From assembly GCF_000328625.1 (NCBI RefSeq), contig NC_019978.1:744001-808000 (forward strand): DNA of 64,000 nt. The letters are read 5' to 3'. The stretch's first letter is position 1. Each line of letters opens with the position of its first letter. A model generated the notes under the pieces. The model did no database searches. It had not been told where the DNA came from and saw only the letters and a program-made list of their open reading frames with translations. The position numbers and the translations under genes were made by a program. The stretch comes from Halobacteroides halobius DSM 5150 (GTDB taxonomy: Bacteria > Bacillota > Halanaerobiia > Halobacteroidales > Halobacteroidaceae). Of this stretch, positions 1 to 64,000 are shown piece after piece.

Positions 1-551
1 CAGAATCAGATTTAATAACAGTTAAATCACCTGTATTTTCTTTTTCTAAACTATCAGATGTGGATATCTTCCTTGGCCCGGAGATGAAATCAACTGGAGA
101 GGTAATGGGTACTGATGAAACTTATCCTAAAGCTTTATATAAGTCTATGTTAGCAGCTGGCTTTGAGATACCTAAAGAAGGTAAAGTTTTATTATCAGTA
201 GCTGATCGGGATAAACCAGAAGCTATTAATCTAGCTATGAGATTAGAAGAGTTAGGATTTAATTTAATAGCCACTTCTAATACAGCTAATTATCTGCAAC
301 AAGAAGGAGTTACAGTTAAAGAAGTAGCTAAAGAAGATACCTTAGATGTTATTACAGGTGGAGAGATTGATCTAGTACTTAATACTCCAACTAAAGGTAA
401 AATCTCTAAGCGATTTGGTTTTAAGTTAAGAAGAACGACCGTTGAGTATAATATTCCGTGTTTAACTTCTTTAGGTACAATGAAGGCTTTATTACAAATT
501 CTAGATCAAGATATTAAAGAGTTTAAAGCGTTAAGTTTAGATCAATATTAA
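1..551 (+). CDS. carB: Carbamoyl-phosphate synthase large chain, C-terminal part (5' truncated)
   Basis: Reading frame 3 is open from base 3 to a TAA at 551, so this is the end of a gene that begins before the window. The protein start shows the late ATP-grasp signature LGPEMKSTGEVMG typical of CarB. It is followed by an MGS-like allosteric domain (about the last 130 residues) that ends in a helical tail. CarB makes carbamoyl phosphate from glutamine, bicarbonate and ATP for pyrimidine and arginine synthesis, with the small subunit CarA. The first methionine in the window (base 60) is internal, since the homologous sequence VKSPVFSFSKL lies upstream in frame. argF, the next arginine enzyme, is 52 kb away in this window. 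Family assignment is firm. Confidence 0.95.
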   Translation, partial: ESDLITVKSPVFSFSKLSDVDIFLGPEMKSTGEVMGTDETYPKALYKSMLAAGFEIPKEGKVLLSVADRDKPEAINLAMRLEELGFNLIATSNTANYLQQEGVTVKEVAKEDTLDVITGGEIDLVLNTPTKGKISKRFGFKLRRTTVEYNIPCLTSLGTMKALLQILDQDIKEFKALSLDQY

Positions 552-559
552 ATTATTAA

Positions 560-592
560 GGTGGTATCTTACAGTGGGATACCACCTTTTTT
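560..592 (+). terminator. Intrinsic terminator after carB
   Basis: A 9-bp perfect stem (GGTGGTATC at 560-568 with GATACCACC at 578-586) is followed by a T run. It lies nine bases after the carB stop and touches the end of the convergent DUF4363 gene, so it may serve both strands. Confidence 0.9.
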
Positions 593-956
593 ATCTACCT
601 ATTTTTTGCCACATAGTATCTACTGTATTTATTTCTACTAAAGAAGTAGTTTTATTTTGGGCGGTAACTGCACCTTGGAGACGATTAATACTTATATCTA
701 AATTAACAACTTCATCTTTTTCAATATTAAATTGGATGCGAGTAAGCACTGTTTGCCATGCTTTCTCTAGTTTTTTTGCATTTTTAGAAGCTTCTTGCCA
801 ATTATTATGGAGAATATTTTTTCTTACAGCAGAAATATATTTACTAACATTATCTTCTTTAGTTAGTGATTGTTTTAAGAAGGCACCAGCATTCATCAGT
901 ATAATAAAAGTTATAAGTATAATAACTGGAATTAAATAGGCAGTAGTTTTTTTCAT
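591..956 (-). CDS. DUF4363-like membrane-anchored protein
   Basis: A 121-residue protein with one N-terminal hydrophobic helix (about residues 7-27) and a helical outer domain with heptad-like spacing. The length, the topology and the position directly downstream of a DUF421 gene match the DUF4363 family, which commonly accompanies DUF421 proteins in spore-forming Firmicutes. The biochemical role is unknown. The start is supported by GAGGAGG seven bases upstream on the minus strand. It is 15 bases from the DUF421 stop, so the two genes form one operon. No catalytic residues can be recognised. Confidence 0.7.
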   Translation of the reverse strand: MKKTTAYLIPVIILITFIILMNAGAFLKQSLTKEDNVSKYISAVRKNILHNNWQEASKNAKKLEKAWQTVLTRIQFNIEKDEVVNLDISINRLQGAVTAQNKTTSLVEINTVDTMWQKIGR

Positions 957-971
957 TGTTTTCCTCCTCGC

Positions 972-1703
972 TTAGTTGGCCCCTGGATAATCACTAATAT
1001 TAATTGGTACTTCTAAGTTATCATCTTGATAAGTATCAATATACAACTTTCCACTAGTATCTAAAGTTGCTAAGAATACTTTTTTAATATCACTAATTCC
1101 TAAATTATTTAATTGTGATTGTAGCCATTTTTGATCAAGGTTAACTTGTTTAAGATTTTGTTCAATAAGTGCCCCATCATAAATTATTTCAACACTTAAA
1201 CCCTTATAATCTGTAGAAAGATTCATATCTTTTGCTGTTACAGTTTGATATTGTGATTTTTTTAAAACTGATAACTTTCCATTGGTCTCCATAATAGCAA
1301 ATTCAACTTCGGAAGGATTAAAAATCCCTTTATTTCTAAGCATTTCTAAAAGATCAGTAACTCTATAGCGTAATCTAGCTAAATTCTCCTCCATTATTTT
1401 GCCATTCATGATTACTATGGTAGATTCACCATCAATATATTTAGAGGCTGGCCTTGATTTTAGTGTAATAAATTGCATAAGTAAACTACCTGCTGTCCAA
1501 GCTGCTAGTCCAATCCATTGGGGCCAAGTGCCAGTAATTAAATCTGTGGTCAAAGAAGCGGCAATAGACCCAATAGTAATTCCGATGATGTAATCAAAAT
1601 AGGTAAGTTGTCCAATTTGTTGCTTGCCAAGGACTCGAGTGAAGATAAGTAAAGTAATAAAGCCAATTACTGATCTAAATAGTATGACTAGAGTTTCATT
1701 CAT
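972..1703 (-). CDS. DUF421 (YetF-type) membrane protein
   Basis: A 243-residue protein with about three N-terminal transmembrane helices (residues about 5-25, 35-55 and 60-80), followed by a cytosolic two-part domain containing the conserved YIDG and EEN/MLR segments of the DUF421 family (B. subtilis YetF, YkjA, YrbG). The family is associated with spores and the cell envelope, but no enzyme activity is established. It is the first gene of a two-gene minus-strand operon with the DUF4363 gene. The promoter must lie in 1704-1765, back to back with the copper promoter. Confidence 0.85.
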   Translation of the reverse strand: MNETLVILFRSVIGFITLLIFTRVLGKQQIGQLTYFDYIIGITIGSIAASLTTDLITGTWPQWIGLAAWTAGSLLMQFITLKSRPASKYIDGESTIVIMNGKIMEENLARLRYRVTDLLEMLRNKGIFNPSEVEFAIMETNGKLSVLKKSQYQTVTAKDMNLSTDYKGLSVEIIYDGALIEQNLKQVNLDQKWLQSQLNNLGISDIKKVFLATLDTSGKLYIDTYQDDNLEVPINISDYPGAN

Positions 1704-1769
1704 TCTATCACCTCATTATTTATATTATGGATTAGTTTAGATTGGAATATTAATTTTTTCTTTATAATC

Positions 1770-1798
1770 TTGACAAAACTACTAAGCTATGTTAATAT
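1770..1798 (+). promoter_or_regulatory. Promoter of the copper operon
   Basis: TTGACA at 1770-1775 and TATAAT-like TAATAT at 1793-1798 are separated by exactly 17 bases. This is the only strong sigma-A-type pair upstream of copA. Confidence 0.75.
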
Positions 1799-1810
1799 TT
1801 TATACAACAG

Positions 1811-1826
1811 ATACACATAGGGGGTA
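1811..1826 (+). promoter_or_regulatory. Candidate CsoR operator
   Basis: The segment ATACACATAGGGGGTA lies 13 bases after the copA -10 element. It has the G-tract and the TAC...GTA outer bases seen in CsoR operators of Firmicutes, but the left arm is imperfect. csoR is the second gene of the operon, so autoregulation is expected. Assignment is by resemblance only. Confidence 0.45.
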
Positions 1827-1900
1827 AGGGTATAACAAAAGTATATAATAGAAATATTATTTAGTCTTTAAGGTAATCATAAATTTTAAGGAGGGATAAA

Positions 1901-4381
1901 ATGACAACTGCTAAAGCACTAAGTAAAGAATCATTAGAAATTATAGGCATGAGTTGTGCTTCATGCGCTCAAGCTGTTGAAAATAGTGTAGCTGAATTAG
2001 ATGGTGTAAAAAATGCTAATGTTAACTTTGCTACTGAAAAACTAAGTGTTGAGTTTGATAAATCAAAGTTAGATATAAGTGATATTAAAGCAGCAGTAAA
2101 AGATGCCGGTTATGAAGCAGAAGAGGATATAGAATTAAGAGAGGTTACAATTCCTATAGGAGGTATGAGTTGTGCTTCGTGCGCAGCAGCAACAGAAAAA
2201 GAAATTAATAAGTTAGATGGAATAGAGGAAGTAAATGTTAACTTTGCAACAGAGAAGGCAAATGTAAAGTATAATTCTGAGGAGACTAGAATCTCAGAGA
2301 TTAAATCAGCAATTACTGATGCTGGATATGAACCATTAGAGGTTGAGACAGGTCAACAAGTTGATGCTGAACAGGAACGAAGACAAAATGAGATACAGAC
2401 TTTATTAAAGAAACTTATTACTTCATCAGTGTTTGCAGTCCCATTACTCTATATAGCAATGGGACATATGATGGGGTTGCCAATTCCTGAAATCGTAAAT
2501 CCAGAAGTTAATCCACTAAACTTTGCAGTAATTCAGTTATTATTAACTATTCCTATAGCAATAGCAGGTTATAAATTTTATACAGATGGGTTTAAGTTAC
2601 TATTTAAAGGTAATCCTAATATGGATTCTCTAATAGCCATTGGTACCTCGGCTGCTATAGTCTATGGATTATATGGGATAGTACAGATTTATACTGGTAA
2701 TGTAGAGTATACTAATAATCTATACTTTGAAAGTGCAGGAGTTATTATTGCTTTAATTTTATTAGGAAACTACTTAGAAGCAGTTTCTAAGGGTAAGACT
2801 TCAGAAGCAATTAAGAAGTTAATGGACTTACAAGCAACAACTGCTACTGTAATTCAGGATGGAGAAGAGATGACTATTCCTGTAGAGGAAGTTGAAGAAG
2901 AAGATGTTATTGTAGTAAAACCAGGTGAGAAGATTCCAGTTGATGGTATTGTAGTTGAAGGACATACCTCTGTTGATGAATCAATGTTAACTGGTGAGAG
3001 TATCCCAGTTGAAAAAGAAGAAGGCGATAAGGTAGTAGGTGCAAGTATTAATAAGAATGGAACTATTAAATTTAAGGCTACAAAAGTAGGTAAGGATACA
3101 GCCTTGGCCCAAATTGTTAAATTAGTAGAAGAGGCTCAAGGTTCTAAAGCCCCAATAGCTGATCTAGCTGATATTGTTGCCGGTTACTTTGTACCAACTG
3201 TAATTGGAATTGCTATTGTATCTAGTTTGGCTTGGTATCTAGCTGGTTCTAGTGGAGTTTTTGCCTTAACTATCTTTATTTCTGTATTAGTTATTGCTTG
3301 CCCCTGTGCTCTAGGTTTAGCTACACCGACAGCTATTATGGTTGGTACTGGTAAGGGAGCAGAAAATGGTGTTTTGATCAAAGGTGGAGTTCCTTTAGAA
3401 ACAACTCATAAGATAGAAAGAATTATTTTTGATAAAACTGGTACCATTACTGAAGGAAAGCCAGAGGTTACAGATGTTATAACTACTGCAGAATATAGTG
3501 ATAATCAATTATTAAGCTTAGCAGCTTCAGCAGAAAAAGGTTCTGAACATCCATTAGGTGAGGCAATTGTAAGAGATGCTGAAGAAAAAGAATTAGAATT
3601 TAAAGATATTAATAATTTTGCGGCTATACCTGGTCATGGAATTAAAGTAGAAGTTGCAGGTCAGAATATCCTATTTGGAAATCAAAAGTTAATGGATGAT
3701 AATAATATAGAGATCGATTTACAAGATGAAGCAGATAGATTAGCTAATGAAGGGAAAACACCAATGTTTATGGCCGTTGAAGGTAAATTAGCAGGAATTG
3801 TTGCTGTAGCTGATACTGTTAAAGAAAATAGTGCTCAAGCAATTGAAAAGCTTCATGATATGGGGATTGAAGTTGCTATGATTACAGGTGATAACCAAAG
3901 AACAGCTAATGCTATTGCCAAACAAGTAGGTATCGATATTGTGCGAGCAGAAGTATTACCTGAAGATAAAGCAAATGAGGTAAGAAAGTTACAAGATGGA
4001 GGTAACCAGGTTGCTATGGTTGGTGATGGCATTAATGATGCCCCGGCCTTGGCCCAAGCTGATATTGGAATGGCTATTGGTTCGGGAACAGATGTTGCTA
4101 TGGAATCAGCTGATATAGTATTAATGAAGGATGATATTCTAGATGTAATAACAGCGATTCAATTAAGTAAAGCTACAATTAGAAATATTAAGCAGAATTT
4201 ATTCTGGGCCTTTGCTTATAATTCAGCCGGTATTCCAGTTGCAGCAGGTTTATTATATATCTTTGGTGGGCCAATGCTTAATCCAATGATTGCTGCTGGA
4301 GCAATGTCATTAAGTTCAGTTTCTGTTTTAACTAATGCATTAAGATTAAAGAACTTCAAGCCTAACTATAAATTGGATTAA
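1901..4381 (+). CDS. copA: Copper-exporting P1B-type ATPase
   Basis: 826 residues with two N-terminal heavy-metal-associated domains, each with GMSCASC (residues about 16 and 87). There is an eight-helix membrane core with the CPC metal site (ACPCALG), the phosphorylation motif DKTGT, the SEHP motif of metal P-type ATPases, and the GDGINDAP hinge. The last helices carry YN and MSLSS, the residues that define Cu(I)-selective P1B-1 pumps. It exports Cu(I) from the cytosol using ATP. The start is fixed by AAGGAGGG eight bases upstream. It is the first gene of copA-csoR-copZ. Length and motifs are all as expected for a working pump. Confidence 0.97.
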
Positions 4382-4399
4382 GAAACTGAGGTGAAATAA

Positions 4400-4678
4400 A
4401 TGAGCTCATATCAAGACCAAAAAGATAACTTATTATCCCGCTTAAATAGAGTTGAAGGACAAATTTGTGGTATTAAAAAAATGATAGAAGAAGATAAATA
4501 CTGTGTTGATGTTTTAACTCAAATAAGTGCTGTCAAGGGAGCTTTAAATAAAGTAGGAATGACTGTTTTAGAGTCACATACTAAAGGTTGTGTTAGTGAT
4601 ACTATTGAGTCTAAAGCCGATAGTGATGAAGTTATTGAAGAATTAATGGAGGTAATCTTTAAATTTACTAATAAATAA
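4400..4678 (+). CDS. csoR: CsoR-family copper-sensing repressor
   Basis: A 92-residue all-helical DUF156/CsoR protein. The Cu(I)-binding triad of the family is visible as Cys in KYCVDVL, then His and Cys in ESHTKGC. The N-terminal LLSRLNRVEGQ segment is the usual DNA-contact region. It should repress copA-csoR-copZ until it binds Cu(I). The gene lies 18 bases after copA and is in the same operon. The Cys-His-Cys set argues for copper over the nickel or formaldehyde branches. Confidence 0.93.
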   Translation: MSSYQDQKDNLLSRLNRVEGQICGIKKMIEEDKYCVDVLTQISAVKGALNKVGMTVLESHTKGCVSDTIESKADSDEVIEELMEVIFKFTNK

Positions 4679-4722
4679 GTTGTAACAATGCCTCAAATCT
4701 TATAATGAAGGGAGGGATACAA

Positions 4723-4929
4723 ATGAAGGAAGTGCTATTTAACGTAGAAGGAATGTCCTGTGGACATTGTAAAAATTCTGTAGAGACAGCTTTAAATGAC
4801 TTAGCTGGTGTTAATAATGCTACAGTAGATTTAGATGCAGCTACAGTTACAGTTAAATTTGATGATACAGTAAGTGAAGCTGATTTGAAAGCAGCTATTG
4901 AAGATGCTGGTTCTTATCAAGTTAAATAA
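4723..4929 (+). CDS. copZ: CopZ-type copper chaperone
   Basis: A 68-residue single HMA domain with the metal motif GMSCGHC near the N-terminus and the usual beta-alpha-beta-beta-alpha-beta length. It carries Cu(I) to CopA in the cytosol. I chose the ATG at 4723 because GGGAGGG lies seven bases upstream; an in-frame ATG at 4705 has no ribosome binding site. It is the last gene of the copper operon and is followed by a terminator. Confidence 0.95.
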   Translation: MKEVLFNVEGMSCGHCKNSVETALNDLAGVNNATVDLDAATVTVKFDDTVSEADLKAAIEDAGSYQVK

Positions 4930-4939
4930 TTTTGTTACA

Positions 4940-4971
4940 GGCTACTTCCTGGTTTAGGGAGTAGTCTTTTT
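4940..4971 (+). terminator. Terminator of the copper operon
   Basis: A 10-bp stem with two G-T pairs (GGCTACTTCC with GGGAGTAGTC) is followed by TTTTT, just after the copZ stop. Confidence 0.85.
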
Positions 4972-5077
4972 ATTAATTTAGCTATTAAAAACAATTAATA
5001 ATTTTTATTAATAAGCAGGAGAATATGTAGTTTTGTATAAAATAAAAATATAGATAGTATTAAAAGGAGCTGATAAG

Positions 5078-6586
5078 ATGGATAAATATTCGAAAACGTA
5101 TAATAAGTTATCTAATTTAGGGTTAGAGTTAAAATTTGGTTTAGGATTAATTTTAATTTTATTAATTAGTTCTCCTATTGCTGAGTTTATTAATCAGTTA
5201 ATAAATAATTATATTTATAATGGAATTAATATAATCGTTATCATTAAAATTACGGTTAGTTTGATTTTAGCTGAAGCTTTATTATACCAGCTTGTTAATA
5301 GACAAGTTAACCAAATTGAAGATGATGAAATAGCGGTTGATGATAGTGAGGAAGATACAAAAGGAATTATTAAAAACATAGGACATGAAATTAGCAATTT
5401 ATTAATTTACGGTCATGAATTAGCGGCCTCATCGCAAGAAGGAAAGGCCAAGGTAGGAGATACAACGGAGATGATTGAGAATATGACAGCTAGTATTGAA
5501 GAAATTTCAGCTAGCGCTCAAGAAGTAACTAGTTTTGCCCAAGAATCAACTTCTAAAACAAAATTAGGAAGAGATAATATTAAAGAGACGATTGATAGTA
5601 TAGAGGAGATTAATCAAGCAGTAGATGAAACAATAGGAACAATGAAGGAATTAAATCATAACTCTCAGGAAATTGGAGAAATTATAGAATTAATTACTAA
5701 TATAGCAGACCAAACTAATTTATTGGCTTTAAATGCAGCAATAGAGGCTGCTAGAGCGGGAGAACATGGTCAAGGGTTTGCAGTAGTAGCAGATGAAATT
5801 AGAGAGTTAGCAGAAGAAACAGCTAATGCTACAGATGATATTATTGATATAGTTCAAGAGACACAAAATAAATCGAATCAGGTTTTAAATTCTTTTCAGA
5901 AAGTAGATAGTAAAGCTAAAGAAGGTAAAGAAGTTGCTCAGGAGACTGATCAAGTATTTGCCCAAATAGAACAGACGAGTCAAGAAACAGCTACAATGAT
6001 TGAACAGACAGCTGTAGCAGCGCAAGAGATTGCTGAAAATAGTGAGGAATTAATGGATGATGCACGAGTTATTTCAGATATTTTTGATGTTGTTTCTAAT
6101 TCTTCAGATGAACTAGCTAACATGAGTAATAATATAAATAAGTTAGTAAATAAGGCTAGGGTTGATGCTGATGATGAAACGAATTTAATTCAATGGGATG
6201 ATAGTTATTTAGTTGGAGTAGAATTGATTGATGATCAACATAAAGAGCTATTTAAACGAATTAATGATTTAATTAAAGCTAATAAGTTAAATGAAGGTAA
6301 GGAAGAAATCGGGAAAACGATAGAATTTTTAGCTGATTATACAGTTAAACATTTTAATGATGAGGAAGAGTTACAACAAGAATATGAATATCCACATTAT
6401 GATGCTCATAAAGAGCTTCATGATAAGTTTGTTCAAGATATAAAAGATTTCAAGGTTGAGTTTGAAGCAGGAAGAATAGATACAGCTAGTATGATGAAAT
6501 TTAATAAACGGATTACTCAGTGGTTGATTGATCATGTAAAAGGTATTGATCAAAAACTTGGAGAGCACATTCAAAAACAGCAATAA
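5078..6586 (+). CDS. Methyl-accepting chemotaxis protein fused to a C-terminal bacteriohemerythrin domain
   Basis: 502 residues. Two N-terminal transmembrane helices (about 19-38 and 50-72) are separated by only a short loop, so there is no periplasmic sensor. The cytoplasmic part is a methyl-accepting signalling coiled coil with the conserved hairpin tip ([16 protein letters not shown]). From about residue 370 comes a hemerythrin domain with the diiron ligands in [24 protein letters not shown] and WLIDHV. Hemerythrin binds O2 at a diiron centre, so this is most simply an intracellular oxygen or redox receptor for chemotaxis, like DcrH of Desulfovibrio. It is transcribed alone. The ribosome binding site AAGGAG precedes the ATG. 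Confidence 0.93.
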
Positions 6587-6593
6587 GAATTTA

Positions 6594-6636
6594 AGTGGCT
6601 AGTCTTTATTTTTAGAGGCTAGCTTTCGTATTTTTT
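6594..6636 (+). terminator. Possible terminator after the MCP-hemerythrin gene
   Basis: GCTAG (6598-6602) and CTAGC (6619-6623) can form an imperfect hairpin followed by TTTCGTATTTTTT. The stem is weak, so confidence is low. Confidence 0.4.
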
Positions 6637-6665
6637 AGAAAGCTTAATTATTGATTAGTGGGGTG

Positions 6666-9600
6666 ATGAAAATAGTACTTAAGTCAAATTTTATTCAACC
6701 TAAAGTTAAAGATCAAGTTTGGATCAAGCAAGATCTGCTTTATAAATATAAGAGTATTAATGATTATAATTTGATGGTTATTAAAGGAAGATTAGGAGCA
6801 GGAAAAACGACTAGTTTATCATATTTTTTAGAGCAAAATTATGAAGAGAAGATTTATTGGTATAGTATTAATGATAAAAATGAAGATAAAATTAAATTTT
6901 GGCGGAGTATAATTGAAGCCTTTAGATTTAATGATTTAGAAATTAAAGAAGCAACGACTGATTTGGTTTCTAAATTAACAGCAGGTAAGCTAAAGGTTAA
7001 AGAAGTTATAAATAGATTGCTTGATACTTTACGGGCCAAGCTAAATGGTGATGCTATATTAGTTATTGATAACTTTCATGTGCTTAATAATAAGCCATCT
7101 TTGCTAAATACATTAAGTTATTTTATTGAACAGATGTCTAAAGATCTACATTGTGTAATTATTAGTAGACTTAAAGTTGATTTACCTAAGTTACCGTACT
7201 GGAAGATAAAAAAGAAAGCAATATTGATTGAAGATAAAGATTTTTTATTGAATCAAGAGCAGATCAAAGCTCTATTTTTAAATCAATATCAGCTTAATCT
7301 TGGCCCATCACAAATAAAAAAGATAAATGAGCTTAGTCAAGGTTGGCCCTTAGTAATAGATTTAATTGCTAAAAAGATGAAGGCAGGAATTAGTTTAGAA
7401 GAGATAATTACTAACCAAGAAAATTTCCAGCTGTTATTTAATTATTTAAGGGTAGAATTTTTAGATAAATTGGCTTTGGATGTACCTAATTCAAAAGAGT
7501 TTTTACTTAAAACTTCTTTATTAAAGGATATTAAAGTAGATATCTGTGATAAATTATTAAAGATCAATAATAGTAGCCAGTTGTTAGAAGAACTGATAGA
7601 TAAGACTGGTTTAATTACGAAAGAAAAAAGTAATTATCAGTATCATCCTATTTTACATAATTGTTTACAACAAGAGGCAAAAGAAGTATATGATTTTAAT
7701 CAAATTTATAACAAGTTAAAAAAGATATCTTATCAGACTAACTCTTTTGAACAATTAGTTTATTATATTATAAATAATGATAGCAAGGATAAGATTATAG
7801 AATTAGTTTTAGACCAGGGGGAAAATTGGTTAACAAGTAATAAATATAAATTAATGGATGAGAGCTTATCATATTTGCCAAAAGAAAGTTTTTTTGAGTA
7901 TCCCAGATTGTTTATTTATCAGGGGGATTTATATTTTTATCAATTAAAGGTTCATTCTGCTTTGGATTGTTATCAACAGGCAGAAGACTTATTGGTTACC
8001 CCAGAGGATTTAATTTCTCTATGGCTAAAAATAGCTAAACTTTATGCCTGGGCTAATTCCAATAAATTATTTATTTATCTTAAAAAAATAAGAGACTATA
8101 AAGCAGAGCTTTCTCTAAAAGAAAAAAGAGAATTATCTTACTTAAAGATTATTGCTAAGATGATTAGAGGTGAATTTAAAAAAGCCAATTCTTTATTAGA
8201 AAGTTATGTACTTGCAGATAGTATTTATTTAGAATTAAAAGCTAATTTATCTTTTATGCAGGGGAATTTAACAAAGGCTAGGAGGTTAGCAGATAAATTA
8301 GCAAATAATCAGTTAGCCGATTATTTACTTTATAATACTATTTTTCTACCTGTTTTTAATAATCTCTTTACTGGAGAGGTCTATCAAGCTCAAGAATATA
8401 TTTGGAATGAATTAAATGAAAATATTCCGCTAATGGAGACTTTTATTAATTACTATTTGTTACAGACAGAGGAGTTATTACAAATAGAAGATTCAGATAA
8501 ATATAAAAAAGAGTACACAAGATTTTTTAGGCAGATTGAAAGCTGTCCTTTTTCAGCTTCTTGGTATAGAATGGAGTTATTATCTAGATTAGCTCATACT
8601 GCTACTTTTATTGGTGATTATAAAACGGGAATTAACTATTTTAAGCAAGGTTTAAAACTTATTAAACAAAGAGAAGATAATTTATATGAAGCTATCTTTA
8701 AGAAGGGATTAGGTCTTAATTACTATTATAATGGGAAAGAAAAAGAGGGAATAAGTTTATTGCAACAAGCTAGGAATATATTTAATAAAATAAATAACAA
8801 TTTCAATTTAGTAGTAACAGAATTATTATTAGCCTTAATTTATTATAAGCAAGATCAAAGGAAAGAATTTAAGGAGCATATCAAATTATCTTTACAAGTT
8901 GCTAGGGAGAATAACTATGATTATTTATTTTTAAAGCCTACAATAGAAGGGATTAGAGACCCTAATAAGATTGTACCACTATTAACTACAGCCACAAGCT
9001 TAAAAATTGAAGCAGAGTATGTTAATAAACTATTAAATAAGTTAGAAATTAATAGAGCAGATAGCCATCCCGGTTATTCACTAAAGGTTAGAGCATTAGG
9101 AGAATTTAAGCTTTATTGTGGTCAAAAAGAGGTTGCTCCTCAAGAGTGGAAACGAAAGAAAGCAAGGGAATTATTTGAATTATTATTAGTTAAAAGAAAT
9201 AAGTTTATAGCTAGAGATAGGATATGTGAATTACTATGGCCTAATAAAGCATTAAAAACAGCTAAACAGAATTTTTATGTAGCTTTAAATAGACTAAATA
9301 AAATTTTAGAGCCAAATAGAACTAAAGGAGAAGCTCCTTTCTTTGTTATTAAAAATGATTCATCATATAAACTAAATACTGCTATTACTTATTTTTATGA
9401 TGTTGAATTATTTGAGGAATTAATTACAAGGGGCAAGAATTCTAATACTGAATCAGTTAAGATTAATTATTATAAACAAGCCCTCAAGTTATACCAAGGT
9501 CAATTCTTGGAGCATAATTTATATGCTAGATGGACAATAAGAGAACGAGAGAGATTAGAAAATTTGTTTTTAGATATTGCAGCTAAGTTAATAGAATATT

Positions 9601-9830
9601 ATTATCAAAAGGAAGGTTATAAGACAGTGATTGAATTAGCTAATAAGATTTTACAAATAGATAATTATTTTGAAAAAGCTTATCTTTATAAAGTAAAATC
9701 TTATATTCAATTAAGAAGACGTGATTTAGCGATTAAGACTTATTTAGAATGTAAAAAGATTTTAAAACAAGAATTAGGTGTAGAGCCTAATTCCAAATTA
9801 CAAAAACATTATCAAATAATAAGTGTCTAA
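6666..9830 (+). CDS. Large STAND-type regulator with SARP/BTAD C-terminus (copy 1)
   Basis: About 1054 residues. The N-terminus is a MalT/LuxR-like P-loop NTPase with Walker A (GRLGAGKTT near residue 46 counted from the TTG at 6651) and Walker B-like LVIDNFHV. The middle (about 350-780) is a helical TPR-like superhelix. Near residue 800 a winged helix of the OmpR/SARP type begins (RALGEFKLY, then WKRKKARELFELLL). The end is a bacterial transcriptional activation domain. Such proteins are ligand-controlled transcription activators, but the signal and targets are not evident here. I prefer the ATG at 6666, with GTGGGG just upstream; a TTG at 6651 is the alternative. It is followed by a terminator and a second copy. 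Confidence 0.8.
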   Translation: MKIVLKSNFIQPKVKDQVWIKQDLLYKYKSINDYNLMVIKGRLGAGKTTSLSYFLEQNYEEKIYWYSINDKNEDKIKFWRSIIEAFRFNDLEIKEATTDLVSKLTAGKLKVKEVINRLLDTLRAKLNGDAILVIDNFHVLNNKPSLLNTLSYFIEQMSKDLHCVIISRLKVDLPKLPYWKIKKKAILIEDKDFLLNQEQIKALFLNQYQLNLGPSQIKKINELSQGWPLVIDLIAKKMKAGISLEEIITNQENFQLLFNYLRVEFLDKLALDVPNSKEFLLKTSLLKDIKVDICDKLLKINNSSQLLEELIDKTGLITKEKSNYQYHPILHNCLQQEAKEVYDFNQIYNKLKKISYQTNSFEQLVYYIINNDSKDKIIELVLDQGENWLTSNKYKLMDESLSYLPKESFFEYPRLFIYQGDLYFYQLKVHSALDCYQQAEDLLVTPEDLISLWLKIAKLYAWANSNKLFIYLKKIRDYKAELSLKEKRELSYLKIIAKMIRGEFKKANSLLESYVLADSIYLELKANLSFMQGNLTKARRLADKLANNQLADYLLYNTIFLPVFNNLFTGEVYQAQEYIWNELNENIPLMETFINYYLLQTEELLQIEDSDKYKKEYTRFFRQIESCPFSASWYRMELLSRLAHTATFIGDYKTGINYFKQGLKLIKQREDNLYEAIFKKGLGLNYYYNGKEKEGISLLQQARNIFNKINNNFNLVVTELLLALIYYKQDQRKEFKEHIKLSLQVARENNYDYLFLKPTIEGIRDPNKIVPLLTTATSLKIEAEYVNKLLNKLEINRADSHPGYSLKVRALGEFKLYCGQKEVAPQEWKRKKARELFELLLVKRNKFIARDRICELLWPNKALKTAKQNFYVALNRLNKILEPNRTKGEAPFFVIKNDSSYKLNTAITYFYDVELFEELITRGKNSNTESVKINYYKQALKLYQGQFLEHNLYARWTIRERERLENLFLDIAAKLIEYYYQKEGYKTVIELANKILQIDNYFEKAYLYKVKSYIQLRRRDLAIKTYLECKKILKQELGVEPNSKLQKHYQIISV

Positions 9831-9831
9831 T

Positions 9832-9858
9832 AGTACCCTTTAGTAGGGTACTTTTTTA
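9832..9858 (+). terminator. Terminator between the two STAND regulators
   Basis: A 7-bp perfect stem (AGTACCC 9832-9838 with GGGTACT 9846-9852) followed by TTTTTT, directly after the stop codon. Confidence 0.88.
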
Positions 9859-9869
9859 ACTAGATATGG

Positions 9870-9898
9870 TTGGAAAACTGAGAGATTTATGATATGAT
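9870..9898 (+). promoter_or_regulatory. Promoter of the second STAND regulator
   Basis: TTGGAA (9870-9875) and TATGAT (9893-9898) with a 17-base spacer, placed between the terminator and the gene. The two paralogues therefore have separate transcripts. Confidence 0.65.
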
Positions 9899-9936
9899 TA
9901 ATAATAGTAATTAATACCATTAAGGAGGATTCTTTA

Positions 9937-12900
9937 ATGAAAGATAAGATGTATACTCCCCCGAGAGTGTATAGTAACTCGCTACAAAAGCAAAGTTTAG
10001 TACAAAAATATAAGCAGATTAAAGATATATCTTTAACAATAATTCAGGCTCAATTAGGTTCAGGTAAAAGTAATAGTATTGCTAATTTTTTAAATGAGAA
10101 TTATAAGGATAGTTTTTACTGGTGTAATATTCAAGATAAGTTAGTTAGTCAACAGAAATTTTGGCTTGAATTTATGGGAGCTTACAAAGATGATATAGAG
10201 TTTGATGATTCTTTAGAGATTAAAGAGTTGATTAATCTAGCAATTAATTCCTTAATAGAAAAATTTAATAGAGATATTTTTTTAGTTATAGATGATTTTG
10301 ATTTGATAAAAGAAAATAATGATTTATTAGCTTCTTTTTATTATTTTGTAGCTAATTTACCAGAAAATTTACATTTGATAATTATAAGTCGAACTAAAGT
10401 TAACCTGCCTAGATTGTCTTATTTAAAATTACAAAATAAGTTATTAATAGTTGATGACAAAGATTTTATTTTTCAACCTGAAGAAATAAAGGATTTTTTT
10501 AACTGTGAATATAATTTAATTATTTCACTAGTTGAAGCCAAGAAAGTATTTACAGTTAGTGAAGGATGGTTATTGGCCCTTGATATTATTGGTGCTTCTT
10601 TACAAGCAGGTAATGATTTAGATGAGGTTATAGCTAATAAAAATCAAGAATTCACCGGAGTATTTGATTATTTGCGCTATGATTTATTAGATAAAATAGT
10701 TAAAGAAGAATTAGTTTCTAAAGAATTTCTTCTTAAAACCTCAGTGCTTAAGAAGTTAAAGGTTAAGGTCTGTAATCAATTATTAAATATTAATAATAGT
10801 CAAGAAATATTAGATTATTTAGCTAAAAGAATTGGATTTGTCTATAAAATTGATGATAAAAGTTATCGGTACCATAGATTATTTGCTGAATTATTAAAAG
10901 ACCAAGCTGCTAAAGTCTATGATTTAGACTTATTATATCCGCAAGTAGAAAAAATATATAAACAAAATAATCTGTGGGAAGAAGCTATCTATTATAATCT
11001 AAATAATAATAGAGAAGAAGCAGTGGTAAAATTAATTATTAAGCAGTATAAGAAATTAATAGAGCAAGGGAAAGTTGATCTTTTAAAACAAACCTTAGAT
11101 ACTTTATCAGATGAAGTATATAGAGCTTATCCAAGATTATTTATCTGTCAAGGAGATATATATTGTTATTTAGAAAAGTTTTTTTTAGCTCTTGAAAGTT
11201 ATTTGAATGCTAAAAGATATTTGCAAGTTGATAGTAAAGATTTAGTTAATGTTTTAATTAAAATTGCTAAGCTTTATTTATTTTTAAATTCTCCAGAGGG
11301 TTTAAAGTATCTTAAGCAAGTAAAAGAGCTTAAATTGTCTTCAAGTCAAAAGAGAAAAGTAAAAAAATTAAATATTATTGCTGAGTTTATGCAAGGAAAT
11401 ATAGCAGAGACTAAATGGTTATTAAGGGAGTTAGAAGAAAGTAACCTTTACTATGAGCTAAAGGCTATAATTGCATTTAGTACAGGAGAGTTTAAGCAAA
11501 GTAAAAAGTTTATAAAACAAATAACAGTAACTGAAAATAGATTATTTGATTATTGGATAATATATACTCCTTTTTTACCTATATATATTAACTTATTTAT
11601 GGGCCAAATTTATAAAAGCCAAGAGTATGTGTGGAGTAATTTTTCAGTCTCCAATAGTGAATTAAAAGAAATAGCTGAGTATTATCTTTTAGGGATACAA
11701 AGTTTTCTAGGAGTTAATAAGTCTAGTTACCAAGACGAATACACTAAGTTAATAGAAGTCGTTTCTGATTTTGGTTTTAATTGGTATAGGATTCATTTAT
11801 TAACTTATATTGTTGTGTGGGAAGCTTTTTATGGTAATCCTAAGCAGGGGATAAAATACGGAGAAAAGGGATTAGATTATATTAAAAAAGTTAAAAGTGA
11901 ATTTTATAGAGGTAATTTACTAATAGGTTTAGGAATTAACTATTATAAGCTAGACCAATTAGAGAAAGCTTATCAATATTTAGAAGAAGCTAAGAGTATA
12001 TTTTCTAAGTGTAATAATCAGGTTTACTTATTTTATATATTGTTGTGGTTATCTAAGATTAGTTATAAAATCAAGGCTGAAAATCAATTTATAACGGATA
12101 TGGATGAATTATTGACTTTGGCCCAAAAAGAGTCATATGGTCATTTGTTATTACGACCAGAAGGGATACTAGGTAGCAAAGATTATGGTAAATTAATTCC
12201 ATTATTATTGGAGGCTAGAGAAAAAGAAATTAAAATTGATTACAGCGATAAAATATTAAAGCAGATGAATTTTAAAGATATAAAAAGACACCCAGGTTAT
12301 TCATTACGAATTAGTGCTTTAGGATGTTTAGAGATTTATCGTGGGCAAGAAAAAATCAGTTCAGATGAGTGGAAGCGTAAAAAGGCTAAGGATTTATTTG
12401 AATTATTATTAGTAAAGCAAGGACAATTAATTCCTAGAGATAGAATATGTTATCTATTATGGCCTAATAAGGATAAAGAAGCTGCTGAAAGAAATTTTTC
12501 AGTAACTTTAAGTTTTTTAAATAAGGTCTTAGAGCCCAGTAGAAGGAGACGAGAAACTCCATTTTTTATTATTAAAAAGGGGAATTCATATGGTTTAAAT
12601 CAACAAGCAGCTTACTTTTATGATGTTAACTATTTTGAAGAAATAATTAACCAAGGAAAAGAAACTAATAAAATGGTAGTTAAGATAAATTATTACCACC
12701 AAGCTTTAGATCTCTATCAGGGTGGTTTTTTAAAAAATAGTTTAGATAAAGATTGGATACAACAAGAGAATAATAGATTAGAGTTGTTATTTTTAGAGAT
12801 AGCTGAAGAATTATTAAAATACTACTATCAACAACAAGATTATGAAACTAGTCTAGAAGTAATAGATAAAATCTTAAAGCAAAATAAATGTTATGAACAG

Positions 12901-13053
12901 GCTTATCTTTATAAAATGAAAATATATTTTCAGTTAGGTAGAAGAGAATATGCTATAAAGACCTACTATAACTGTAAAAAAACATTAAAAGAAGAGCTAA
13001 ACTTGGCCCCTAGTAATAATATAGAACAATATTATAGTCTATTAGTTTCATAA
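9937..13053 (+). CDS. Large STAND-type regulator with SARP/BTAD C-terminus (copy 2)
   Basis: 1038 residues, a tandem paralogue of the preceding gene with the same order: P-loop NTPase (QLGSGKSN, Walker B LVIDDFDL), helical repeat region, winged helix (RISALGCLEIY, WKRKKAKDLFELLL), BTAD end. The two copies are best conserved in the winged helix and BTAD, and are clearly diverged in the helical sensor region, which suggests different signals and related DNA sites. AAGGAGG lies before the ATG. No neighbouring pathway makes a target obvious. Confidence 0.82.
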   Translation: MKDKMYTPPRVYSNSLQKQSLVQKYKQIKDISLTIIQAQLGSGKSNSIANFLNENYKDSFYWCNIQDKLVSQQKFWLEFMGAYKDDIEFDDSLEIKELINLAINSLIEKFNRDIFLVIDDFDLIKENNDLLASFYYFVANLPENLHLIIISRTKVNLPRLSYLKLQNKLLIVDDKDFIFQPEEIKDFFNCEYNLIISLVEAKKVFTVSEGWLLALDIIGASLQAGNDLDEVIANKNQEFTGVFDYLRYDLLDKIVKEELVSKEFLLKTSVLKKLKVKVCNQLLNINNSQEILDYLAKRIGFVYKIDDKSYRYHRLFAELLKDQAAKVYDLDLLYPQVEKIYKQNNLWEEAIYYNLNNNREEAVVKLIIKQYKKLIEQGKVDLLKQTLDTLSDEVYRAYPRLFICQGDIYCYLEKFFLALESYLNAKRYLQVDSKDLVNVLIKIAKLYLFLNSPEGLKYLKQVKELKLSSSQKRKVKKLNIIAEFMQGNIAETKWLLRELEESNLYYELKAIIAFSTGEFKQSKKFIKQITVTENRLFDYWIIYTPFLPIYINLFMGQIYKSQEYVWSNFSVSNSELKEIAEYYLLGIQSFLGVNKSSYQDEYTKLIEVVSDFGFNWYRIHLLTYIVVWEAFYGNPKQGIKYGEKGLDYIKKVKSEFYRGNLLIGLGINYYKLDQLEKAYQYLEEAKSIFSKCNNQVYLFYILLWLSKISYKIKAENQFITDMDELLTLAQKESYGHLLLRPEGILGSKDYGKLIPLLLEAREKEIKIDYSDKILKQMNFKDIKRHPGYSLRISALGCLEIYRGQEKISSDEWKRKKAKDLFELLLVKQGQLIPRDRICYLLWPNKDKEAAERNFSVTLSFLNKVLEPSRRRRETPFFIIKKGNSYGLNQQAAYFYDVNYFEEIINQGKETNKMVVKINYYHQALDLYQGGFLKNSLDKDWIQQENNRLELLFLEIAEELLKYYYQQQDYETSLEVIDKILKQNKCYEQAYLYKMKIYFQLGRREYAIKTYYNCKKTLKEELNLAPSNNIEQYYSLLVS

Positions 13054-13113
13054 AAATACATTTTAGCTATTAATTTATTTCTTTTTTTATTATGAAAAAA
13101 GGAGATGATTGCT

Positions 13114-13278
13114 GTGGCAAATAATCAAGTTTCAAAAGATAAAATAACCCAATTAAAAAATGATATGAAAGATATGGCGTTTAAAAAAGAAAGTTTACTT
13201 GATGATGAAGTACAGCAATTAAGTAGACAATTAGATAAAGAAATAATAAAGTTTTATGAAAATAAAAATAACTATTAA
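13114..13278 (+). CDS. Spo0E-family aspartyl-phosphate phosphatase-like small protein
   Basis: A small ORF (54 residues from a GTG start, AAAGGAG nine bases upstream; an in-frame ATG at 13105 sits too close to that site). The two predicted helices and the conserved pattern LDDEVQQLSRQLDKEI match the Spo0E family, whose S-x-x-L-D segment contacts phospho-Spo0A. Here the serine is shifted into LSRQLD. Family members dephosphorylate Spo0A~P and so delay sporulation. It lies 21 bases before the ZIP transporter gene. Short length limits certainty. Confidence 0.72.
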   Translation: MANNQVSKDKITQLKNDMKDMAFKKESLLDDEVQQLSRQLDKEIIKFYENKNNY

Positions 13279-13298
13279 TAAAGAAGGTGGTATTGTTA

Positions 13299-14111
13299 AT
13301 GAATAATTTTTCTATAGCTTTTTTATTAACTTTATTTGCAGGATTAGCAACAGGTATTGGGAGTGTGTTAGTTTTATTTATCAAAGATGTAAAGAAGTCT
13401 TTTTTATCTATTTCGTTAGGTTTTTCAGCGGGGGTTATGATTTATGTATCTTTTATTGAAATATTCTTTAAAGCCCAAGAATCATTAGTTTCTTATTTAG
13501 GGGTTAGAAATGGTAAGATAGTAACAGTTGTTTCGTTTTTTTTAGGAGTTTTAATGATTGGTTTAATTGATAAATTAGTCCCTGATATAGAAAATCCCCA
13601 TCATGCTCATAATCAAAATGGGGCTAATAATTTAGAACAAGAGAGAGGAGTTGATGAGGATGCCCAGTTATTAAGAATGGGGGCTTTTTCAGCTTTAGCA
13701 ATTGCTATACATAATTTCCCAGAAGGTTTAGCTACTTTTGCTTCTGCTTTAAAAGATCCTAGTTTAGGTATCCCGATTGCTATAGCTATAGCAATTCATA
13801 ATATTCCTGAAGGAATTTCTGTATCAGTTCCAGTTTACTATGCTACTAAGGATAAGAAGAAGGCTTTTTTCTATTCATTTTTATCTGGCTTATCTGAGCC
13901 AATAGGTGCTTTTATAGGTTATTTTCTGTTAAGGTCATTTTTTAATGATTTAGTATTTGGTATTTTATTTGGCATGGTAGCTGGGATTATGGTCTTTATT
14001 TCTATTGATGAATTATTGCCAACCTCTAGAAATTATGGCCAAGGTCATCAAGAAATTTATGGCTTTGTGGCAGGAATGGCAGTTATGGCTGTAAGTTTAT
14101 TATTATTTTAA
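13299..14111 (+). CDS. zupT: ZIP-family divalent metal transporter (ZupT-like)
   Basis: About 270 residues with eight predicted transmembrane helices. The metal-binding helices IV and V show HNFPEGLATF and HNIPEGISV, the hallmark of ZupT-type ZIP carriers. A histidine-bearing cytosolic loop (HHAHNQ) sits between helices III and IV. ZIP proteins bring Zn(II), and often Fe(II) or Mn(II), into the cytosol. The ATG at 13299 is preferred over an upstream GTG because AAGAAGGTGG is correctly spaced from it. It may be co-transcribed with the Spo0E-like gene. Confidence 0.92.
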   Translation: MNNFSIAFLLTLFAGLATGIGSVLVLFIKDVKKSFLSISLGFSAGVMIYVSFIEIFFKAQESLVSYLGVRNGKIVTVVSFFLGVLMIGLIDKLVPDIENPHHAHNQNGANNLEQERGVDEDAQLLRMGAFSALAIAIHNFPEGLATFASALKDPSLGIPIAIAIAIHNIPEGISVSVPVYYATKDKKKAFFYSFLSGLSEPIGAFIGYFLLRSFFNDLVFGILFGMVAGIMVFISIDELLPTSRNYGQGHQEIYGFVAGMAVMAVSLLLF

Positions 14112-14185
14112 ATTGGAATTTAAAATAATATTTATTTGTAACAATATTGTAAGTTAATTGTTATAGATTAGATAGCAGTATATGT

Positions 14186-14199
14186 TATTATATATAATA
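14186..14199 (+). promoter_or_regulatory. Perfect palindrome upstream of the oxygen-defence genes
   Basis: TATTATATATAATA is a perfect 14-bp palindrome 50 bases before the rubredoxin start. It contains a TATAAT that could be a -10 element and resembles AT-rich PerR boxes. Control by PerR is an inference; low-complexity AT sequence could give this by chance. Confidence 0.35.
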
Positions 14200-14249
14200 G
14201 GAACTCAAAATAATCTATAATGTTTTAAAAATAAGAGGAGGGTTTAATT

Positions 14250-14411
14250 ATGCAAAAGTACGTTTGTACAGTTTGTGGTTATGTATATGATCCAGAGGAA
14301 GGAGATCCAGATGCAGGAATAGAACCAGGGACTCCTTTTGAAGAATTGCCTGAAGATTGGGAGTGTCCATTATGTGGTGTAGGAAAAGATATGTTTGAAC
14401 CAGAAGAGTAA
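14250..14411 (+). CDS. rub: Rubredoxin
   Basis: 53 residues: CTVCGYVY near the N-terminus and CPLCGVGK near the C-terminus provide the four cysteines of the Fe(SCys)4 site, with the usual [11 protein letters not shown] loop between. Rubredoxin carries single electrons to superoxide reductase, rubrerythrin and flavodiiron proteins, all encoded in the next 2.4 kb. GAGGAGGG precedes the ATG. It is the first gene of a three-gene operon. Confidence 0.97.
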
Positions 14412-14438
14412 TACTTTAGTCAAGGAGGTAGTGTATCT

Positions 14439-14813
14439 ATGAAAAAGCGAGGTATTTACAAGTGTCAAACATGTGCTAATGTAGTAGAGGGTGTTAATGC
14501 TGATGCTCCTGATGTAGTTTGTTGTGGTAAGACGATGAATCGACTAGAGGCGCAGACTGATGATGCTAGCAATGAAAAACACGTACCTGTAATTAATGAA
14601 CTTGACCAAGGAGTAGAGATAGTAGTAGGAACAACTTTACATCCAATGGAGGATAAACACTACATTGCCTTTATTGAGGTATTAACAGAAGATAAAGTGC
14701 TTAGAGCTGAATTAAAACCAGGTGATAAGCCTCAAGCAAAGTTTAATATTGATAAATCAAAGATAGTTGAGGTTAGAGAATACTGCACTGTCCATGATTT
14801 ATGGAAGGCGTAA
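14439..14813 (+). CDS. dfx: Desulfoferrodoxin (2Fe superoxide reductase)
   Basis: 124 residues. The N-terminal desulforedoxin domain has CQTC and the vicinal CC (VVCCGK) for a rubredoxin-like iron centre. The C-terminal neelaredoxin domain has the ligands of the active Fe(His)4Cys site in KHVPVI, LHPM, KHYIAF and CTVHDLW. It reduces superoxide to peroxide without releasing O2, taking electrons from rubredoxin. It lies 27 bases after the rubredoxin gene and 33 before rubrerythrin, so one operon is likely. Confidence 0.97.
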   Translation: MKKRGIYKCQTCANVVEGVNADAPDVVCCGKTMNRLEAQTDDASNEKHVPVINELDQGVEIVVGTTLHPMEDKHYIAFIEVLTEDKVLRAELKPGDKPQAKFNIDKSKIVEVREYCTVHDLWKA

Positions 14814-14846
14814 GTTTAGATATTGAATTAACAAGGAGGCTTAGTT

Positions 14847-15422
14847 ATGTCGAAATTAAAAGGTACTAAAACAGAAAAAAATCTACTTAAAGCATTTGCT
14901 GGTGAATCGCAGGCTAGAAATCGATATACTTATTTTGCTTCTCAAGCTAAGAAGGATGGTTATAGACAGATTGCTAATATCTTCTTAGAAACAGCTAGAA
15001 ATGAGAAGGAGCATGCTGAACGTTTTTTTAAATTTTTAGAGGGTAGAGATGTAGAAATTGAAGCTACTTATCCTGCGGGAGTAATTGCTACGACTGAAGA
15101 AAATCTAGAAGCTGCTGCTGCTGGTGAAAATGAAGAACATACTGAATTGTACCCTGAGTTTGCTAAAGTAGCTGAAGAAGAAGGTTTCTCTAAAATAGCA
15201 GAAGTCTTTAGAAGAATAGCTATGGTAGAGGTAGAGCATGAAAAAAGATATTTAAAACTATTGGAAAATGTTAGAGAAGAAAAGGTATTTAAAAAAGATA
15301 GTGAGGTACGATGGAAGTGTGGTAATTGTGGTTATGTTCATGAAGGATCTGAAGCTCCAAAAGAATGTCCTGCTTGTGCTCATGATCAAGATTACTTTGA
15401 ATTAAAAGAAAAGAATTATTAA
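14847..15422 (+). CDS. rbr: Rubrerythrin
   Basis: 191 residues. The N-terminal ferritin-like four-helix bundle has the diiron ligands (GESQARN, NEKEHAE, EEEGFSKIAEVF, EVEHEKRY), and the C-terminal rubredoxin domain has CGNCGY and CPACAHD. It is an NADH peroxidase that removes hydrogen peroxide, completing the superoxide-to-water route begun by desulfoferrodoxin. AAGGAGG precedes the ATG. It is the last gene of the operon. Confidence 0.97.
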   Translation: MSKLKGTKTEKNLLKAFAGESQARNRYTYFASQAKKDGYRQIANIFLETARNEKEHAERFFKFLEGRDVEIEATYPAGVIATTEENLEAAAAGENEEHTELYPEFAKVAEEEGFSKIAEVFRRIAMVEVEHEKRYLKLLENVREEKVFKKDSEVRWKCGNCGYVHEGSEAPKECPACAHDQDYFELKEKNY

Positions 15423-15437
15423 TAATTGTAGTTATTA

Positions 15438-15468
15438 GGGGAGGACTATTAATAGTCCTCCCCTTTTT
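15438..15468. terminator. Bidirectional terminator between rbr and the flavodiiron gene
   Basis: A perfect 13-bp inverted repeat (15438-15450 with 15451-15463; arm GGGGAGGACTATT) is followed by T's on the plus strand. The genes on both sides converge here. Confidence 0.93.
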
Positions 15469-15479
15469 AATTTAAATTT

Positions 15480-16649
15480 TTATTTAGTTATTTTTTCTTT
15501 TACTTGTTTGGTGATTTTTGTTAGATTATCTTTTGTAGGGATATATTGAACTTTAATTTGATCAAGTACGTTAAAATTACAGTCTTGTTCTAAGATCTCA
15601 CTAACTTGTTTGATACTTTGTCCTCCCCAACCATAAGATCCAAAAGCTAATCCAAATCTGTCTTTAGGGGCCAACCCTTTCATATAAGTTAAGAAGGCTG
15701 ATACATTTGGTAATAAATTATTATTTAATGTTGGTGAACCAACACAGATATATTTAGCTGTAGCTACTTCTGTCATAATATCAGATTTATCATTTGTTTC
15801 TAAATTAAACATTTGGGTCTTAATCTTTGATTCTTCAAAAGCATCCTGAATAGCATAAGCAATCTCTTCTGTTGAATCCCACATAGTACCATAGATGATT
15901 ACTGCTTTTTCATCTGTTTTATTAGCCGACCATTTTTGATACTGCTTAATAATTTTTGTAATATTATCCCGCCAGATAATTCCGTGAGATGGAGCAATCA
16001 TCTCTACATCTAAATCACTAACTGTATCTAAAGCTCGTTGTACTTGAGCACCATAAGGTAAAACAATATTAGCATAATATTTCTTAGCTTCTTCAAGAAT
16101 AATGTCAAGTGGATATTGATCATCAAACCTTTCAGAAGAAGCTAAATGTTGTCCAAAAGCATCATTAGAGAATAAAATCTTCTCTTCTGGTAAATAAGTA
16201 ACCATATTATCCGGCCAGTGAACCATTGGCGTAAAGACAAAGTTTAGGCTTCTACTTCCTAAATCTAATTCTTCTCCGGGCTTAGCAAGTTGAAAGTCCC
16301 AATCTCCTTGATAGTGTTTTTGCAGCCCAGACTTTCCTTTAGGTGAAGTAATTATTGTAGCATCAGAAGCTACTTTCATTAATTTAGATAACCCACCTGA
16401 GTGATCCATCTCCACATGATTAGAGACTACATAATCAATCTCTGCTGGATCAATTACTTTCGAGATACGCTCTATCATTTCATCATATAAGTAATGTTTA
16501 ACAGTATCAATTAATGTTACTTTATCATCTACAATTAAATAAGCATTATATGTAGAACCACGTTGGGTTGAGTAGCCGTGAAAGTTTCTAAGATCCCAAT
16601 CAATACCTCCTACCCAATAGATATTATCAGTTATTTTTATTGCTTCCAT
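15480..16649 (-). CDS. fprA: Flavodiiron protein (FprA family)
   Basis: 389 residues. The N-terminal metallo-beta-lactamase-like domain carries the diiron motif HVEMDH, and the C-terminal flavodoxin domain (from about residue 250) starts with an FMN loop (IYGTMWDSTEE). Flavodiiron proteins reduce O2 to water or NO to N2O with electrons from rubredoxin. The convergent rubredoxin-dfx-rbr operon fits the O2-reductase role. There is no fused rubredoxin domain, so this is class A. The minus-strand site GGGAGGAAA precedes the ATG. Confidence 0.95.
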   Translation of the reverse strand: MEAIKITDNIYWVGGIDWDLRNFHGYSTQRGSTYNAYLIVDDKVTLIDTVKHYLYDEMIERISKVIDPAEIDYVVSNHVEMDHSGGLSKLMKVASDATIITSPKGKSGLQKHYQGDWDFQLAKPGEELDLGSRSLNFVFTPMVHWPDNMVTYLPEEKILFSNDAFGQHLASSERFDDQYPLDIILEEAKKYYANIVLPYGAQVQRALDTVSDLDVEMIAPSHGIIWRDNITKIIKQYQKWSANKTDEKAVIIYGTMWDSTEEIAYAIQDAFEESKIKTQMFNLETNDKSDIMTEVATAKYICVGSPTLNNNLLPNVSAFLTYMKGLAPKDRFGLAFGSYGWGGQSIKQVSEILEQDCNFNVLDQIKVQYIPTKDNLTKITKQVKEKITK

Positions 16650-16760
16650 TTTTTATTTCCTCCCTATATAAGATGGTTGTGCTTTTAATCCGCTGTATAA
16701 GTTATTCTTTAAAGTAATAATAATTCCTGGTAAAGAATCAATCTTTTTAGCAAAAATTTA

Positions 16761-16789
16761 TTGAAAAAGTAAAATTAATTTATTATACT
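16761..16789 (+). promoter_or_regulatory. Promoter of the thiD transcript
   Basis: TTGAAA (16761-16766) and TATACT (16784-16789) are separated by 17 bases, about 22 bases before the riboswitch. Confidence 0.65.
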
Positions 16790-16810
16790 GATAATAACAA
16801 CTACATATTC

Positions 16811-16901
16811 TTACCACTAGGGGCGCTCGTTAGGGCTGAGATAGAGTATAGACTTTAGTCCCTTCTACCTGATCTAGATAATACTAGCGTAGGGAAGTGG
16901 C
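16811..16901 (+). promoter_or_regulatory. TPP riboswitch (THI element)
   Basis: The conserved THI-box parts occur in order: AGGGGCGCT, GGGCTGAGAT, CCTTCTACCTGATCTAGATA, ACTAGCGTAGGGAAGTGG. The outer stem pairs the first and last bases (CCACT with AGTGG). It binds thiamine pyrophosphate and shuts off thiD. An alternative hairpin (16900-16949, TTTTGATTA with TAATCAAA) and then a terminator follow, which fits control by transcription termination. Confidence 0.95.
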
Positions 16902-16947
16902 TTTTGATTAGTATACAGGTCTACTATATCTTTTTTGTAATCAAAGG

Positions 16948-16976
16948 CACAGTTCCTTAGGGGACTGTGTTTTTAT
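16948..16976 (+). terminator. Riboswitch expression-platform terminator
   Basis: A 9-bp stem (CACAGTTCC with GGGACTGTG) is followed by TTTTTATTTTT. It lies between the TPP aptamer and thiD and is the expected off-switch. Confidence 0.88.
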
Positions 16977-17013
16977 TTTTTTGGTAAAGATTAAGGTTTG
17001 GGAGGTGTTAATT

Positions 17014-17802
17014 ATGAAGCAAGTATTAACAATTGCTGGTTCTGATTCTAGTGGGGGAGCTGGAGTTCAAGCTGATTTAAAAACCATAACTGCTTTTGAT
17101 GTTTATGGAGCTTCTGTAATTACTGCTGTGACTGCTCAAAATACATTAGGAGTACAAGGTATTGAAACATTAAGCGGAGGGTTTGTGGGCCAACAAGTTG
17201 ATTCAGTAGTTAGTGATTTAGATTTTTCTGCTGTTAAAACAGGGATGTTAGCTAATAGTGAGATTATACAAACTGTTGCCCAAAAGGTGAAGGAATATCA
17301 ACTTGTTAATTTAGTTGTTGATCCAGTAATGGTAGCTACTAGTGGAGATTTATTATTAGCTAAAGAAGCGATTAATTATTTAAAAGAAGATTTAATCCCC
17401 TTAGCTAAAGTAATTACTCCTAATCTAAATGAAGCTAAAGTGCTAACAGGAAAAGATTTATCTGAAGATATCAGCTTAGAGGAGTTAGCTAGTGAATTAC
17501 ATAAGTTGGGTGCACAGTATGTTTTAGTTAAGGGAGGCCATCAAAAGCAAAAGGTTGCTAGAGATTTATTATATGATGGCGTAAAATTTAATGAATTTAG
17601 TACACCAAGAATTAAGACAGCAGATACTCATGGGACAGGTTGTACTTTGTCTTCAGCTATAGCTTGTAATCTGGCTTTAGGTTATCAGATAGAAGAAGCA
17701 GTTAAAAGGAGCAAGAAATATATTACTAAGGCTATCAAATCAGGCTGTCAAGTAGGAGCAGGAAATAACCCAGTTGATCATTTTGTATCAATCGAGGAGT
17801 AA
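17014..17802 (+). CDS. thiD: Hydroxymethylpyrimidine/phosphomethylpyrimidine kinase
   Basis: 262 residues of the ribokinase-like fold with the N-terminal GSDSSGGAG motif, a middle TPNLNEA segment, and the C-terminal anion-hole motif DTHGTGCT. It phosphorylates HMP twice to HMP-PP, the pyrimidine half of thiamine. I chose the ATG at 17014 because GGGAGGTG is upstream; the TTG at 16981 overlaps the terminator tail. It is the only gene directly under the TPP riboswitch. Confidence 0.95.
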   Translation: MKQVLTIAGSDSSGGAGVQADLKTITAFDVYGASVITAVTAQNTLGVQGIETLSGGFVGQQVDSVVSDLDFSAVKTGMLANSEIIQTVAQKVKEYQLVNLVVDPVMVATSGDLLLAKEAINYLKEDLIPLAKVITPNLNEAKVLTGKDLSEDISLEELASELHKLGAQYVLVKGGHQKQKVARDLLYDGVKFNEFSTPRIKTADTHGTGCTLSSAIACNLALGYQIEEAVKRSKKYITKAIKSGCQVGAGNNPVDHFVSIEE

Positions 17803-17869
17803 CATTAGTGATATATAGTTTAACTTTTAGATTGCTGAGAGAGGATTTCTCACTAGATAAATTTCTCAA

Positions 17870-17972
17870 AATAAGTCTAAGCTTACTTTCATAAAAATAA
17901 GGTTAAGCTAATCAAAATAGATGATTAGCTAACCCAAACCTTATTTTTATTCCAGTTCACTAAGACTTATTA
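17870..17972 (+). repeat. Fold-back element 1 between thiD and thiC
   Basis: Nested inverted repeats: outer AATAAGTCT (17870-17878) with AGACTTATT (17963-17971), a perfect 14-bp inner arm (17891-17904 with 17937-17950), and an inner GCTAATC with GATTAGC around a 9-base loop. The whole 103 bases can form one long hairpin. No coding frame is present. It may be a miniature transposable element or a structured RNA. Confidence 0.7.
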
Positions 17973-18010
17973 ACAAAAAATTTAAGAGTCGTTGCGAAAC
18001 CCTCTCCAGC

Positions 18011-18184
18011 AATTATTAAAGGTATTGTGGGGCTTTTGGACTGTTTTATAGTTTTTGTTCATATGGTTTGAATGAAAGGTAAAATAGATATAAGTAAGCA
18101 AATCTATGATTTGGTTTATCTCATTTTTCCTGGAATGAAATGAACAAAAACTATTTAAGGAAAAAGCCACACAATGCCTAATTG
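18011..18184 (+). repeat. Fold-back element 2 (MITE-like) between thiD and thiC
   Basis: The two ends are imperfect inverted copies over about 45 bases. The left end contains GGTATTGTGGGGCTTTT and ATAGTTTTTGTTCAT; the right end, read in reverse, contains GGCATTGTGTGGCTTTTT and ATAGTTTTTGTTCATT. The centre CAAATC-TAT-GATTTG closes the structure, so the whole 174 bases fold on themselves. This is the form of a MITE. No gene is inside. A second copy is not present in the window. Confidence 0.72.
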
Positions 18185-18271
18185 AGAAGTGCCACTATAT
18201 ATCAATTAATTTTAGCTTTATGTTTATATGATTAATTGTTAATTGTAAATTATATAGGGGAGGCTAAGAAT

Positions 18272-19558
18272 ATGACAACACAGATGACAAAGGCAAGAGC
18301 AGGAGAAATTACTACTGAGATGAAACAAGTGGCTAGTAAAGAAGAGGTTGACGTTGAATTTATTCGCCAAGGAGTTGCAGAAGGTACTATTGTAATCCCA
18401 GCTAATAAAAATCATCAACACTTATCTCCTAATGGTTTTGGTAAGGGATTAGCCACAAAGATTAATGCTAATTTTGGTACTTCTGAAGATTATCCTAATC
18501 TTAATAAAGAATTAGAAAAGTTAAAAGTTGCTGTTAAAGCAGGAGCTGACGCAGTAATGGATTTATCAACTGGAGGTGATATTAATCAGACTAGAAAAGA
18601 GATTTTAGCTATGAGTGAGCTCCCTTTAGGTACAGTTCCTTTATATCAGGCAACTGTAGAGGTTTTAAGTGCGGATAAAGCTATCGTTGATTTAACTGTA
18701 GATGATATTTTTGCCGTAATTGAAGACCAGGCCCAACAAGGAGTTGATTTTATTACAGTCCATTGTGGTCTAACACTAGAGACACTACGCCATTTAAGAG
18801 AAGAAGGACGAGTAACTGATATAGTTAGTCGAGGAGGTTCTTTTATGGCTGGATGGATGCTACATAATGGAGCAGAAAATCCTCTTTATGAATATTATGA
18901 CCGCTTATTAAATATAGCTTATAAGCATGATGTTACATTAAGCTTAGGAGATGGACTGAGACCTGGTTCATTAGCAGATGCTACTGACCGATCGCAGATT
19001 CACGAATTATTAATTTTAGGTGAATTGGTAGATAAAGCTAGAGAAGCTGAAGTACAGGTTATGGTAGAAGGGCCTGGACATGTACCTTATAATCAGATAG
19101 AGACTAATATGCAGCTGCAAAAAGAATTATGTAAAGATGCACCTTTTTATGTTTTAGGGCCATTAGTAACAGATATTGCTTTAGGATATGATCATATTAA
19201 TGCAGCAATTGGTGGTACACTGGCTGCTACTTGTGGAGCTGACTTTTTATGTTATGTAACTCCAGCTGAACATATTGGCTTACCAAGTGTTGAAGATGTT
19301 AAAGAAGGAGTGATTGCTACTAAGATTGCTGCTCATGCAGCAGATGTAGCTAAAGGATTAACCCAAGCTAAGAAGAAAGATAGACAAATGGCACAAGCAA
19401 GAAAGAATTTAGATTGGGATAGACAGATTGAATTAGCAATTGATCCGCAAAAGGCTAAGGAATCTAGGGTAGATCATAATCAAAACTTAAAAGAAGAAGA
19501 TGCTTGTACAATGTGTGGTTCTTTCTGTGCAATGAAAATAGTAGAAAAAGCACTGTAG
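18272..19558 (+). CDS. thiC: Phosphomethylpyrimidine synthase
   Basis: 428 residues. A radical-SAM enzyme with the C-terminal cluster motif CTMCGSFC (C-x2-C-x4-C) and the conserved barrel segments GTVPLYQ, DGLRPGS and [10 protein letters not shown]. It turns AIR (aminoimidazole ribotide) into HMP-phosphate, the step before ThiD. The ATG at 18272 has GGGGAGGC upstream; the TTG at 18236 lacks one. It is 470 bases after thiD, with two fold-back elements between, and no riboswitch of its own is visible. It must either read through from thiD or use an unseen promoter. Confidence 0.95.
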
Positions 19559-19562
19559 TTAG

Positions 19563-19598
19563 TAAGCCTAGGGCTATGATGATGCTCTAGGCTTATTT
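19563..19598 (+). terminator. Terminator after thiC
   Basis: A 12-bp stem (TAAGCCTAGGGC with GCTCTAGGCTTA, one mismatch) then TTT. The T run is short. Confidence 0.65.
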
Positions 19599-19734
19599 CA
19601 AATATATTAAAGCAGTTGAAGCCCGAAAAATATATTTAAGGGGCCTACTTCTATAATTATAATTATTTATCTTATTAAGGTTGTTATTAATTTTTAGCAG
19701 GAGTGTAGAAATTTTATTTAAAGTTTATTTAATC

Positions 19735-19763
19735 TTGACAAGAGCGTTAATTATTAATATAAT
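19735..19763 (+). promoter_or_regulatory. Consensus promoter of the GntR gene
   Basis: TTGACA (19735-19740), a 17-base spacer and TATAAT (19758-19763): a perfect sigma-A-type match. Confidence 0.9.
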
Positions 19764-19777
19764 ATTTATAAAGAAAG

Positions 19778-19791
19778 ATTGGTATATACAT
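19778..19791 (+). promoter_or_regulatory. Candidate operator for the GntR/NagR-type regulator
   Basis: ATTGGTATATACAT sits where transcription from the consensus promoter would begin. It resembles the dre sites of NagR/DasR regulators (ATTGGTATAGATCA type). The regulator encoded next has the same architecture, so autoregulation is plausible. Resemblance only. Confidence 0.5.
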
Positions 19792-19837
19792 TATATTGAA
19801 TATATATTATAAGTTTATAATTGTAGGAGGGATTTAA

Positions 19838-20581
19838 TTGGATAAAATTTCAAAAGATAAACCAACTCCTTTATATTATCAATTAAAAGAATTGTTACGC
19901 CAAAAGATAGAAACTGATGAATTAACTCCCGGAGATCGTCTGCCTGTTGAAAGGGAGCTATGTGAGAAACATGATATAAGTCGAATGACTGCTAGAAAAG
20001 CAATTATGGCTTTAGTAAATGAAGGATTGGTATACAGAGAACAAGGTAGAGGAACTTTTGTAGCAGAGCCTGAACCTAAAATGAAACATGAATTATCGAG
20101 ACTTAAAGGATTTACTAAGGAAATGAAAGAAAAAGGATTAGAGATTGAAACTAAAATACTACTTTTTGAGTTAAAAGAAGCAACAAAAGGTATCAAAGAT
20201 TATTTAAAAATATTGAATGAGAATACAAAAGTAATAAAAATGAGGAGATTAAGAATTGTAGAAAATGAACCATTTGCTATAGAAACAGTATGGGTACCTT
20301 ACTATTTATGCCCAAACTTAAGTAAAGAAAAGGTAGCGGGGAGTTCACTTTATGAAATTTTCCAACAAGATTATAATTATGAATTAGACCATGCTAAGCA
20401 AACAGTAGAACCAATAATGTTGTCTGAATATGAAAGTGACCTATTAAAAGTAAGTGAGAAAGATTTAGCTTTGCTTTATAGGAGAAAAACTTATCTTTCA
20501 GATAATAAAATAATTGAGTATGTTAAATCTGTTTATAGAACTGATAAATATAAGCATGAAGTGATTTTAAATAATTTTTAA
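19838..20581 (+). CDS. GntR/HutC-family regulator with UTRA domain
   Basis: 247 residues. The N-terminal GntR winged helix (TPLYYQLKELL, LPVERELCEKHDISRMTARKA) is followed by a UTRA ligand domain. This is the architecture of NagR (YvoA), DasR and PhnF, which sense sugar phosphates. The start is TTG with GGAGGG upstream. The amino-sugar operon with nagB and nagA begins 1.8 kb downstream, past an insertion element, so this is its probable repressor, sensing a phosphorylated amino sugar. No targets can be proved from sequence. Confidence 0.88.
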   Translation: MDKISKDKPTPLYYQLKELLRQKIETDELTPGDRLPVERELCEKHDISRMTARKAIMALVNEGLVYREQGRGTFVAEPEPKMKHELSRLKGFTKEMKEKGLEIETKILLFELKEATKGIKDYLKILNENTKVIKMRRLRIVENEPFAIETVWVPYYLCPNLSKEKVAGSSLYEIFQQDYNYELDHAKQTVEPIMLSEYESDLLKVSEKDLALLYRRKTYLSDNKIIEYVKSVYRTDKYKHEVILNNF

Positions 20582-20597
20582 ATTATAATTAGAGTGT

Positions 20598-20654
20598 TTT
20601 TTAAGTATATAATAAGTGATTTAAACTTATTTTCCATAAAAGCTACTTAAAAAA
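20598..20654 (+). repeat. Inverted repeat downstream of the GntR gene
   Basis: TTTTTTAAGTA (20598-20608) pairs with TACTTAAAAAA (20643-20653), and AATAAGT with ACTTATT inside. It may act as a weak bidirectional terminator. The rest of 20582-20858 is AT-rich and holds no gene. Confidence 0.5.
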
Positions 20655-20730
20655 GAAAGAAAAATAAGATATTAAAAGTTTTCATTTTCATTAAAATTAA
20701 GTATTTTTATAAATAAGATTATAATTTTAC

Positions 20731-20780
20731 AAGCCTACTAGAACTTATATTTAATTTTATAGGTAAAGTAGGCTTTTTAT
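20731..20780 (+). terminator. Long-loop terminator before the IS110-type element
   Basis: AAGCCTAC (20731-20738) pairs with GTAGGCTT (20768-20775), followed by TTTTAT. The loop is long (29 bases). Confidence 0.55.
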
Positions 20781-20858
20781 ATTATATAAATGTGATAATG
20801 CTTATTATAAAAGGAGCATTCCTGTTAGGTTTAAAGATGACATTCGACAAAAAAATAA

Positions 20859-20901
20859 CTCCTTGGTATAATTTTGGTTGGACAGACCAAATACCAAGGA
20901 G
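20859..20901 (+). promoter_or_regulatory. Hairpin that masks the transposase ribosome binding site
   Basis: An 11-bp perfect stem (CTCCTTGGTAT 20859-20869 with ATACCAAGGAG 20891-20901) plus an inner TTGGT/ACCAA. The right arm contains the AAGGAG of the transposase. When transcribed from outside, the RNA would hide the site, a known way for insertion sequences to limit transposase made by read-through. Confidence 0.7.
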
Positions 20902-20909
20902 GCCAACAA

Positions 20910-21965
20910 ATGAATTATACCCAAAATAAGAAGATTAAGCAAATTAAATCGACAACTTTAGTAATTGGAATCGATATTGCCAAGAAGAAACATGTAGCGA
21001 GAGCCCAAGACTATCGGGGGATTGAATATGATAAACCATTAAAATTTAAGAATACTCAGAGTGGTTTAGAAAAACTTTTAAATTGGATTAAGAAAGTTAA
21101 AGCAGAAAATGAGAAAGAAGAAGTAGTTATAGGAATGGAGCCAACAGGTCATTATTGGCTAAATATAGCTCAATTCATCACAGAAGAGGAAATAAAACTA
21201 GTACTAGTAAATCCTCATCATGTAAAGAAATCGAAAGAGTTAGATGATAATAATCCAAAGTTACTTTAAAATACTTTCCTTATCCAGATCAAATAGCTGA
21301 GATGGAAGCAGAAGAAATAGTAGCTAAATGGCGAGAGGAAGGTATTAAAAGAGGTGTAGGAATAAAGAGAGCTAAGAGGTTAAGAAAAGCAGCTGTGAGG
21401 TCAATAGGTGTAACAGAAGGAACCCAGATGGGGAAAGAAGAGATTGACTATCATATAAAACAATATTGTTTTATAAACGAAGAATTAGAAGTTTTAATGA
21501 GAAAAGTAGAAAAGCTTTTAGAAAAGATACCAGGGGTTGAAAAAATGCTGACAGTAGATGGAGTAGGAGTTAAAACAATAGCAGGTTTCATCTCAGAAGT
21601 AGGTGATTTGTGGGATTATGAACATCCAAAGTAAATTATAAGTTTGGTGGGTTTAAACCTTAAAAGAAAATAGCTCAGGTAAGCATAAGGGTGAAACCAA
21701 AATAACAAAGCGAGGGCGTCCTAAATTAAGAGCTTTGTTGTACAGGGTGGCAATGCCTCTGGTGGCTCAGAATGATGAATTTAGACAATTGCATAAATAT
21801 TACACTACTCGTCGTGAAAACCCGCTTAAGAAAAAACAATCTCTGATAGTTTTGTGTTGTAAATTAATCCGAGTTCTTTTTACCTTAGGTAGAAAGCAAG
21901 TAGAATACGATGGCAAAAAGATGTTGAATGACATAAAAAGATCTAATGTGAAGAATGCTGCTTAA
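20910..21965 (+). pseudogene. IS110-family transposase, broken by deletions and frameshifts
   Basis: Three pieces read as one IS110 transposase. 20910-21269 gives the DEDD domain (IGIDIAKKKHVA, GMEPTGHYW). 21302-21634 gives the coiled middle and the start of the Tnp_20 domain (IPGVEKMLTVDGVG). 21735-21965 gives the C-terminal end (TTRRENPLKKKQSL). Between the first two pieces the SPTKTDRKDA-type segment carrying a catalytic Asp is missing, and between the last two the frame is lost at stops near 21634 and after. The element cannot make an active transposase. The start follows AAGGAGG. Confidence 0.88.
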
Positions 21966-22034
21966 AGGTAAGTAAATCAAATTTATATATTGGTTCTTTT
22001 AGCTTTATTCATTATAAGAATTGTACTTTAATAA

Positions 22035-22185
22035 ACGAAGCCAGGAGAAGCTGGAAAGAATTTTTCCATAAGGGCATAGACCCAGTAAAGGAGCATATCC
22101 AGCCTCCACCCATGGACAGGTAGAACGAAGGAATTTAGGGGCGTAGACCCTGCGAGATATGGGAGGTTAAACTGCCATGGTATTT
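22035..22185 (+). ncRNA. Candidate bridge-RNA remnant of the IS110-type element
   Basis: This non-coding stretch after the transposase is GC-richer than its surroundings and full of short hairpins: CCAG-GAGAAG-CTGG (22041 onward), GGG-CATAGA-CCC (22072-22083), a second similar loop GGGGCGTAGACCC (22138-22150), and CCATGG twice (22110 and 22175). CCTCC and GGAGG can pair at long range. IS110-family elements encode a bridge RNA in a non-coding end. Two similar loops in one structured RNA fit that, but the assignment is inference and the element is dead. Confidence 0.4.
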
Positions 22186-22385
22186 GTGGAGATCTAATTT
22201 GGCGACCATATTTAAAAATGCTAAATTTTCTTTTAGGGATAGTTTATCAAAGATATTCCAAATATTTATTTATCTTCAATTAATATCTATTTGTCTAATG
22301 GAAAAATGTTTATTAAAAACTCAAATTCTAAGAATGAGTGAGTATAAGAGAGTTAATTTAACTTACAAGAGGGAGGTATGTTAAA

Positions 22386-23309
22386 TTGAAGGAAACTATT
22401 AATACACTTAATGGGGAAATTTCTTCAGATGATTTAGGAGTAGTTCGTATGCATGAGCATTTGTTAACAGACCCACCTCAATTTGTAGCAAAAGAAGATC
22501 CAGATTTAGTATTAGACAGTTCTAGAAAAGCTACAGAGGAATTGCGAAAGTTAGGTACTAATACTGAAGTCAAAACATTAGTAGATGGTACTGCAATTGA
22601 TTATGGGCGTAATGTTAGAGGAATGCATGAAATAGCAAAAACTACAGATTTAAACATTATAGCTACTACTGGATTCAATCGTGGTATTTTCTTTGAAGAA
22701 TGGATTCATAATTATTCTTTAGATGAATTAACTGACTTATTAATTCGAGAAATTACTGAGGGAATGGAAGGAACTAATTTAAAAGCTGGAATTTTAAAAG
22801 CTGGAAGTGATTATAATCGAATCACTAAAGTGGAAGAAAAAACTATTAGAGCAGTAGCTCGGGCTCACTCAGTAACTGGTGCACCTATTAAAACTCATAC
22901 AGAAATGGGTACTATGGGGCATGAGCAATTAGATATTTTTGCTGAAGAAGGAGTGGATTTTTCTCAGATAGTTTTGATTCATATAGATCGCAATTTGGAC
23001 TATGGATATCATAAATCGATTTTAGAGCGAGGAGCTAATATTATGTATGATGGTCCGTCGAAGATAAAATATTATACGGATGAACGAAGAATTATTAATT
23101 TAAAGAAATTAGCTAATGATGGATTTATTAATCAGCTTTTTATTTCAAATGATATGGGAAGGAAATCTTATTTAAAGTCTTATGGGGGAGGTCCTGGTTG
23201 GGAGTATTTGCATAATAAGTTTATTCCTCGGTTATTAAGAGAAGGGTTTAATAAATCTCAAATCAAACAAATTTTTATTGAGAATCCTAAGAGATTTTTA
23301 GCATTTTAA
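22386..23309 (+). CDS. Phosphotriesterase-family metal hydrolase (probable sugar lactonase)
   Basis: 307 residues of the amidohydrolase superfamily, PTE/PHP branch. The metal ligands appear in MHEHLL (His-x-His), THTEMG, IHIDRN and SNDMGR, with a bridging lysine in the LKAGS region. Related PTE-like proteins next to ascorbate-type PTS genes are known to hydrolyse phosphorylated sugar lactones. The true substrate here is unknown. The start is TTG with GAGGGAGG upstream. It is the first gene of an eight-gene operon ending in nagA. The 200 bases before it (22186-22385) show no clear promoter. Confidence 0.85.
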   Translation: MKETINTLNGEISSDDLGVVRMHEHLLTDPPQFVAKEDPDLVLDSSRKATEELRKLGTNTEVKTLVDGTAIDYGRNVRGMHEIAKTTDLNIIATTGFNRGIFFEEWIHNYSLDELTDLLIREITEGMEGTNLKAGILKAGSDYNRITKVEEKTIRAVARAHSVTGAPIKTHTEMGTMGHEQLDIFAEEGVDFSQIVLIHIDRNLDYGYHKSILERGANIMYDGPSKIKYYTDERRIINLKKLANDGFINQLFISNDMGRKSYLKSYGGGPGWEYLHNKFIPRLLREGFNKSQIKQIFIENPKRFLAF

Positions 23310-23326
23310 TTTTGAGGAGGGATAAT

Positions 23327-23788
23327 ATGATAAAACAATACTTAAACTCAAAAAATATAAAAACTAGTGTAGAAGTAAATGATTGGGAAGAAGCCGTAGA
23401 AATCTCTGGTAGTATGTTAGTTGATAATGGTTTAGTAAAACCATCTTATATTGAATCGATGAAGGATATGATAAAAAAGGAAGGAGCGTATGTAGTTATC
23501 TCACCTGGTTTAGCTATTCCCCATGCGCGCCCTGAAAAGGGAGTTTTAGAACCAGGAATTAGTCTAATAACTTTAAAGACTCCAGTTGAATTTGGGCACT
23601 CTAAAAATGACCCTGTTAAAGTAGTAATTGCATTTTGTGCTTCTGATGATTCATCACATGTTGAGATGATGAGAGAATTAGTTACATTCTTAAATGCTAA
23701 TAAGAATCTTCAATATTTAAAGGAGGCGAATAATAAAGATAAATTAATTAGTTACATTCAAAATTATGATAAAGGAGGTCAAAAATAA
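23327..23788 (+). CDS. PTS EIIA component, mannitol/fructose or ascorbate type
   Basis: 153 residues. The phosphorylated histidine lies in GLAIPHARPEKG, the PTS EIIA-2 signature. The EIIB and EIIC that follow are of the ascorbate (Ula/Sga) type, so this is the matching UlaC-like subunit. It passes phosphate from HPr to the EIIB. The ATG at 23327 is chosen for GAGGAGGG upstream. The stop overlaps the next start by one base, so translation is coupled. Confidence 0.9.
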   Translation: MIKQYLNSKNIKTSVEVNDWEEAVEISGSMLVDNGLVKPSYIESMKDMIKKEGAYVVISPGLAIPHARPEKGVLEPGISLITLKTPVEFGHSKNDPVKVVIAFCASDDSSHVEMMRELVTFLNANKNLQYLKEANNKDKLISYIQNYDKGGQK

Positions 23789-24063
23789 TGAAGATATTAA
23801 CAGTATGTGGAGCTGGCCAAGGAACTAGTTTGTTATTGAAAATGAATATTCAGGAGATAGCAGATGAATTAGATTTAGATGTAGAGGTTGATAATACTAG
23901 TATTAGTACTGCTAAAACTGCTAATGCAGACCTAATTTTAGCAGGGGAGTATCATGCTGAAAATGCAGAAGAATTAGAAAAGCCAGTAATTACAGTTGAA
24001 GATTTTATGGATAAGGAAGAAATCAAACATAAACTTGAAGAATTTTTAAAGAAGGGGGAATAA
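23788..24063 (+). CDS. PTS EIIB component, ascorbate/lactose type
   Basis: 91 residues with the phosphocysteine loop CGAGQGTSLL at the N-terminus, as in SgaB/UlaB proteins. It phosphorylates the sugar as it passes through the EIIC. It overlaps the EIIA gene and is three bases from the EIIC gene. Confidence 0.92.
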   Translation: MKILTVCGAGQGTSLLLKMNIQEIADELDLDVEVDNTSISTAKTANADLILAGEYHAENAEELEKPVITVEDFMDKEEIKHKLEEFLKKGE

Positions 24064-24066
24064 CTA

Positions 24067-25359
24067 ATGGAAGTTTTAATAAATGTTAGCCAATGGGTAG
24101 CTAGTAATATTTTCAGACAGCCTGCTAGTCTAATAGCTCTAATTGCTTTTCTTGGATTAATTGTTCAGCAAAAAAGTTTTAGTGAAATCATTTCAGGAAC
24201 AATTAAAACGGTACTTGGTTTTGTAATTATAAGAGCAGGGTCTGGAATAATAGTAAGGGCTTTAAAAGGTTTTGGTCCAATGTGGCAAGAGGTTTTTGGA
24301 ATGAAACATAGCCAGATGACTGGGATTATAGGAACTCAAGAGTTCATTTCCCAATTTGGTAGTAGTATTACTTTGATTATGACTCTTGGATTTTTAGTTA
24401 ATGTAGCATTAGCTAGATTTACTCGATTCAAATTTATTTATTTAACTGGACATATGATGTTTTGGGTTAGTTTTGTTTATACAGGAATAATGGTAGAGGT
24501 ATTTGGAACTGGAATTTCTCAATTTAAATTAGTGCTTTCTGGAGCTATTATACTTGGTCTATATTGGACTCTTCAACCAGCGTTTTTACAAAAGTATGTA
24601 AAAAAAGCTACTGGAAAAGATAATATAGCTCTTGGTCATACTGTTGCTTCGGGGGCATGGTTAGGTGCAGTTGTAGGTAAATTAATTGGAGATCCAGAAA
24701 ATAGTACTGAGAATTTAGAGCTACCGAATAAATTAAAGTTTTTGAAAGACAGTAATGTTGTAATTGTTGCTGTTATGGTATTGGCTTATGTAATTGGTGC
24801 TATATTAGCTGGACCAGAATTTATGACTAAATATGCAGGAGATAAAAATCATATCATTTATGGTGTCTTACAAGGGTTAAAGTTTGGAGCAGGAATTGCT
24901 GTGGTTCTTCATGGAGTTAAATTATTAATTGGAGAAATAGTACCTGCCTTTAAAGGTATTTCTAATAAACTTGTTCCAGATTCTAAACCTGCTTTAGATG
25001 TACCAATCTTATATCCATATGCTCCGATAGCTACTATTGTTAGTTTTATAGCTTCTTTTGTCACTATGGTTATTTTAATGTTGATTATGGGATTATCTGG
25101 ATTTTATGTTTTTGTTCCACCAATGATAGCAATTTTCTTCCATGCTGCGGGTGCTGGTGTGCTTGGTAATGCTACTGGTGGAGTTAAAGGAGCTATAGCT
25201 AGTGGAGTGATTATTGGTATTATAATTACTTTAGGGCAAGCAATATTTGTTAAATATATAACTCCAACTACAATACCTGATTTTATTTTATGGGGTGGAG
25301 ATACTGATATGTTTGTGTTTGGAACAATATTAAAATGGGTAGTAGGTTTATTTGGATAA
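24067..25359 (+). CDS. PTS EIIC component, UlaA/SgaT family
   Basis: 430 residues with about eleven hydrophobic segments and the UlaA-type sequence SGTIKTVLGFVII followed by the GTQEFISQFG region. UlaA is the ascorbate permease, but the family has members for other sugar acids. The neighbours (NagA, NagB, hydrolases) suggest the substrate here is an amino-sugar derivative and not ascorbate. No ascorbate-6-phosphate genes (ulaD, ulaE, ulaF, ulaG) are nearby. Confidence 0.92.
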   Translation: MEVLINVSQWVASNIFRQPASLIALIAFLGLIVQQKSFSEIISGTIKTVLGFVIIRAGSGIIVRALKGFGPMWQEVFGMKHSQMTGIIGTQEFISQFGSSITLIMTLGFLVNVALARFTRFKFIYLTGHMMFWVSFVYTGIMVEVFGTGISQFKLVLSGAIILGLYWTLQPAFLQKYVKKATGKDNIALGHTVASGAWLGAVVGKLIGDPENSTENLELPNKLKFLKDSNVVIVAVMVLAYVIGAILAGPEFMTKYAGDKNHIIYGVLQGLKFGAGIAVVLHGVKLLIGEIVPAFKGISNKLVPDSKPALDVPILYPYAPIATIVSFIASFVTMVILMLIMGLSGFYVFVPPMIAIFFHAAGAGVLGNATGGVKGAIASGVIIGIIITLGQAIFVKYITPTTIPDFILWGGDTDMFVFGTILKWVVGLFG

Positions 25360-25385
25360 TATTGTTTGGGAATATAAAATAGGAT

Positions 25386-25412
25386 AAGGGGAGTTTTAAA
25401 ACTCCCTTTATT
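25386..25412 (+). terminator. Attenuator-like hairpin inside the amino-sugar operon
   Basis: A 12-bp stem (AAGGGGAGTTTT with AAAACTCCCTTT, one G-T pair) with a TTATT tail between the EIIC gene and the creatininase-family gene. It may reduce downstream expression or protect the upstream mRNA. Confidence 0.6.
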
Positions 25413-25432
25413 ATTTCTTTAGAGGTGTAAAT

Positions 25433-26161
25433 ATGAATAAGATGAGTAAAATGAAATGGCAATATGCAGAAGAGGAATTGAAAGATAAAGTAGTTATTTT
25501 ACCTATAGGGGCTTTAGAAGCCCATGGATCTCATTTGCCATTAGGAACAGATAATTATATAGCTCAAGAATTAGCGGAAAGACTAACTAAGCAAATCAAT
25601 GGAATACTATTACCTTTATTACCTTTAGGGCAAGTTTGGTCATTAAGGAATTTCCCTGGTTCGATATCTTTGCAAACTGAAACTTTGATTTCTATTATTG
25701 AAGATATTGCTATTAGTTTAGAAAGACATAAAGTGCAATGTTTAGTTGTTGTAAATGCTCATTTTGGTAATAATCAAAGCTTGAAAAAAGCAGCAAGAAA
25801 CATTAGTGCCAATAATGAGATTGAAATTTTACATTTAACCCATCCAGGATTAAAATCGTTAGAAAATGATCTTATAGATAGTAAACGAGCTCACTCTAAT
25901 TATCTCCATGCTGAAGAAATAGAAACGTCTTTAATGTTAAATATAAATCCAGATTTGGTAAATATGAAAGAAGCACATCCATCATATCCTCAGTTTCCTA
26001 GTTATTTTTCTAATTATCCATTATTCTGGGATCAAATTACTGAAGATGCAGTATTAGGAGATCCTACTAAAGCTACAGAAGTTAAAGGGGGAAAATTGTT
26101 AAATGGAATTGTTAAAGAAATGAAAAAAATTATTAAAGAATTTAAAAGGGAGGTACTTTAA
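25433..26161 (+). CDS. Creatininase-family amidohydrolase
   Basis: 242 residues. The metal-site residues of the creatininase fold appear in order: GALEAHGSHLPLGTD (Glu, His, Asp), VVVNAHFGNN (His) and LHAEEIETS (Glu). Family members open cyclic amides or cleave formamides and other small amides. In this operon a likely task is to cut an amide or lactam of a sugar brought in by the PTS. This is an inference. The stop (TAA, 26159-26161) is directly followed by the next ATG. Confidence 0.88.
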   Translation: MNKMSKMKWQYAEEELKDKVVILPIGALEAHGSHLPLGTDNYIAQELAERLTKQINGILLPLLPLGQVWSLRNFPGSISLQTETLISIIEDIAISLERHKVQCLVVVNAHFGNNQSLKKAARNISANNEIEILHLTHPGLKSLENDLIDSKRAHSNYLHAEEIETSLMLNINPDLVNMKEAHPSYPQFPSYFSNYPLFWDQITEDAVLGDPTKATEVKGGKLLNGIVKEMKKIIKEFKREVL

Positions 26162-26890
26162 ATGTCTGCTATAAATTATATTAATTCTATTACAAAGATA
26201 ATTAATGAGATTGAATCTAATCAAATTAAAAAAATAGAAGAGATATCTAAAAAGTTTGTTAACACCATACAAAATGATGGAATTATTCATGTTTTTGGAT
26301 GTGGCCATTCTCATATGTTAGCTGAAGAGGTATTCTATCGCGCAGGTGGATTAGCAGTAATGAATCCAATACTTGATTCAAGTATAATGTTAGATGAAGG
26401 TGCTATCAGGAGCACTGAAATGGAAAAGATGGAAGGTATTGGAGAAGTTATTCTAGATAATTATAACATTAAATCGAATGATTTATTAATTGTAGTATCT
26501 ACTTCAGGACGTAATCCTGTACCTGTTGAAGTAGCTTTAAAAGCTAAGAAAAAAGGATTAGAAATAATAGGAATAACTTCATTAGAGTATTCTAAAGCTA
26601 GTGAATCTAGACACCACAGTGGAAAACGTTTGTTTGAAGTGGTAGACTTAGTGATTGATAATGAAGCTCCTTTTGGAGATGCTGTTCTTGAATTTGAGGA
26701 AACTAAAGCAGTTCCTGTTTCAACTATTAGTGGTGCGTTAATAATTAATAGTATTATTGCAGAATCTTTAACACTTATGGAGAAGAAAAAAATGGAATTG
26801 CCAGTATATAGAAGTGGAAATATTGATGGGGCAGATGAAAAAAACCACAAATTGGTTGAGAAATATGGTGGTAGAATTAAACATTTATAA
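26162..26890 (+). CDS. SIS-domain sugar-phosphate isomerase-like protein (UPF0309 type)
   Basis: 242 residues with one SIS domain: the sugar-phosphate binding parts are FGCGHSHM near residue 40 and [12 protein letters not shown] near 115. It resembles the UPF0309 group and not MurQ or GlmS. SIS proteins isomerise or cleave sugar phosphates, or act as sensors. It directly abuts the creatininase gene and precedes nagB, so it probably acts between the hydrolases and GlcN-6-P. Confidence 0.85.
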
Positions 26891-26920
26891 TAATTTTAAT
26901 TAATTATAAGGAGGGCCAAG

Positions 26921-27649
26921 ATGAGACTTCATGTTGTAGAAGATTATAAGGAGATGAGTGCTAAAGCAGCTAATATAGTCTCTAGTCAGATTATTTTAAA
27001 ACCTAATTCAGTTTTAGGATTAGCTACTGGCTCGACTCCTTTAGGGATGTATGAGAATTTAGTAGAAATGCATAAACGAGGATCTGTTGATTTTTCTGAA
27101 GTCATTACTTTTAATTTGGATGAATATTTAAATTTACCTTTAGAACATCCACAAAGTTATCATCATTATATGTACAATAATTTTTTTGATCATATTAATA
27201 TTGCTTCAGAAAATATTAATATTCCTCCAGCGAATAAAGAAAATTTAGAAGAAGTTTGTTTAAAATATGATCGAAGAATAAGAAAAGCTGGCGGGATTGA
27301 TTTACAGGTTTTAGGTATTGGAGTTAATGGTCATATAGGATTTAATGAACCAGATCATAAACTAAAGACAGGTACTCATGTAGTTGATTTAGCTAAAGAG
27401 ACTATTGAAGCAAATAGCCGTTTTTTTGCTACTAAAAAAGGGGTACCACGACAGGCGATTTCTATGGGGATGAGTTCTATTATGAGAGCTCAAAAGATTT
27501 TATTATTAGCTAGTGGTGAACAAAAAGCTCAAGCTATTAAAAAAACAATTAGTGGGAAGATAACAACAGAAGTTCCTGCTTCTTTACTGCAATTGCATAC
27601 TGATGTTACTATTGTAGTTGATGAGGCAGCAGCAAAAGCAATCAATTGA
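26921..27649 (+). CDS. nagB: Glucosamine-6-phosphate deaminase
   Basis: 242 residues with [13 protein letters not shown], the catalytic FNLDEY segment and [13 protein letters not shown], all standard for NagB. It converts glucosamine-6-phosphate to fructose-6-phosphate and ammonia, the entry into glycolysis. AGGAGGG precedes the ATG. It shows that the operon ends in amino-sugar breakdown. Confidence 0.97.
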
Positions 27650-27686
27650 GGTAGAAAAATGAGAAATAGGTTAGAGGAGGTGAAAA

Positions 27687-28859
27687 ATGAATTCTTTACT
27701 ATTAAAGAAGGGAAGGATAATTACAGAAGATAAGATAATAAAGAATGGATTTGTAAGAATTAAAGATGGGGTTATAAAGAAAATAGGTCAAATGTCTAAG
27801 CTAAATAATATAAATCAAGAGCAAGTAATAGATTTAAAGGGAGATTACTTGGCCCCTGGTTTTATAGATATCCATATTCATGGGGCCAAGGGCCAAGAGG
27901 TTATGAATGGTAACAAAGAAGCTTTTTCTACGATTGCTAATTATAAAGCTAGTAAAGGGACAACAGGTTTTTTGGCAACTACTTTAACAGCTAGCCAAGA
28001 GAAATTAATAGATATTAGTCAAAGCTTAGTATCATATATAAAGTCAGAAGAACATATTGGAAATATGTTAGGGCTTCATTTAGAAGGACCCTATATCAAT
28101 CCTGATAAAAAAGGAGCACAAAATCCAGATTACATTAAAGAACCTAGTATAGAGGAGTTAGCAACTTTAGTTGATATTTTAGGGGATAAGCTTAAGATTA
28201 TAACCTTGGCCCCGGAGAACAATAATTCTAAAGAAGTAATTAATTATGCTTTAGAAAATAATATAGTTGTTTCTGCTGGGCATACAAATGCTAGTTGGGA
28301 ACAAATGCAAAAAGCTTTTGAATGGGGAGTAAGTCATGCTACACATTTATTTAATGGAATGAAAGGATTGTATCATAGAGAACCTGGAGTAGTGGGTGCT
28401 TTTTTAAATAGTAATGATACAACAGTTGAGCTAATTGTTGATAAAGAACATATTCATCCTGCGGTTATTAATTTAGTGTTACAAAATAAAAATTTCGAGG
28501 ATATTATATTAATTACAGATGCTATGGCGGCTACTGGTATGGGGGATGGAGAATATAATTTAGGTGGTTTAGAAGTTATTATAAAATCCGGGGTGGCAAG
28601 ATTGAAATCTGGTAATTTAGCCTCCAGTACCATTGATTTAAAGCAAGCAGTAAAGAATGTCATTGAGATAACAGAATTGAATTTAGTTGAAGCTATTAAG
28701 TTGGCAACTATTAATCCAGCTCGTAGATTAAATATTGCTAATCAAAAAGGAAGTATTGAAGTAGGAAAAGACGGAGATCTAGTTGTTTTTGATGATCAAT
28801 TTAATACTCAAATGACTATAATAGAAGGAGAAATAGTTTATAATAAATTGATTTCTTAA
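27687..28859 (+). CDS. nagA: N-acetylglucosamine-6-phosphate deacetylase
   Basis: 390 residues of the amidohydrolase superfamily with DIHIHGAKG, HLEGPYINP, SAGHTNA, HLFNGM and the catalytic Asp in LITDAMAATG. It removes acetate from GlcNAc-6-phosphate to feed NagB. The start follows AGAGGAGG. It is the last gene of the operon. No NagE-type PTS is adjacent, so GlcNAc-6-P must arise from the ascorbate-type PTS substrate or another source. Confidence 0.97.
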   Translation: MNSLLLKKGRIITEDKIIKNGFVRIKDGVIKKIGQMSKLNNINQEQVIDLKGDYLAPGFIDIHIHGAKGQEVMNGNKEAFSTIANYKASKGTTGFLATTLTASQEKLIDISQSLVSYIKSEEHIGNMLGLHLEGPYINPDKKGAQNPDYIKEPSIEELATLVDILGDKLKIITLAPENNNSKEVINYALENNIVVSAGHTNASWEQMQKAFEWGVSHATHLFNGMKGLYHREPGVVGAFLNSNDTTVELIVDKEHIHPAVINLVLQNKNFEDIILITDAMAATGMGDGEYNLGGLEVIIKSGVARLKSGNLASSTIDLKQAVKNVIEITELNLVEAIKLATINPARRLNIANQKGSIEVGKDGDLVVFDDQFNTQMTIIEGEIVYNKLIS

Positions 28860-28908
28860 GAATTTGAAAACTCTATTTAGGGTAGTTTAAGATTAGGAGG
28901 GAGCAAAA

Positions 28909-29439
28909 ATGCCTATATCTACCGTTGATAGGGTGAGTAGACTTAAAGAAGATGAAGCAATGAATTTAACTAAGGATGTATTTAATAAGATTGAAAATAA
29001 GTTAGGAAGTGTGCCTAATCTCTTTCGAACTTTAGGACACAAGCCTGATACTTTACGGGCTACGTGGGAATTGATGGAGTCAGTAATGAAGGATGATTTA
29101 TTACCCAGAAAATTAAAAAAATTAGTTGCTCTGCGAGTTTCCATTTTAAATCAAGCAGATTACTGCATTGATAAGCATTATCAAAGTTTGCAACAAATAG
29201 GGTATTCTACTGATGTATTAGAGAGGGTAAAGGTTGGAGAGTATGAGTATTTAACTGAAATAGAAGCTAGAGTATTAAGATTTATAGACAAGTGTCTTGA
29301 TCAAAACTATCAATTGCAAGAACCAGATTTTACAGAATTGCATTTTACAGAAGAGGAATTATTAGAATTAGTAACTGTGATTCAATTATTTGCTGGTCTA
29401 AATTCTTTCACAAGGATTTTAAATATTGAGTTAGATTAA
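28909..29439 (+). CDS. Carboxymuconolactone decarboxylase/AhpD-like protein lacking one redox cysteine
   Basis: 176 residues, all helical, of the peroxidase-related CMD branch. AhpD enzymes carry a C-x2-C-x3-H motif; here the sequence reads NQADYCIDKH, so the second cysteine and the histidine remain but the first is Asp or Ala. Thiol peroxidase activity through a CxxC pair is therefore not expected. GGAGGG precedes the ATG, and a terminator follows. It is 49 bases after nagA but metabolically unrelated. Confidence 0.82.
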   Translation: MPISTVDRVSRLKEDEAMNLTKDVFNKIENKLGSVPNLFRTLGHKPDTLRATWELMESVMKDDLLPRKLKKLVALRVSILNQADYCIDKHYQSLQQIGYSTDVLERVKVGEYEYLTEIEARVLRFIDKCLDQNYQLQEPDFTELHFTEEELLELVTVIQLFAGLNSFTRILNIELD

Positions 29440-29440
29440 A

Positions 29441-29466
29441 AACCCCCATTAATGGGGGTTTTTTTT
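29441..29466. terminator. Bidirectional terminator
   Basis: AACCCCCATTAATGGGGGTT is a perfect 20-bp palindrome followed by T's (and preceded by A's), between two converging genes. Confidence 0.92.
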
Positions 29467-29950
29467 AGTGTTCTCCGCGCATTGTTTGAAGTTTAATGAG
29501 ATGTCGTTTTTCTTCTAAGATTAATTTTTCTAAGGCTTTAATAGCATTAGAATTTTCTTCAACTTGGATTAATTCTTGATAAAGTAATAAGGAGTTTTTT
29601 TCTGCTTTGATACCTATTTTAAGTGCTTCTTCTAAGTTATGAGCAATCTCGTCTATGACTTTTTCATCTTCTGGAAACACTTTACTATCAACCAAAGATC
29701 TTAAGTAGCCACTAACTTCTTCATTATATAAATAATCTTTACTCAAAGATTTATCTTCTTCATTTAAATTATTTAGTAGCCTCTTAAAGTATTGATAGTG
29801 TTCTTCTTCGTCATCTTTTAGTTGAGTAAATAGTTTTTTAACTTTTGGTTTAGAATTAACTTTTGCACATCTTTGGTAAAATTCTTTCCCTTGTTGTTCA
29901 ATATTCATAGCCATTTTTAAGATTTCTAATCCATTTAACTGAATATCCAT
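29465..29950 (-). CDS. Ferritin-like diiron protein (rubrerythrin-related)
   Basis: 161 residues forming a four-helix ferritin-like domain with paired metal motifs: EQQGKEFY and DEEEHYQYF in the first half, KAEKNSLLLY and LEEKRHLI in the second. It lacks a rubredoxin domain. Such proteins act in peroxide reduction or iron handling. The minus-strand site AAGGAGG precedes the ATG. It is read away from the insertion sequence upstream of it, whose end lies 77 bases from its start and may have displaced its promoter. Confidence 0.85.
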   Translation of the reverse strand: MDIQLNGLEILKMAMNIEQQGKEFYQRCAKVNSKPKVKKLFTQLKDDEEEHYQYFKRLLNNLNEEDKSLSKDYLYNEEVSGYLRSLVDSKVFPEDEKVIDEIAHNLEEALKIGIKAEKNSLLLYQELIQVEENSNAIKALEKLILEEKRHLIKLQTMRGEH

Positions 29951-30017
29951 AATTTGCCTCCTTTTTTGATACTATAACATTATAATACTATTAAATGATT
30001 AGATTATCAATTTTTAT

Positions 30018-30026
30018 TTGCTAGAG
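30018..30026 (+). repeat. Target-site duplication, left copy
   Basis: TTGCTAGAG, identical to 31580-31588 on the other side of the insertion sequence. Confidence 0.93.
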
Positions 30027-31579
30027 GATAGCATCAATTTTTTATAGGTTAATAGTTAAAAATTATTTTCCCAATCAAACAATTGCCTTTAAAGCTCTAG
30101 TTAAACCTGTTCTTTTTCCTATATTTATGCTAGGTATATTCTTCTTAGGCTGAGCAAACTTCTTTTTTAACTTACTATTTATCGTTTTAGATTCAATCTC
30201 TGTTAAAGTTTCTTCTTTTTTTATTTTTTCTTCCTTTCTCAAAAACAATTCTTTCAGTTTTTCTTTATTTCCACCATTAAACTTAAATGCTTGTAATCTA
30301 GACATTTGATCAACACCAGTCTTTGACCAAGCCATTGGTCTTGAACTTAATCTATCTGCCAATATATGGCTTATATGTCCCTCAGCACTACAACCAATTG
30401 CATCTTTATCCTGGGTATAATTCACTATTCCATCCCAATTATTGTAAATATAATGACGTGATTTTCTAATTAAATTCTTTCTTTTCTCATTTTCTTCATT
30501 AGATATCAATTCACTAAAAGCTTCTTTAACTAACTCTTGGTCTGGTTCTTCTAATCCACTCCACAGTTTTTCTTTAACTTCTTTTCTTCCATATCTACTA
30601 GCTCTCCTAAAATACTTAATTAAATGATATCTATCTAATATGTATTTAGACTTAGGAAGCCACTTTAAGCCGCTTTTAATCCATGGTGCTCCATCCCCTA
30701 GTAAAAAGATCTTTTCCACTTTCTCTAACTTATAATTTTCATCTATATAATCCAGTACTTCTAACCACAGCTCTTCTGAATCTTTATATACTCCAGAAAA
30801 ATAGTATTTATTCTTTAATTCTCTCTTATCTCCAACTTCACTTATTCCTTCATGAATATAAACTAATCTAGGCATTGATTTCTTCCCATTTTGTAAAGCT
30901 ACATGATCTTCATCTGCTTCTATATACAAACAGTTTACTTCCCGTTTTTCTGTTACTTCATTTAATTCATTGTTTTCTATTTGCCCTAGCTTTCTTACCT
31001 TATTCATCACTGTTTGGTCACTTATTTCTAAATCGTCTACTGCCTCTTTACCTACCTTATTATAAGCATTTTCTGATGCTAAATCTACTAATTCAGCTTC
31101 TAACGAACTATCCATCCTTTGATATTTCTTTATTCCTAATCTTTCTTCTGCTAAATATTTATACTTATCACTGCTTTTAGAACGATAATATCTTCTTTTA
31201 TACTTCACTTCCCCAAACTTAGTCATTAATTTTCTTTGTTTCTTTTTTACTATCTTCCATTCTTTTTTTCTTTTAGTACTTTCCTTTATTGTTTCATCTA
31301 CTGTTTCTATAACCCATTTAGAAAGCTTTCTACCTAACTCATCAAGATTACTTTTGATTAAATTTATTACTTCTGATATATCCCTTCCTGAATCTAATAG
31401 CACCTCTTTTAATATTTTTTCTAATTCAATGCTGATATTTTCCTCAAATTGTTGTATAATATTGTCCATAAGAGCCATCTCCTTTCTTTGGTTTTGTTGT
31501 GGTTAACAATACCTTATCAAAAGGAGTGGCTCTTTTCTAATTTTTTGGATAAATTCACCTATACTTTTTTTACGCTATC
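30027..31579 (-). mobile_element. Intact ISLre2-family insertion sequence
   Basis: 1553 bases bounded by imperfect inverted ends that both begin GATAGC and share ATAGGT near base 17-24, and flanked by a perfect 9-bp direct repeat. A single full transposase gene fills it on the minus strand. The perfect duplication and the intact gene indicate a recent insertion, between the ferritin-like gene and the Fur-controlled promoter at 31602. Confidence 0.93.
30075..31478 (-). CDS. ISLre2-family (UPF0236) transposase
   Basis: 467 residues. It has the N-terminal helical region and KFGEVKYKRRYYRS segment, then the middle motif LYIEADEDHV and the HLIKYFR region typical of the ISLre2/UPF0236 family, which mobilises elements of about 1.5-2 kb. 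No internal stops. The start ATG has AGGAGATGG-type spacing on the minus strand. The terminal KRTGLTRALKAIV-like end is as expected for full length. Confidence 0.93.
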   Translation of the reverse strand: MALMDNIIQQFEENISIELEKILKEVLLDSGRDISEVINLIKSNLDELGRKLSKWVIETVDETIKESTKRKKEWKIVKKKQRKLMTKFGEVKYKRRYYRSKSSDKYKYLAEERLGIKKYQRMDSSLEAELVDLASENAYNKVGKEAVDDLEISDQTVMNKVRKLGQIENNELNEVTEKREVNCLYIEADEDHVALQNGKKSMPRLVYIHEGISEVGDKRELKNKYYFSGVYKDSEELWLEVLDYIDENYKLEKVEKIFLLGDGAPWIKSGLKWLPKSKYILDRYHLIKYFRRASRYGRKEVKEKLWSGLEEPDQELVKEAFSELISNEENEKRKNLIRKSRHYIYNNWDGIVNYTQDKDAIGCSAEGHISHILADRLSSRPMAWSKTGVDQMSRLQAFKFNGGNKEKLKELFLRKEEKIKKEETLTEIESKTINSKLKKKFAQPKKNIPSINIGKRTGLTRALKAIV

Positions 31580-31588
31580 TTGCTAGAG
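31580..31588 (+). repeat. Target-site duplication, right copy
   Basis: TTGCTAGAG, identical to 30018-30026. Confidence 0.93.
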
Positions 31589-31601
31589 TAGCTATTTTTC
31601 C

Positions 31602-31630
31602 TTGACAATGATAATGATTTTCATTATAAT
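31602..31630 (+). promoter_or_regulatory. Consensus promoter with an embedded Fur-type box
   Basis: TTGACA (31602-31607), a 17-base spacer and TATAAT (31625-31630) form a perfect promoter. Inside it lies a 17-bp palindrome with 7-bp arms (ATAATGA-TTT-TCATTAT, 31611-31627), which matches the Fur box pattern. Binding there would block RNA polymerase when iron is plentiful. It drives the gene set starting at 31728. Confidence 0.88.
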
Positions 31631-31727
31631 TTATAGTGTGATAAGAACTATTATTAATTTAAAATTAACTTTTGTTTAAGGAAAAAAGATAGTTATTGTT
31701 ATTTTTTAATTAGAAGAGGTGTTAGAA

Positions 31728-32702
31728 GTGAAAATTTTAGTGACAGGTGGAGCAGGGTTTATTGGGTCACATCTAGTAGAAGATTTATTAGCTACAGGAC
31801 ATCAGGTAGTAGTAGTAGATAACTTTAATGATTATTATAATCCTCAGCTTAAAGAAGAAAATATTCTTCAATTTATGAAAAGAGATAATTTTAAGGTATA
31901 TCGAACTGACATTTTAAATCAAATTGCTTTAAATAGGATCTTTAAGAGAGAAAAAATAGATAAGGTAATCCATTTAGCAGCTATGGCAGGAGTGCGTAAT
32001 TCTGTTCAACGACCTAATCTATATGTAGATGTAGATATAAAAGGAACAATTAACTTATTAGACCTAGCTAATAAATATAATATTAAGCAGTTTGTTTTTG
32101 CTTCTTCATCTTCAGTTTATGGAACTAGAAGTGAAGTGCCTTTTAGAGAAGATATGAAACTTGATTCACAAGCTTCTCCTTATGCAACTGCTAAAAAATC
32201 GGCTGAACTATTTTGTCGCAATTATCATAATTTATACGATTTAAATATTTCTATTCTAAGGTTTTTTACTGTTTACGGGCCAAGACAAAGACCAAATATG
32301 GCCATTAGTAAATTTACTCGATTGATTGACCAAGGGCAACCTATTCCTATGTTTGGTGATGGTTCTAGTAAAAGAGATTATACATATATTACAGATATAA
32401 TTAAAGGAATTAGATTAGTGTTAATTAATAATCCAGAGTTTGAAATATTTAATCTAGGTTCTAGTTCCCAAATTAAACTTTTAGATTTAATTAATCTAAT
32501 TAGTAGTAATTTAGGCAAGAAAGCTAAGCTAAAGGAACTTCCAGAACAAGAGGGAGATGTGCCAGTTACTTATGCTGATATTACTAAAGCTAAGAATAAG
32601 TTAAATTATCGACCTCAAGTAGATATTGAGGTTGGAATTAGAAAATTTACTGATTGGTATCAAAGTGCTAAAAGTAGGTTAGGTGAAAGACTTGGCAGTT
32701 GA
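31728..32702 (+). CDS. NAD-dependent nucleotide-sugar epimerase (UDP-glucuronate/galactose 4-epimerase-like)
   Basis: 324 residues of the extended SDR family. N-terminal ILVTGGAGFIGSHL binds NAD; the catalytic residues are in SSSSVYG and SPYATAKKSAE (Tyr-x3-Lys); RFFTVYGPRQRP is typical of UDP-glucuronate 4-epimerases. It should make an activated sugar for the glycosyltransferases of this operon. I chose the GTG at 31728, which has AAGAGG eight bases upstream; a GTG at 31719 is also in frame. It overlaps the next gene by 20 bases. Confidence 0.88.
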   Translation: MKILVTGGAGFIGSHLVEDLLATGHQVVVVDNFNDYYNPQLKEENILQFMKRDNFKVYRTDILNQIALNRIFKREKIDKVIHLAAMAGVRNSVQRPNLYVDVDIKGTINLLDLANKYNIKQFVFASSSSVYGTRSEVPFREDMKLDSQASPYATAKKSAELFCRNYHNLYDLNISILRFFTVYGPRQRPNMAISKFTRLIDQGQPIPMFGDGSSKRDYTYITDIIKGIRLVLINNPEFEIFNLGSSSQIKLLDLINLISSNLGKKAKLKELPEQEGDVPVTYADITKAKNKLNYRPQVDIEVGIRKFTDWYQSAKSRLGERLGS

Positions 32703-33570
32703 GGAGTTATTAAAAGCAGGTAAATTATTAATGGCTCATCCTGATTTATTATTAGTCTTTGCAGTAGGTTATTCTTTAGCTTTCTGGTTAAGATCAGTTG
32801 CATGGCTGGGATTATTTAATAAAAAAAGAGTGACTGTTAGCAACTTATATTCTTTACATATGGTCTCTTTATTAGTTAATCATCTCTTTCCTACCAAGCT
32901 AGGTGAAGTAGCTAAGATTTATCTGTTAGGCCAAGAGGGGTATACTAGTCAAAAAGCAACTTCAACAGTCTTATATAGCCGGGTAATTGATTTAATTTCG
33001 TTATTAATTAATTTGTTTTTATTTGTTAGTTTATCAATTAAGCATATCAGTTTTGACTGGAAGTTATTTATCTTACCTGCAATTATAATCTTAACTATTT
33101 GTATTAGTATAGTTTGGTTTAGCCGTTGGCAATGGATTAAGAAGTTTGAAGCTAAGCTCTTTGATTATTTAGCACAGCTACAGATAGCTTTAAAAGAGAT
33201 TAAGTCTAAGCAGTTGATTAAAGCTATATTACTTACTATTCCTAGTTGGGTTTTAGAAGTTAGTGCTTTGGCAGTAGTAGTTAAGGCATTGAATTTAGAG
33301 ATAGGATTAATTCCTTTGCTTGTAGTTAATAGTTTTACTATTATGGCTCAAGTATTTCATATTACTCCAGGAGGAGTAGGTACTTATGAGGCAAGTATGT
33401 CTTTTGCTTTGAGTCTTTATGGAGTTGATTTAGAAACTGGATTAACAATTGCAGTCTTAACCCATAGCTTAAAATTTGTTTATTCTTATTTAGTAGGTGG
33501 TCTATTTACTTTACGAGAGTCAATTAATTTAATGGATATAGTAAGATTTAAGAAAAAGTTAGCTTCTTAG
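32683..33570 (+). CDS. LPG-synthase-TM (UPF0104) membrane protein, flippase-like
   Basis: 295 residues with about seven transmembrane helices and the family marks NHLFPTKLGEVAK and TPGGVGTYE. This is the PF03706 fold of the MprF flippase half and of AglD-like proteins. In a gene set with a polyprenyl-phosphate glycosyltransferase, moving a lipid-linked sugar across the membrane is the simplest role, but this is an inference. The GTG start lies inside the epimerase gene, so translation is probably coupled. Confidence 0.82.
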   Translation: MKDLAVEELLKAGKLLMAHPDLLLVFAVGYSLAFWLRSVAWLGLFNKKRVTVSNLYSLHMVSLLVNHLFPTKLGEVAKIYLLGQEGYTSQKATSTVLYSRVIDLISLLINLFLFVSLSIKHISFDWKLFILPAIIILTICISIVWFSRWQWIKKFEAKLFDYLAQLQIALKEIKSKQLIKAILLTIPSWVLEVSALAVVVKALNLEIGLIPLLVVNSFTIMAQVFHITPGGVGTYEASMSFALSLYGVDLETGLTIAVLTHSLKFVYSYLVGGLFTLRESINLMDIVRFKKKLAS

Positions 33571-33583
33571 AAAGGAGAATTTT

Positions 33584-35044
33584 ATGAAGAAGGCCTCAGA
33601 TTTTGAAGTTTGGGCAGCCAGAGCTTGGAATTTATTAAATGAAGGAAAGTCTTTTTATCCTATATTTTCAGTAGGTATCTTTTTATTATACCATTATCAG
33701 CAATGGAGTAGTTTTAGTTTCTGGCAGTCTACTTTACTGGTTATATTGATTAATCTACCATTACTTATTACTTATATTAGATATGATTTTCCTCTTAAAT
33801 TAAGATGGTTTTTATGGGTGCCACTAATTGGATTTATAATTGCTTTTAATTATTGGAATTTAAAATTAGTCGGATTAGATTTAGGAGTTTATTTATTCTT
33901 TACTGTTATCTTTTGGGGGACAATTTATTATCATTTACGAATTGGAACTACTTTGACTAATTTTACTCGTTTTTGGAAGTTGGTTTTAAAGAATAGTGAC
34001 TCGACTAGTGGAAATTTTCAAGAACAAGTTCCTAAGACGTTGGTTACAATCTTAAGTTTAAATTATAGTTATCTATATTTAACTGGACAATTACCAATAG
34101 GAAGATCGACATTTGTTATTAAATATATAATATTCTTTTTAATTACTGTTGTAGGTGCAATTATAATTCACCATAAATTATTTAATTGGAAGCCTGAGCA
34201 GTATCAAGAGTTGACTAATAATGCTCAAGTGACAGAACCTCTTACCAATAGAGTGATAATGATTATTATTGATGGTTGTAGGAAGGATCGCTTGGCCCAA
34301 GCAGATACTCCATTTATTGATCAACTAAGAGAAGAAGGAACAGAGTATACACAGATGGAGACTATCTATCCAGCTCGAACAGTAACTTGTTTCTCATCTT
34401 TATTTACAGGTACTTATCCTGATGAGCATGGGATTAAGAGTAATTTAGTTTTGGATTTAGGAATTAAGACTGAAAGTATCTTTGATAAATTAAGACAGCA
34501 GGATAAAAAAGGGAAGTTATTAGGTATAGCTCATTTAATTGATGCTTTTGGCGAAGAAGATGTAGAAGCAATAACAGCTGTAATGGATAATGATCAGGCA
34601 GATGGTCACATAATTAAGCGGGCCAAGGATATTATGAAGCAGGAAGCACCTGAGCTATTGATTACTCAGTTAATCAGTACTGACCAGACAGGACATAGTC
34701 GTGGTGCTTTATACTCTGAATATAAAGAGAAGATTGAAGAAGCTGATAGACATATTAGTGGTTTTGTCAATTGGTTAACAGAAGAAGGTTTCATGGAAAA
34801 TACTACTTTAATTATTGCTGCTGATCATGGACAGAGTGATGGGATTGGTGGACATGGCCATTTAGATGAAGGTGAAAGATATGTTCCGTTCATTATAAAT
34901 GGACCCCAGATTAAAGCTGGATTAAGAATAGAGGATAAAAGAAGTATAGTTTCAGTAGCACCAACGATTAGTTATTTATTAGGGGTAGATTATCCTGATT
35001 ATTCTCGAGGGCCAGTGCTAACAGAAGCAATTGATAAGTCATAA
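33584..35044 (+). CDS. Membrane-anchored alkaline-phosphatase-superfamily phosphodiesterase
   Basis: 486 residues. About six hydrophobic helices fill residues 20-205. A type I phosphodiesterase/nucleotide pyrophosphatase domain follows: MIIIDGCRKDR (metal Asp), ARTVTCFSSLFTGTYP (nucleophile Thr), STDQTGHSRG, AADHGQSDG and GGHGHLDEG (metal His/Asp). Possible substrates are nucleotide sugars or lipid-linked phosphates. AAGGAG precedes the ATG. It sits between the flippase-like gene and the glycosyltransferase. Confidence 0.87.
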   Translation: MKKASDFEVWAARAWNLLNEGKSFYPIFSVGIFLLYHYQQWSSFSFWQSTLLVILINLPLLITYIRYDFPLKLRWFLWVPLIGFIIAFNYWNLKLVGLDLGVYLFFTVIFWGTIYYHLRIGTTLTNFTRFWKLVLKNSDSTSGNFQEQVPKTLVTILSLNYSYLYLTGQLPIGRSTFVIKYIIFFLITVVGAIIIHHKLFNWKPEQYQELTNNAQVTEPLTNRVIMIIIDGCRKDRLAQADTPFIDQLREEGTEYTQMETIYPARTVTCFSSLFTGTYPDEHGIKSNLVLDLGIKTESIFDKLRQQDKKGKLLGIAHLIDAFGEEDVEAITAVMDNDQADGHIIKRAKDIMKQEAPELLITQLISTDQTGHSRGALYSEYKEKIEEADRHISGFVNWLTEEGFMENTTLIIAADHGQSDGIGGHGHLDEGERYVPFIINGPQIKAGLRIEDKRSIVSVAPTISYLLGVDYPDYSRGPVLTEAIDKS

Positions 35045-35085
35045 GCTATAAGTTATGACTATATAAGTAAGAAAGGAAGGATACA

Positions 35086-35835
35086 GTGAAGAAAGTTACA
35101 GTCATTATTCCTGCTTTAAATGAAGAAGCTACAGTAGGAAAAGTAATTGAGAAAGTACCGCGAGGAGAAGTAACAGATGTTGAATTTGACATTTTAGTTA
35201 TAGATGATGGTTCAACTGATAAAACAGTTCAAGTTGCTAAAGAAGCTGGAGCAGAATATATTATTTCGCACCAAGAAAATTGGGGATTAGGGGCTACAAT
35301 TAGACAAGGTTTAAATTGGGCCTACCAACAAGGTACAGATATTGGTGTAATGATTGATTCTGATAATGAGTATCCAGCCCAAGAAATTGATAATTTAATT
35401 GAACCTATTTTAGATGATAAGGCTGATTATGTATTAGGTTCTAGATTTATGAAGCAGGTTAGAGGTATGGTACCCATCAGAAGAATTGGTAACTATTGTT
35501 TCACCTTATTACAGTCTATGTTATTAAGAAAGTGGATTACTGATGGACAGACGGGAATGAGGGCCTTTAGTAAAGAAGTAATGAGGGATTTTAGAATAAT
35601 TCATGATTATAATTATGCTCAAGTAATTACTCTTAATATTTTGCGACAAGGTTATAGGTTGGCCCAAGTTCCTATTAGTTATTCAGTAAGACAGACTGGA
35701 GATTCTTTTATTAAATTTAGGGAGTATATGACTAAAGTAGTCCCTGCTATTTTTAAGGAGATGACTACTGCACCAGAAAAAGAAGTTAATAATCAACAAT
35801 TAATAAAAGGTAGTGAACAAGTAACTGTTGATTAA
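35086..35835 (+). CDS. Polyprenyl-phosphate glycosyltransferase (DPM1/GT2 family)
   Basis: 249 residues, GT-A fold: VIIPALNEEATV at the N-terminus, IDDGSTDKT, the metal motif DSDNEYP, and DGQTGMRAF as in dolichyl-phosphate mannose synthases. No C-terminal membrane helices. It should place a sugar on a polyprenyl phosphate carrier. With the flippase-like and GT-C genes it completes a classic lipid-linked sugar pathway. The GTG start has AAAGGAAGG upstream. Confidence 0.88.
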   Translation: MKKVTVIIPALNEEATVGKVIEKVPRGEVTDVEFDILVIDDGSTDKTVQVAKEAGAEYIISHQENWGLGATIRQGLNWAYQQGTDIGVMIDSDNEYPAQEIDNLIEPILDDKADYVLGSRFMKQVRGMVPIRRIGNYCFTLLQSMLLRKWITDGQTGMRAFSKEVMRDFRIIHDYNYAQVITLNILRQGYRLAQVPISYSVRQTGDSFIKFREYMTKVVPAIFKEMTTAPEKEVNNQQLIKGSEQVTVD

Positions 35836-35851
35836 AATTGTTATTAAGTAT

Positions 35852-35892
35852 AATTGACAATGTTTTTAATTATCAATTCTACATTGTCAATT
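35852..35892 (+). repeat. Inverted repeat before the secreted-protein genes
   Basis: AATTGACAATGT (35852-35863) and ACATTGTCAATT (35881-35892) are perfect 12-bp arms around a 17-base loop. There is no T run. It could be an RNA-processing or stabilising stem, or an operator. Confidence 0.65.
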
Positions 35893-35917
35893 GTTAATTA
35901 TATAAGGAGGGGTTAAT

Positions 35918-36550
35918 ATGTTAAAATCTACAAGAAAAGTTGGAACTTTAGTTCTTATGTTGGCTTTGGTAGTAGGTCTGTCAAGTGTTGCTTTAGGTTA
36001 TTCTTATGGTACTAAAGAGAAAGACCCTTTAGTGAAAGCCTATGAAGAAGTTGTATTTAGTTTAAATAAGAGTGATCAGGACTGGGAAGAAGTAAAAGAA
36101 GAAACAGAAAAGATAGAGGATAAGTTAGAATTTTTACAAAAAGAGTTAACTGAAATTAATGCAGCAAGTCCATTCATTACTGATTACATAGCTAATATTA
36201 AATCAGGAATTGAGGCTAAAGATAAAGAGAAAATTATTCATAACTTTCAGTTAGCACTAGCAGGAAATGTAGAGCGTAGATTAGAATCAGCTCAAAAGGA
36301 AATTTCAGAGTATAAGACTGCTAAAGCTTTAGTGAAGAAGGCAAAAGGATTTTATGAAGCCTTAGAATTAACTATTAAAGCAAATAATCCAGAAGGGAAT
36401 GAAAAAGCTGAAGAAGCTTTAAGAAATTGCTTAAGTTCATTAGGAAACCCAGGTATGTTTGGCTTTGGAGCCCAAGAACCTAATTTAGAGAAGTATAAAG
36501 CTAATAAAGAAGTTGTTCTTAACGTTTTAACTGAAGTTGTTGCTAAGTAG
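35918..36550 (+). CDS. Secreted helical protein, short relative of the HExxE-repeat proteins
   Basis: 210 residues. A clear signal peptide (positively charged start, hydrophobic core about 9-25, cleavage near ALG-YS). The rest is predicted helix, rich in Glu and Lys. The segment AKGFYEALELTIKANNPEGNEKAEEALRN (read in parts: AKGFYEALEL and EKAEEALRNCL) aligns by eye with the end of the next two proteins, but the HExxE motif is replaced by LESAQKE. One Cys only. I do not recognise the family. AAGGAGGGG precedes the ATG, suggesting high expression. Confidence 0.75.
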   Translation: MLKSTRKVGTLVLMLALVVGLSSVALGYSYGTKEKDPLVKAYEEVVFSLNKSDQDWEEVKEETEKIEDKLEFLQKELTEINAASPFITDYIANIKSGIEAKDKEKIIHNFQLALAGNVERRLESAQKEISEYKTAKALVKKAKGFYEALELTIKANNPEGNEKAEEALRNCLSSLGNPGMFGFGAQEPNLEKYKANKEVVLNVLTEVVAK

Positions 36551-36557
36551 TAGAATT

Positions 36558-36592
36558 AAATATCAGGTAAGTTCAATCCTTGCCTGATATTT
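36558..36592 (+). terminator. Hairpin after the first secreted-protein gene
   Basis: A 14-bp stem (AAATATCAGGTAAG with CTTGCCTGATATTT) without a good T run. It may be a 3'-end stabiliser or a partial terminator. Confidence 0.5.
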
Positions 36593-36628
36593 ACAAATAA
36601 CTAAACACTCTTAAGGAGGGCCAAAAAG

Positions 36629-37723
36629 ATGAATATTAGAGTTAAAAAGGGAACAATTGCTTTTGTATTTGTAGCATTATTTATGTTGGGAACTAGTAGT
36701 GTTTTTGCAGCTTCTTTACCATTAAAGACTGACGTTTCTAAGCAGCAAAGAAGGGTAGAAGCTTATAAGCAAATAAGAAATGCTAATCCACAAGGAAGAC
36801 TTGCTTTTGGTGATATAGAGAGATTATATGATGGGATATTAAAAGATATGGTAGAAGCAAGAGATGAAGAATTTGGAACAAGTCTGAATCAATATATTAA
36901 AGCAGCTTTTAATGGAGCTAAAAATGGTCAAGACCCTCAAGTAGCTGCCCAGATTATTGATAAGACCCTTAAAAAAGCTTTTTATCTAACAGTCAAGCAT
37001 GAGTTAATAGAAGCAATTGAGGAGATTGAAAAGACTGAAGAGGCTCATCATAAGTTAGATGAAGCTATTGTATATTATGAAGTTTTAGCTAGTACTGTCA
37101 AAGAAGAAGATAAGCAATTAAATCAGCATATTATATCTGGTTTAAAGATTGCTCGGCAAGCGATAAAGAATAAAAATCTAAGTAAATTAAAGATTGCAGC
37201 TCAGATTGTAGATAAAAATATAATCAATGCTTTTTATGATGTAATATTACATGAAATAAAAGAAGTAGAGGAGTATGCATCTACTAACCCTGCTGAAGCA
37301 AAAATAGAAAAATTAGAAGGATTACTTTATTATCAAGCAATTAAAGGTAAAGTAAAAACTGGGAATAAAATTGGAAATGCTGTAATCGAAGGTATGTTAA
37401 AGGGGCCAATTGATGCTGTAGATTATGATGTAATTGCTGAAGAGCTAAATCGAGGTTTTGTAGCAAAAGTATTACATGAGTTAGAAGAAGTAGAAGAAGA
37501 TTGGGGCGAACAAGAAGCAATTGTTAAGGCTTGGGAAGGTTTATTATACTATAATATTTTCCAAAATGATGTTAAAGATAAGTTAGGTGTTAAGAAAGCA
37601 GAGGAGTTACTGGTTAACTTACGTCAATTAACTAAAGCAACTAAGTCCGAAGATAAAGGAATAGCTAAAGAATTGATAGAACAAATTGAAGATGATATTC
37701 AATCTTATTTTGTTCAATTGTAA
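36629..37723 (+). CDS. Secreted HExxE-repeat helical protein A
   Basis: 364 residues; signal peptide with cleavage near VFA-AS (about residue 27). The mature part is almost all helix and has three diverged units of about 80 residues. Each has a helix with His-Glu and further acidic residues (KHELIEAIEEIE at 123, LHEIKEVEE at 207, LHELEEVEE at 282), followed about 20 residues on by an aromatic motif (AIVYYEVL, GLLYYQAI, GLLYYNIF). His/Glu on one helix face with nearby Tyr pairs suggests metal binding. I do not recognise the family. AGGAGGG precedes the ATG. Iron-linked function is inferred from the Fur boxes on both sides. Confidence 0.78.
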   Translation: MNIRVKKGTIAFVFVALFMLGTSSVFAASLPLKTDVSKQQRRVEAYKQIRNANPQGRLAFGDIERLYDGILKDMVEARDEEFGTSLNQYIKAAFNGAKNGQDPQVAAQIIDKTLKKAFYLTVKHELIEAIEEIEKTEEAHHKLDEAIVYYEVLASTVKEEDKQLNQHIISGLKIARQAIKNKNLSKLKIAAQIVDKNIINAFYDVILHEIKEVEEYASTNPAEAKIEKLEGLLYYQAIKGKVKTGNKIGNAVIEGMLKGPIDAVDYDVIAEELNRGFVAKVLHELEEVEEDWGEQEAIVKAWEGLLYYNIFQNDVKDKLGVKKAEELLVNLRQLTKATKSEDKGIAKELIEQIEDDIQSYFVQL

Positions 37724-37732
37724 GTAAAAATT

Positions 37733-37766
37733 AGTTGTCTGAGGTTCTCTTAGACAACTTTTTAAA
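37733..37766 (+). terminator. Terminator after repeat protein A
   Basis: An 8-bp perfect stem (AGTTGTCT with AGACAACT), extended by three inner pairs, then TTTTT. It should make protein B partly or wholly separate in expression. Confidence 0.8.
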
Positions 37767-37789
37767 TCAAAGTTTAGGGAGGAAATAAA

Positions 37790-38968
37790 ATGTTTAAAAT
37801 TAGTAAAAGAAGCAGTTTGTTAGTTATGGTACTGGCTTTAGCCACAGTAGTTTCTTTAAGTAGTACTACCTATGCTTTTTCTTTCTTTGGATTATTTGAC
37901 TTTGGTAGTAATGAAGCTGAGAATACAGTAAGTGTAAAAGAAGTTAGAGTTAAGCTAACATTACCACTAAAGACTGATGTAACTAAACAGATAAATCGAG
38001 TTAAAGCTTATAAAAGGATTAATCAATTAAGACATGAAGAAGATATTAATTTTATTAAAATTGAAAAAATCTATGATAAGTATTTAGAAGGAATGGTTAA
38101 AAGTAGAGATAAAGAATTCAATCAAACAATGAACCCATATATTGAGGCAGCTTTTAATGGCGTTAAAAATGGTCGAGCCCCTCAAATAGGGTCCCAGATT
38201 ATTGATAAGACACTAAAAAAAGCCTTCTACTTGACAGTAAAACATGAGTTAGTTGAGGCAATTAAAGAGATTGAAGAAAGTAAAGAAGCTCATCATAAAT
38301 TAGACGAGGCAATTGTTTACTATCAAGTTTTATCTAATATGATTAAAGAAGAAAATAAAAAAGTAAACCAAAATATTATATCCGGCTTAAAGACTGCTCG
38401 GCAAGCTATAAATAAAAATAATCCTGGTAAGTTAAGGATTGCAGCTCAAATTGTAGATAAAAATATAATTAAAGCTTATCATGATGTAATCTTACATGAA
38501 GTAGAAGAAGTAGAAGAGTATGATTCTACTGACCCTGCTGAAGCAAAAATAGAAAAACTAGAAGGATTATATTATTATCAAGCAATTAAAGATAAAGTAA
38601 AGCCAGGTAATAAGATAGGAAGTAAAATGATTGAGAAGCAATTAACTGGACCAAGTATTAAAGTAAAATATAATCCAATATCTAATGAATTAAATCGAGG
38701 TTTTGTAGCAAAAGTATTTCATGAATTAGAAGAAGTAGAAGAAGAATGGGGCAAACCAGAGGCTTCTGTTAAGGCTTGGGAAGCATTATTATACTATAAT
38801 ATAGTCCATGATAATGTTAAAGAAAAATTAGGTGCTGATAAAGCTAAAAATTTATTAACTGATTTACGCACATTAACTAAAGCAGTTGCCAATGGGGATA
38901 AGATAAAAGTAAAGGAGTTAGAAGCTAAAGTTAAATCTCAATTAAGAAACTATATTGGTCAAATTTAA
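37790..38968 (+). CDS. Secreted HExxE-repeat helical protein B
   Basis: 392 residues, a close paralogue of protein A with the same three units (KHELVEAIKEIE, LHEVEEVEE, FHELEEVEE) and the same YY motifs. The N-terminus differs: a signal peptide ending near TYA-FS, then a short Phe/Asp-rich and Asn/Glu linker (residues about 30-55) absent from A. Conservation is highest in the HExxE helices and the SGLKxARQAI segment, which marks them as the functional core. AGGGAGG precedes the ATG. Unknown family; the paralogue pair implies a dimer or two ligands. Confidence 0.78.
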   Translation: MFKISKRSSLLVMVLALATVVSLSSTTYAFSFFGLFDFGSNEAENTVSVKEVRVKLTLPLKTDVTKQINRVKAYKRINQLRHEEDINFIKIEKIYDKYLEGMVKSRDKEFNQTMNPYIEAAFNGVKNGRAPQIGSQIIDKTLKKAFYLTVKHELVEAIKEIEESKEAHHKLDEAIVYYQVLSNMIKEENKKVNQNIISGLKTARQAINKNNPGKLRIAAQIVDKNIIKAYHDVILHEVEEVEEYDSTDPAEAKIEKLEGLYYYQAIKDKVKPGNKIGSKMIEKQLTGPSIKVKYNPISNELNRGFVAKVFHELEEVEEEWGKPEASVKAWEALLYYNIVHDNVKEKLGADKAKNLLTDLRTLTKAVANGDKIKVKELEAKVKSQLRNYIGQI

Positions 38969-39005
38969 AGAGATAGGCTGCCTATTTGGGCAGTCTTTAC
39001 TCTTT
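38967..39005 (+). terminator. Hairpin after repeat protein B
   Basis: AAAGAG and GGCTGCC pair with GGCAGTC and CTCTTT in a long two-part stem starting at the stop codon. The T run is poor, so read-through into the glycosyltransferase gene is possible. Confidence 0.6.
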
Positions 39006-39043
39006 CACTTTAATTGATATAAAATTACAAGAGGGAGTGAATA

Positions 39044-40519
39044 ATTATCTACGGATTAATAATAACTATCATTGCGGTTGGATTACGCTTGTTTTTTTTG
39101 AGTCCCTATCCCCACGGTTGGGATGCAGTTGATTTTATTTTAGGGATTGACTATTATGATTTATCTTTAATGCAACCACATTTTCCTGGGTATCCAATTT
39201 ATATTTGGCTGGGCAAGATTATTAATCAGTGGGTAGGAGATGAGGCATATACTTTAGCTTTATTAAGTGCTGTCTTTGGTGGTTTGTCAGTCTTACCTTT
39301 CTATATGCTAGTAAAGAAGCTGACTAATCAGACTATAGCTTTATTAGCTGGAGTTTATTTAATGTTTACTCCATTACATTTAATATTAAGTGCTAAGATA
39401 ATGTCCGATATGCCAGGAACTTTCTTTATATTAGTATTTTTATATCTAACTTATTTAAGTTGGCAGGATGGAGAAAAGAAGAAAAAATATTTAGTTAGTA
39501 GTGCTATTGTCTTAGGGATTGCTTTAGGAGTTAGAGTATCTTATTTTCCGTATCTTATTATATTCTTAATTAGTCTTGGCTTATGGTATCAAGATACTAA
39601 ACAGGTATCAACTTTATTAGTAGCTATAATTAGCTTTACAGCAACTAATTTAGTATGGTTAGGATGGCAAATTATTAGGGCGGGAGGATTAAATTTTTTT
39701 CAGATTGCAATAAATTTTACTGCAGGCCATTTTAATGATTGGGGTGGAACAGTAGTAACTGATAATACCTTAGTTACTAGATTAATTAGATTAATTTATC
39801 ATAATATTTTAGTAGCTGGATTGGGTTTTTATCAAGTAGGCGATTCTTTAGTTAAAGTATTATTAGCTAGTTTTATTTTATTAGGTTTGTTTGGGTTCAT
39901 AAGTGCTTATAAGAACTTATTTAGTAGGGATAAATTATTTATTGCTAGTTGGTTCATACCTTACTCTATCTGGGTCTTTTTTGGACAGAATATAGCTAAG
40001 CCTAGACATGTAATCACTTTAATTCCTTTATTTGTAATATCAATATTTATTGGTTGGCAATCGCTATTAAATAAGTTAAAAAAGCTTATTTATCTTTCAG
40101 GAATTATAATTATAATCTTAATTATCACGTCTCTACCTTTAGTAACAATATATAAGTCTAATTTACCCCCTGTAATTAAATTAAGCCATTATTTGAATAA
40201 CAACTTCTCTACTCGAAAAACGATAATCTATACTTTTGAAGAAGAGAGGGTCATTAATTATTATTACCCTAATTTTATTATCAAGCAGGTTAGAAATAAA
40301 AAAGATTTTTATCATTCATTATTATCTTTAGTTAATCAACCAGAGAATATACTAATGACTAATTCTGTATATAATAGTTTAGTTAAACAAGATGATAAGC
40401 TACAAGAATTATTAGTTCCAATTCAAAAGTGGGGTGGAAAAAGATTATTATATCCAGTCTATAACCAGATAATTTTGTATCAGGCTAAGGAGAGGCTGTA
40501 TGATTATATAAGATATTAA
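39044..40519 (+). CDS. GT-C membrane glycosyltransferase (PMT/ArnT-like), non-canonical start
   Basis: About 490 residues with some eleven transmembrane helices, and an acidic motif in the first outer loop (GWDAVDF) as in GT-C enzymes that use polyprenyl-phosphate sugars. The in-frame TTG at 39089 would cut the first helix, since IIIYGLIITIIAVGLRLFF is coded just upstream in the same frame down to a TGA at 39038-39040. No ATG, GTG or TTG lies there; GAGGGAG at 39031-39037 points to ATT at 39044 (or ATA at 39041). It probably transfers a sugar to outer or secreted substrates, perhaps the repeat proteins. Confidence 0.78.
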   Translation: MIYGLIITIIAVGLRLFFLSPYPHGWDAVDFILGIDYYDLSLMQPHFPGYPIYIWLGKIINQWVGDEAYTLALLSAVFGGLSVLPFYMLVKKLTNQTIALLAGVYLMFTPLHLILSAKIMSDMPGTFFILVFLYLTYLSWQDGEKKKKYLVSSAIVLGIALGVRVSYFPYLIIFLISLGLWYQDTKQVSTLLVAIISFTATNLVWLGWQIIRAGGLNFFQIAINFTAGHFNDWGGTVVTDNTLVTRLIRLIYHNILVAGLGFYQVGDSLVKVLLASFILLGLFGFISAYKNLFSRDKLFIASWFIPYSIWVFFGQNIAKPRHVITLIPLFVISIFIGWQSLLNKLKKLIYLSGIIIIILIITSLPLVTIYKSNLPPVIKLSHYLNNNFSTRKTIIYTFEEERVINYYYPNFIIKQVRNKKDFYHSLLSLVNQPENILMTNSVYNSLVKQDDKLQELLVPIQKWGGKRLLYPVYNQIILYQAKERLYDYIRY

Positions 40520-40541
40520 GTAAAATGATTTTAATAAAGCC

Positions 40542-40570
40542 TTGACAGGTTATACATATCTTACTATAAT
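40542..40570 (+). promoter_or_regulatory. Consensus promoter of the iron transporter operon
   Basis: TTGACA (40542-40547), a 17-base spacer and TATAAT (40565-40570): a perfect match, just upstream of a Fur-type box. Confidence 0.9.
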
Positions 40571-40582
40571 TTATTACATAGG

Positions 40583-40597
40583 TGATAATTATTATCA
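40583..40597 (+). promoter_or_regulatory. Fur-type box of the iron transporter operon
   Basis: TGATAATTATTATCA is a perfect 7-1-7 palindrome of Fur/Bacillus type (TGATAAT-N-ATTATCA), 13 bases after the -10 element, where a repressor would block the transcription start. Confidence 0.9.
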
Positions 40598-40677
40598 ATT
40601 TCATCTATAAGATTATGTGCACTATTGTAGTAAGAATAAAAACCAAATAACAAAATCTAGAGGAGATGATGAGGTAT

Positions 40678-41721
40678 ATGAAAAAAGTACTACTAATATT
40701 TACTTTAGCAGTAATTTTGAGTACAGTTACAGTTTCAACAGCATCAGCTGGTTTTTTTGATTTTTTATTAGGAGAAGATAAAGGTGTTGTTAATGTTTAT
40801 ACTAGTAGGCATTATGAAGCTGATGAAAAATTATATGAACAATTTGAAGAAAAAACGGGGATTAAGGTAAATGTATTAAAAGGTCGGGCTGATGCGTTAA
40901 TTGAACGAATAGAGAGAGAAGGTCAATCTACATCAGCTGATCTATTAATTACTTCTGATGCTGGTAGATTATATAGAGCTAAAAAGAAAGGGTTATTGCA
41001 ATCTGTCAAGAGTGAGAAATTATTTAATAATATACCAGCTAATTTAAGGGATCGGGATAATCAATGGTTTGGGTTGACTGTTCGAGCCAGAATTATAGTT
41101 TATGCTAAGGATAGAGTGGATATCTCTAAACTGTCTACATATGAAGACTTAACAGATAAAAGATGGGAAGGTAGAATTTTAGCTAGGACTTCATTAAATA
41201 TTTACAATCAGTCTTTATTAGCTTCTTTCATAGCTTTAAAAGGTGAGGCAGCTGCTAGAGAATGGGCAGCAGGAATTGTGAATAATATGGCTCGACGCCC
41301 AAAAGGAAATGATACAGATCAAGCCATAGCTGTTGCTGCAGGTGTTGGTGACTTAGCCATTATGAATACTTATTATTTGGGTAGAATGTTAAATTCATCT
41401 AATCTAAAAGAAGTAAAATTAGCCCAAAAACTAGGAGTCTTCTTTCCTAAAAAGACCCATATTAATGTAAGTGGAGTTGGACTTACTAAGTATGCTAAAC
41501 ATGAAGAGAATGCTATTAAATTAATGGAATTCTTATCAAGTCAAAAGGCACAAAAGATTTTTGCTAATGCTAATTATGAATATCCGGCAAACCCAGAGGT
41601 AGAAGCTTCAGATCTATTAAAATCATGGGGAGATTTTGAAACTCAAGATATTAATTTAACTAAACTAGGAAAATACAACCAGAAAGCAGTTAAAATCTTC
41701 AGTGAAGTAGGGTGGCAATAA
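40678..41721 (+). CDS. fbpA: Ferric-iron ABC transporter substrate-binding protein (FbpA/FutA family)
   Basis: About 347 residues with a signal peptide (MKKVLLIFTLAVIL, cleavage near ASA-GF). The mature part begins with VVNVYTSRHYEADEKLY, the FbpA/FutA signature, and has a tyrosine-containing NTYYLGR segment that matches the iron-binding tyrosine pair of the family. There is no lipobox cysteine. It binds Fe(III) outside the membrane and hands it to the permease. I prefer the ATG at 40678; an ATG at 40666 overlaps its own ribosome binding site. A terminator follows, so the binding protein is probably made in excess. Confidence 0.93.
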   Translation: MKKVLLIFTLAVILSTVTVSTASAGFFDFLLGEDKGVVNVYTSRHYEADEKLYEQFEEKTGIKVNVLKGRADALIERIEREGQSTSADLLITSDAGRLYRAKKKGLLQSVKSEKLFNNIPANLRDRDNQWFGLTVRARIIVYAKDRVDISKLSTYEDLTDKRWEGRILARTSLNIYNQSLLASFIALKGEAAAREWAAGIVNNMARRPKGNDTDQAIAVAAGVGDLAIMNTYYLGRMLNSSNLKEVKLAQKLGVFFPKKTHINVSGVGLTKYAKHEENAIKLMEFLSSQKAQKIFANANYEYPANPEVEASDLLKSWGDFETQDINLTKLGKYNQKAVKIFSEVGWQ

Positions 41722-41731
41722 TTAATTTGAC

Positions 41732-41762
41732 AAAAGCAGCCGATTGATTGGCTGCTTTTTAT
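41732..41762 (+). terminator. Attenuating terminator between binding protein and permease
   Basis: A 10-bp perfect stem (AAAAGCAGCC with GGCTGCTTTT) followed by T's. Partial termination here would give more binding protein than permease. Confidence 0.88.
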
Positions 41763-41781
41763 AACAGGTAGGTGATTACAA

Positions 41782-43395
41782 GTGTTGAAGAAAAGAGATA
41801 TTAAATCTTTGTTTAATATATGGTCTGTTTTGAGCTTTATTATTGTCTTGCTAGTTTTAATTCCTAATCTTAATATTTTGCTAAATATCTTTAAACCAGT
41901 AAATGAAAATTGGCAACATATAAAGGAATATCTGCTAAAAGACTATATAATAAGTTCAACTATTTTAGTTTTATTTACAGGTGTTTTTTCCATTTTTATG
42001 GGCTTGATACCAGCTTGGTTTGTTACCCAATATAATTTTCCTGGACGTGATTTTTTCAACTGGGGATTAATTTTGCCTTTAGCTATTCCACCTTATATTG
42101 GTGCCTATACATATACTGGTTTATTAAATTATACAGGAGTTATACAGACATTTTTACGAGATAATGGTATAGAATTAAACCAAGCTTATTTTGATATAAT
42201 GACAATAGAAGGTGCAATCTTTATTTATACAATCTTTTTGTTTCCTTATGTTTATATTTTAACAAGGTCATTTTTAGCAAAGCAGTCCGCTTCTTTAATA
42301 GAATCAGCTAGAACTTTAGGCAGAAGTCCTTTTGAGATTTTTTGGCATGTAGTGTTACCAATTTCTAGAGGAGCTATTGTTGCCGGAGTGAGTTTAGTAA
42401 TCTTAGAGGTTTTGAATGATTATGGAGTTGTCAAATATTTTGGTATTTCAACCTTTAGTACTGCTATCTTTAGGACTTGGTTTGCAATGGGAGATTTAAA
42501 TTCGGCAGTCAAACTATCGGCTTTATTGATGTTATTTGTTTTTACTGTTTTATTAATTGAGAAGTTTTCACGGGGCGGGAGAAGATTTAGTTACAGTACT
42601 ACGAAAGTAAGGCCTGTTTCTCGTCAGAAATTATCTGGGGTAAAGGCTTATTTAATTTCGGGGTTTTGTTCCTTAATCTTTAGTATTGGTTTTTTAGTAC
42701 CTACATTGCAATTATTACATTGGAGCTGGTTAAGCTATGCTGAAATACTAGATTTGGAGTTTATTGTTTTTACCCTTAATTCTTTATCTGTTGCTTTATT
42801 TTCTTCCGCTTTGATTATTGTTCTAGCAGTAATTATTGCTAATACTGCTAGAATTAATGATAATATACTATCTAAGTTATACGCAAAGATTGCTTTACTT
42901 GGTTATTCAATTCCTGGGGCAGTCATAGCTGTTGGGATTTTATTATTTTTTATAATTTTAGATAATGCCTTGAACACTGTATTAAGATCAAGTATAATAA
43001 TGCTTATTTTTGCTTATGTAATAAGGTTTTTAGGTATTGGTTATAACTCTGTTGAATCAGGATTTGATAAAGTTGGTGACAGTTTCTTTGAAGCATCACG
43101 TACCCTTGGTAGAGGAATTACTGAAACTTTTTTTAAAGTCGATTTCCCTATGATTAAGCCAGCAGTAATTAGTGGGTTTTTACTTGTTTTAATTGAAGTA
43201 TTAAAGGAACTCCCTCTGACTTTAATTTTAAGACCTTTTAATTTTGATACATTGGCTAGTAAAGCTTTTGAATATGCAGGGAATGAAATGATACATGAGG
43301 CTGCTTTATCATCTATAATTATAATATTAATTTGTGGAATTGCTATCTATTATATTCACAAATTAGGAGGCAAGGAGGATAAAGATGTTCGTTGA
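41782..43395 (+). CDS. fbpB: Ferric-iron ABC transporter permease (FbpB family, fused two-domain)
   Basis: 537 residues with about twelve transmembrane helices in two BPD-type halves. Each half has the loop that docks the ATPase: ESARTLGRSPFEIFWHVVLP near residue 175 and EASRTLGRGITETFFKVDFP near 435. This doubled permease is usual for Fe(III) importers of the Fbp/Fut class. The start is GTG with GGTAGGTG upstream. Its end overlaps the ATPase gene by 11 bases, so the two are coupled. Confidence 0.93.
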   Translation: MLKKRDIKSLFNIWSVLSFIIVLLVLIPNLNILLNIFKPVNENWQHIKEYLLKDYIISSTILVLFTGVFSIFMGLIPAWFVTQYNFPGRDFFNWGLILPLAIPPYIGAYTYTGLLNYTGVIQTFLRDNGIELNQAYFDIMTIEGAIFIYTIFLFPYVYILTRSFLAKQSASLIESARTLGRSPFEIFWHVVLPISRGAIVAGVSLVILEVLNDYGVVKYFGISTFSTAIFRTWFAMGDLNSAVKLSALLMLFVFTVLLIEKFSRGGRRFSYSTTKVRPVSRQKLSGVKAYLISGFCSLIFSIGFLVPTLQLLHWSWLSYAEILDLEFIVFTLNSLSVALFSSALIIVLAVIIANTARINDNILSKLYAKIALLGYSIPGAVIAVGILLFFIILDNALNTVLRSSIIMLIFAYVIRFLGIGYNSVESGFDKVGDSFFEASRTLGRGITETFFKVDFPMIKPAVISGFLLVLIEVLKELPLTLILRPFNFDTLASKAFEYAGNEMIHEAALSSIIIILICGIAIYYIHKLGGKEDKDVR

Positions 43396-44101
43396 GATTG
43401 AAAATTTAAATTTTAAATATAAAAATTCAGCAGAAGACATTCTAAATGATTTTACCTTTAGTGTAAAAGAGGGAGATATAGTCTGTATCTTAGGAGAAAG
43501 TGGGAGTGGGAAAAGTACTGTATTAAGATTAATATCTGGACTTGAGGAACCTAATCAAGGAACTATAAAGATCAATAATGATATTGTGGTTAATGATAAT
43601 AATTTTGTTTCTCCTGAAGAAAGAGAAGTAGGTATGGTATTTCAGGATTATGCTTTATTTCCACATATGACAGTAGCAGAGAATATATTATTTGGTGTAA
43701 AAGGTAAAAGTAAAGAATATAAAAAGAAAAAATTGGCTGAAGTGTTGAAATTGATTGGCTTAGAAGAGCTAAAAAATAGATATCCCCATCAAATTAGTGG
43801 GGGACAGCAACAGAGGGTAGCTCTAGCTCGAGCATTAACAATTGGCCCTTCTTTGATAGTGATGGATGAACCTTTTAGTAGTCTTGATGCAAATCTCCAA
43901 TCTAAAATCAGAGAAGAGTTAAGAAAGATCATTAAAAGAACAGGAATAACTTCCATTTTTGTTTCTCATGATAAAGAAGATGCTATAAGTATAGCAGATA
44001 AAATAGTAGTTTTAAAAGATGGGCGAATAGTTCAACAAGGTGATTCGCAAGAGTTGATTTCCAATCCAACTTCTGATTATGTAGCTGGTCTTTTCAAATA
44101 A
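43385..44101 (+). CDS. fbpC: Ferric-iron ABC transporter ATP-binding protein
   Basis: 238 residues: Walker A GESGSGKST, Q-loop VFQDYALFPHM, signature ISGGQQQR, Walker B LIVMDEPFSSLD and H-loop SHDKEDA. It energises the permease encoded by the overlapping gene. It is shorter than many FbpC proteins because it has no C-terminal regulatory domain. Confidence 0.94.
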   Translation: MFVEIENLNFKYKNSAEDILNDFTFSVKEGDIVCILGESGSGKSTVLRLISGLEEPNQGTIKINNDIVVNDNNFVSPEEREVGMVFQDYALFPHMTVAENILFGVKGKSKEYKKKKLAEVLKLIGLEELKNRYPHQISGGQQQRVALARALTIGPSLIVMDEPFSSLDANLQSKIREELRKIIKRTGITSIFVSHDKEDAISIADKIVVLKDGRIVQQGDSQELISNPTSDYVAGLFK

Positions 44102-44270
44102 TATCTACTACACTATATGATTTTTTCTTAACTAGTTGACTTGAAGTTACTGGAATTTATGATTGGTATAAATTTTATATTTTTTAGTTATTTACCACCC
44201 TCTTTGATGAACACTTTTCTAAAAAAATTAATATTATGTATTGAATCAAATAAAGGAGGGGGGATAAAGA

Positions 44271-44348
44271 ATGGCTTTTGATGACAACTATGCATTTGTT
44301 GTATTCTTGATTTTGATTCTGTTAATATTAGGTGGAGAAAATTACTAA
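44271..44348 (+). CDS. YjcZ-like tiny membrane peptide
   Basis: A 25-residue ORF behind a very strong GGAGGGGGG site seven bases upstream. The sequence is a short polar start (MAFDDNYAF) and a single hydrophobic helix (VVFLILILLILGG). It matches the pattern of YjcZ/YuzJ-type sporulation peptides, which are about this length. It has its own terminator. Function is unknown. The rest of 44102-44270 is AT-rich with no clear gene. Confidence 0.72.
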   Translation: MAFDDNYAFVVFLILILLILGGENY

Positions 44349-44360
44349 AGTCTTATAAGT

Positions 44361-44390
44361 AAACCTCCTGGTTTAAACCAGGAGGTTTTT
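44361..44390. terminator. Bidirectional terminator
   Basis: A perfect 28-bp palindrome (arm AAACCTCCTGGTTT at 44361-44374) followed by T's, between the YjcZ-like gene and the converging hcp. Confidence 0.93.
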
Positions 44391-44395
44391 GTTAA

Positions 44396-45733
44396 TTAAC
44401 CTAACATTTTTTCTAAATCTTCTTGTGGGTCTCCGATAGTCTGTAAATTAAAGTTATCTTGTAATACTTCTACTACATTTTCTGATAAGAATTCTGGAAC
44501 ACTTGGGCCAACATGAATATCTTGAATTCCTAAGTTAAATAGCCCTAATAAAATAGCTACAGCTTTTTGCTCAAACCAAGATAGAACAATACTTAACGGT
44601 AATTCATTTACTTCACAGTCAAATGCTTCAGCTAATGCTAGAGCAATCTTAACTGCAGAGCCAGAGTTATTACATTGACCTAAATCAATATAACGTGGGA
44701 TATCTGTACCTGGTACAGTACCATAATCAACATCATTAAATCTGAATTTACCACAAGAAGTAGTTAAAAGAACACAGTCTTTTGGTAAAGAAGTTGCTAA
44801 TTCCCGATAATAGTCTCTACCTTTAGTTGGTGCATCGCAACCAGCAATAACAAAGAAACGACTGATTTTACCTTCTTTAACTGCTTCAACAATTTGAGGT
44901 GCGATTCCTAATACTGTTTGGTGATGGAAACCAGTAGTTAATGTTTCATCAGATTCCTTATTTGCTGCTGGTAATTCTAATGCTTTTTCAATTAATGGTG
45001 TAAAATCATCATTTTCAATCTTAGTAGCCTTTTCTAATCCAGCAGTACCATAGGTAAAGAATCTATCAGCATAATCGCCTTTGATTGGCATTAGACAATT
45101 AGTAGTTCCTAAAATTGCTCCTGGGAATTCTGCGAATAGCTGTCGTTGGTCAAACCATGCTTTACCAACATTCCCTTTTAAGTGCTCATATTTATTTAAT
45201 TCTGGATAACCATGAGCTGGTAACATTTCAGAGTGAGTATAGACATTAATTCCTTTACCTTCTGTCTGTTTTAGTAACTCTTCTAAAGCATATAAATTGT
45301 GTCCAGTTACTAAAATACACTTTCCTTCTACTTTATTTTGAGAAACTTCAACTGGTTCAGGAACTCCTAAGCTATCTGTATGAGCTTGATCTAATAGATC
45401 CATTACTCGAGTAGTAGCTTCTCCAACTTTCATAGCCATTTCAATATGTTCATCTAAATTAAAGTTAGAATTAGTTAATGTAGTATATAAAGCTTCTTGA
45501 GTAATTTTATCTACTTCATCATCACTATAGCCTAATTCTCGTGCGTGAGTAGCATAAGCAGCTACTCCTTTTAAACCATAAATAATTGTATCTTGTAAAC
45601 TAGCAATATTAGGATCTTTACCACAGACTCCAAATTTAGTACATCCTCCGTCAGGAGTTTGTTCACATTGATAACAGAACATTTCATTATTTTGTTCTAC
45701 AGTACCATCTTCATTCTTAAAAATACCAAACAT
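44396..45733 (-). CDS. hcp: Hybrid cluster protein (hydroxylamine reductase)
   Basis: 445 residues. The N-terminal cysteines CYQCEQTPDGGCTKFGVC hold the proximal FeS cluster. The hybrid-cluster ligands lie in GHNLYALEE, GTTNCLMP, AGCDAP, TTSCGKFRFND and GQCNNS. It reduces NO or hydroxylamine and protects against nitrosative stress. The length is below the 540-550 residues of the common class I, suggesting the shorter form lacking an N-terminal helical part. I start at 45733, where AAGGAGGAATAATT precedes the ATG; an upstream ATG at 45769 lacks a site. Confidence 0.95.
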   Translation of the reverse strand: MFGIFKNEDGTVEQNNEMFCYQCEQTPDGGCTKFGVCGKDPNIASLQDTIIYGLKGVAAYATHARELGYSDDEVDKITQEALYTTLTNSNFNLDEHIEMAMKVGEATTRVMDLLDQAHTDSLGVPEPVEVSQNKVEGKCILVTGHNLYALEELLKQTEGKGINVYTHSEMLPAHGYPELNKYEHLKGNVGKAWFDQRQLFAEFPGAILGTTNCLMPIKGDYADRFFTYGTAGLEKATKIENDDFTPLIEKALELPAANKESDETLTTGFHHQTVLGIAPQIVEAVKEGKISRFFVIAGCDAPTKGRDYYRELATSLPKDCVLLTTSCGKFRFNDVDYGTVPGTDIPRYIDLGQCNNSGSAVKIALALAEAFDCEVNELPLSIVLSWFEQKAVAILLGLFNLGIQDIHVGPSVPEFLSENVVEVLQDNFNLQTIGDPQEDLEKMLG

Positions 45734-45803
45734 AATTATTCCTCCTTGTTTAATTGGTTTTAACTTCACTGTTTAAATCATACCTTACTACTCTGTTTTC
45801 TTC

Positions 45804-45819
45804 TGTGAGTTAGCTCACG
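45804..45819. promoter_or_regulatory. CRP/FNR-type palindrome upstream of hcp
   Basis: TGTGA-GTTAGC-TCACG: a near-perfect CRP/FNR half-site pair with six bases between, 71 bases before the hcp start. Clostridial hcp genes are often controlled by HcpR, a CRP/FNR-family protein. No such regulator gene is in the window. Confidence 0.65.
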
Positions 45820-45906
45820 TAAGTTAAAAAAATAAATTTTTATTAATAGTAGTTCATCTAGTAGCATAATTATCATAGTAGAAAGCTGATATAGGGGGTA
45901 ATATAG

Positions 45907-47019
45907 ATGGCTAAAGGAAATATTAGTAATTATTTCCCTGGTGGAAATACATGCCAAGGGTTTTATTCATTTTATGACTATCTTCCTGATGGGGCAGAAT
46001 TGATATTTGTAATTAAGGGTGGGCCTGGGACAGGTAAGTCTACCTTTATGAAGACTATAGGTCAAGAGTTTGTTGAAGAAGGCTATGATATAGAATTCCA
46101 TTGGTGTTCTTCAGATAGTGGATCGCTTGATGGATTAGTTATTCGTGATTTAAAAGTTGCTTTATTAGATGGTACTGCTCCTCATTTAATAGATCCCGAG
46201 TATCCAGGAGCTGTAGAAGAAATTATTAACTTAGGTCGTTATTGGGATAGAACTATCTTAGAACAATATAAAGAGCAGATTGTTACTTTAAATGATGTTA
46301 TTTGGAAATTATTTGATCGGGCCTATGCTTACTTACAGGAAGCAAAATTAATTCATGACCGCTGGGAAGATTATTATTTAGAGGGGATGGATTTTCAGCA
46401 GGCCAATCAAAAGACAGAAGAATTAATTGATGAAATTGTAGGTGAGTGGGAGTTAACAGATAGTTTAGGCAAAGAGAGACATCTTTTTGCTAGTGCTTTT
46501 ACTCCAAGTGGTGTGATTGATTACTTTAAGGAAATAACAGCTGATTTAGAAACTCGATATATTGTTAAAGGGAGACCTGGAACAGGTAAATCAACTATGA
46601 CTAAAAAAGTTGCTAAAGCTATTAGAGAAAAAGGATTTGCAGTTAATTACTTCCACTGCTCTTTTGATCCAGATAGTGTAGATATGATTACTGTACCAGA
46701 ACTTAGTGTAGCTTTAGTTGATGGGACTGCTCCTCATATTGTTGATCCAGTAAGTGAGACTAGAGATGAAGCAATTGATATGTTAGAGTGTGTAGACCCT
46801 CAAATCGTAGATTTAAATCGAGAACAGATAGAAGATACTAAAAAGCAGTATAAAAAAGTTATTGATGATGCTACAGTGCAGTTAAGAAAAGCGAAGAAGC
46901 TACATGATGAATTAGAAGAATATTATATTGAAGCTATGGATTTCTCTGCTATTGATAAAAGATGTGACAAGGTCATTAAAAGAATCAAAGATTGGGCAGA
47001 TATTAAAGGTTATTTATAA
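45907..47019 (+). CDS. Duplicated P-loop ATPase (PRK06851-type)
   Basis: 370 residues made of two similar halves. Each half has a Walker A (KGGPGTGKST near residue 37, KGRPGTGKST near 225), then HWCSSDSGS or FHCSFDPDS, then VALLDGTAPHLIDP or VALVDGTAPHIVDP, then a coiled-coil-like helix ending in an EEYY/EDYY motif. It matches the uncharacterised PRK06851 family found mainly in spore formers. The histidine-cysteine pair after each P-loop is striking. Function is unknown. AGGGGG precedes the ATG. It is transcribed alone. Confidence 0.82.
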   Translation: MAKGNISNYFPGGNTCQGFYSFYDYLPDGAELIFVIKGGPGTGKSTFMKTIGQEFVEEGYDIEFHWCSSDSGSLDGLVIRDLKVALLDGTAPHLIDPEYPGAVEEIINLGRYWDRTILEQYKEQIVTLNDVIWKLFDRAYAYLQEAKLIHDRWEDYYLEGMDFQQANQKTEELIDEIVGEWELTDSLGKERHLFASAFTPSGVIDYFKEITADLETRYIVKGRPGTGKSTMTKKVAKAIREKGFAVNYFHCSFDPDSVDMITVPELSVALVDGTAPHIVDPVSETRDEAIDMLECVDPQIVDLNREQIEDTKKQYKKVIDDATVQLRKAKKLHDELEEYYIEAMDFSAIDKRCDKVIKRIKDWADIKGYL

Positions 47020-47036
47020 TAATTAAGTTAATTAAA

Positions 47037-47060
47037 GGCGTCCTTAGGACGTCTTTTTTT
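47037..47060 (+). terminator. Terminator after the duplicated ATPase gene
   Basis: A 7-bp stem (GGCGTCC with GGACGTC, one G-T pair) followed by TTTTTTT. Confidence 0.85.
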
Positions 47061-47068
47061 ATTTTTTG

Positions 47069-47093
47069 GAAAATGATAACGAATATCATTTTC
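47069..47093 (+). promoter_or_regulatory. Fur-type box upstream of asnB
   Basis: Two perfect 10-bp arms (GAAAATGATA at 47069-47078 and TATCATTTTC at 47084-47093) around ACGAA. The core AATGATA-N5-TATCATT fits the Fur box better than any other known operator. It lies 70-94 bases before the asnB start. A TATGAT at 47099-47104 may be the -10 element. Confidence 0.8.
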
Positions 47094-47162
47094 TTGCATA
47101 TGATATATTGAGTTATAGATGAGGTTGATACTTAATATCAAGATTGAATAGGAGGGAAAAAT

Positions 47163-49007
47163 ATGTGTGGTATAGCAGGTTGGATAGATTGGGAAAGAGA
47201 TTTAACGAGGCAAAGAAATGTTTTAGAGCAAATGCAAGAGACTATGAAATTGCGCGGGCCAAACGAGAGTGGAGAATGGATTAGGGAAGATGTAGGATTG
47301 GTTCATCGCAGATTAATTGTAATTGATCCTGAAGGTGGTCAGCAACCAATGATTAAGAAGAAAAATGGTAATACTTATGTTATGGTTTATAATGGTGAAC
47401 TATATAATTCTTCTGAATTACGTAAGAAACTAAAGCAACATGGTTATAGTTTCCAAGGGCATTCTGATACAGAAGTTTTATTAACTTCTTATATTAAATG
47501 GGGTGAAGAATGTGTTAAGCATTTAAATGGAATTTATGCCTTTGGTATTTGGGATGTGGGTAGAAAAAAACTATATATGGCTCGGGATAGAATTGGAGTT
47601 AAACCTTTGTTTTATTCTCGCTTTGGCTCTAGTCTGGTTTTTGCTTCTGAGTTAAAGTCATTATTGGCCCATCCTAAAATAGAAGCAAAGATTGGCCGGG
47701 AAGGATTAGCTGAAATTTTGGCTATTGGCCCAGGTAGAACACCAGGGCATGGTGTTTTTAAAGGAATTGAAGAGCTTAAACCAGGCTATTATTTAGTCTA
47801 TGACCAGCATGGTCTATGCAAGGAAAAATATTGGGAATTAGAAAGTAAGCCTCATCAAGATAGTACAGAAGAGACAATTAAGAAGGTGCGAGAATTATTT
47901 GTTGATACTGTTCAACGCCAGTTAGTATCTGATGTACCAATCTGTACTTTGTTATCTGGTGGTCTTGATTCTAGTGCTATTACAGCAGTGGCTAGTAATG
48001 CCCTACAAGAAGCTGAAAAGGGCCAACTTCATAGCTATTCTGTAGATTATGAAGGAAATGATGAACATTTTGAAGCAAATGAATTCCAGCCAGATCCTGA
48101 TAGTAAGTGGATTGGCTTAATGTCTGATTATGCTAGCACCAAGCATCATGATATAGTACTACCTAATTCTCAGTTAGTTGAAGCTTTAAAAGAAGGAGTC
48201 TATGCCCGTGATTTACCAGGTATGGCTGATATAGATGTATCTCTCTATCTCTTTTGTAAAAAAATTGAGCAGGACTTTACAGTGGCAGTGTCGGGAGAAT
48301 GTGCTGATGAAATATTTGGAGGTTATCCATGGTACCATAGAGCAGAAGCACTACAAGCTAATACTTTCCCCTGGTCTCGAAGAATAGATGATAGATTGCA
48401 GATCTTTGATTCTGAGTTGCTTAAAGAGGTTAAACCAAGTAAATATTTAGATCAAAGATATCAAGAGGCATTAGATGAAGTCCCTCGTTTACCAGGTGAG
48501 GATGCAAAAAATGCTAAGATGAGAGAAATGTTCTACCTTAATTTAACCCGCTGGATGCCAGTTTTATTAGATCGAAAAGATCGAATGAGTATGTATACTA
48601 GTTTAGAAGTTCGAGTTCCATTCTGTGATCACCGTTTAGTAGAGTATGTTTGGAATATTCCCTGGGAGATGAAAAACTATGGAGGAATGAGAAAAGGAAT
48701 CTTAAGAGCTGCTCTTAAAGGTTTGTTGCCTGAAGATATAAGAACTAGACCTAAGAATCCTTATCCTAAGACCTTTGATCCAGCATACTTTGAAGCTACA
48801 AGAAGTTGGTTATTAGATATATTAAATAATCCTAATGCTCCATTACATGATTTAATTGACCAGGATACAGTACGACAATTTACTAAAGTAGACCAGGATT
48901 TTGATATTCCCTGGTTTGGGCAGTTAATGAGGTTACCTCAGTTATTTGCTTATTTAATTCAAATTAATATTTGGCTAGAAGAATATAATATTCAGATTTT
49001 ATTTTAA
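47163..49007 (+). CDS. asnB: Asparagine synthetase, glutamine-hydrolysing
   Basis: 614 residues. MCGIAGW gives the N-terminal nucleophile Cys2; the glutaminase domain has RGPNESGEW and YNGELYN. The synthetase domain has the PP-loop SGGLDSSAI and SGECADEIFGGYPW. It makes asparagine from aspartate, ATP and glutamine, or acts on other carboxylates in related enzymes. GGAGGG precedes the ATG. It is a single-gene unit behind a Fur-type box, unusual for asparagine synthesis. The length matches AsnO-type enzymes of spore formers. Confidence 0.94.
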   Translation: MCGIAGWIDWERDLTRQRNVLEQMQETMKLRGPNESGEWIREDVGLVHRRLIVIDPEGGQQPMIKKKNGNTYVMVYNGELYNSSELRKKLKQHGYSFQGHSDTEVLLTSYIKWGEECVKHLNGIYAFGIWDVGRKKLYMARDRIGVKPLFYSRFGSSLVFASELKSLLAHPKIEAKIGREGLAEILAIGPGRTPGHGVFKGIEELKPGYYLVYDQHGLCKEKYWELESKPHQDSTEETIKKVRELFVDTVQRQLVSDVPICTLLSGGLDSSAITAVASNALQEAEKGQLHSYSVDYEGNDEHFEANEFQPDPDSKWIGLMSDYASTKHHDIVLPNSQLVEALKEGVYARDLPGMADIDVSLYLFCKKIEQDFTVAVSGECADEIFGGYPWYHRAEALQANTFPWSRRIDDRLQIFDSELLKEVKPSKYLDQRYQEALDEVPRLPGEDAKNAKMREMFYLNLTRWMPVLLDRKDRMSMYTSLEVRVPFCDHRLVEYVWNIPWEMKNYGGMRKGILRAALKGLLPEDIRTRPKNPYPKTFDPAYFEATRSWLLDILNNPNAPLHDLIDQDTVRQFTKVDQDFDIPWFGQLMRLPQLFAYLIQINIWLEEYNIQILF

Positions 49008-49193
49008 ATTACCCCATTTAATAATTAGATAAGCTGTTGTTAAACCAAAAATTAAATTTTGGATAAAAACTTGTATTCTAGTTGTAATATCATAAGGCGT
49101 TATCTGAACTCCTCCTAAGTTAAAAATAATGCTAGATATCCCATCACTTCGTGTTAACTTTATGAAAGATAAATAAATATAAATTGAAAAAGG

Positions 49194-49222
49194 TTGACAT
49201 TTCGTAATAAGTAACATATACT
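49194..49222 (+). promoter_or_regulatory. Promoter upstream of the amtB region
   Basis: TTGACA (49194-49199), a 17-base spacer and TATACT (49217-49222). It probably drives amtB-glnB, with the hydrolase remnant in its leader. Confidence 0.75.
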
Positions 49223-49276
49223 TAACACATAGTTAACATATGGATAACACAAAATCTGACTTTAGAGGTGATAATA

Positions 49277-49459
49277 ATGTGTTACATTATTAAAAATGGA
49301 AATGTCACTACTAGTAATGGAAGTCATAAAGGTAGTGTAGCTGTTAAAGATGGACAGATTATTAAAAGCTGTGATTATATTGAGGCTCCAAAAGTAAGAG
49401 TAATTGATGCCTCTAAGATGGTTTCAGGTAGCATTGTAAATTGGTTTACTAGTTTATAA
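49277..49459 (+). pseudogene. Remnant of a dihydropyrimidinase/amidohydrolase gene, N-terminal piece
   Basis: 60 codons with a good AGAGGTG site. The sequence (IIKNGNVTTSNGSHKGSVAV, then VKDGQI and VIDASKM) matches the first beta-sandwich of hydantoinase-type amidohydrolases. It breaks off just where the metal motif HxH should follow, ending in a few unrelated residues. About 400 residues are missing. It could be a decayed gene or, less likely, a leader peptide for amtB, which starts 35 bases later. Confidence 0.65.
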
Positions 49460-49494
49460 TTAATATAATTTCATTATAAGGAAGGGGATTTAAA

Positions 49495-50832
49495 ATGAGA
49501 AGTAGAGTAGTATTATTGACAATGATCATAGTCTTATCTTTATCAACAGTAGGGTGGGCAGCTGAACCGACAGCAAAGAGCAATGCAGTAGCAATTGATA
49601 CAATGTGGACTTTATTAGCAGCATTTTTAGTATTTTTTATGCAGGCTGGTTTTGCTATGGTAGAGTCTGGTTTCACTCGAGCTAAGAACGCAGGAAATAT
49701 TATTATGAAGAACTTAATGGACTTTTCTTTAGGATCTTTGATTTATTGGATTTGTGGTTTTGCCTTTATGTTTGGAGCAGGTAATACATTTATAGGGACT
49801 AATGGATTTTTTTTAAGTGGCAGTTTTGAGCACTTAGGATTGAGTATTCCCTTATCGGCTTATTGGATTTTCCAAGCTGTATTTGCAGCTACAGCAGCAA
49901 CAATTGTATCAGGAGCAATGGCTGAAAGAACTAAGTATAGTGGATATTTAATTTATAGTGCTGTAATTACTGGAATTATTTATCCTGTAGTAGGTCACTG
50001 GATTTGGGGTGGTGGCTGGTTATCAGGTATGGTTGATTTTGCTGGTTCAACAGTTGTTCACTCTGTAGGTGGTTGGGCAGCTCTAGCAGGGGCTCTTGTT
50101 TTAGGGCCAAGAATTGGGAAGTATAATGAGGATGGTTCTATTAATGCTATGCCAGGTCATAACTTATTAATGGCTGCTTTAGGTGTCTTTATTTTATGGT
50201 TTGGCTGGTTTGGATTTAACCCAGGTAGTACAGTAGCAGGAACAGATCTAAGTATTGCTTCGATTGCAGTAACTACTAATTTATCTGCAGCAGCAGGTGC
50301 TACTTTGGCAATGATTACAAGTTGGTTTAAGTATGGTAAAGCTGATGTAAGTATGACATTAAATGGTGCTTTAGCAGGATTAGTTGGTATTACTGCTGGA
50401 TGTGCTGCAGTAAATAATTATGGAGCAGTAGCTATTGGAGCATTATCAGGAGTATTAATTGTTTTTGCTGTTGAATTTATTGATCACTTGCATATTGATG
50501 ACCCAGTTGGGGCGGTAGCAGTACACGGTGTTTGTGGATCATTTGGTACTATGTTAGTTGGTTTCTTTGCTACTGAAGGTGGTTTATTATATGGTGGTGG
50601 AGCAGCTTTATTAATGACTCAGATTAAAGGTGTAGTTGTAGTAGCAATTTGGACTTTTGTAACGGCATATATCTTGTTTAGAACTATTGATGCAGTTATA
50701 GGCTTAAGAGTATCTCGAGAAGAAGAGTTAGAAGGATTAGATATTACTGAACACGGTTCTGTATCTTATCCAGATTTTGTGCCATTACACTGGAAGAGTG
50801 TTAAAGTGGAGAATGGAACTAAGAGTGAATAG
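49495..50832 (+). CDS. amtB: Ammonium transporter
   Basis: 445 residues. A signal sequence (residues 1-22, cleavage near GWA-AE) is followed by eleven transmembrane helices of the Amt/Rh family. The twin pore histidines are in HSVGGWAAL and AVHGVCGSFG; the outer gate region FMQAGFAMVESGF is standard. It brings in ammonium and is blocked by P-II proteins such as the one encoded next. GAAGGGG precedes the ATG. Confidence 0.96.
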   Translation: MRSRVVLLTMIIVLSLSTVGWAAEPTAKSNAVAIDTMWTLLAAFLVFFMQAGFAMVESGFTRAKNAGNIIMKNLMDFSLGSLIYWICGFAFMFGAGNTFIGTNGFFLSGSFEHLGLSIPLSAYWIFQAVFAATAATIVSGAMAERTKYSGYLIYSAVITGIIYPVVGHWIWGGGWLSGMVDFAGSTVVHSVGGWAALAGALVLGPRIGKYNEDGSINAMPGHNLLMAALGVFILWFGWFGFNPGSTVAGTDLSIASIAVTTNLSAAAGATLAMITSWFKYGKADVSMTLNGALAGLVGITAGCAAVNNYGAVAIGALSGVLIVFAVEFIDHLHIDDPVGAVAVHGVCGSFGTMLVGFFATEGGLLYGGGAALLMTQIKGVVVVAIWTFVTAYILFRTIDAVIGLRVSREEELEGLDITEHGSVSYPDFVPLHWKSVKVENGTKSE

Positions 50833-50864
50833 ATTATAAACTAATTATGCGGGAGGAGATGAGC

Positions 50865-51203
50865 ATGAAGAAGGTAGAGTGTATTATTAGGCCTACTAAA
50901 TTAGAAGAGTTAATAGTCGCTGTTGAAGAGTTAGGAATTAATGGTATGAATATTACACAAATTGCTGGTTACGGAAAGCAAAGAGGGAAAAAAGATGTTT
51001 ATCGTGGTGTAGAATATGAGGTTAAGTTAAAAGAAAAATTAAAAGTAGAGATGGTAATTGCAAAAGATAAGGTTGATGATTTAATAGATGTTATTATTGA
51101 GACGACTCGAACTGATGAAGTCGGTGATGGTAAAATTTTCGTTTATTCTATTGAGGAAACAGTTAGAATTAGAACTGGTGAGCGTGGTCAAAAAGCAATT
51201 TAA
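50865..51203 (+). CDS. glnB: P-II nitrogen regulatory protein
   Basis: 112 residues: KKVECIIRPTKLEEL start, T-loop with KDVYRGVEYEV (Tyr 51-type residue present) and the B/C loops (TRTDEVGDGKIFV, ETVRIRTGERG). It senses ATP/ADP and 2-oxoglutarate and plugs AmtB. The ATG at 50865 has GGGAGGAG upstream; the ORF extension to 50847 lacks one. It lies 32 bases after amtB, so the pair is co-transcribed, making it a GlnK-type P-II by context. Confidence 0.95.
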   Translation: MKKVECIIRPTKLEELIVAVEELGINGMNITQIAGYGKQRGKKDVYRGVEYEVKLKEKLKVEMVIAKDKVDDLIDVIIETTRTDEVGDGKIFVYSIEETVRIRTGERGQKAI

Positions 51204-51206
51204 ATC

Positions 51207-51236
51207 ATCGCCGGGGGATATCCTCCGGCGATTTTA
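51207..51236 (+). terminator. Terminator after glnB
   Basis: A 12-bp stem (ATCGCCGGGGGA with TCCTCCGGCGAT, one G-T pair), followed by TTTT. GC-rich for this genome. Confidence 0.88.
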
Positions 51237-51237
51237 A

Positions 51238-51591
51238 TTACCCTTCAACTTTACTCCAATGAAAGAAGTAAATTGGAATTACTAATACTAAAAAAGTTAA
51301 AGATTCAGTTAATTCTATAATAAACCTTCTTCTTCTTCTGTAATCTTCTCTTTTTTTCTCTTCTTGTTTTTCTTTTTTTACTAATTTAGTTATTTCTTTA
51401 TCTGATAGATTAGGGTATTCTTTGTGATAGTGTAAATTTTTTTCAATTAAAGGGTGAGGTTTTATATGTTGTGGTGGATAAATAAAGTCTATTACTGCAT
51501 TAACTAAAGAAGTAGTAGAAAAGATAAAGATAATAATACAAATTAAACAGATACCGTAAAAGTAGCCATTTCTAAAATTAATATCTACCAT
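51238..51591 (-). CDS. Small two-helix membrane protein of unknown function
   Basis: 117 residues: one hydrophobic helix at about 10-30, a His/Pro-rich stretch (YPPQHIKPHP), a very basic charged middle (KKEKQEEKKREDYRRRRR) and a second helix at about 91-110. AAGGAG precedes the ATG on the minus strand. The basic cluster between helices places the middle in the cytosol. I do not recognise the family. It converges on glnB and shares its terminator region. Confidence 0.62.
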   Translation of the reverse strand: MVDINFRNGYFYGICLICIIIFIFSTTSLVNAVIDFIYPPQHIKPHPLIEKNLHYHKEYPNLSDKEITKLVKKEKQEEKKREDYRRRRRFIIELTESLTFLVLVIPIYFFHWSKVEG

Positions 51592-51719
51592 TAAATTTTA
51601 TCTCCTTTCTCTAAGAAAATCATATACTATGATTAGTTTAAATACAATAGCAATTGTTAACTAAAATAAGAATAATAGACAAGTAATTAGGAAATTATAG
51701 TAAAGAAGGAGTTGAAATA

Positions 51720-52505
51720 ATGAAGCAAATAAAAGATGAAGATAAATCAGTTTTTAACTATGTTTTTAGTTGGCAAGTTGAATTTGCTCTAGTTTTAATT
51801 ATAATTTCAGCTGTTTTGTATTTTATTCATTTTCAAATATTTGAAGATCTACACCATATTTTAATATTCTTAGTTGAAGATATTGCCTTTATACCCATAG
51901 AGGTTTTATTAGTAACATTAATTATTCATCGTTTATTAGATGAAAGAGAAAAAGAAGTTAAAATGAAGAAATTAAATATGATCATTGGAACGTTTTACAG
52001 TGAGGTTGGGAATCAGTTAATTTCACATTTTTTGCTCTTTGATTCTAACTTTAAAGCTAAACAAAGTATACTTCAAGTAGATGATGAGTGGACCAAAGAA
52101 AAATTTTTAAAAGCTACTAATAAATTGGTAGATAAAAAATTCATCTTGGAGACAAATGTAACTGATTGTCATGATCTTGTAAATTTAAAGAAGTTTCTAT
52201 CAGAAGAAAAAACTTTTTTACTTCATTTATTAGATAACCCAAATCTCATTGAACATGATACATTTACTGACTTATTATGGGCAGTTTTTCATTTGACAGA
52301 AGAATTGATGTATAGAAGTGATTTGCAAAATCTTTCTGATGAGGATAAGGATCATATATTAAAAGATATAGAGCGGGCTTATATTGAATTAGTTAAACAG
52401 TGGCTACTTTATATGCGACATCTACAAGAAGATTATCCATACTTATTTTCACTAGCTGTTAGAACTAACCCTTTTAATCCTGAGGCAACTGTAGAATTTG
52501 AATAA
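51720..52505 (+). CDS. Membrane protein of unknown function with long helical cytosolic domain
   Basis: 261 residues. Two N-terminal transmembrane helices (about 20-40 and 47-70) lead into a charged coiled segment (RLLDEREKEVKMKK) and a mostly helical domain to the end. A phrase such as WAVFHLTEELMYR and WLLYMRHLQEDYPYLFSLAVRTNPFNP is conserved-looking and suggests a real family, which I cannot name. AAGGAG precedes the ATG. It is transcribed alone, divergent from the small membrane protein at 51238-51591. Confidence 0.7.
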   Translation: MKQIKDEDKSVFNYVFSWQVEFALVLIIISAVLYFIHFQIFEDLHHILIFLVEDIAFIPIEVLLVTLIIHRLLDEREKEVKMKKLNMIIGTFYSEVGNQLISHFLLFDSNFKAKQSILQVDDEWTKEKFLKATNKLVDKKFILETNVTDCHDLVNLKKFLSEEKTFLLHLLDNPNLIEHDTFTDLLWAVFHLTEELMYRSDLQNLSDEDKDHILKDIERAYIELVKQWLLYMRHLQEDYPYLFSLAVRTNPFNPEATVEFE

Positions 52506-52513
52506 ATAAAATT

Positions 52514-52543
52514 ATTGAATAATTATTCTTTGTATTGTATAAT
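52514..52543 (+). promoter_or_regulatory. argF promoter with ARG box
   Basis: TTGAAT (52515-52520), a 17-base spacer and TATAAT (52538-52543). The 18-mer 52514-52531 contains the palindrome GAATAATTATTC and fits the ArgR/AhrC box (WNTGAATWWWWATTCANW) at all but one position. It overlaps the -35 element, as expected for repression by arginine. Confidence 0.85.
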
Positions 52544-52565
52544 TATTAGAAAGGAGGGGATAAAA

Positions 52566-53474
52566 ATGGAGAATTTACTTACAATTAAAGATTTAAGTTT
52601 AGCTGATATAAAAGAATTACTTATGATTACAGAAAAGTTAAAGCAAGAAAAAGACAGAGAATTATATCTTAAAGGAAAGAGTTTAGGTATGATTTTTGCT
52701 AAGTCATCAACTCGAACTAGAGTATCTTTTGAAACAGGGATCTATCAATTAGGGGGCCAAGGGATTTTTCTAAGTTCTCAGGATATTCAATTAGGGCGTG
52801 GGGAATCAATAGCAGATACTGCTAAAGTATTAAGTCGTTATATAGATGGAGTCATGATTCGTACATTTGATCAACATGAAGTAGAAAAATTAGCTACTGC
52901 TAGTTCTATTCCTATAATTAACGGTTTAACAGATAAATATCATCCGTGTCAAGCTTTAGCAGATTTATTTACTATCAAAGAGAAAAAAGGGAAACTAAAT
53001 GAATTAAAACTAGCTTATGTTGGTGATGGTAATAATATGGCTCATTCTTTGTTATTGGCAGCTACTAAAGTAGGAATGGATATTGCAGTTGCTACTCCTC
53101 AGGACTATGCTCCTCAAAACGAGGTTGTCAAAATTGCTAAAAGATTTGCTCAGCAAAATGGTAGTCAAGTTGAACTATTAACAGATGTTAAGGAGGCAGC
53201 CAAGAGTGCGGACGTAATTTATACAGATGTATGGGCTAGTATGGGAGATGAGGATGAAGCTGAAGAAAGAAAATTAAAATTTGCTGATTATCAGGTTAAC
53301 CAAGAAATTATGGACTTAGCTAATGAAGAAGTTATTTTTATGCATTGTCTTCCGGCTCATCGTGGTGAAGAAGTAACAGCAGATGTAATTGATAGTCGAC
53401 AATCAGTTGTTTTTGATCAGGCTGAAAATAGATTGCATTTGCAAAAAGGAGTAATGGTTAAGCTAATGGCCTAA
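52566..53474 (+). CDS. argF: Ornithine carbamoyltransferase
   Basis: 302 residues. Carbamoyl-phosphate sites SSTRTRVSF and HPCQALADL, and the ornithine loop MHCLPAHRGEEV, identify OTC against aspartate transcarbamoylase. It joins carbamoyl phosphate and ornithine to citrulline in arginine synthesis. I use the ATG at 52566 with AAAGGAGGGG upstream; the frame extends to 52515 but that would cover the promoter. It is a single-gene unit. Confidence 0.96.
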   Translation: MENLLTIKDLSLADIKELLMITEKLKQEKDRELYLKGKSLGMIFAKSSTRTRVSFETGIYQLGGQGIFLSSQDIQLGRGESIADTAKVLSRYIDGVMIRTFDQHEVEKLATASSIPIINGLTDKYHPCQALADLFTIKEKKGKLNELKLAYVGDGNNMAHSLLLAATKVGMDIAVATPQDYAPQNEVVKIAKRFAQQNGSQVELLTDVKEAAKSADVIYTDVWASMGDEDEAEERKLKFADYQVNQEIMDLANEEVIFMHCLPAHRGEEVTADVIDSRQSVVFDQAENRLHLQKGVMVKLMA

Positions 53475-53500
53475 GGACATGAATTTTCATGTCCTTATTT
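53473..53500 (+). terminator. Terminator after argF
   Basis: An 11-bp perfect stem (AAGGACATGAA with TTCATGTCCTT) that begins within the stop codon, followed by ATTT. Confidence 0.75.
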
Positions 53501-53520
53501 CATAGAATCTTATAATTTTC

Positions 53521-53537
53521 TTAATAATTTCTTAATA
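53521..53537 (+). promoter_or_regulatory. Direct repeat, possible PhoP-type box
   Basis: TTAATA-ATTTC-TTAATA repeats with an 11-base period ten bases before a likely -10 (TATACT 53547). PhoP boxes of Bacillus are TTAACA repeats with the same period. A phoP-phoR pair is 1.6 kb downstream. Weak evidence. Confidence 0.3.
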
Positions 53538-53609
53538 ATTAAAGTGTATACTATAAATGTAAAAGTAGAAATAAATCAATTGAGAGTGGTTTAAAGAGGA
53601 GTGATTAGA

Positions 53610-53882
53610 ATGCATGGTATGATGAGAGGTTGGGGTTTTCCAATGCGGGGTTCTTTTGGTGGTGGATTTTTAGGAGGTGAGATGATTATGATGGGAATTT
53701 TCTGGATTGTAATTATCGTTGGAGCATTTTATTTAATTAATAAGTCAAATAATCCTGTTAATAATAGGTCAAGAATAGGTACAACACCAGAAGATGATGC
53801 TTTAAAAATTGCTAGACGACGTTATGCTAAAGGAGAGATAAGTAAGGCAGAATTTGAAGAAATAAAGGAAGAGTTACAATAA
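53610..53882 (+). CDS. SHOCT-domain small membrane protein
   Basis: 90 residues: a Met/Gly-rich start (MHGMMRGWGF), one transmembrane helix at about 30-47, a linker and a C-terminal SHOCT motif (ALKIARRRYAKGEISKAEFEEIK). SHOCT domains are short helical pairs of unclear role, often in Gram-positive envelope proteins. GAGGAG precedes the ATG at 53610. Confidence 0.85.
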   Translation: MHGMMRGWGFPMRGSFGGGFLGGEMIMMGIFWIVIIVGAFYLINKSNNPVNNRSRIGTTPEDDALKIARRRYAKGEISKAEFEEIKEELQ

Positions 53883-53888
53883 TAGATT

Positions 53889-53925
53889 AAGAAGAGGTGG
53901 ATCAATCTACCTCTTCTTTTATTTT
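53889..53925 (+). terminator. Terminator after the SHOCT gene
   Basis: A 14-bp stem with one mismatch (AAGAAGAGGT-GGAT with ATC-TACCTCTTCTT), then TTTATTTTTTT. Confidence 0.88.
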
Positions 53926-54024
53926 TTTGGTCTTTAAAATATTATATGACTTATTAAAGAATATACTCTAGCAAAATGAGGATAAAATAATAGTAAAACT
54001 ACTTAATTATCTGGAGGTAATATT

Positions 54025-54312
54025 ATGCAAGAAGAAATAGTTAATTATTTAAAAGATAGAATAGATTACCAACAAGTGATAGGTGAGCCTTATCAAATCG
54101 AAGGAGTAACTTTAGTTCCTATTTTAGATATTTTAGTGGGGGGAGGAGGTAGTAATGATGCTAGTGGAGGGGGAGGAGTTTTAACTCCGGTTGCAATTAT
54201 TATTATTAGACCTGAAGGGGAGGTATCTTTCTTACCTTTAGAGAAAGATTATCCCAAAGAGGAGATTACAGAGAAGTTTCCAGAAGTATTAGAGAAGGTT
54301 AAAAATAATTAA
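54025..54312 (+). CDS. GerW/YtfJ-like sporulation protein
   Basis: 95 residues. IGEPYQIEGVTLVPILDILVG, then a Gly-rich loop (GGGGSNDASGGGG) and LTPVAIIIIRPEG follow the pattern of the GerW (YtfJ) family, needed for normal germination in Bacillus. The sequence is short compared with B. subtilis YtfJ. TGGAGG precedes the ATG. It lies 11 bases before pgeF, so they may be co-transcribed. Confidence 0.8.
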   Translation: MQEEIVNYLKDRIDYQQVIGEPYQIEGVTLVPILDILVGGGGSNDASGGGGVLTPVAIIIIRPEGEVSFLPLEKDYPKEEITEKFPEVLEKVKNN

Positions 54313-54323
54313 TATCTAGCGAG

Positions 54324-55145
54324 GTGATTAAAATTTTTAAGTTAAAGGAAACAAACGGTATCAAATATTATATTATTGAAGAGTTTGCTAAAACAGGTTT
54401 AGTAGAACATGCTTTTAGTACTAGAGTAGGTGGGGTAAGTCAAGATGAGTATACTAGTTTGAATTTGGGTTTACATGTGGCTGATGATAAGGAAGCTGTA
54501 ATTGAAAATAGAAAGCAAATTTGTAATTTATTAAATAGTGATCATCAACAGTTAGTGGCAGGAAAGCAATTACATAATGATCGAATTGAAATTATTAGTA
54601 AGGAAGACCAAGGAAAAGGGGCACTAAATTATGACTCTGCTTTAGATAATACTGATGCGTTGTTAACTAATCAGAAAGGGGTTTTATTAACTTCATACTA
54701 TGCTGATTGTACACCTATCTTTTTATTAGATCCAGTTTTAGAGATTGTTGGTCTAGTGCATGCTGGTTGGAAAGGAACAGTTAAAAAGATTACTCAACAG
54801 ACAGTTTTAAAGATGAAGGAAGTTTATGGAAGCAAAGTGAATAATCTATTAGTAGCGATTGGCCCTAGTATTGGTAAGTGCTGTTATAAAGTTGATGAGC
54901 ATGTGCTTAATCATTTACAAGAGCAATTTGATGACTGGAAAGTTTTAGTTAAACAAATAAATGCTAAAGAATGGTGGCTAGACTTAAGTTTAGCTAATCG
55001 AGTTCAATTAGAGGAGTTAGGAGTTAACCCCAAGAATATTATAGATAGTGATTTATGTACTGCTTGTAATTCGGATTTGTTTTATTCTTATCGTAGAGAT
55101 AATGGAGAGACTGGTAGAATGGCTAGTTTAATAAAATTAAAGTAA
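54324..55145 (+). CDS. pgeF: Peptidoglycan-editing factor / purine nucleoside phosphorylase-like (PgeF, YlmD family)
   Basis: 273 residues of the former DUF152 family. The metal site appears as GLVHAGWKGT with a later SDLCTACNSDLFYSYRRD. YADCTPIFLLD is also typical. Family members process purine nucleosides or remove wrongly placed residues from cell-wall precursors. The start is GTG (54324), overlapping a GAGGTG ribosome site context. It is followed 13 bases later by phoP. Confidence 0.9.
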   Translation: MIKIFKLKETNGIKYYIIEEFAKTGLVEHAFSTRVGGVSQDEYTSLNLGLHVADDKEAVIENRKQICNLLNSDHQQLVAGKQLHNDRIEIISKEDQGKGALNYDSALDNTDALLTNQKGVLLTSYYADCTPIFLLDPVLEIVGLVHAGWKGTVKKITQQTVLKMKEVYGSKVNNLLVAIGPSIGKCCYKVDEHVLNHLQEQFDDWKVLVKQINAKEWWLDLSLANRVQLEELGVNPKNIIDSDLCTACNSDLFYSYRRDNGETGRMASLIKLK

Positions 55146-55158
55146 TGGGGGATTAGTG

Positions 55159-55857
55159 ATGGCTGAAAAAATTTTGGTAGTGGATGATGAAGAAAATATA
55201 GTCCAATTAATTAACTTTAATCTTAAGCAGGAAGGTTATGAGGTAATTCCTGCTTATGATGGCCAGCAAGCTTTAGAGAAGATAAAGAAAAAGAATCCAG
55301 ATTTAATGGTCTTGGATTTAATGTTACCTAAAGTAGATGGTTTTGATATTTGCCGTCAAGTTAGAGAAGATAAGGACATTAAAAATTTGCCAATTATTAT
55401 TTTATCTGCTAAGGAAGAAGAAGTAGATAAAATATTGGGATTAGAGTTAGGAGCAGATGATTATGTAACTAAACCTTTTAGCCCCAGAGAACTAATTGCT
55501 AGAGTAAAAGCTGTTTTGCGGCGAGTAGATTCGAATATAGATAAAAAAGAAAAAGATGTAATTGAGATTAAGGATGTTAAAATAAATTTAAATAAATATC
55601 GGGTTGAGGTAGCTGAAAATGAAATCAATTTAACCCCTAAGGAGTTTAAATTATTAAGTATTTTAATGAGTAATCTTGATCAAGTTTTTTCTAGGGCATA
55701 TTTATTAAAGAAAATATGGGGTTATGATTATCAAGGAGATACTAGAACTGTAGATGTTCATATTAGAAGATTGCGTAAAAAGATAGAGGAATATAGTGAA
55801 CTAGATTATATTATAACTGTTAGAGGAGTAGGTTATAAATTTAAAGATTTTAAGTAG
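55159..55857 (+). CDS. phoP: PhoP/PhoB-family response regulator
   Basis: 232 residues. Receiver domain with DDEE (acidic pocket), phosphorylated Asp in LMVLDLMLPKVDG, and KPFSPREL; the C-terminal OmpR-type winged helix has LTPKEFKLLSIL and TRTVDVHIRRLRKKIE. It is the partner of the histidine kinase 11 bases downstream. I use the ATG at 55159, since the in-frame GTG just before it is closer to the GGGG site. Phosphate control is inferred from family resemblance. Confidence 0.92.
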   Translation: MAEKILVVDDEENIVQLINFNLKQEGYEVIPAYDGQQALEKIKKKNPDLMVLDLMLPKVDGFDICRQVREDKDIKNLPIIILSAKEEEVDKILGLELGADDYVTKPFSPRELIARVKAVLRRVDSNIDKKEKDVIEIKDVKINLNKYRVEVAENEINLTPKEFKLLSILMSNLDQVFSRAYLLKKIWGYDYQGDTRTVDVHIRRLRKKIEEYSELDYIITVRGVGYKFKDFK

Positions 55858-55867
55858 GGAGAGAATT

Positions 55868-57628
55868 ATGTTACATAAATTAAAGAGTATTAGATGGAAG
55901 ATTATATCCTTGTACTTGATGTTATTAATTATAACTTTAGTTTTTTCAGGGTATTTATTGCAGGATTCTTTAAAAAATTATTTTTCTCATTGGTTAGATA
56001 GACAGTTAGTTGGAGAAATGAAGTTACTAGTTGGAATTATTAAACCATTAGTCAAAGCAGAAAATAGACCAGTTTTAGATAAAATGATTAATAAATATGG
56101 TAAACAGTTAGAAACCAGAATAACAATAGTTGATGATAGTGGTAAAGTCTTAGCAGACTCTAGAGAAGATCCAACTGAAATGGATAATCATTTATATCGT
56201 CCTGAGATTCAGGAAGCTTTGCGTCGTAGGGGGATTGGGAAAGAGATAAGACATAGTGCAACTTTAGATATTGATATGAGGTATGTTGCTTTACCTATTG
56301 AAAGTAACAAACAAGTGCTAGGGATTATTAGATTTGCTATCAGTTTAGATAAATTAAACCGGTTTTATTATGGAATTTGGAAAGTATTATTGCAAACAGG
56401 AGTAATTGCTTTTATAATTTCTATTATTCTTTCTTTTAAGTTTTCTAGCCAAATTACTAATCCGATTGGTGAAATGACTTCTGCGGTGCAAAGAATAGCT
56501 AACGGCTTTTTAGATCAAAAGTTAGTGATTAGAACTGAAGATGAGATTGGGAGATTGGCCCAAATGTTTAATCATATGGTCAAGAAATTAAAGAATAAAA
56601 TGCAACAAATTTCTAGTGAAAAGAGTAAAGTAGAAGCAATTGTGACTAGTATTGGAGATGGGATTATTGCTACTAATGAGCACGGAGAAATTATTTTAAT
56701 TAATTTAACCATAGAAGAATTATTTGCAGTTAAAGAAGAAGAAATGTTAGGTAAATCAGTAATTCAGATGACTAGAAGTTATAAGTTAGATGAGTTAATA
56801 AATAAAGCGTTAATAAAGGGAGAATCTTTAACTGAAGAAATAGAACTTTTATTACCAGAAGAAAGAATTTTCAGGGTGCGCTTGGCCCTTATTGAAAGAG
56901 AAGAACAAGCAGCAGGAGTAGTAGTGAGCTTAAGAGACATAACTGATATAAAACAATTAGAACAAATGAGAAAAGATTTTGTTAGTAATGTTTCTCATGA
57001 ACTAAAAACACCTCTTACTTCGATTAAAGGTTATGTAGAGACTTTAATGGAAAGTGAATTAGAAAGTGGAACCTATAATTCTTTTTTAAAGGTAATTAAT
57101 GATGAAGCTGAACGTCTTGAACACTTAATTAATGACATACTAGACTTATCTAAGATAGAATCAAGCGATAGTTTATTAAAAGAAAATGTAGATATGGTAG
57201 AAGTGGTCAATGGTATTATCCCTGTGGTAGAACCTAAGGCACAAAGAAAAAATATTATTTTAAACTTGGATGTCCCAGCTAAATTGCCGATAATAAAAGG
57301 AAATAAAGATCAGCTCTCTAGATTAATGATCAATTTAGTTGATAATGCCATTAAATATACTCCTTCTGGAGGAAAAGTAGAGGTTAGAAGCTATTCTGAA
57401 GATAATAATATAGTAATAGAAGTTGAGGATAATGGGATAGGAATTCCTCAAGAAGATATTTCTCGTATTTTTGAACGTTTTTATCGAGTTAATAAGGCTA
57501 GAAGTCGTAAGTTGGGAGGTACTGGACTAGGATTATCAATTGTAAAACATATTGTAGAACAACATCAAGGTATAATTGAAGTAGAGAGCGAACTAGAGAA
57601 AGGTACTAAATTTATCGTTAGATTATAG
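55868..57628 (+). CDS. phoR: PhoR-family sensor histidine kinase
   Basis: 586 residues: two transmembrane helices (about 13-30 and 170-190) flanking an extracytoplasmic PAS-like domain, then HAMP, PAS (about 255-360), the phosphoacceptor helix FVSNVSHELKTPLTS, and the ATPase domain with NLVDNAIKYTP (N box), DNGIGIP and GTGLGLSI. This is the full WalK/PhoR-like layout. It should phosphorylate the preceding regulator in response to phosphate or envelope state. The 215 bases after it (57629-57843) hold no gene and no clear terminator. Confidence 0.92.
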   Translation: MLHKLKSIRWKIISLYLMLLIITLVFSGYLLQDSLKNYFSHWLDRQLVGEMKLLVGIIKPLVKAENRPVLDKMINKYGKQLETRITIVDDSGKVLADSREDPTEMDNHLYRPEIQEALRRRGIGKEIRHSATLDIDMRYVALPIESNKQVLGIIRFAISLDKLNRFYYGIWKVLLQTGVIAFIISIILSFKFSSQITNPIGEMTSAVQRIANGFLDQKLVIRTEDEIGRLAQMFNHMVKKLKNKMQQISSEKSKVEAIVTSIGDGIIATNEHGEIILINLTIEELFAVKEEEMLGKSVIQMTRSYKLDELINKALIKGESLTEEIELLLPEERIFRVRLALIEREEQAAGVVVSLRDITDIKQLEQMRKDFVSNVSHELKTPLTSIKGYVETLMESELESGTYNSFLKVINDEAERLEHLINDILDLSKIESSDSLLKENVDMVEVVNGIIPVVEPKAQRKNIILNLDVPAKLPIIKGNKDQLSRLMINLVDNAIKYTPSGGKVEVRSYSEDNNIVIEVEDNGIGIPQEDISRIFERFYRVNKARSRKLGGTGLGLSIVKHIVEQHQGIIEVESELEKGTKFIVRL

Positions 57629-57843
57629 ATAAATATTGGAAATGATTTATCTATTTTTGCAAATATAATAATATGGTTCTAAATTTAATCATTAATAGTT
57701 ATTAATTTAAAGGAGTTTTAAATAATTATTAAGAAATAAATCAGTAGTATAGGTTATATTTTAGAGTAAATAATAATAATTTTATCTAGAGAACTGATAA
57801 TAATATGAAAGATTAGGGTATTTATAAGGAGGAGAAGAAGCTG

Positions 57844-59607
57844 GTGAAAGTATTTAAAAAATTATGGCCATATATCAGTCGGTACCATTATTTGTTTTAT
57901 GGTGGCATACTATTTGTTATTTTAAATGTTGGAGTATCAATGGTGCCAGGCTATATTAATAGGAAAATTATTGATGATGTGATCACTAATGGTCAGGTTG
58001 AGTTATTAACAAGGTTATTAATAGCTTATATGGGAGTTACTATTTTACGTTCTTTATTTATTGCGATCCAAAGATATTGTATTGAAGGTCTTTCGCAAAA
58101 GACCCTAAGGGATTTAAAACAGTCGGTTTATGATCATTTACAGAAGATGTCTTTTGATTTTTTTAATAAAAATAAGACTGGGGAATTAATGTCTAGGATG
58201 ACAGGTGATATGGAGGCAATTAGAGTTGTTATTGCTGAAGGTATAATTCAATTAGTTAGATGTATTTTCTATATTTTATTTGTAGGCTTTGTTTTAATAA
58301 GAGAGAATATTCAGTTGACTTTAATCTCTTTAGCAGTAAGCCCTTTTATTGCTTTTTTCGCTTATAGGCTTTCTGAAAGAATCAAACCTGTTTTTAGTAA
58401 GATTAGAGAGCAATTTTCTGATTTGAATTCTACTGTACAAGAGAATATATCAGGAATTAGAATAGTTAAGGCTTTTCACCAGCAAGGCTATGAGATGGAA
58501 AAGTTTGATGAAGAAAATAATGAGTACTTTATAAAAAATTATAAGGCAGCTAAAGTTTGGGCCAAATATTTCCCAATAATTGAATTCTTAGGTGGAGTTA
58601 GCACAGTATTTTTATTATATTTTGGTGGTAGATTAGTAATTCAAGGAGAGATAACAATAGGAGTTTGGATGCAGTTTAATAGTTATCTGTGGATGTTGAT
58701 TATGCCTATGAGAATGTTAGGTCATATAGTAAATATGATAAGTAGAGCTATTGCTTCTGGGGAAAGGATATTTAAGATCTTAGAAACAGAGACGGAAATA
58801 AAAAATAAAGAAAATCCAGTTTATGCTAATAGAGCTAAAGGAGAAGTAGAGTTTAAAAATGTCTCTTTAAAATATGATGATCAATATATACTAAAGGATA
58901 TAAACCTTCATGCTAAACCAGGTAATACAGTAGCAATAATGGGAGCAACGGGCAGTGGTAAAACATCTTTAATTAACTTGATTGCTCGTTATTATGATGC
59001 TACTGAAGGTGAAATTTATATTGATGGTATAGATGTTAAAGACTTTGATCTAAAAAGTTTAAGAAAACAGGTCAGTATAGTAATGCAGGATGTCTTTTTA
59101 TTTTCTGAAACATTAAGAAAGAATATTGCTTATGGTAGTCCGGAAGCTTCATTAGATGAAATAGAAGAAGCAGTAGAGATTGCAGGGGCCAAAGGTTTTA
59201 TTAAAGAAATGGATGAGGGATATAAAACTGTTGTAGGAGAGAGAGGTATGGGGCTATCAGGTGGACAAAAACAGCGTATATCTTTAGCACGAGCTATATT
59301 GGAAGCGGCTCCAATCTTAATACTAGATGATGCTACTTCAGCAGTAGATATGGAGACAGAATATAAGATTCAAAAAGCACTAGAAGAAATGGAAGATAAG
59401 ACTACATTGTTTATTATTGCTCATAGAATTTCATCAGTTAGAAATGCCGATGAGATTATCATCCTAAAAAATGGTGAAATAGCAGAAAGAGGAAGCCATA
59501 AAGAGCTTCTGAAATTAAAGGGTGAGTATTATAAGATCTTCAAGGAACAATATAAAGAATTAATTGATGATGATGGATATTTTAAAGGAGAATTGGAGGT
59601 TTCATAA
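57844..59607 (+). CDS. ABC exporter half-transporter, subunit with degenerate ATP site
   Basis: 587 residues: six transmembrane helices, then an ATP-binding domain with GATGSGKTS, LSGGQKQR and a Walker B reading ILILDDATSAVD. The catalytic Glu after Walker B is Asp. In heterodimeric exporters (BmrC/BmrD, TM287/288, LmrC/LmrD) one subunit carries this change and the other keeps Glu, as here. It exports drugs or lipids. Start GTG with AAGGAGGAG upstream. The stop overlaps the next start (TAATG). Confidence 0.93.
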   Translation: MKVFKKLWPYISRYHYLFYGGILFVILNVGVSMVPGYINRKIIDDVITNGQVELLTRLLIAYMGVTILRSLFIAIQRYCIEGLSQKTLRDLKQSVYDHLQKMSFDFFNKNKTGELMSRMTGDMEAIRVVIAEGIIQLVRCIFYILFVGFVLIRENIQLTLISLAVSPFIAFFAYRLSERIKPVFSKIREQFSDLNSTVQENISGIRIVKAFHQQGYEMEKFDEENNEYFIKNYKAAKVWAKYFPIIEFLGGVSTVFLLYFGGRLVIQGEITIGVWMQFNSYLWMLIMPMRMLGHIVNMISRAIASGERIFKILETETEIKNKENPVYANRAKGEVEFKNVSLKYDDQYILKDINLHAKPGNTVAIMGATGSGKTSLINLIARYYDATEGEIYIDGIDVKDFDLKSLRKQVSIVMQDVFLFSETLRKNIAYGSPEASLDEIEEAVEIAGAKGFIKEMDEGYKTVVGERGMGLSGGQKQRISLARAILEAAPILILDDATSAVDMETEYKIQKALEEMEDKTTLFIIAHRISSVRNADEIIILKNGEIAERGSHKELLKLKGEYYKIFKEQYKELIDDDGYFKGELEVS

Positions 59608-61382
59608 TGGCTAAAAATAGATATTTTGAAGATGAGAAATTAGAATCATTTAATCCACATCATATTAGGCGACTTCTAAAATATTTAAAGCCCTATAAAT
59701 TTAAAGTTTTAATGGCAATTATACTTATGGCAATAGCAGCATTTGCTAATTTAACGGGTCCTTATTTAACTAAAGTAGCAATTGATAGATATATAGGCAG
59801 TGGTGATTTAGAGGGGTTACTATGGATTAGTTTAGGTTATATTGCTTTGTTAATGATAAGTGCTATTTGTGTAAGGTATAGAGTATTGCTAATGAGTAAA
59901 ACCGGGCATAAAGTTATTAAGAATATTAGAAAAGAAGTTTTTGAACATATTCAAAAGTTATCTTTTAGTTATTTTGATTCCAAGCCAGCAGGTAAGATTA
60001 TTGTTCGGGTTATGAATAATGTAAACTCACTAAAGAATGTATTAGAGAATGGATTGATTAACGTTATAACAGATCTTTTTAGATTTGTAGCTATACTTAT
60101 TATAATGTTTAATCTTCATTTTAAGTTAACAATGATGGCGTTAGGGGTAATGCCTTTATTAATATTAACTGTTTTTTTAATGAAGAAAAAGATTAGACTT
60201 GGTTGGCGGAAGGTTCAGAAAAAGAATTCCAATTTAAATGCCTATATTCACGAAAGTATTACTGGCATGGAACTTACTCAAGCTTTCATTAGAGAAGATA
60301 GAAATAGTAATATAATGACAGATTTACTTGATGATAGTCGTAAATCTTGGATGCATGCAGTTATGTTATCTCATAGTGTATTTCCAATTGTGCTGATTAT
60401 TAATGCAATTAGTATAATTTTGATGTATGTAGTAGGTATGAACTATTTAACGCAAGGTATAATTACAATTGGTACTTTAATTGCATTACTCCAGTATGTT
60501 TGGAGATTATGGCAACCAATTATTAACTTAAGCAACTTCTATAATCAACTTTTAATTGCAGGTTCTGCAGCGGAAAGGATATTTGATGTACTTGATACAG
60601 AAGTAGATATTGTAGATGCACCACAGGCTGTTCCGTTTCCTAAGATTGATGGGAAAATAGAGTTTAAAGATGTTACCTTTAGTTATGAAGAAGATATAAA
60701 GATACTAAAGGATATGAGCTTTAAGGTTGATCCAGGAGAGACAATAGCTTTTGTTGGTGAGACAGGTGCTGGGAAAAGTACTATCATTAATCTATTAACT
60801 AGGTTTTATGAGATAGATAACGGTAGTATTTTAATAGATGGCATTGATATTCAGGGTGTAACCCTTAAGTCTCTTAGAGAACAGATTGGTATAATGATGC
60901 AAGACACTTTTATTTTTTCTGGTTCAATTATGGAGAATATAAAATATGGTAACCTTGATGCTTCTAAAGAAGAAGTGATAGAGGCAGCAAAGACAGTTTA
61001 TGCTCATGATTTTATAACTGAGCTAGAAGATGCTTATCAAACTGAAGTTAATGAACGAGGTTCAAGGTTGTCAGTAGGCCAACGACAGCTAATTTCTTTT
61101 GCACGAACTATCTTGTCAAACCCTAGTATTTTAATTCTAGATGAAGCAACCTCAAGCATTGATACTCAAACAGAGATTCTTATTCAAAAGGCTACTGAAG
61201 CTGTTTTGGAAGGTAGAACCTCTTTTGTAATTGCTCATAGGTTATCAACAATTAGAAATGCAGACCGAATTATGGTTATTGAGGATGGTGAGATTATTGA
61301 AACTGGCAATCATGAGCAGTTAATGGAGAGTAAAGGGGCCTATTATGAATTATATAAGGCCCAGTATAGTCGGGTCATTTAA
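59607..61382 (+). CDS. ABC exporter half-transporter, catalytic subunit
   Basis: 591 residues with six transmembrane helices and an ATPase domain: GETGAGKST, Q-loop IMMQDTFIFSG, Walker B LILDEATSSID with the normal Glu, and H-loop VIAHRLST. Its signature motif is LSVGQRQ, not LSGGQ, the usual partner change in asymmetric exporters. It forms one complex with the overlapping upstream gene product. GGAGG precedes the ATG. Confidence 0.94.
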   Translation: MAKNRYFEDEKLESFNPHHIRRLLKYLKPYKFKVLMAIILMAIAAFANLTGPYLTKVAIDRYIGSGDLEGLLWISLGYIALLMISAICVRYRVLLMSKTGHKVIKNIRKEVFEHIQKLSFSYFDSKPAGKIIVRVMNNVNSLKNVLENGLINVITDLFRFVAILIIMFNLHFKLTMMALGVMPLLILTVFLMKKKIRLGWRKVQKKNSNLNAYIHESITGMELTQAFIREDRNSNIMTDLLDDSRKSWMHAVMLSHSVFPIVLIINAISIILMYVVGMNYLTQGIITIGTLIALLQYVWRLWQPIINLSNFYNQLLIAGSAAERIFDVLDTEVDIVDAPQAVPFPKIDGKIEFKDVTFSYEEDIKILKDMSFKVDPGETIAFVGETGAGKSTIINLLTRFYEIDNGSILIDGIDIQGVTLKSLREQIGIMMQDTFIFSGSIMENIKYGNLDASKEEVIEAAKTVYAHDFITELEDAYQTEVNERGSRLSVGQRQLISFARTILSNPSILILDEATSSIDTQTEILIQKATEAVLEGRTSFVIAHRLSTIRNADRIMVIEDGEIIETGNHEQLMESKGAYYELYKAQYSRVI

Positions 61383-61469
61383 TAAAAAATTAACATTAAA
61401 TCAGTTAAAACAGAAGAATAAGTCACTCTTTAATAAAAAAATAATATTTTAATCTAAAGGAGGCTAACA

Positions 61470-62213
61470 GTGAAATTACCAGTTGCAGTTCAATTGTATA
61501 CTTTGCGTGATGAGACTGAAAAAGATTTTATTGGTGTTTTAGAAGAGATAGCCCAAATGGGTTATCAAGGTGTAGAATTTGCCGGTTATGGGGGATTAAC
61601 AGCAGAAGAATTAAAACTTCATCTTGATCGACTAGGATTAAAATCTGTTGGTAGTCATGTAGGAATTGAAGAATTAACAAATAATTTAGAAGAAGTTATT
61701 ACTTTTAATCAAAAGCTAGGAACAGATTATCTTGTATGTCCTTGGGCTGAATATGAAGAGCGAACCGATTATATAAATATGGCTCAGCAATTAACTGAAA
61801 TTGGAAAAAAATGTAGAGCAGAAGGGCTTCAATTATGTTATCATAATCATGATCATGAATTTGAAGAATTTAATGGAGAATATGGCCTTGATTTAATTTA
61901 TGAAGAGACTAATTCAAGGTTAGTGCAAGCTGAATTGGATACATTTTGGATAAAGTATGCAGGTTTAGATGTAGTGTCTTATATAAAAAAATACTCTAAT
62001 AGATGTCCTTTAATTCATCTAAAAGATATGGAAGCAGAAAGTAAAGATTATTTGGAAATAGGAAATGGAATAATGAAGATAGATCAGATTATTTTAACAG
62101 CAAAAGAAGCAGGAGCTAAATGGTTGATTGTTGAACAAGACGAATGTAAAGGATCTGCTATTGAAAGTGTTAAAACAAGTTTTGAAAATTTAAAGAGACT
62201 AGATTTGGCTTAA
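61470..62213 (+). CDS. Sugar phosphate isomerase/epimerase-like TIM barrel
   Basis: 247 residues of the AP-endonuclease-2 fold (IolE/IolI/xylose-isomerase-like). N-terminal VAVQLYTLRDE and YQGVEFAGYGG, then metal residues in CYHNHDHEFE (His/Asp), AELDTFWI (Glu/Asp), LIHLKDM (His) and IVEQDE (Glu). It probably isomerises a keto sugar or inosose. GTG start with AAAGGAGG upstream. No pathway partner adjoins; the next features are insertion-sequence remnants that may have removed some. Confidence 0.85.
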   Translation: MKLPVAVQLYTLRDETEKDFIGVLEEIAQMGYQGVEFAGYGGLTAEELKLHLDRLGLKSVGSHVGIEELTNNLEEVITFNQKLGTDYLVCPWAEYEERTDYINMAQQLTEIGKKCRAEGLQLCYHNHDHEFEEFNGEYGLDLIYEETNSRLVQAELDTFWIKYAGLDVVSYIKKYSNRCPLIHLKDMEAESKDYLEIGNGIMKIDQIILTAKEAGAKWLIVEQDECKGSAIESVKTSFENLKRLDLA

Positions 62214-62217
62214 CATT

Positions 62218-62275
62218 GATAGCGTAAAAAAAGTATAGGTAAATTTATCCAAAAAATTAGAAAAGAGCCACTCCT
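62218..62275 (+). mobile_element. Orphan end of an ISLre2-type element
   Basis: These 58 bases equal the reverse complement of the right end of the intact element (31522-31579) with one difference (A at 62241), beginning with the same GATAGC terminus. No transposase follows. It is a solo remnant five bases after the upstream gene stop. Confidence 0.93.
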
Positions 62276-62383
62276 ATAATGTTTCACAGCCCATGAAGTA
62301 AATTTGACAATGATTTTCATAGTCTTCTTTTTGACAATGTCGTTTTCTTCCTTCAAAATATAACCAGAAGGAGGAAGATATTA

Positions 62384-62644
62384 ATGGATGAACACAAGAG
62401 AAGATCTCCTCAAGAGAAAATGCAAATTGTACTCGAAGCCTTACAAAGTAGTAATATTTCTGAAACCTGTCGTAAACATAGAATTTATGAAAACCAGTTT
62501 TATCAGTGGAAAGAAAAAATGTTAGATTCAGCTAATACTGTATTTCAACATAAGAACAAGCGTGATCCTGAAAAAGAACAACTTAAACAGGAGGTTTCAG
62601 CTTTTCTTCTCAGTTTAGAAATAAGTTTTTTAAAAGACTTTTAA
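62384..62644 (+). pseudogene. IS3-type transposase orfA fragment
   Basis: The first 70 residues form the Tnp_1 helix-turn-helix (KMQIVLEALQSSNISETCRKHRI, read in parts; YQWKEKML), then a short leucine-zipper start (DPEKEQLKQEV) runs into unrelated residues and a stop. orfB is absent. The start has AAGGAGG. A truncated copy. Confidence 0.8.
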
Positions 62645-62770
62645 ATCTCTGATTTTTGGAATAGAATAGGAATAGTTTTTTGCTTGTAAATTTAACTAGG
62701 CCAATTTGTTATTATATATTTTAGAGGTTAGCTTACATTTAAAATTATTAACATAGTGGAGTTGAAAAAT

Positions 62771-62905
62771 ATGAAATGGAATATAGTGATAGTATTGATA
62801 GTATTGATAGTATTTAATGTTCTTTTTATGTATTTTTATCCACATTCATATAATAGTTTTTTTAAAAAGTTTAAGAAACATTTAAAAGATTGGCTCTTTA
62901 ATTAA
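62771..62905 (+). CDS. Small membrane peptide of unknown function
   Basis: 44 residues: MKWN, one hydrophobic helix (IVIVLIVLIVFNVLFMYF), then a basic tail (KKFKKHLKD). GGAG lies ten bases upstream of the ATG. The helix is encoded partly by a tandem repeat of nine bases (ATAGTATTG). It lies between two insertion-sequence remnants. It may be a real small protein; coding support is modest. Confidence 0.42.
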   Translation: MKWNIVIVLIVLIVFNVLFMYFYPHSYNSFFKKFKKHLKDWLFN

Positions 62906-63000
62906 TGTTGTGATAAATCATCTGTGCTGCAATTGAAGTCTGTTGGTAAATGATTACAATAGGCTTCAATTTTTATTTTTAATTTCATTTCACATCTCTG

Positions 63001-63685
63001 AAAAGACTTACAAATGGTGAAAAAGCACCTGCATTAGCTAAAGAGTTAAACATACCTAAAAATACTCTTTACACCTGGAGAACTAAAGTTTTAAAAGGAA
63101 GCTCAACTACCAGTAAAAAAGCAAGTAAATGGAGTTCTAAAGATAAGTTCCAGGCTATTTTAGAGACTGCTAGTTTATCTGAATTGGAAACGTCTAAGTA
63201 TTGCCGAAGTAAAGGAATTCATCTTAAAGAACTAAATAGTTGGATAAAACAATGTCAAAATGCTAATGATACTAAAATTACAGATCCCCAGAAACTTAAA
63301 AAAAGTCTAAAAAATGAGCAACAGAAAAATAAAGAACTTGAAAAAGAACTAAGGTATAAAGAAAAAGCTCTCGCAGAAACCGCAGCTTTACTGGTACTTA
63401 GAAAAAAGGCAAATGTGATTTGGGGGGAGCCCAAGGAAGACTGATCAGTAATTCAGATCGCATAAAAGCAGTAAAGCTGATCAATGAAGCAAGAGAAAAT
63501 GGTTCTAGATTAGAACCAGCTTGCAGAGAGCTTGGAATTAGTTCTCGCCCCTATCAAAGGTGGACTAAAGATGGTGGCGTCAAAAAAGATCCAAGAAAGA
63601 TAAACCGTTGGTTTTACACTCTGATAATGGCAGTCCAATGAAAAAAGACGAAGTAGAAAAATATATCAACCAACAGAAATCCTAA
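63001..63685 (+). pseudogene. IS3-family element remnant (orfA and orfB pieces)
   Basis: Frame 63001-63444 encodes an orfA-like protein without a start: LTNGEKAPALAKEL, then a second helix-turn-helix (ILETASLSELETSKYCRSKG in parts) and a coiled coil ending LRKKANVIWG. orfB begins at 63420 in another frame (KAVKLINEARENGSRLEPAC, LGISSRPYQRW), then loses about 150 residues and resumes in a third frame with the catalytic-core motif LHSDNGSPMK to a stop at 63685. Internal deletion makes it dead. 63686-63799 holds nothing recognisable. Confidence 0.83.
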
Positions 63686-63799
63686 TTGAAGTTCTGGATG
63701 GGGAGTATTCAAAGAAATTTTTAATTAAATACGACAACCATTCCTTTTAAAATCTTAACATAATTAAAAGGAGTAGAGGTAATATATTTCCAATAATAA

Positions 63800-64000
63800 T
63801 TACTGTTCAATAACTGGAACCAGAAAAGAGGTAAGATATATTTCATTATTAGTCTTTACAGAATGCATCTTACCAGCTGGAACAACAAATGTATCTCCAA
63901 CTTCTAACTCAATCTCTTCCTCTTCTAATATTCCAACACCAGCTCCCTTAATACAATAAAAAATCTCATCTTCCTTTGTATGCTTATGCAAAGGTACTTC
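63800..64000 (-). CDS. Cupin-domain protein (5' end outside window)
   Basis: The minus-strand frame is open to the window edge and reads EVPLHKHTKEDEIFYCIKG at its start, then GVGILEEEEIELEVGDT and PAGKMHSVKTN: the two cupin motifs with metal ligands His, His, Glu and His. The C-terminus is complete at 63800. It is a small metal-binding barrel protein, function not assignable. Confidence 0.88.
   Translation of the reverse strand, partial: EVPLHKHTKEDEIFYCIKGAGVGILEEEEIELEVGDTFVVPAGKMHSVKTNNEIYLTSFLVPVIEQ

Follow-up and report, generated by a model that had tools for sequence, protein, structure and literature searches.

The tandem genes P0001 and P0002 of Halobacteroides halobius DSM 5150 encode two secreted proteins that probably act as Fur-controlled extracytoplasmic iron-capture and hand-off proteins for the iron permease encoded in the same gene cluster. 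Both genes lie within a stretch of 64,000 nucleotides (contig NC_019978.1, positions 744,001 to 808,000 of the forward strand), which is referred to as the window. Catching iron outside the cell and handing it to an importer is the most likely role because genes of this family adjoin importer genes and Fur-box-like sites across many bacteria. The proteins, here called FEA-like, are embedded in the following features of the window:

31602–31630, plus strand: perfect sigma-70-type promoter match (TTGACA-17-TATAAT) at the head of the cluster
31609–31623, plus strand: Fur-box-like site with one mismatch, TGATAATGATTTTCA, in the spacer of the 31602 promoter
31719–32702, plus strand: c5, NAD-dependent epimerase/dehydratase (Pfam PF16363/PF01370), conserved neighbour
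32683–33570, plus strand: c2, LPG_synthase_TM membrane protein (PF03706), conserved neighbour
33584–35044, plus strand: c3, membrane phosphodiesterase/alkaline-phosphatase-like protein (PF01663), conserved neighbour
35086–35835, plus strand: c4, family 2 glycosyltransferase (PF00535), conserved neighbour
35918–36550, plus strand: c1 (P0003), a short helical protein that is secreted and shares homology with the N-terminal portion of the FEA-like proteins
36629–37723, plus strand: FEA-like protein 1 (P0001), secreted, with three helical HExxE/YY units
36878–37102, plus strand: P0001 unit 1 (residues 84–158), with H124, E125, E128, E145, Y149 and Y150
37103–37357, plus strand: P0001 unit 2 (residues 159–243), with H208, E209, E212, E230, Y234 and Y235
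37358–37585, plus strand: P0001 unit 3 (residues 244–319), with H283, E284, E287, E303, Y307 and Y308
37733–37759, plus strand: terminator-like hairpin between the FEA-like genes (12-bp stem, T run)
37790–38968, plus strand: FEA-like protein 2 (P0002), tandem paralogue, with units at residues 112–186, 187–271 and 272–347
38975–38996, plus strand: terminator-like hairpin past P0002
39089–40519, plus strand: c12, GT-C/PMT_2-type glycosyltransferase (PF13231), conserved neighbour
40542–40570, plus strand: perfect sigma-70-type promoter match (TTGACA-17-TATAAT) upstream of the FbpA-like gene
40583–40597, plus strand: Fur box of the 7-1-7 type without mismatch, TGATAATTATTATCA, just past the 40542 promoter
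40666–41721, plus strand: FbpA/FutA-type ferric-binding protein (PDB matches 2pt1 at 7e-94, 1y4t, 1q35 and others)
41782–43395, plus strand: FbpB-type ABC permease (PF00528)
43385–44101, plus strand: FbpC-type ABC ATPase (PF00005)

The first-pass annotation had described two secreted, helical paralogues at 36629–38968, each built from three units with an HExxE motif and a following YY pair, and this description holds. The open reading frames lie at these coordinates, signal peptides were recognised by reading the sequence, and the AlphaFold model of P0001 (pLDDT 83, pTM 0.82) consists of helical hairpins throughout. The mature proteins carry neither a Cys residue nor a lipobox; the mature protein is acidic, with 40 Glu and 20 Asp per 336 residues. 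P0001 and P0002 are 64% identical over the matched part and are sister sequences in the tree (support 100/99), which makes a tandem duplication in the lineage of the window the simplest origin of the pair as judged by sequence; the related genomes G008 and G012 carry one FEA-like copy each and the window two.

The HExxE motif of P0001 starts at residues 124, 208, and 283 and the YY pair at 149, 234, and 307. The P0002 set—HExxE at 152, 236, and 311; YY at 177, 261/262, and 335—is the P0001 set shifted by 28 residues, so that the same His, Glu, and Tyr positions do recur three times in both copies, as had been noted. The YY pair, placed by the annotation about 20 residues past the motif, follows the His at a spacing of 24–26 residues in both proteins. 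From the composition of P0001, 0.07 HExxE motifs are expected and three are observed (P ~6e-5); the remaining window proteins, with approximately 18,200 residues, contain only two. The units score 57.0 (units 1 and 2), 33.9 (units 1 and 3), and 33.5 (units 2 and 3) in profile–profile comparison, and column-shuffled controls reach at most 18.7 (n = 300). Because the unit scores exceed those of the shuffled controls, the units represent a true internal triplication. The longer string V/L-x-H-E-x-x-E-x-E-E, which had been assigned to every unit, is found in strict form in units 2 and 3 only; unit 1 reads HELIEAIEE. In the close orthologue L003, the His of unit 3 is replaced by Gly.

By profile comparison, P0001 and P0002 are distant relatives of the NCBIfam FEA1-related lipoproteins (NF038033), their only consistent family match, at 25.7 and 24.4 bits (E-values of 4e-6 and 1e-5). 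The profile matches all four Halanaerobiales members, with E-values from 4e-6 to a best of 3.6e-9, as well as many Bacillales relatives, down to 8e-15, and in 61 related genomes it finds P0001, P0002, and two orthologues and nothing else. The similarity runs through the C-terminal two thirds of the profile. The curated cut-off of NF038033 is 250 bits; P0001 and P0002 lie far below it and it is reached in no Bacillota genome searched, and the members above the cut-off fall outside this sampled phylum. The family had been called unknown in the first-pass annotation, which proposed a profile search. This stands insofar as P0001 and P0002 match no Pfam family and a PDB sequence search gave no credible relative of the FEA-like proteins; it has to be amended by the distant relatives below the NF038033 cut-off. 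Foldseek searches (PDB and viral) gave no credible fold relative of P0001, and viral contigs contained no relative of the FEA-like proteins. The Pfam family Fea1 (PF07692) matched nothing at E ≤ 10 in 27 genomes and was not found by hmmscan of P0001. Since PF07692 does not match, the putative kinship to algal FEA1 is that given by the name of the NCBIfam family.

A profile of the four Halanaerobiales FEA-like sequences (A1) found a homologue in a Bacillota genome at 2e-24, and homologues are present in 45 of 150 genomes of that Bacillota order—approximately a third, as counted by the NF038033 search and leaving out two terminal-fragment matches. The order is called Bacillales by inference from gene content. 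Against the A1 profile, the fetched Bacillales homologues found with NF038033 give E-values of 2e-17 to 2e-56. They are lipoproteins of approximately 400 residues, the lipobox being recognised by reading the sequence; matches to the first ~100 positions of NF038033, or to the first 100 of the A3 profile, were discounted as lipobox or linker noise. The A3 alignment holds 24 members, four from Halanaerobiales and 20 from Bacillales. One locus (L055, 4297–6726, genome G375) encodes a double-length FEA-like protein of 810 residues that contains two FEA regions; around the start of its gene lie two Fur-box-like sites, both perfect. Solo FEA-like genes outside any such cluster were seen in two Bacillales genomes (L054 and L056).

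The Bacillales genes belong to a conserved cluster with the usual order FEA-like gene, c5, c2, c3, c4, c1, FTR1, c12; a few loci lack some of these genes or have a rearranged order. All 19 Bacillales cluster loci have an FTR1/EfeU-type permease (PF03239 at 1e-40; NCBIfam EfeU at 6e-53) directly beside c1 or within the cluster, and a search of eight such genomes found no other FTR1. The genes c2, c3, c4, c1, FEA-like, and c12 are retained in the cluster of the window, G008, and G012, and in all three of these Halanaerobiales genomes FbpABC takes the place of FTR1 within the cluster. No FTR1 was found genome-wide in the window genome (G000); G008 and G012 encode a different, long FTR1 located outside the cluster. 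The exchange of FTR1 for FbpABC next to the same helper genes points to an iron-delivery module independent of any single transporter.

The only perfect promoter matches in the region are those at 31602 and 40542. The window contains four Fur-box-like sites with at most one mismatch, compared with 0.12 expected; the two that do not accompany a promoter, at 29169 and 34254, lie inside reading frames, the former (one mismatch) within an ORF neighbouring a ferritin-like gene. In the Bacillales loci, sites with at most one mismatch are found upstream of c1 in 16 of 19 and upstream of the FEA-like gene in 13 of 19, counted with corrected gene starts at L047, L048, and L053, where long misread starts were fixed by reading; a site upstream of fbpA is present in all three Halanaerobiales genomes. 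No such site precedes c2, c3, c4, c12, FTR1, or FbpB, and for c2, c3, c4, and c12 this covers approximately 80 upstream regions. Fur homologues are encoded in G000, G008, G012, and G247. The iron-regulated setting recognised in the first-pass annotation is borne out by these sites together with FTR1 in Bacillales and the ferric-type FbpABC in Halanaerobiales, and the cluster is, by these signals, a putative Fur-regulated iron-import cluster. Two inverted repeats were also observed: a perfect ten-base one, AAATATCAGG...CCTGATATTT, at 36560–36595 between P0003 and P0001, and TTGACAATG...CATTGTCAATT at 35853–35900 upstream of P0003, a possible regulatory site or small repeat.

The short companion c1, which in Bacillales directly precedes FTR1, reaches an hhalign score of 78 against the FEA-like profiles, judged against reversed controls of 19–21 and block-shuffled controls of at most 32, as pairwise hhalign E-values are uncalibrated. 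By this homology, three related secreted proteins are encoded in a row in the window. The mature part of c1 starts with an invariant YSYG (alignment A4), and the Bacillales versions carry a membrane anchor at the end. Peptidase_M75 matches weakly in eight of 14 c1 proteins (best E-value 1e-4), and an hhalign comparison of c1 with Escherichia coli EfeO was not supportive. The structure model of c1 (pLDDT 60) is too poor for use. The idea that c1 corresponds to the N-terminal domain found on long FTR1 proteins was considered and rejected.

Taken together as a mechanism, low iron would cause Fur to leave the promoters at 31602 and 40542. Then c1, P0001, and P0002 would be present on the outer side of the cytoplasmic membrane along with the importer. 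Iron would be bound via repeated acidic sites—one invariant Glu per helical unit in addition to D111—to which His may have been added in the Halanaerobiales branch. The iron would be kept near the membrane and passed to the permease, which would be FbpA/B/C here and FTR1 in Bacillales. A wider formulation, tentative and somewhat short of an even chance, is that of a modular capture system in which the FEA-like proteins and c1 bind ferric or ferrous iron at three acidic sites related by pseudo-symmetry and supply the permease present in the lineage, FTR1 in Bacillales or FbpABC in Halanaerobiales. This would be the bacterial equivalent of the FEA1/FTR1 pair of algae.

The candidate ligands follow from the conservation in the A3 alignment, in which Y67, D111, K112, E145, K196, E230, E303, and a few others are invariant across all 24 members. 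E145, E230, and E303 are the Glu residues four positions before each YY pair, i.e. one per unit. The first-pass annotation had instead proposed the repeated His, Glu, and Tyr residues as iron sites, and the corresponding reading—H-E-x-x-E and Tyr themselves form three iron sites, with the invariant Glu facing His across each hairpin—is rather unlikely. It draws on the three-fold recurrence in both copies and on the model, in which HExxE is predicted on the first hairpin helix and Glu/YY on the second; the position sums of H124 and E145, H208 and E230, and H283 and E303 lie within 1–2 of the loop symmetry point, so that each His is expected to face its Glu approximately. Among the 24 members, 19 retain H124 (15 of the 20 from Bacillales) and 14 retain H283 (11 of 20), but H208 occurs only in the four Halanaerobiales proteins, and the H208/E209 pair is absent from all 20 Bacillales members. 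The second Tyr of the pair is kept in 19 (unit 1) and 20 (unit 2) of the 24 members and is mostly Ile in unit 3 (Y308); the first Tyr (Y149 and Y307) is mostly Phe. Moreover, five of the 20 Bacillales members (subgroup B: L016, L061, L062, L065, and L066) lack the HE pair and the YY of unit 1, yet the FTR1 cluster is retained in each of them, as is a Fur box without mismatch at c1. Because orthologues that retain the cluster vary or lack His and Tyr, these residues are not supported as core ligands of the family, and the Glu—invariant, one per unit—is the better predicted ligand; some lineages may have elaborated on it with His. The iron reading of the first-pass annotation was right in its context, and its choice of ligands was probably wrong as a family rule.

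Two further readings place the proteins beside iron binding itself. Proteins that assist the permease in a structural or chaperone-like way, or that bind a chelate, haem, or siderophore instead of free iron, would likewise travel with the permease, as the FEA-like gene and c1 do, and a conserved HxxE need not bind metal: one structural study of proteins of the imelysin/EfeO type found that it bound neither zinc nor ferric ion (PMC3143127), and EfeM retained iron in another study (PMC9174327). The acidity of the mature protein and the invariant Glu of each unit, however, suit direct cation binding, and such a partner role is unlikely. The FEA-like proteins could also belong to a surface-glycan cluster with the iron genes as incidental neighbours, given the five conserved glycan or envelope genes, but the Fur-box-like sites precede the FEA-like gene and c1 and not c2, c3, c4, or c12, and the cluster always includes FTR1 or FbpABC, so that this reading is very improbable. 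Many of the cluster genes being envelope-glycan genes with no role in iron nevertheless counts against the iron role, as do the solo genes L054 and L056. That the glycan neighbours glycosylate these surface proteins is a guess. For iron capture and hand-off, the comparison with known systems is as follows.

FEA1 of the alga Chlamydomonas reinhardtii is a secreted protein of approximately 360 residues and the major secreted protein under iron deficiency, with a mechanism called unknown (PMC8098128). According to the title of Allen 2007, as cited in PMC7676907, it is co-expressed with FTR1 and FOX1. Fea1 of Ostreococcus tauri was found iron-loaded and has duplicated domains (PMC4855317). The likeness to algal FEA1 would be that of a secreted protein of iron starvation tied to FTR1, and the corresponding signals here are Fur-box-like sites and linkage to FTR1; in contrast, the Pfam family Fea1 matches no FEA-like member. 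From the Bacillales lipoproteins matched by NF038033, the window proteins differ by having no lipobox, and all matches to that profile, in Halanaerobiales and Bacillales alike, lie far below 250 bits.

Like the FEA-like cluster, the EfeUOB system combines a permease of the FTR1 type with iron regulation and with an all-helical HxxE partner outside the cytoplasm (EfeO or EfeM); the FEA-like cluster differs in that neither an EfeB peroxidase nor a cupredoxin was identified in it. Peptidase_M75 (PF09375) matches neither P0001 nor P0002, is absent from the listed matches of the A3 members, and was not found in G000; with regard to a possible mutual exclusion of the two families, it occurs over its cut-off in two of 23 FEA-positive genomes (G000, G008, and G012 included) compared with six of 20 FEA-negative ones. 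The FEA-like proteins were also considered as distant EfeO proteins, which was not supported: hhalign to E. coli EfeO was no better than a short chance match. FetMP and P19-type systems likewise combine an FTR1 permease with an extracytoplasmic helper, but stand separately: in G008, G012, and G003, a cluster (L101, L102, and L103), judged FetMP-type by eye, contains a long FTR1, a P19/Tpd-like protein, and MacB-like ABC genes and no FEA-like gene. Ferric ABC transporters of the FbpABC/FutABC type sit in the window cluster itself, with a Fur box, and FbpA is unrelated in sequence to the FEA-like proteins. To our knowledge, no accessory helical protein belongs to Fbp systems.

A description of a bacterial FEA–FTR1 cluster was not found in the literature searched. 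The known bacterial FTR1 helpers, EfeO and EfeM, are themselves poorly understood (PMC9174327), and the FEA-like proteins add a widespread type of helper, linked to FTR1 or FbpABC, for which no paper was found in the library searched. If the bacterial family is truly related to the algal one, bacteria have the FEA-like/FTR1 pairing as well, and in them gene deletion, 55Fe uptake, and biochemistry are straightforward. On the minus strand of the window, the ferritin-like gene (29465–29950) encodes a protein with a weak relation to the encapsulin cargo EncB and the iron exporter MbfA, and an ISLre2 family transposase gene (30075–31478) lies directly upstream of the cluster promoter.
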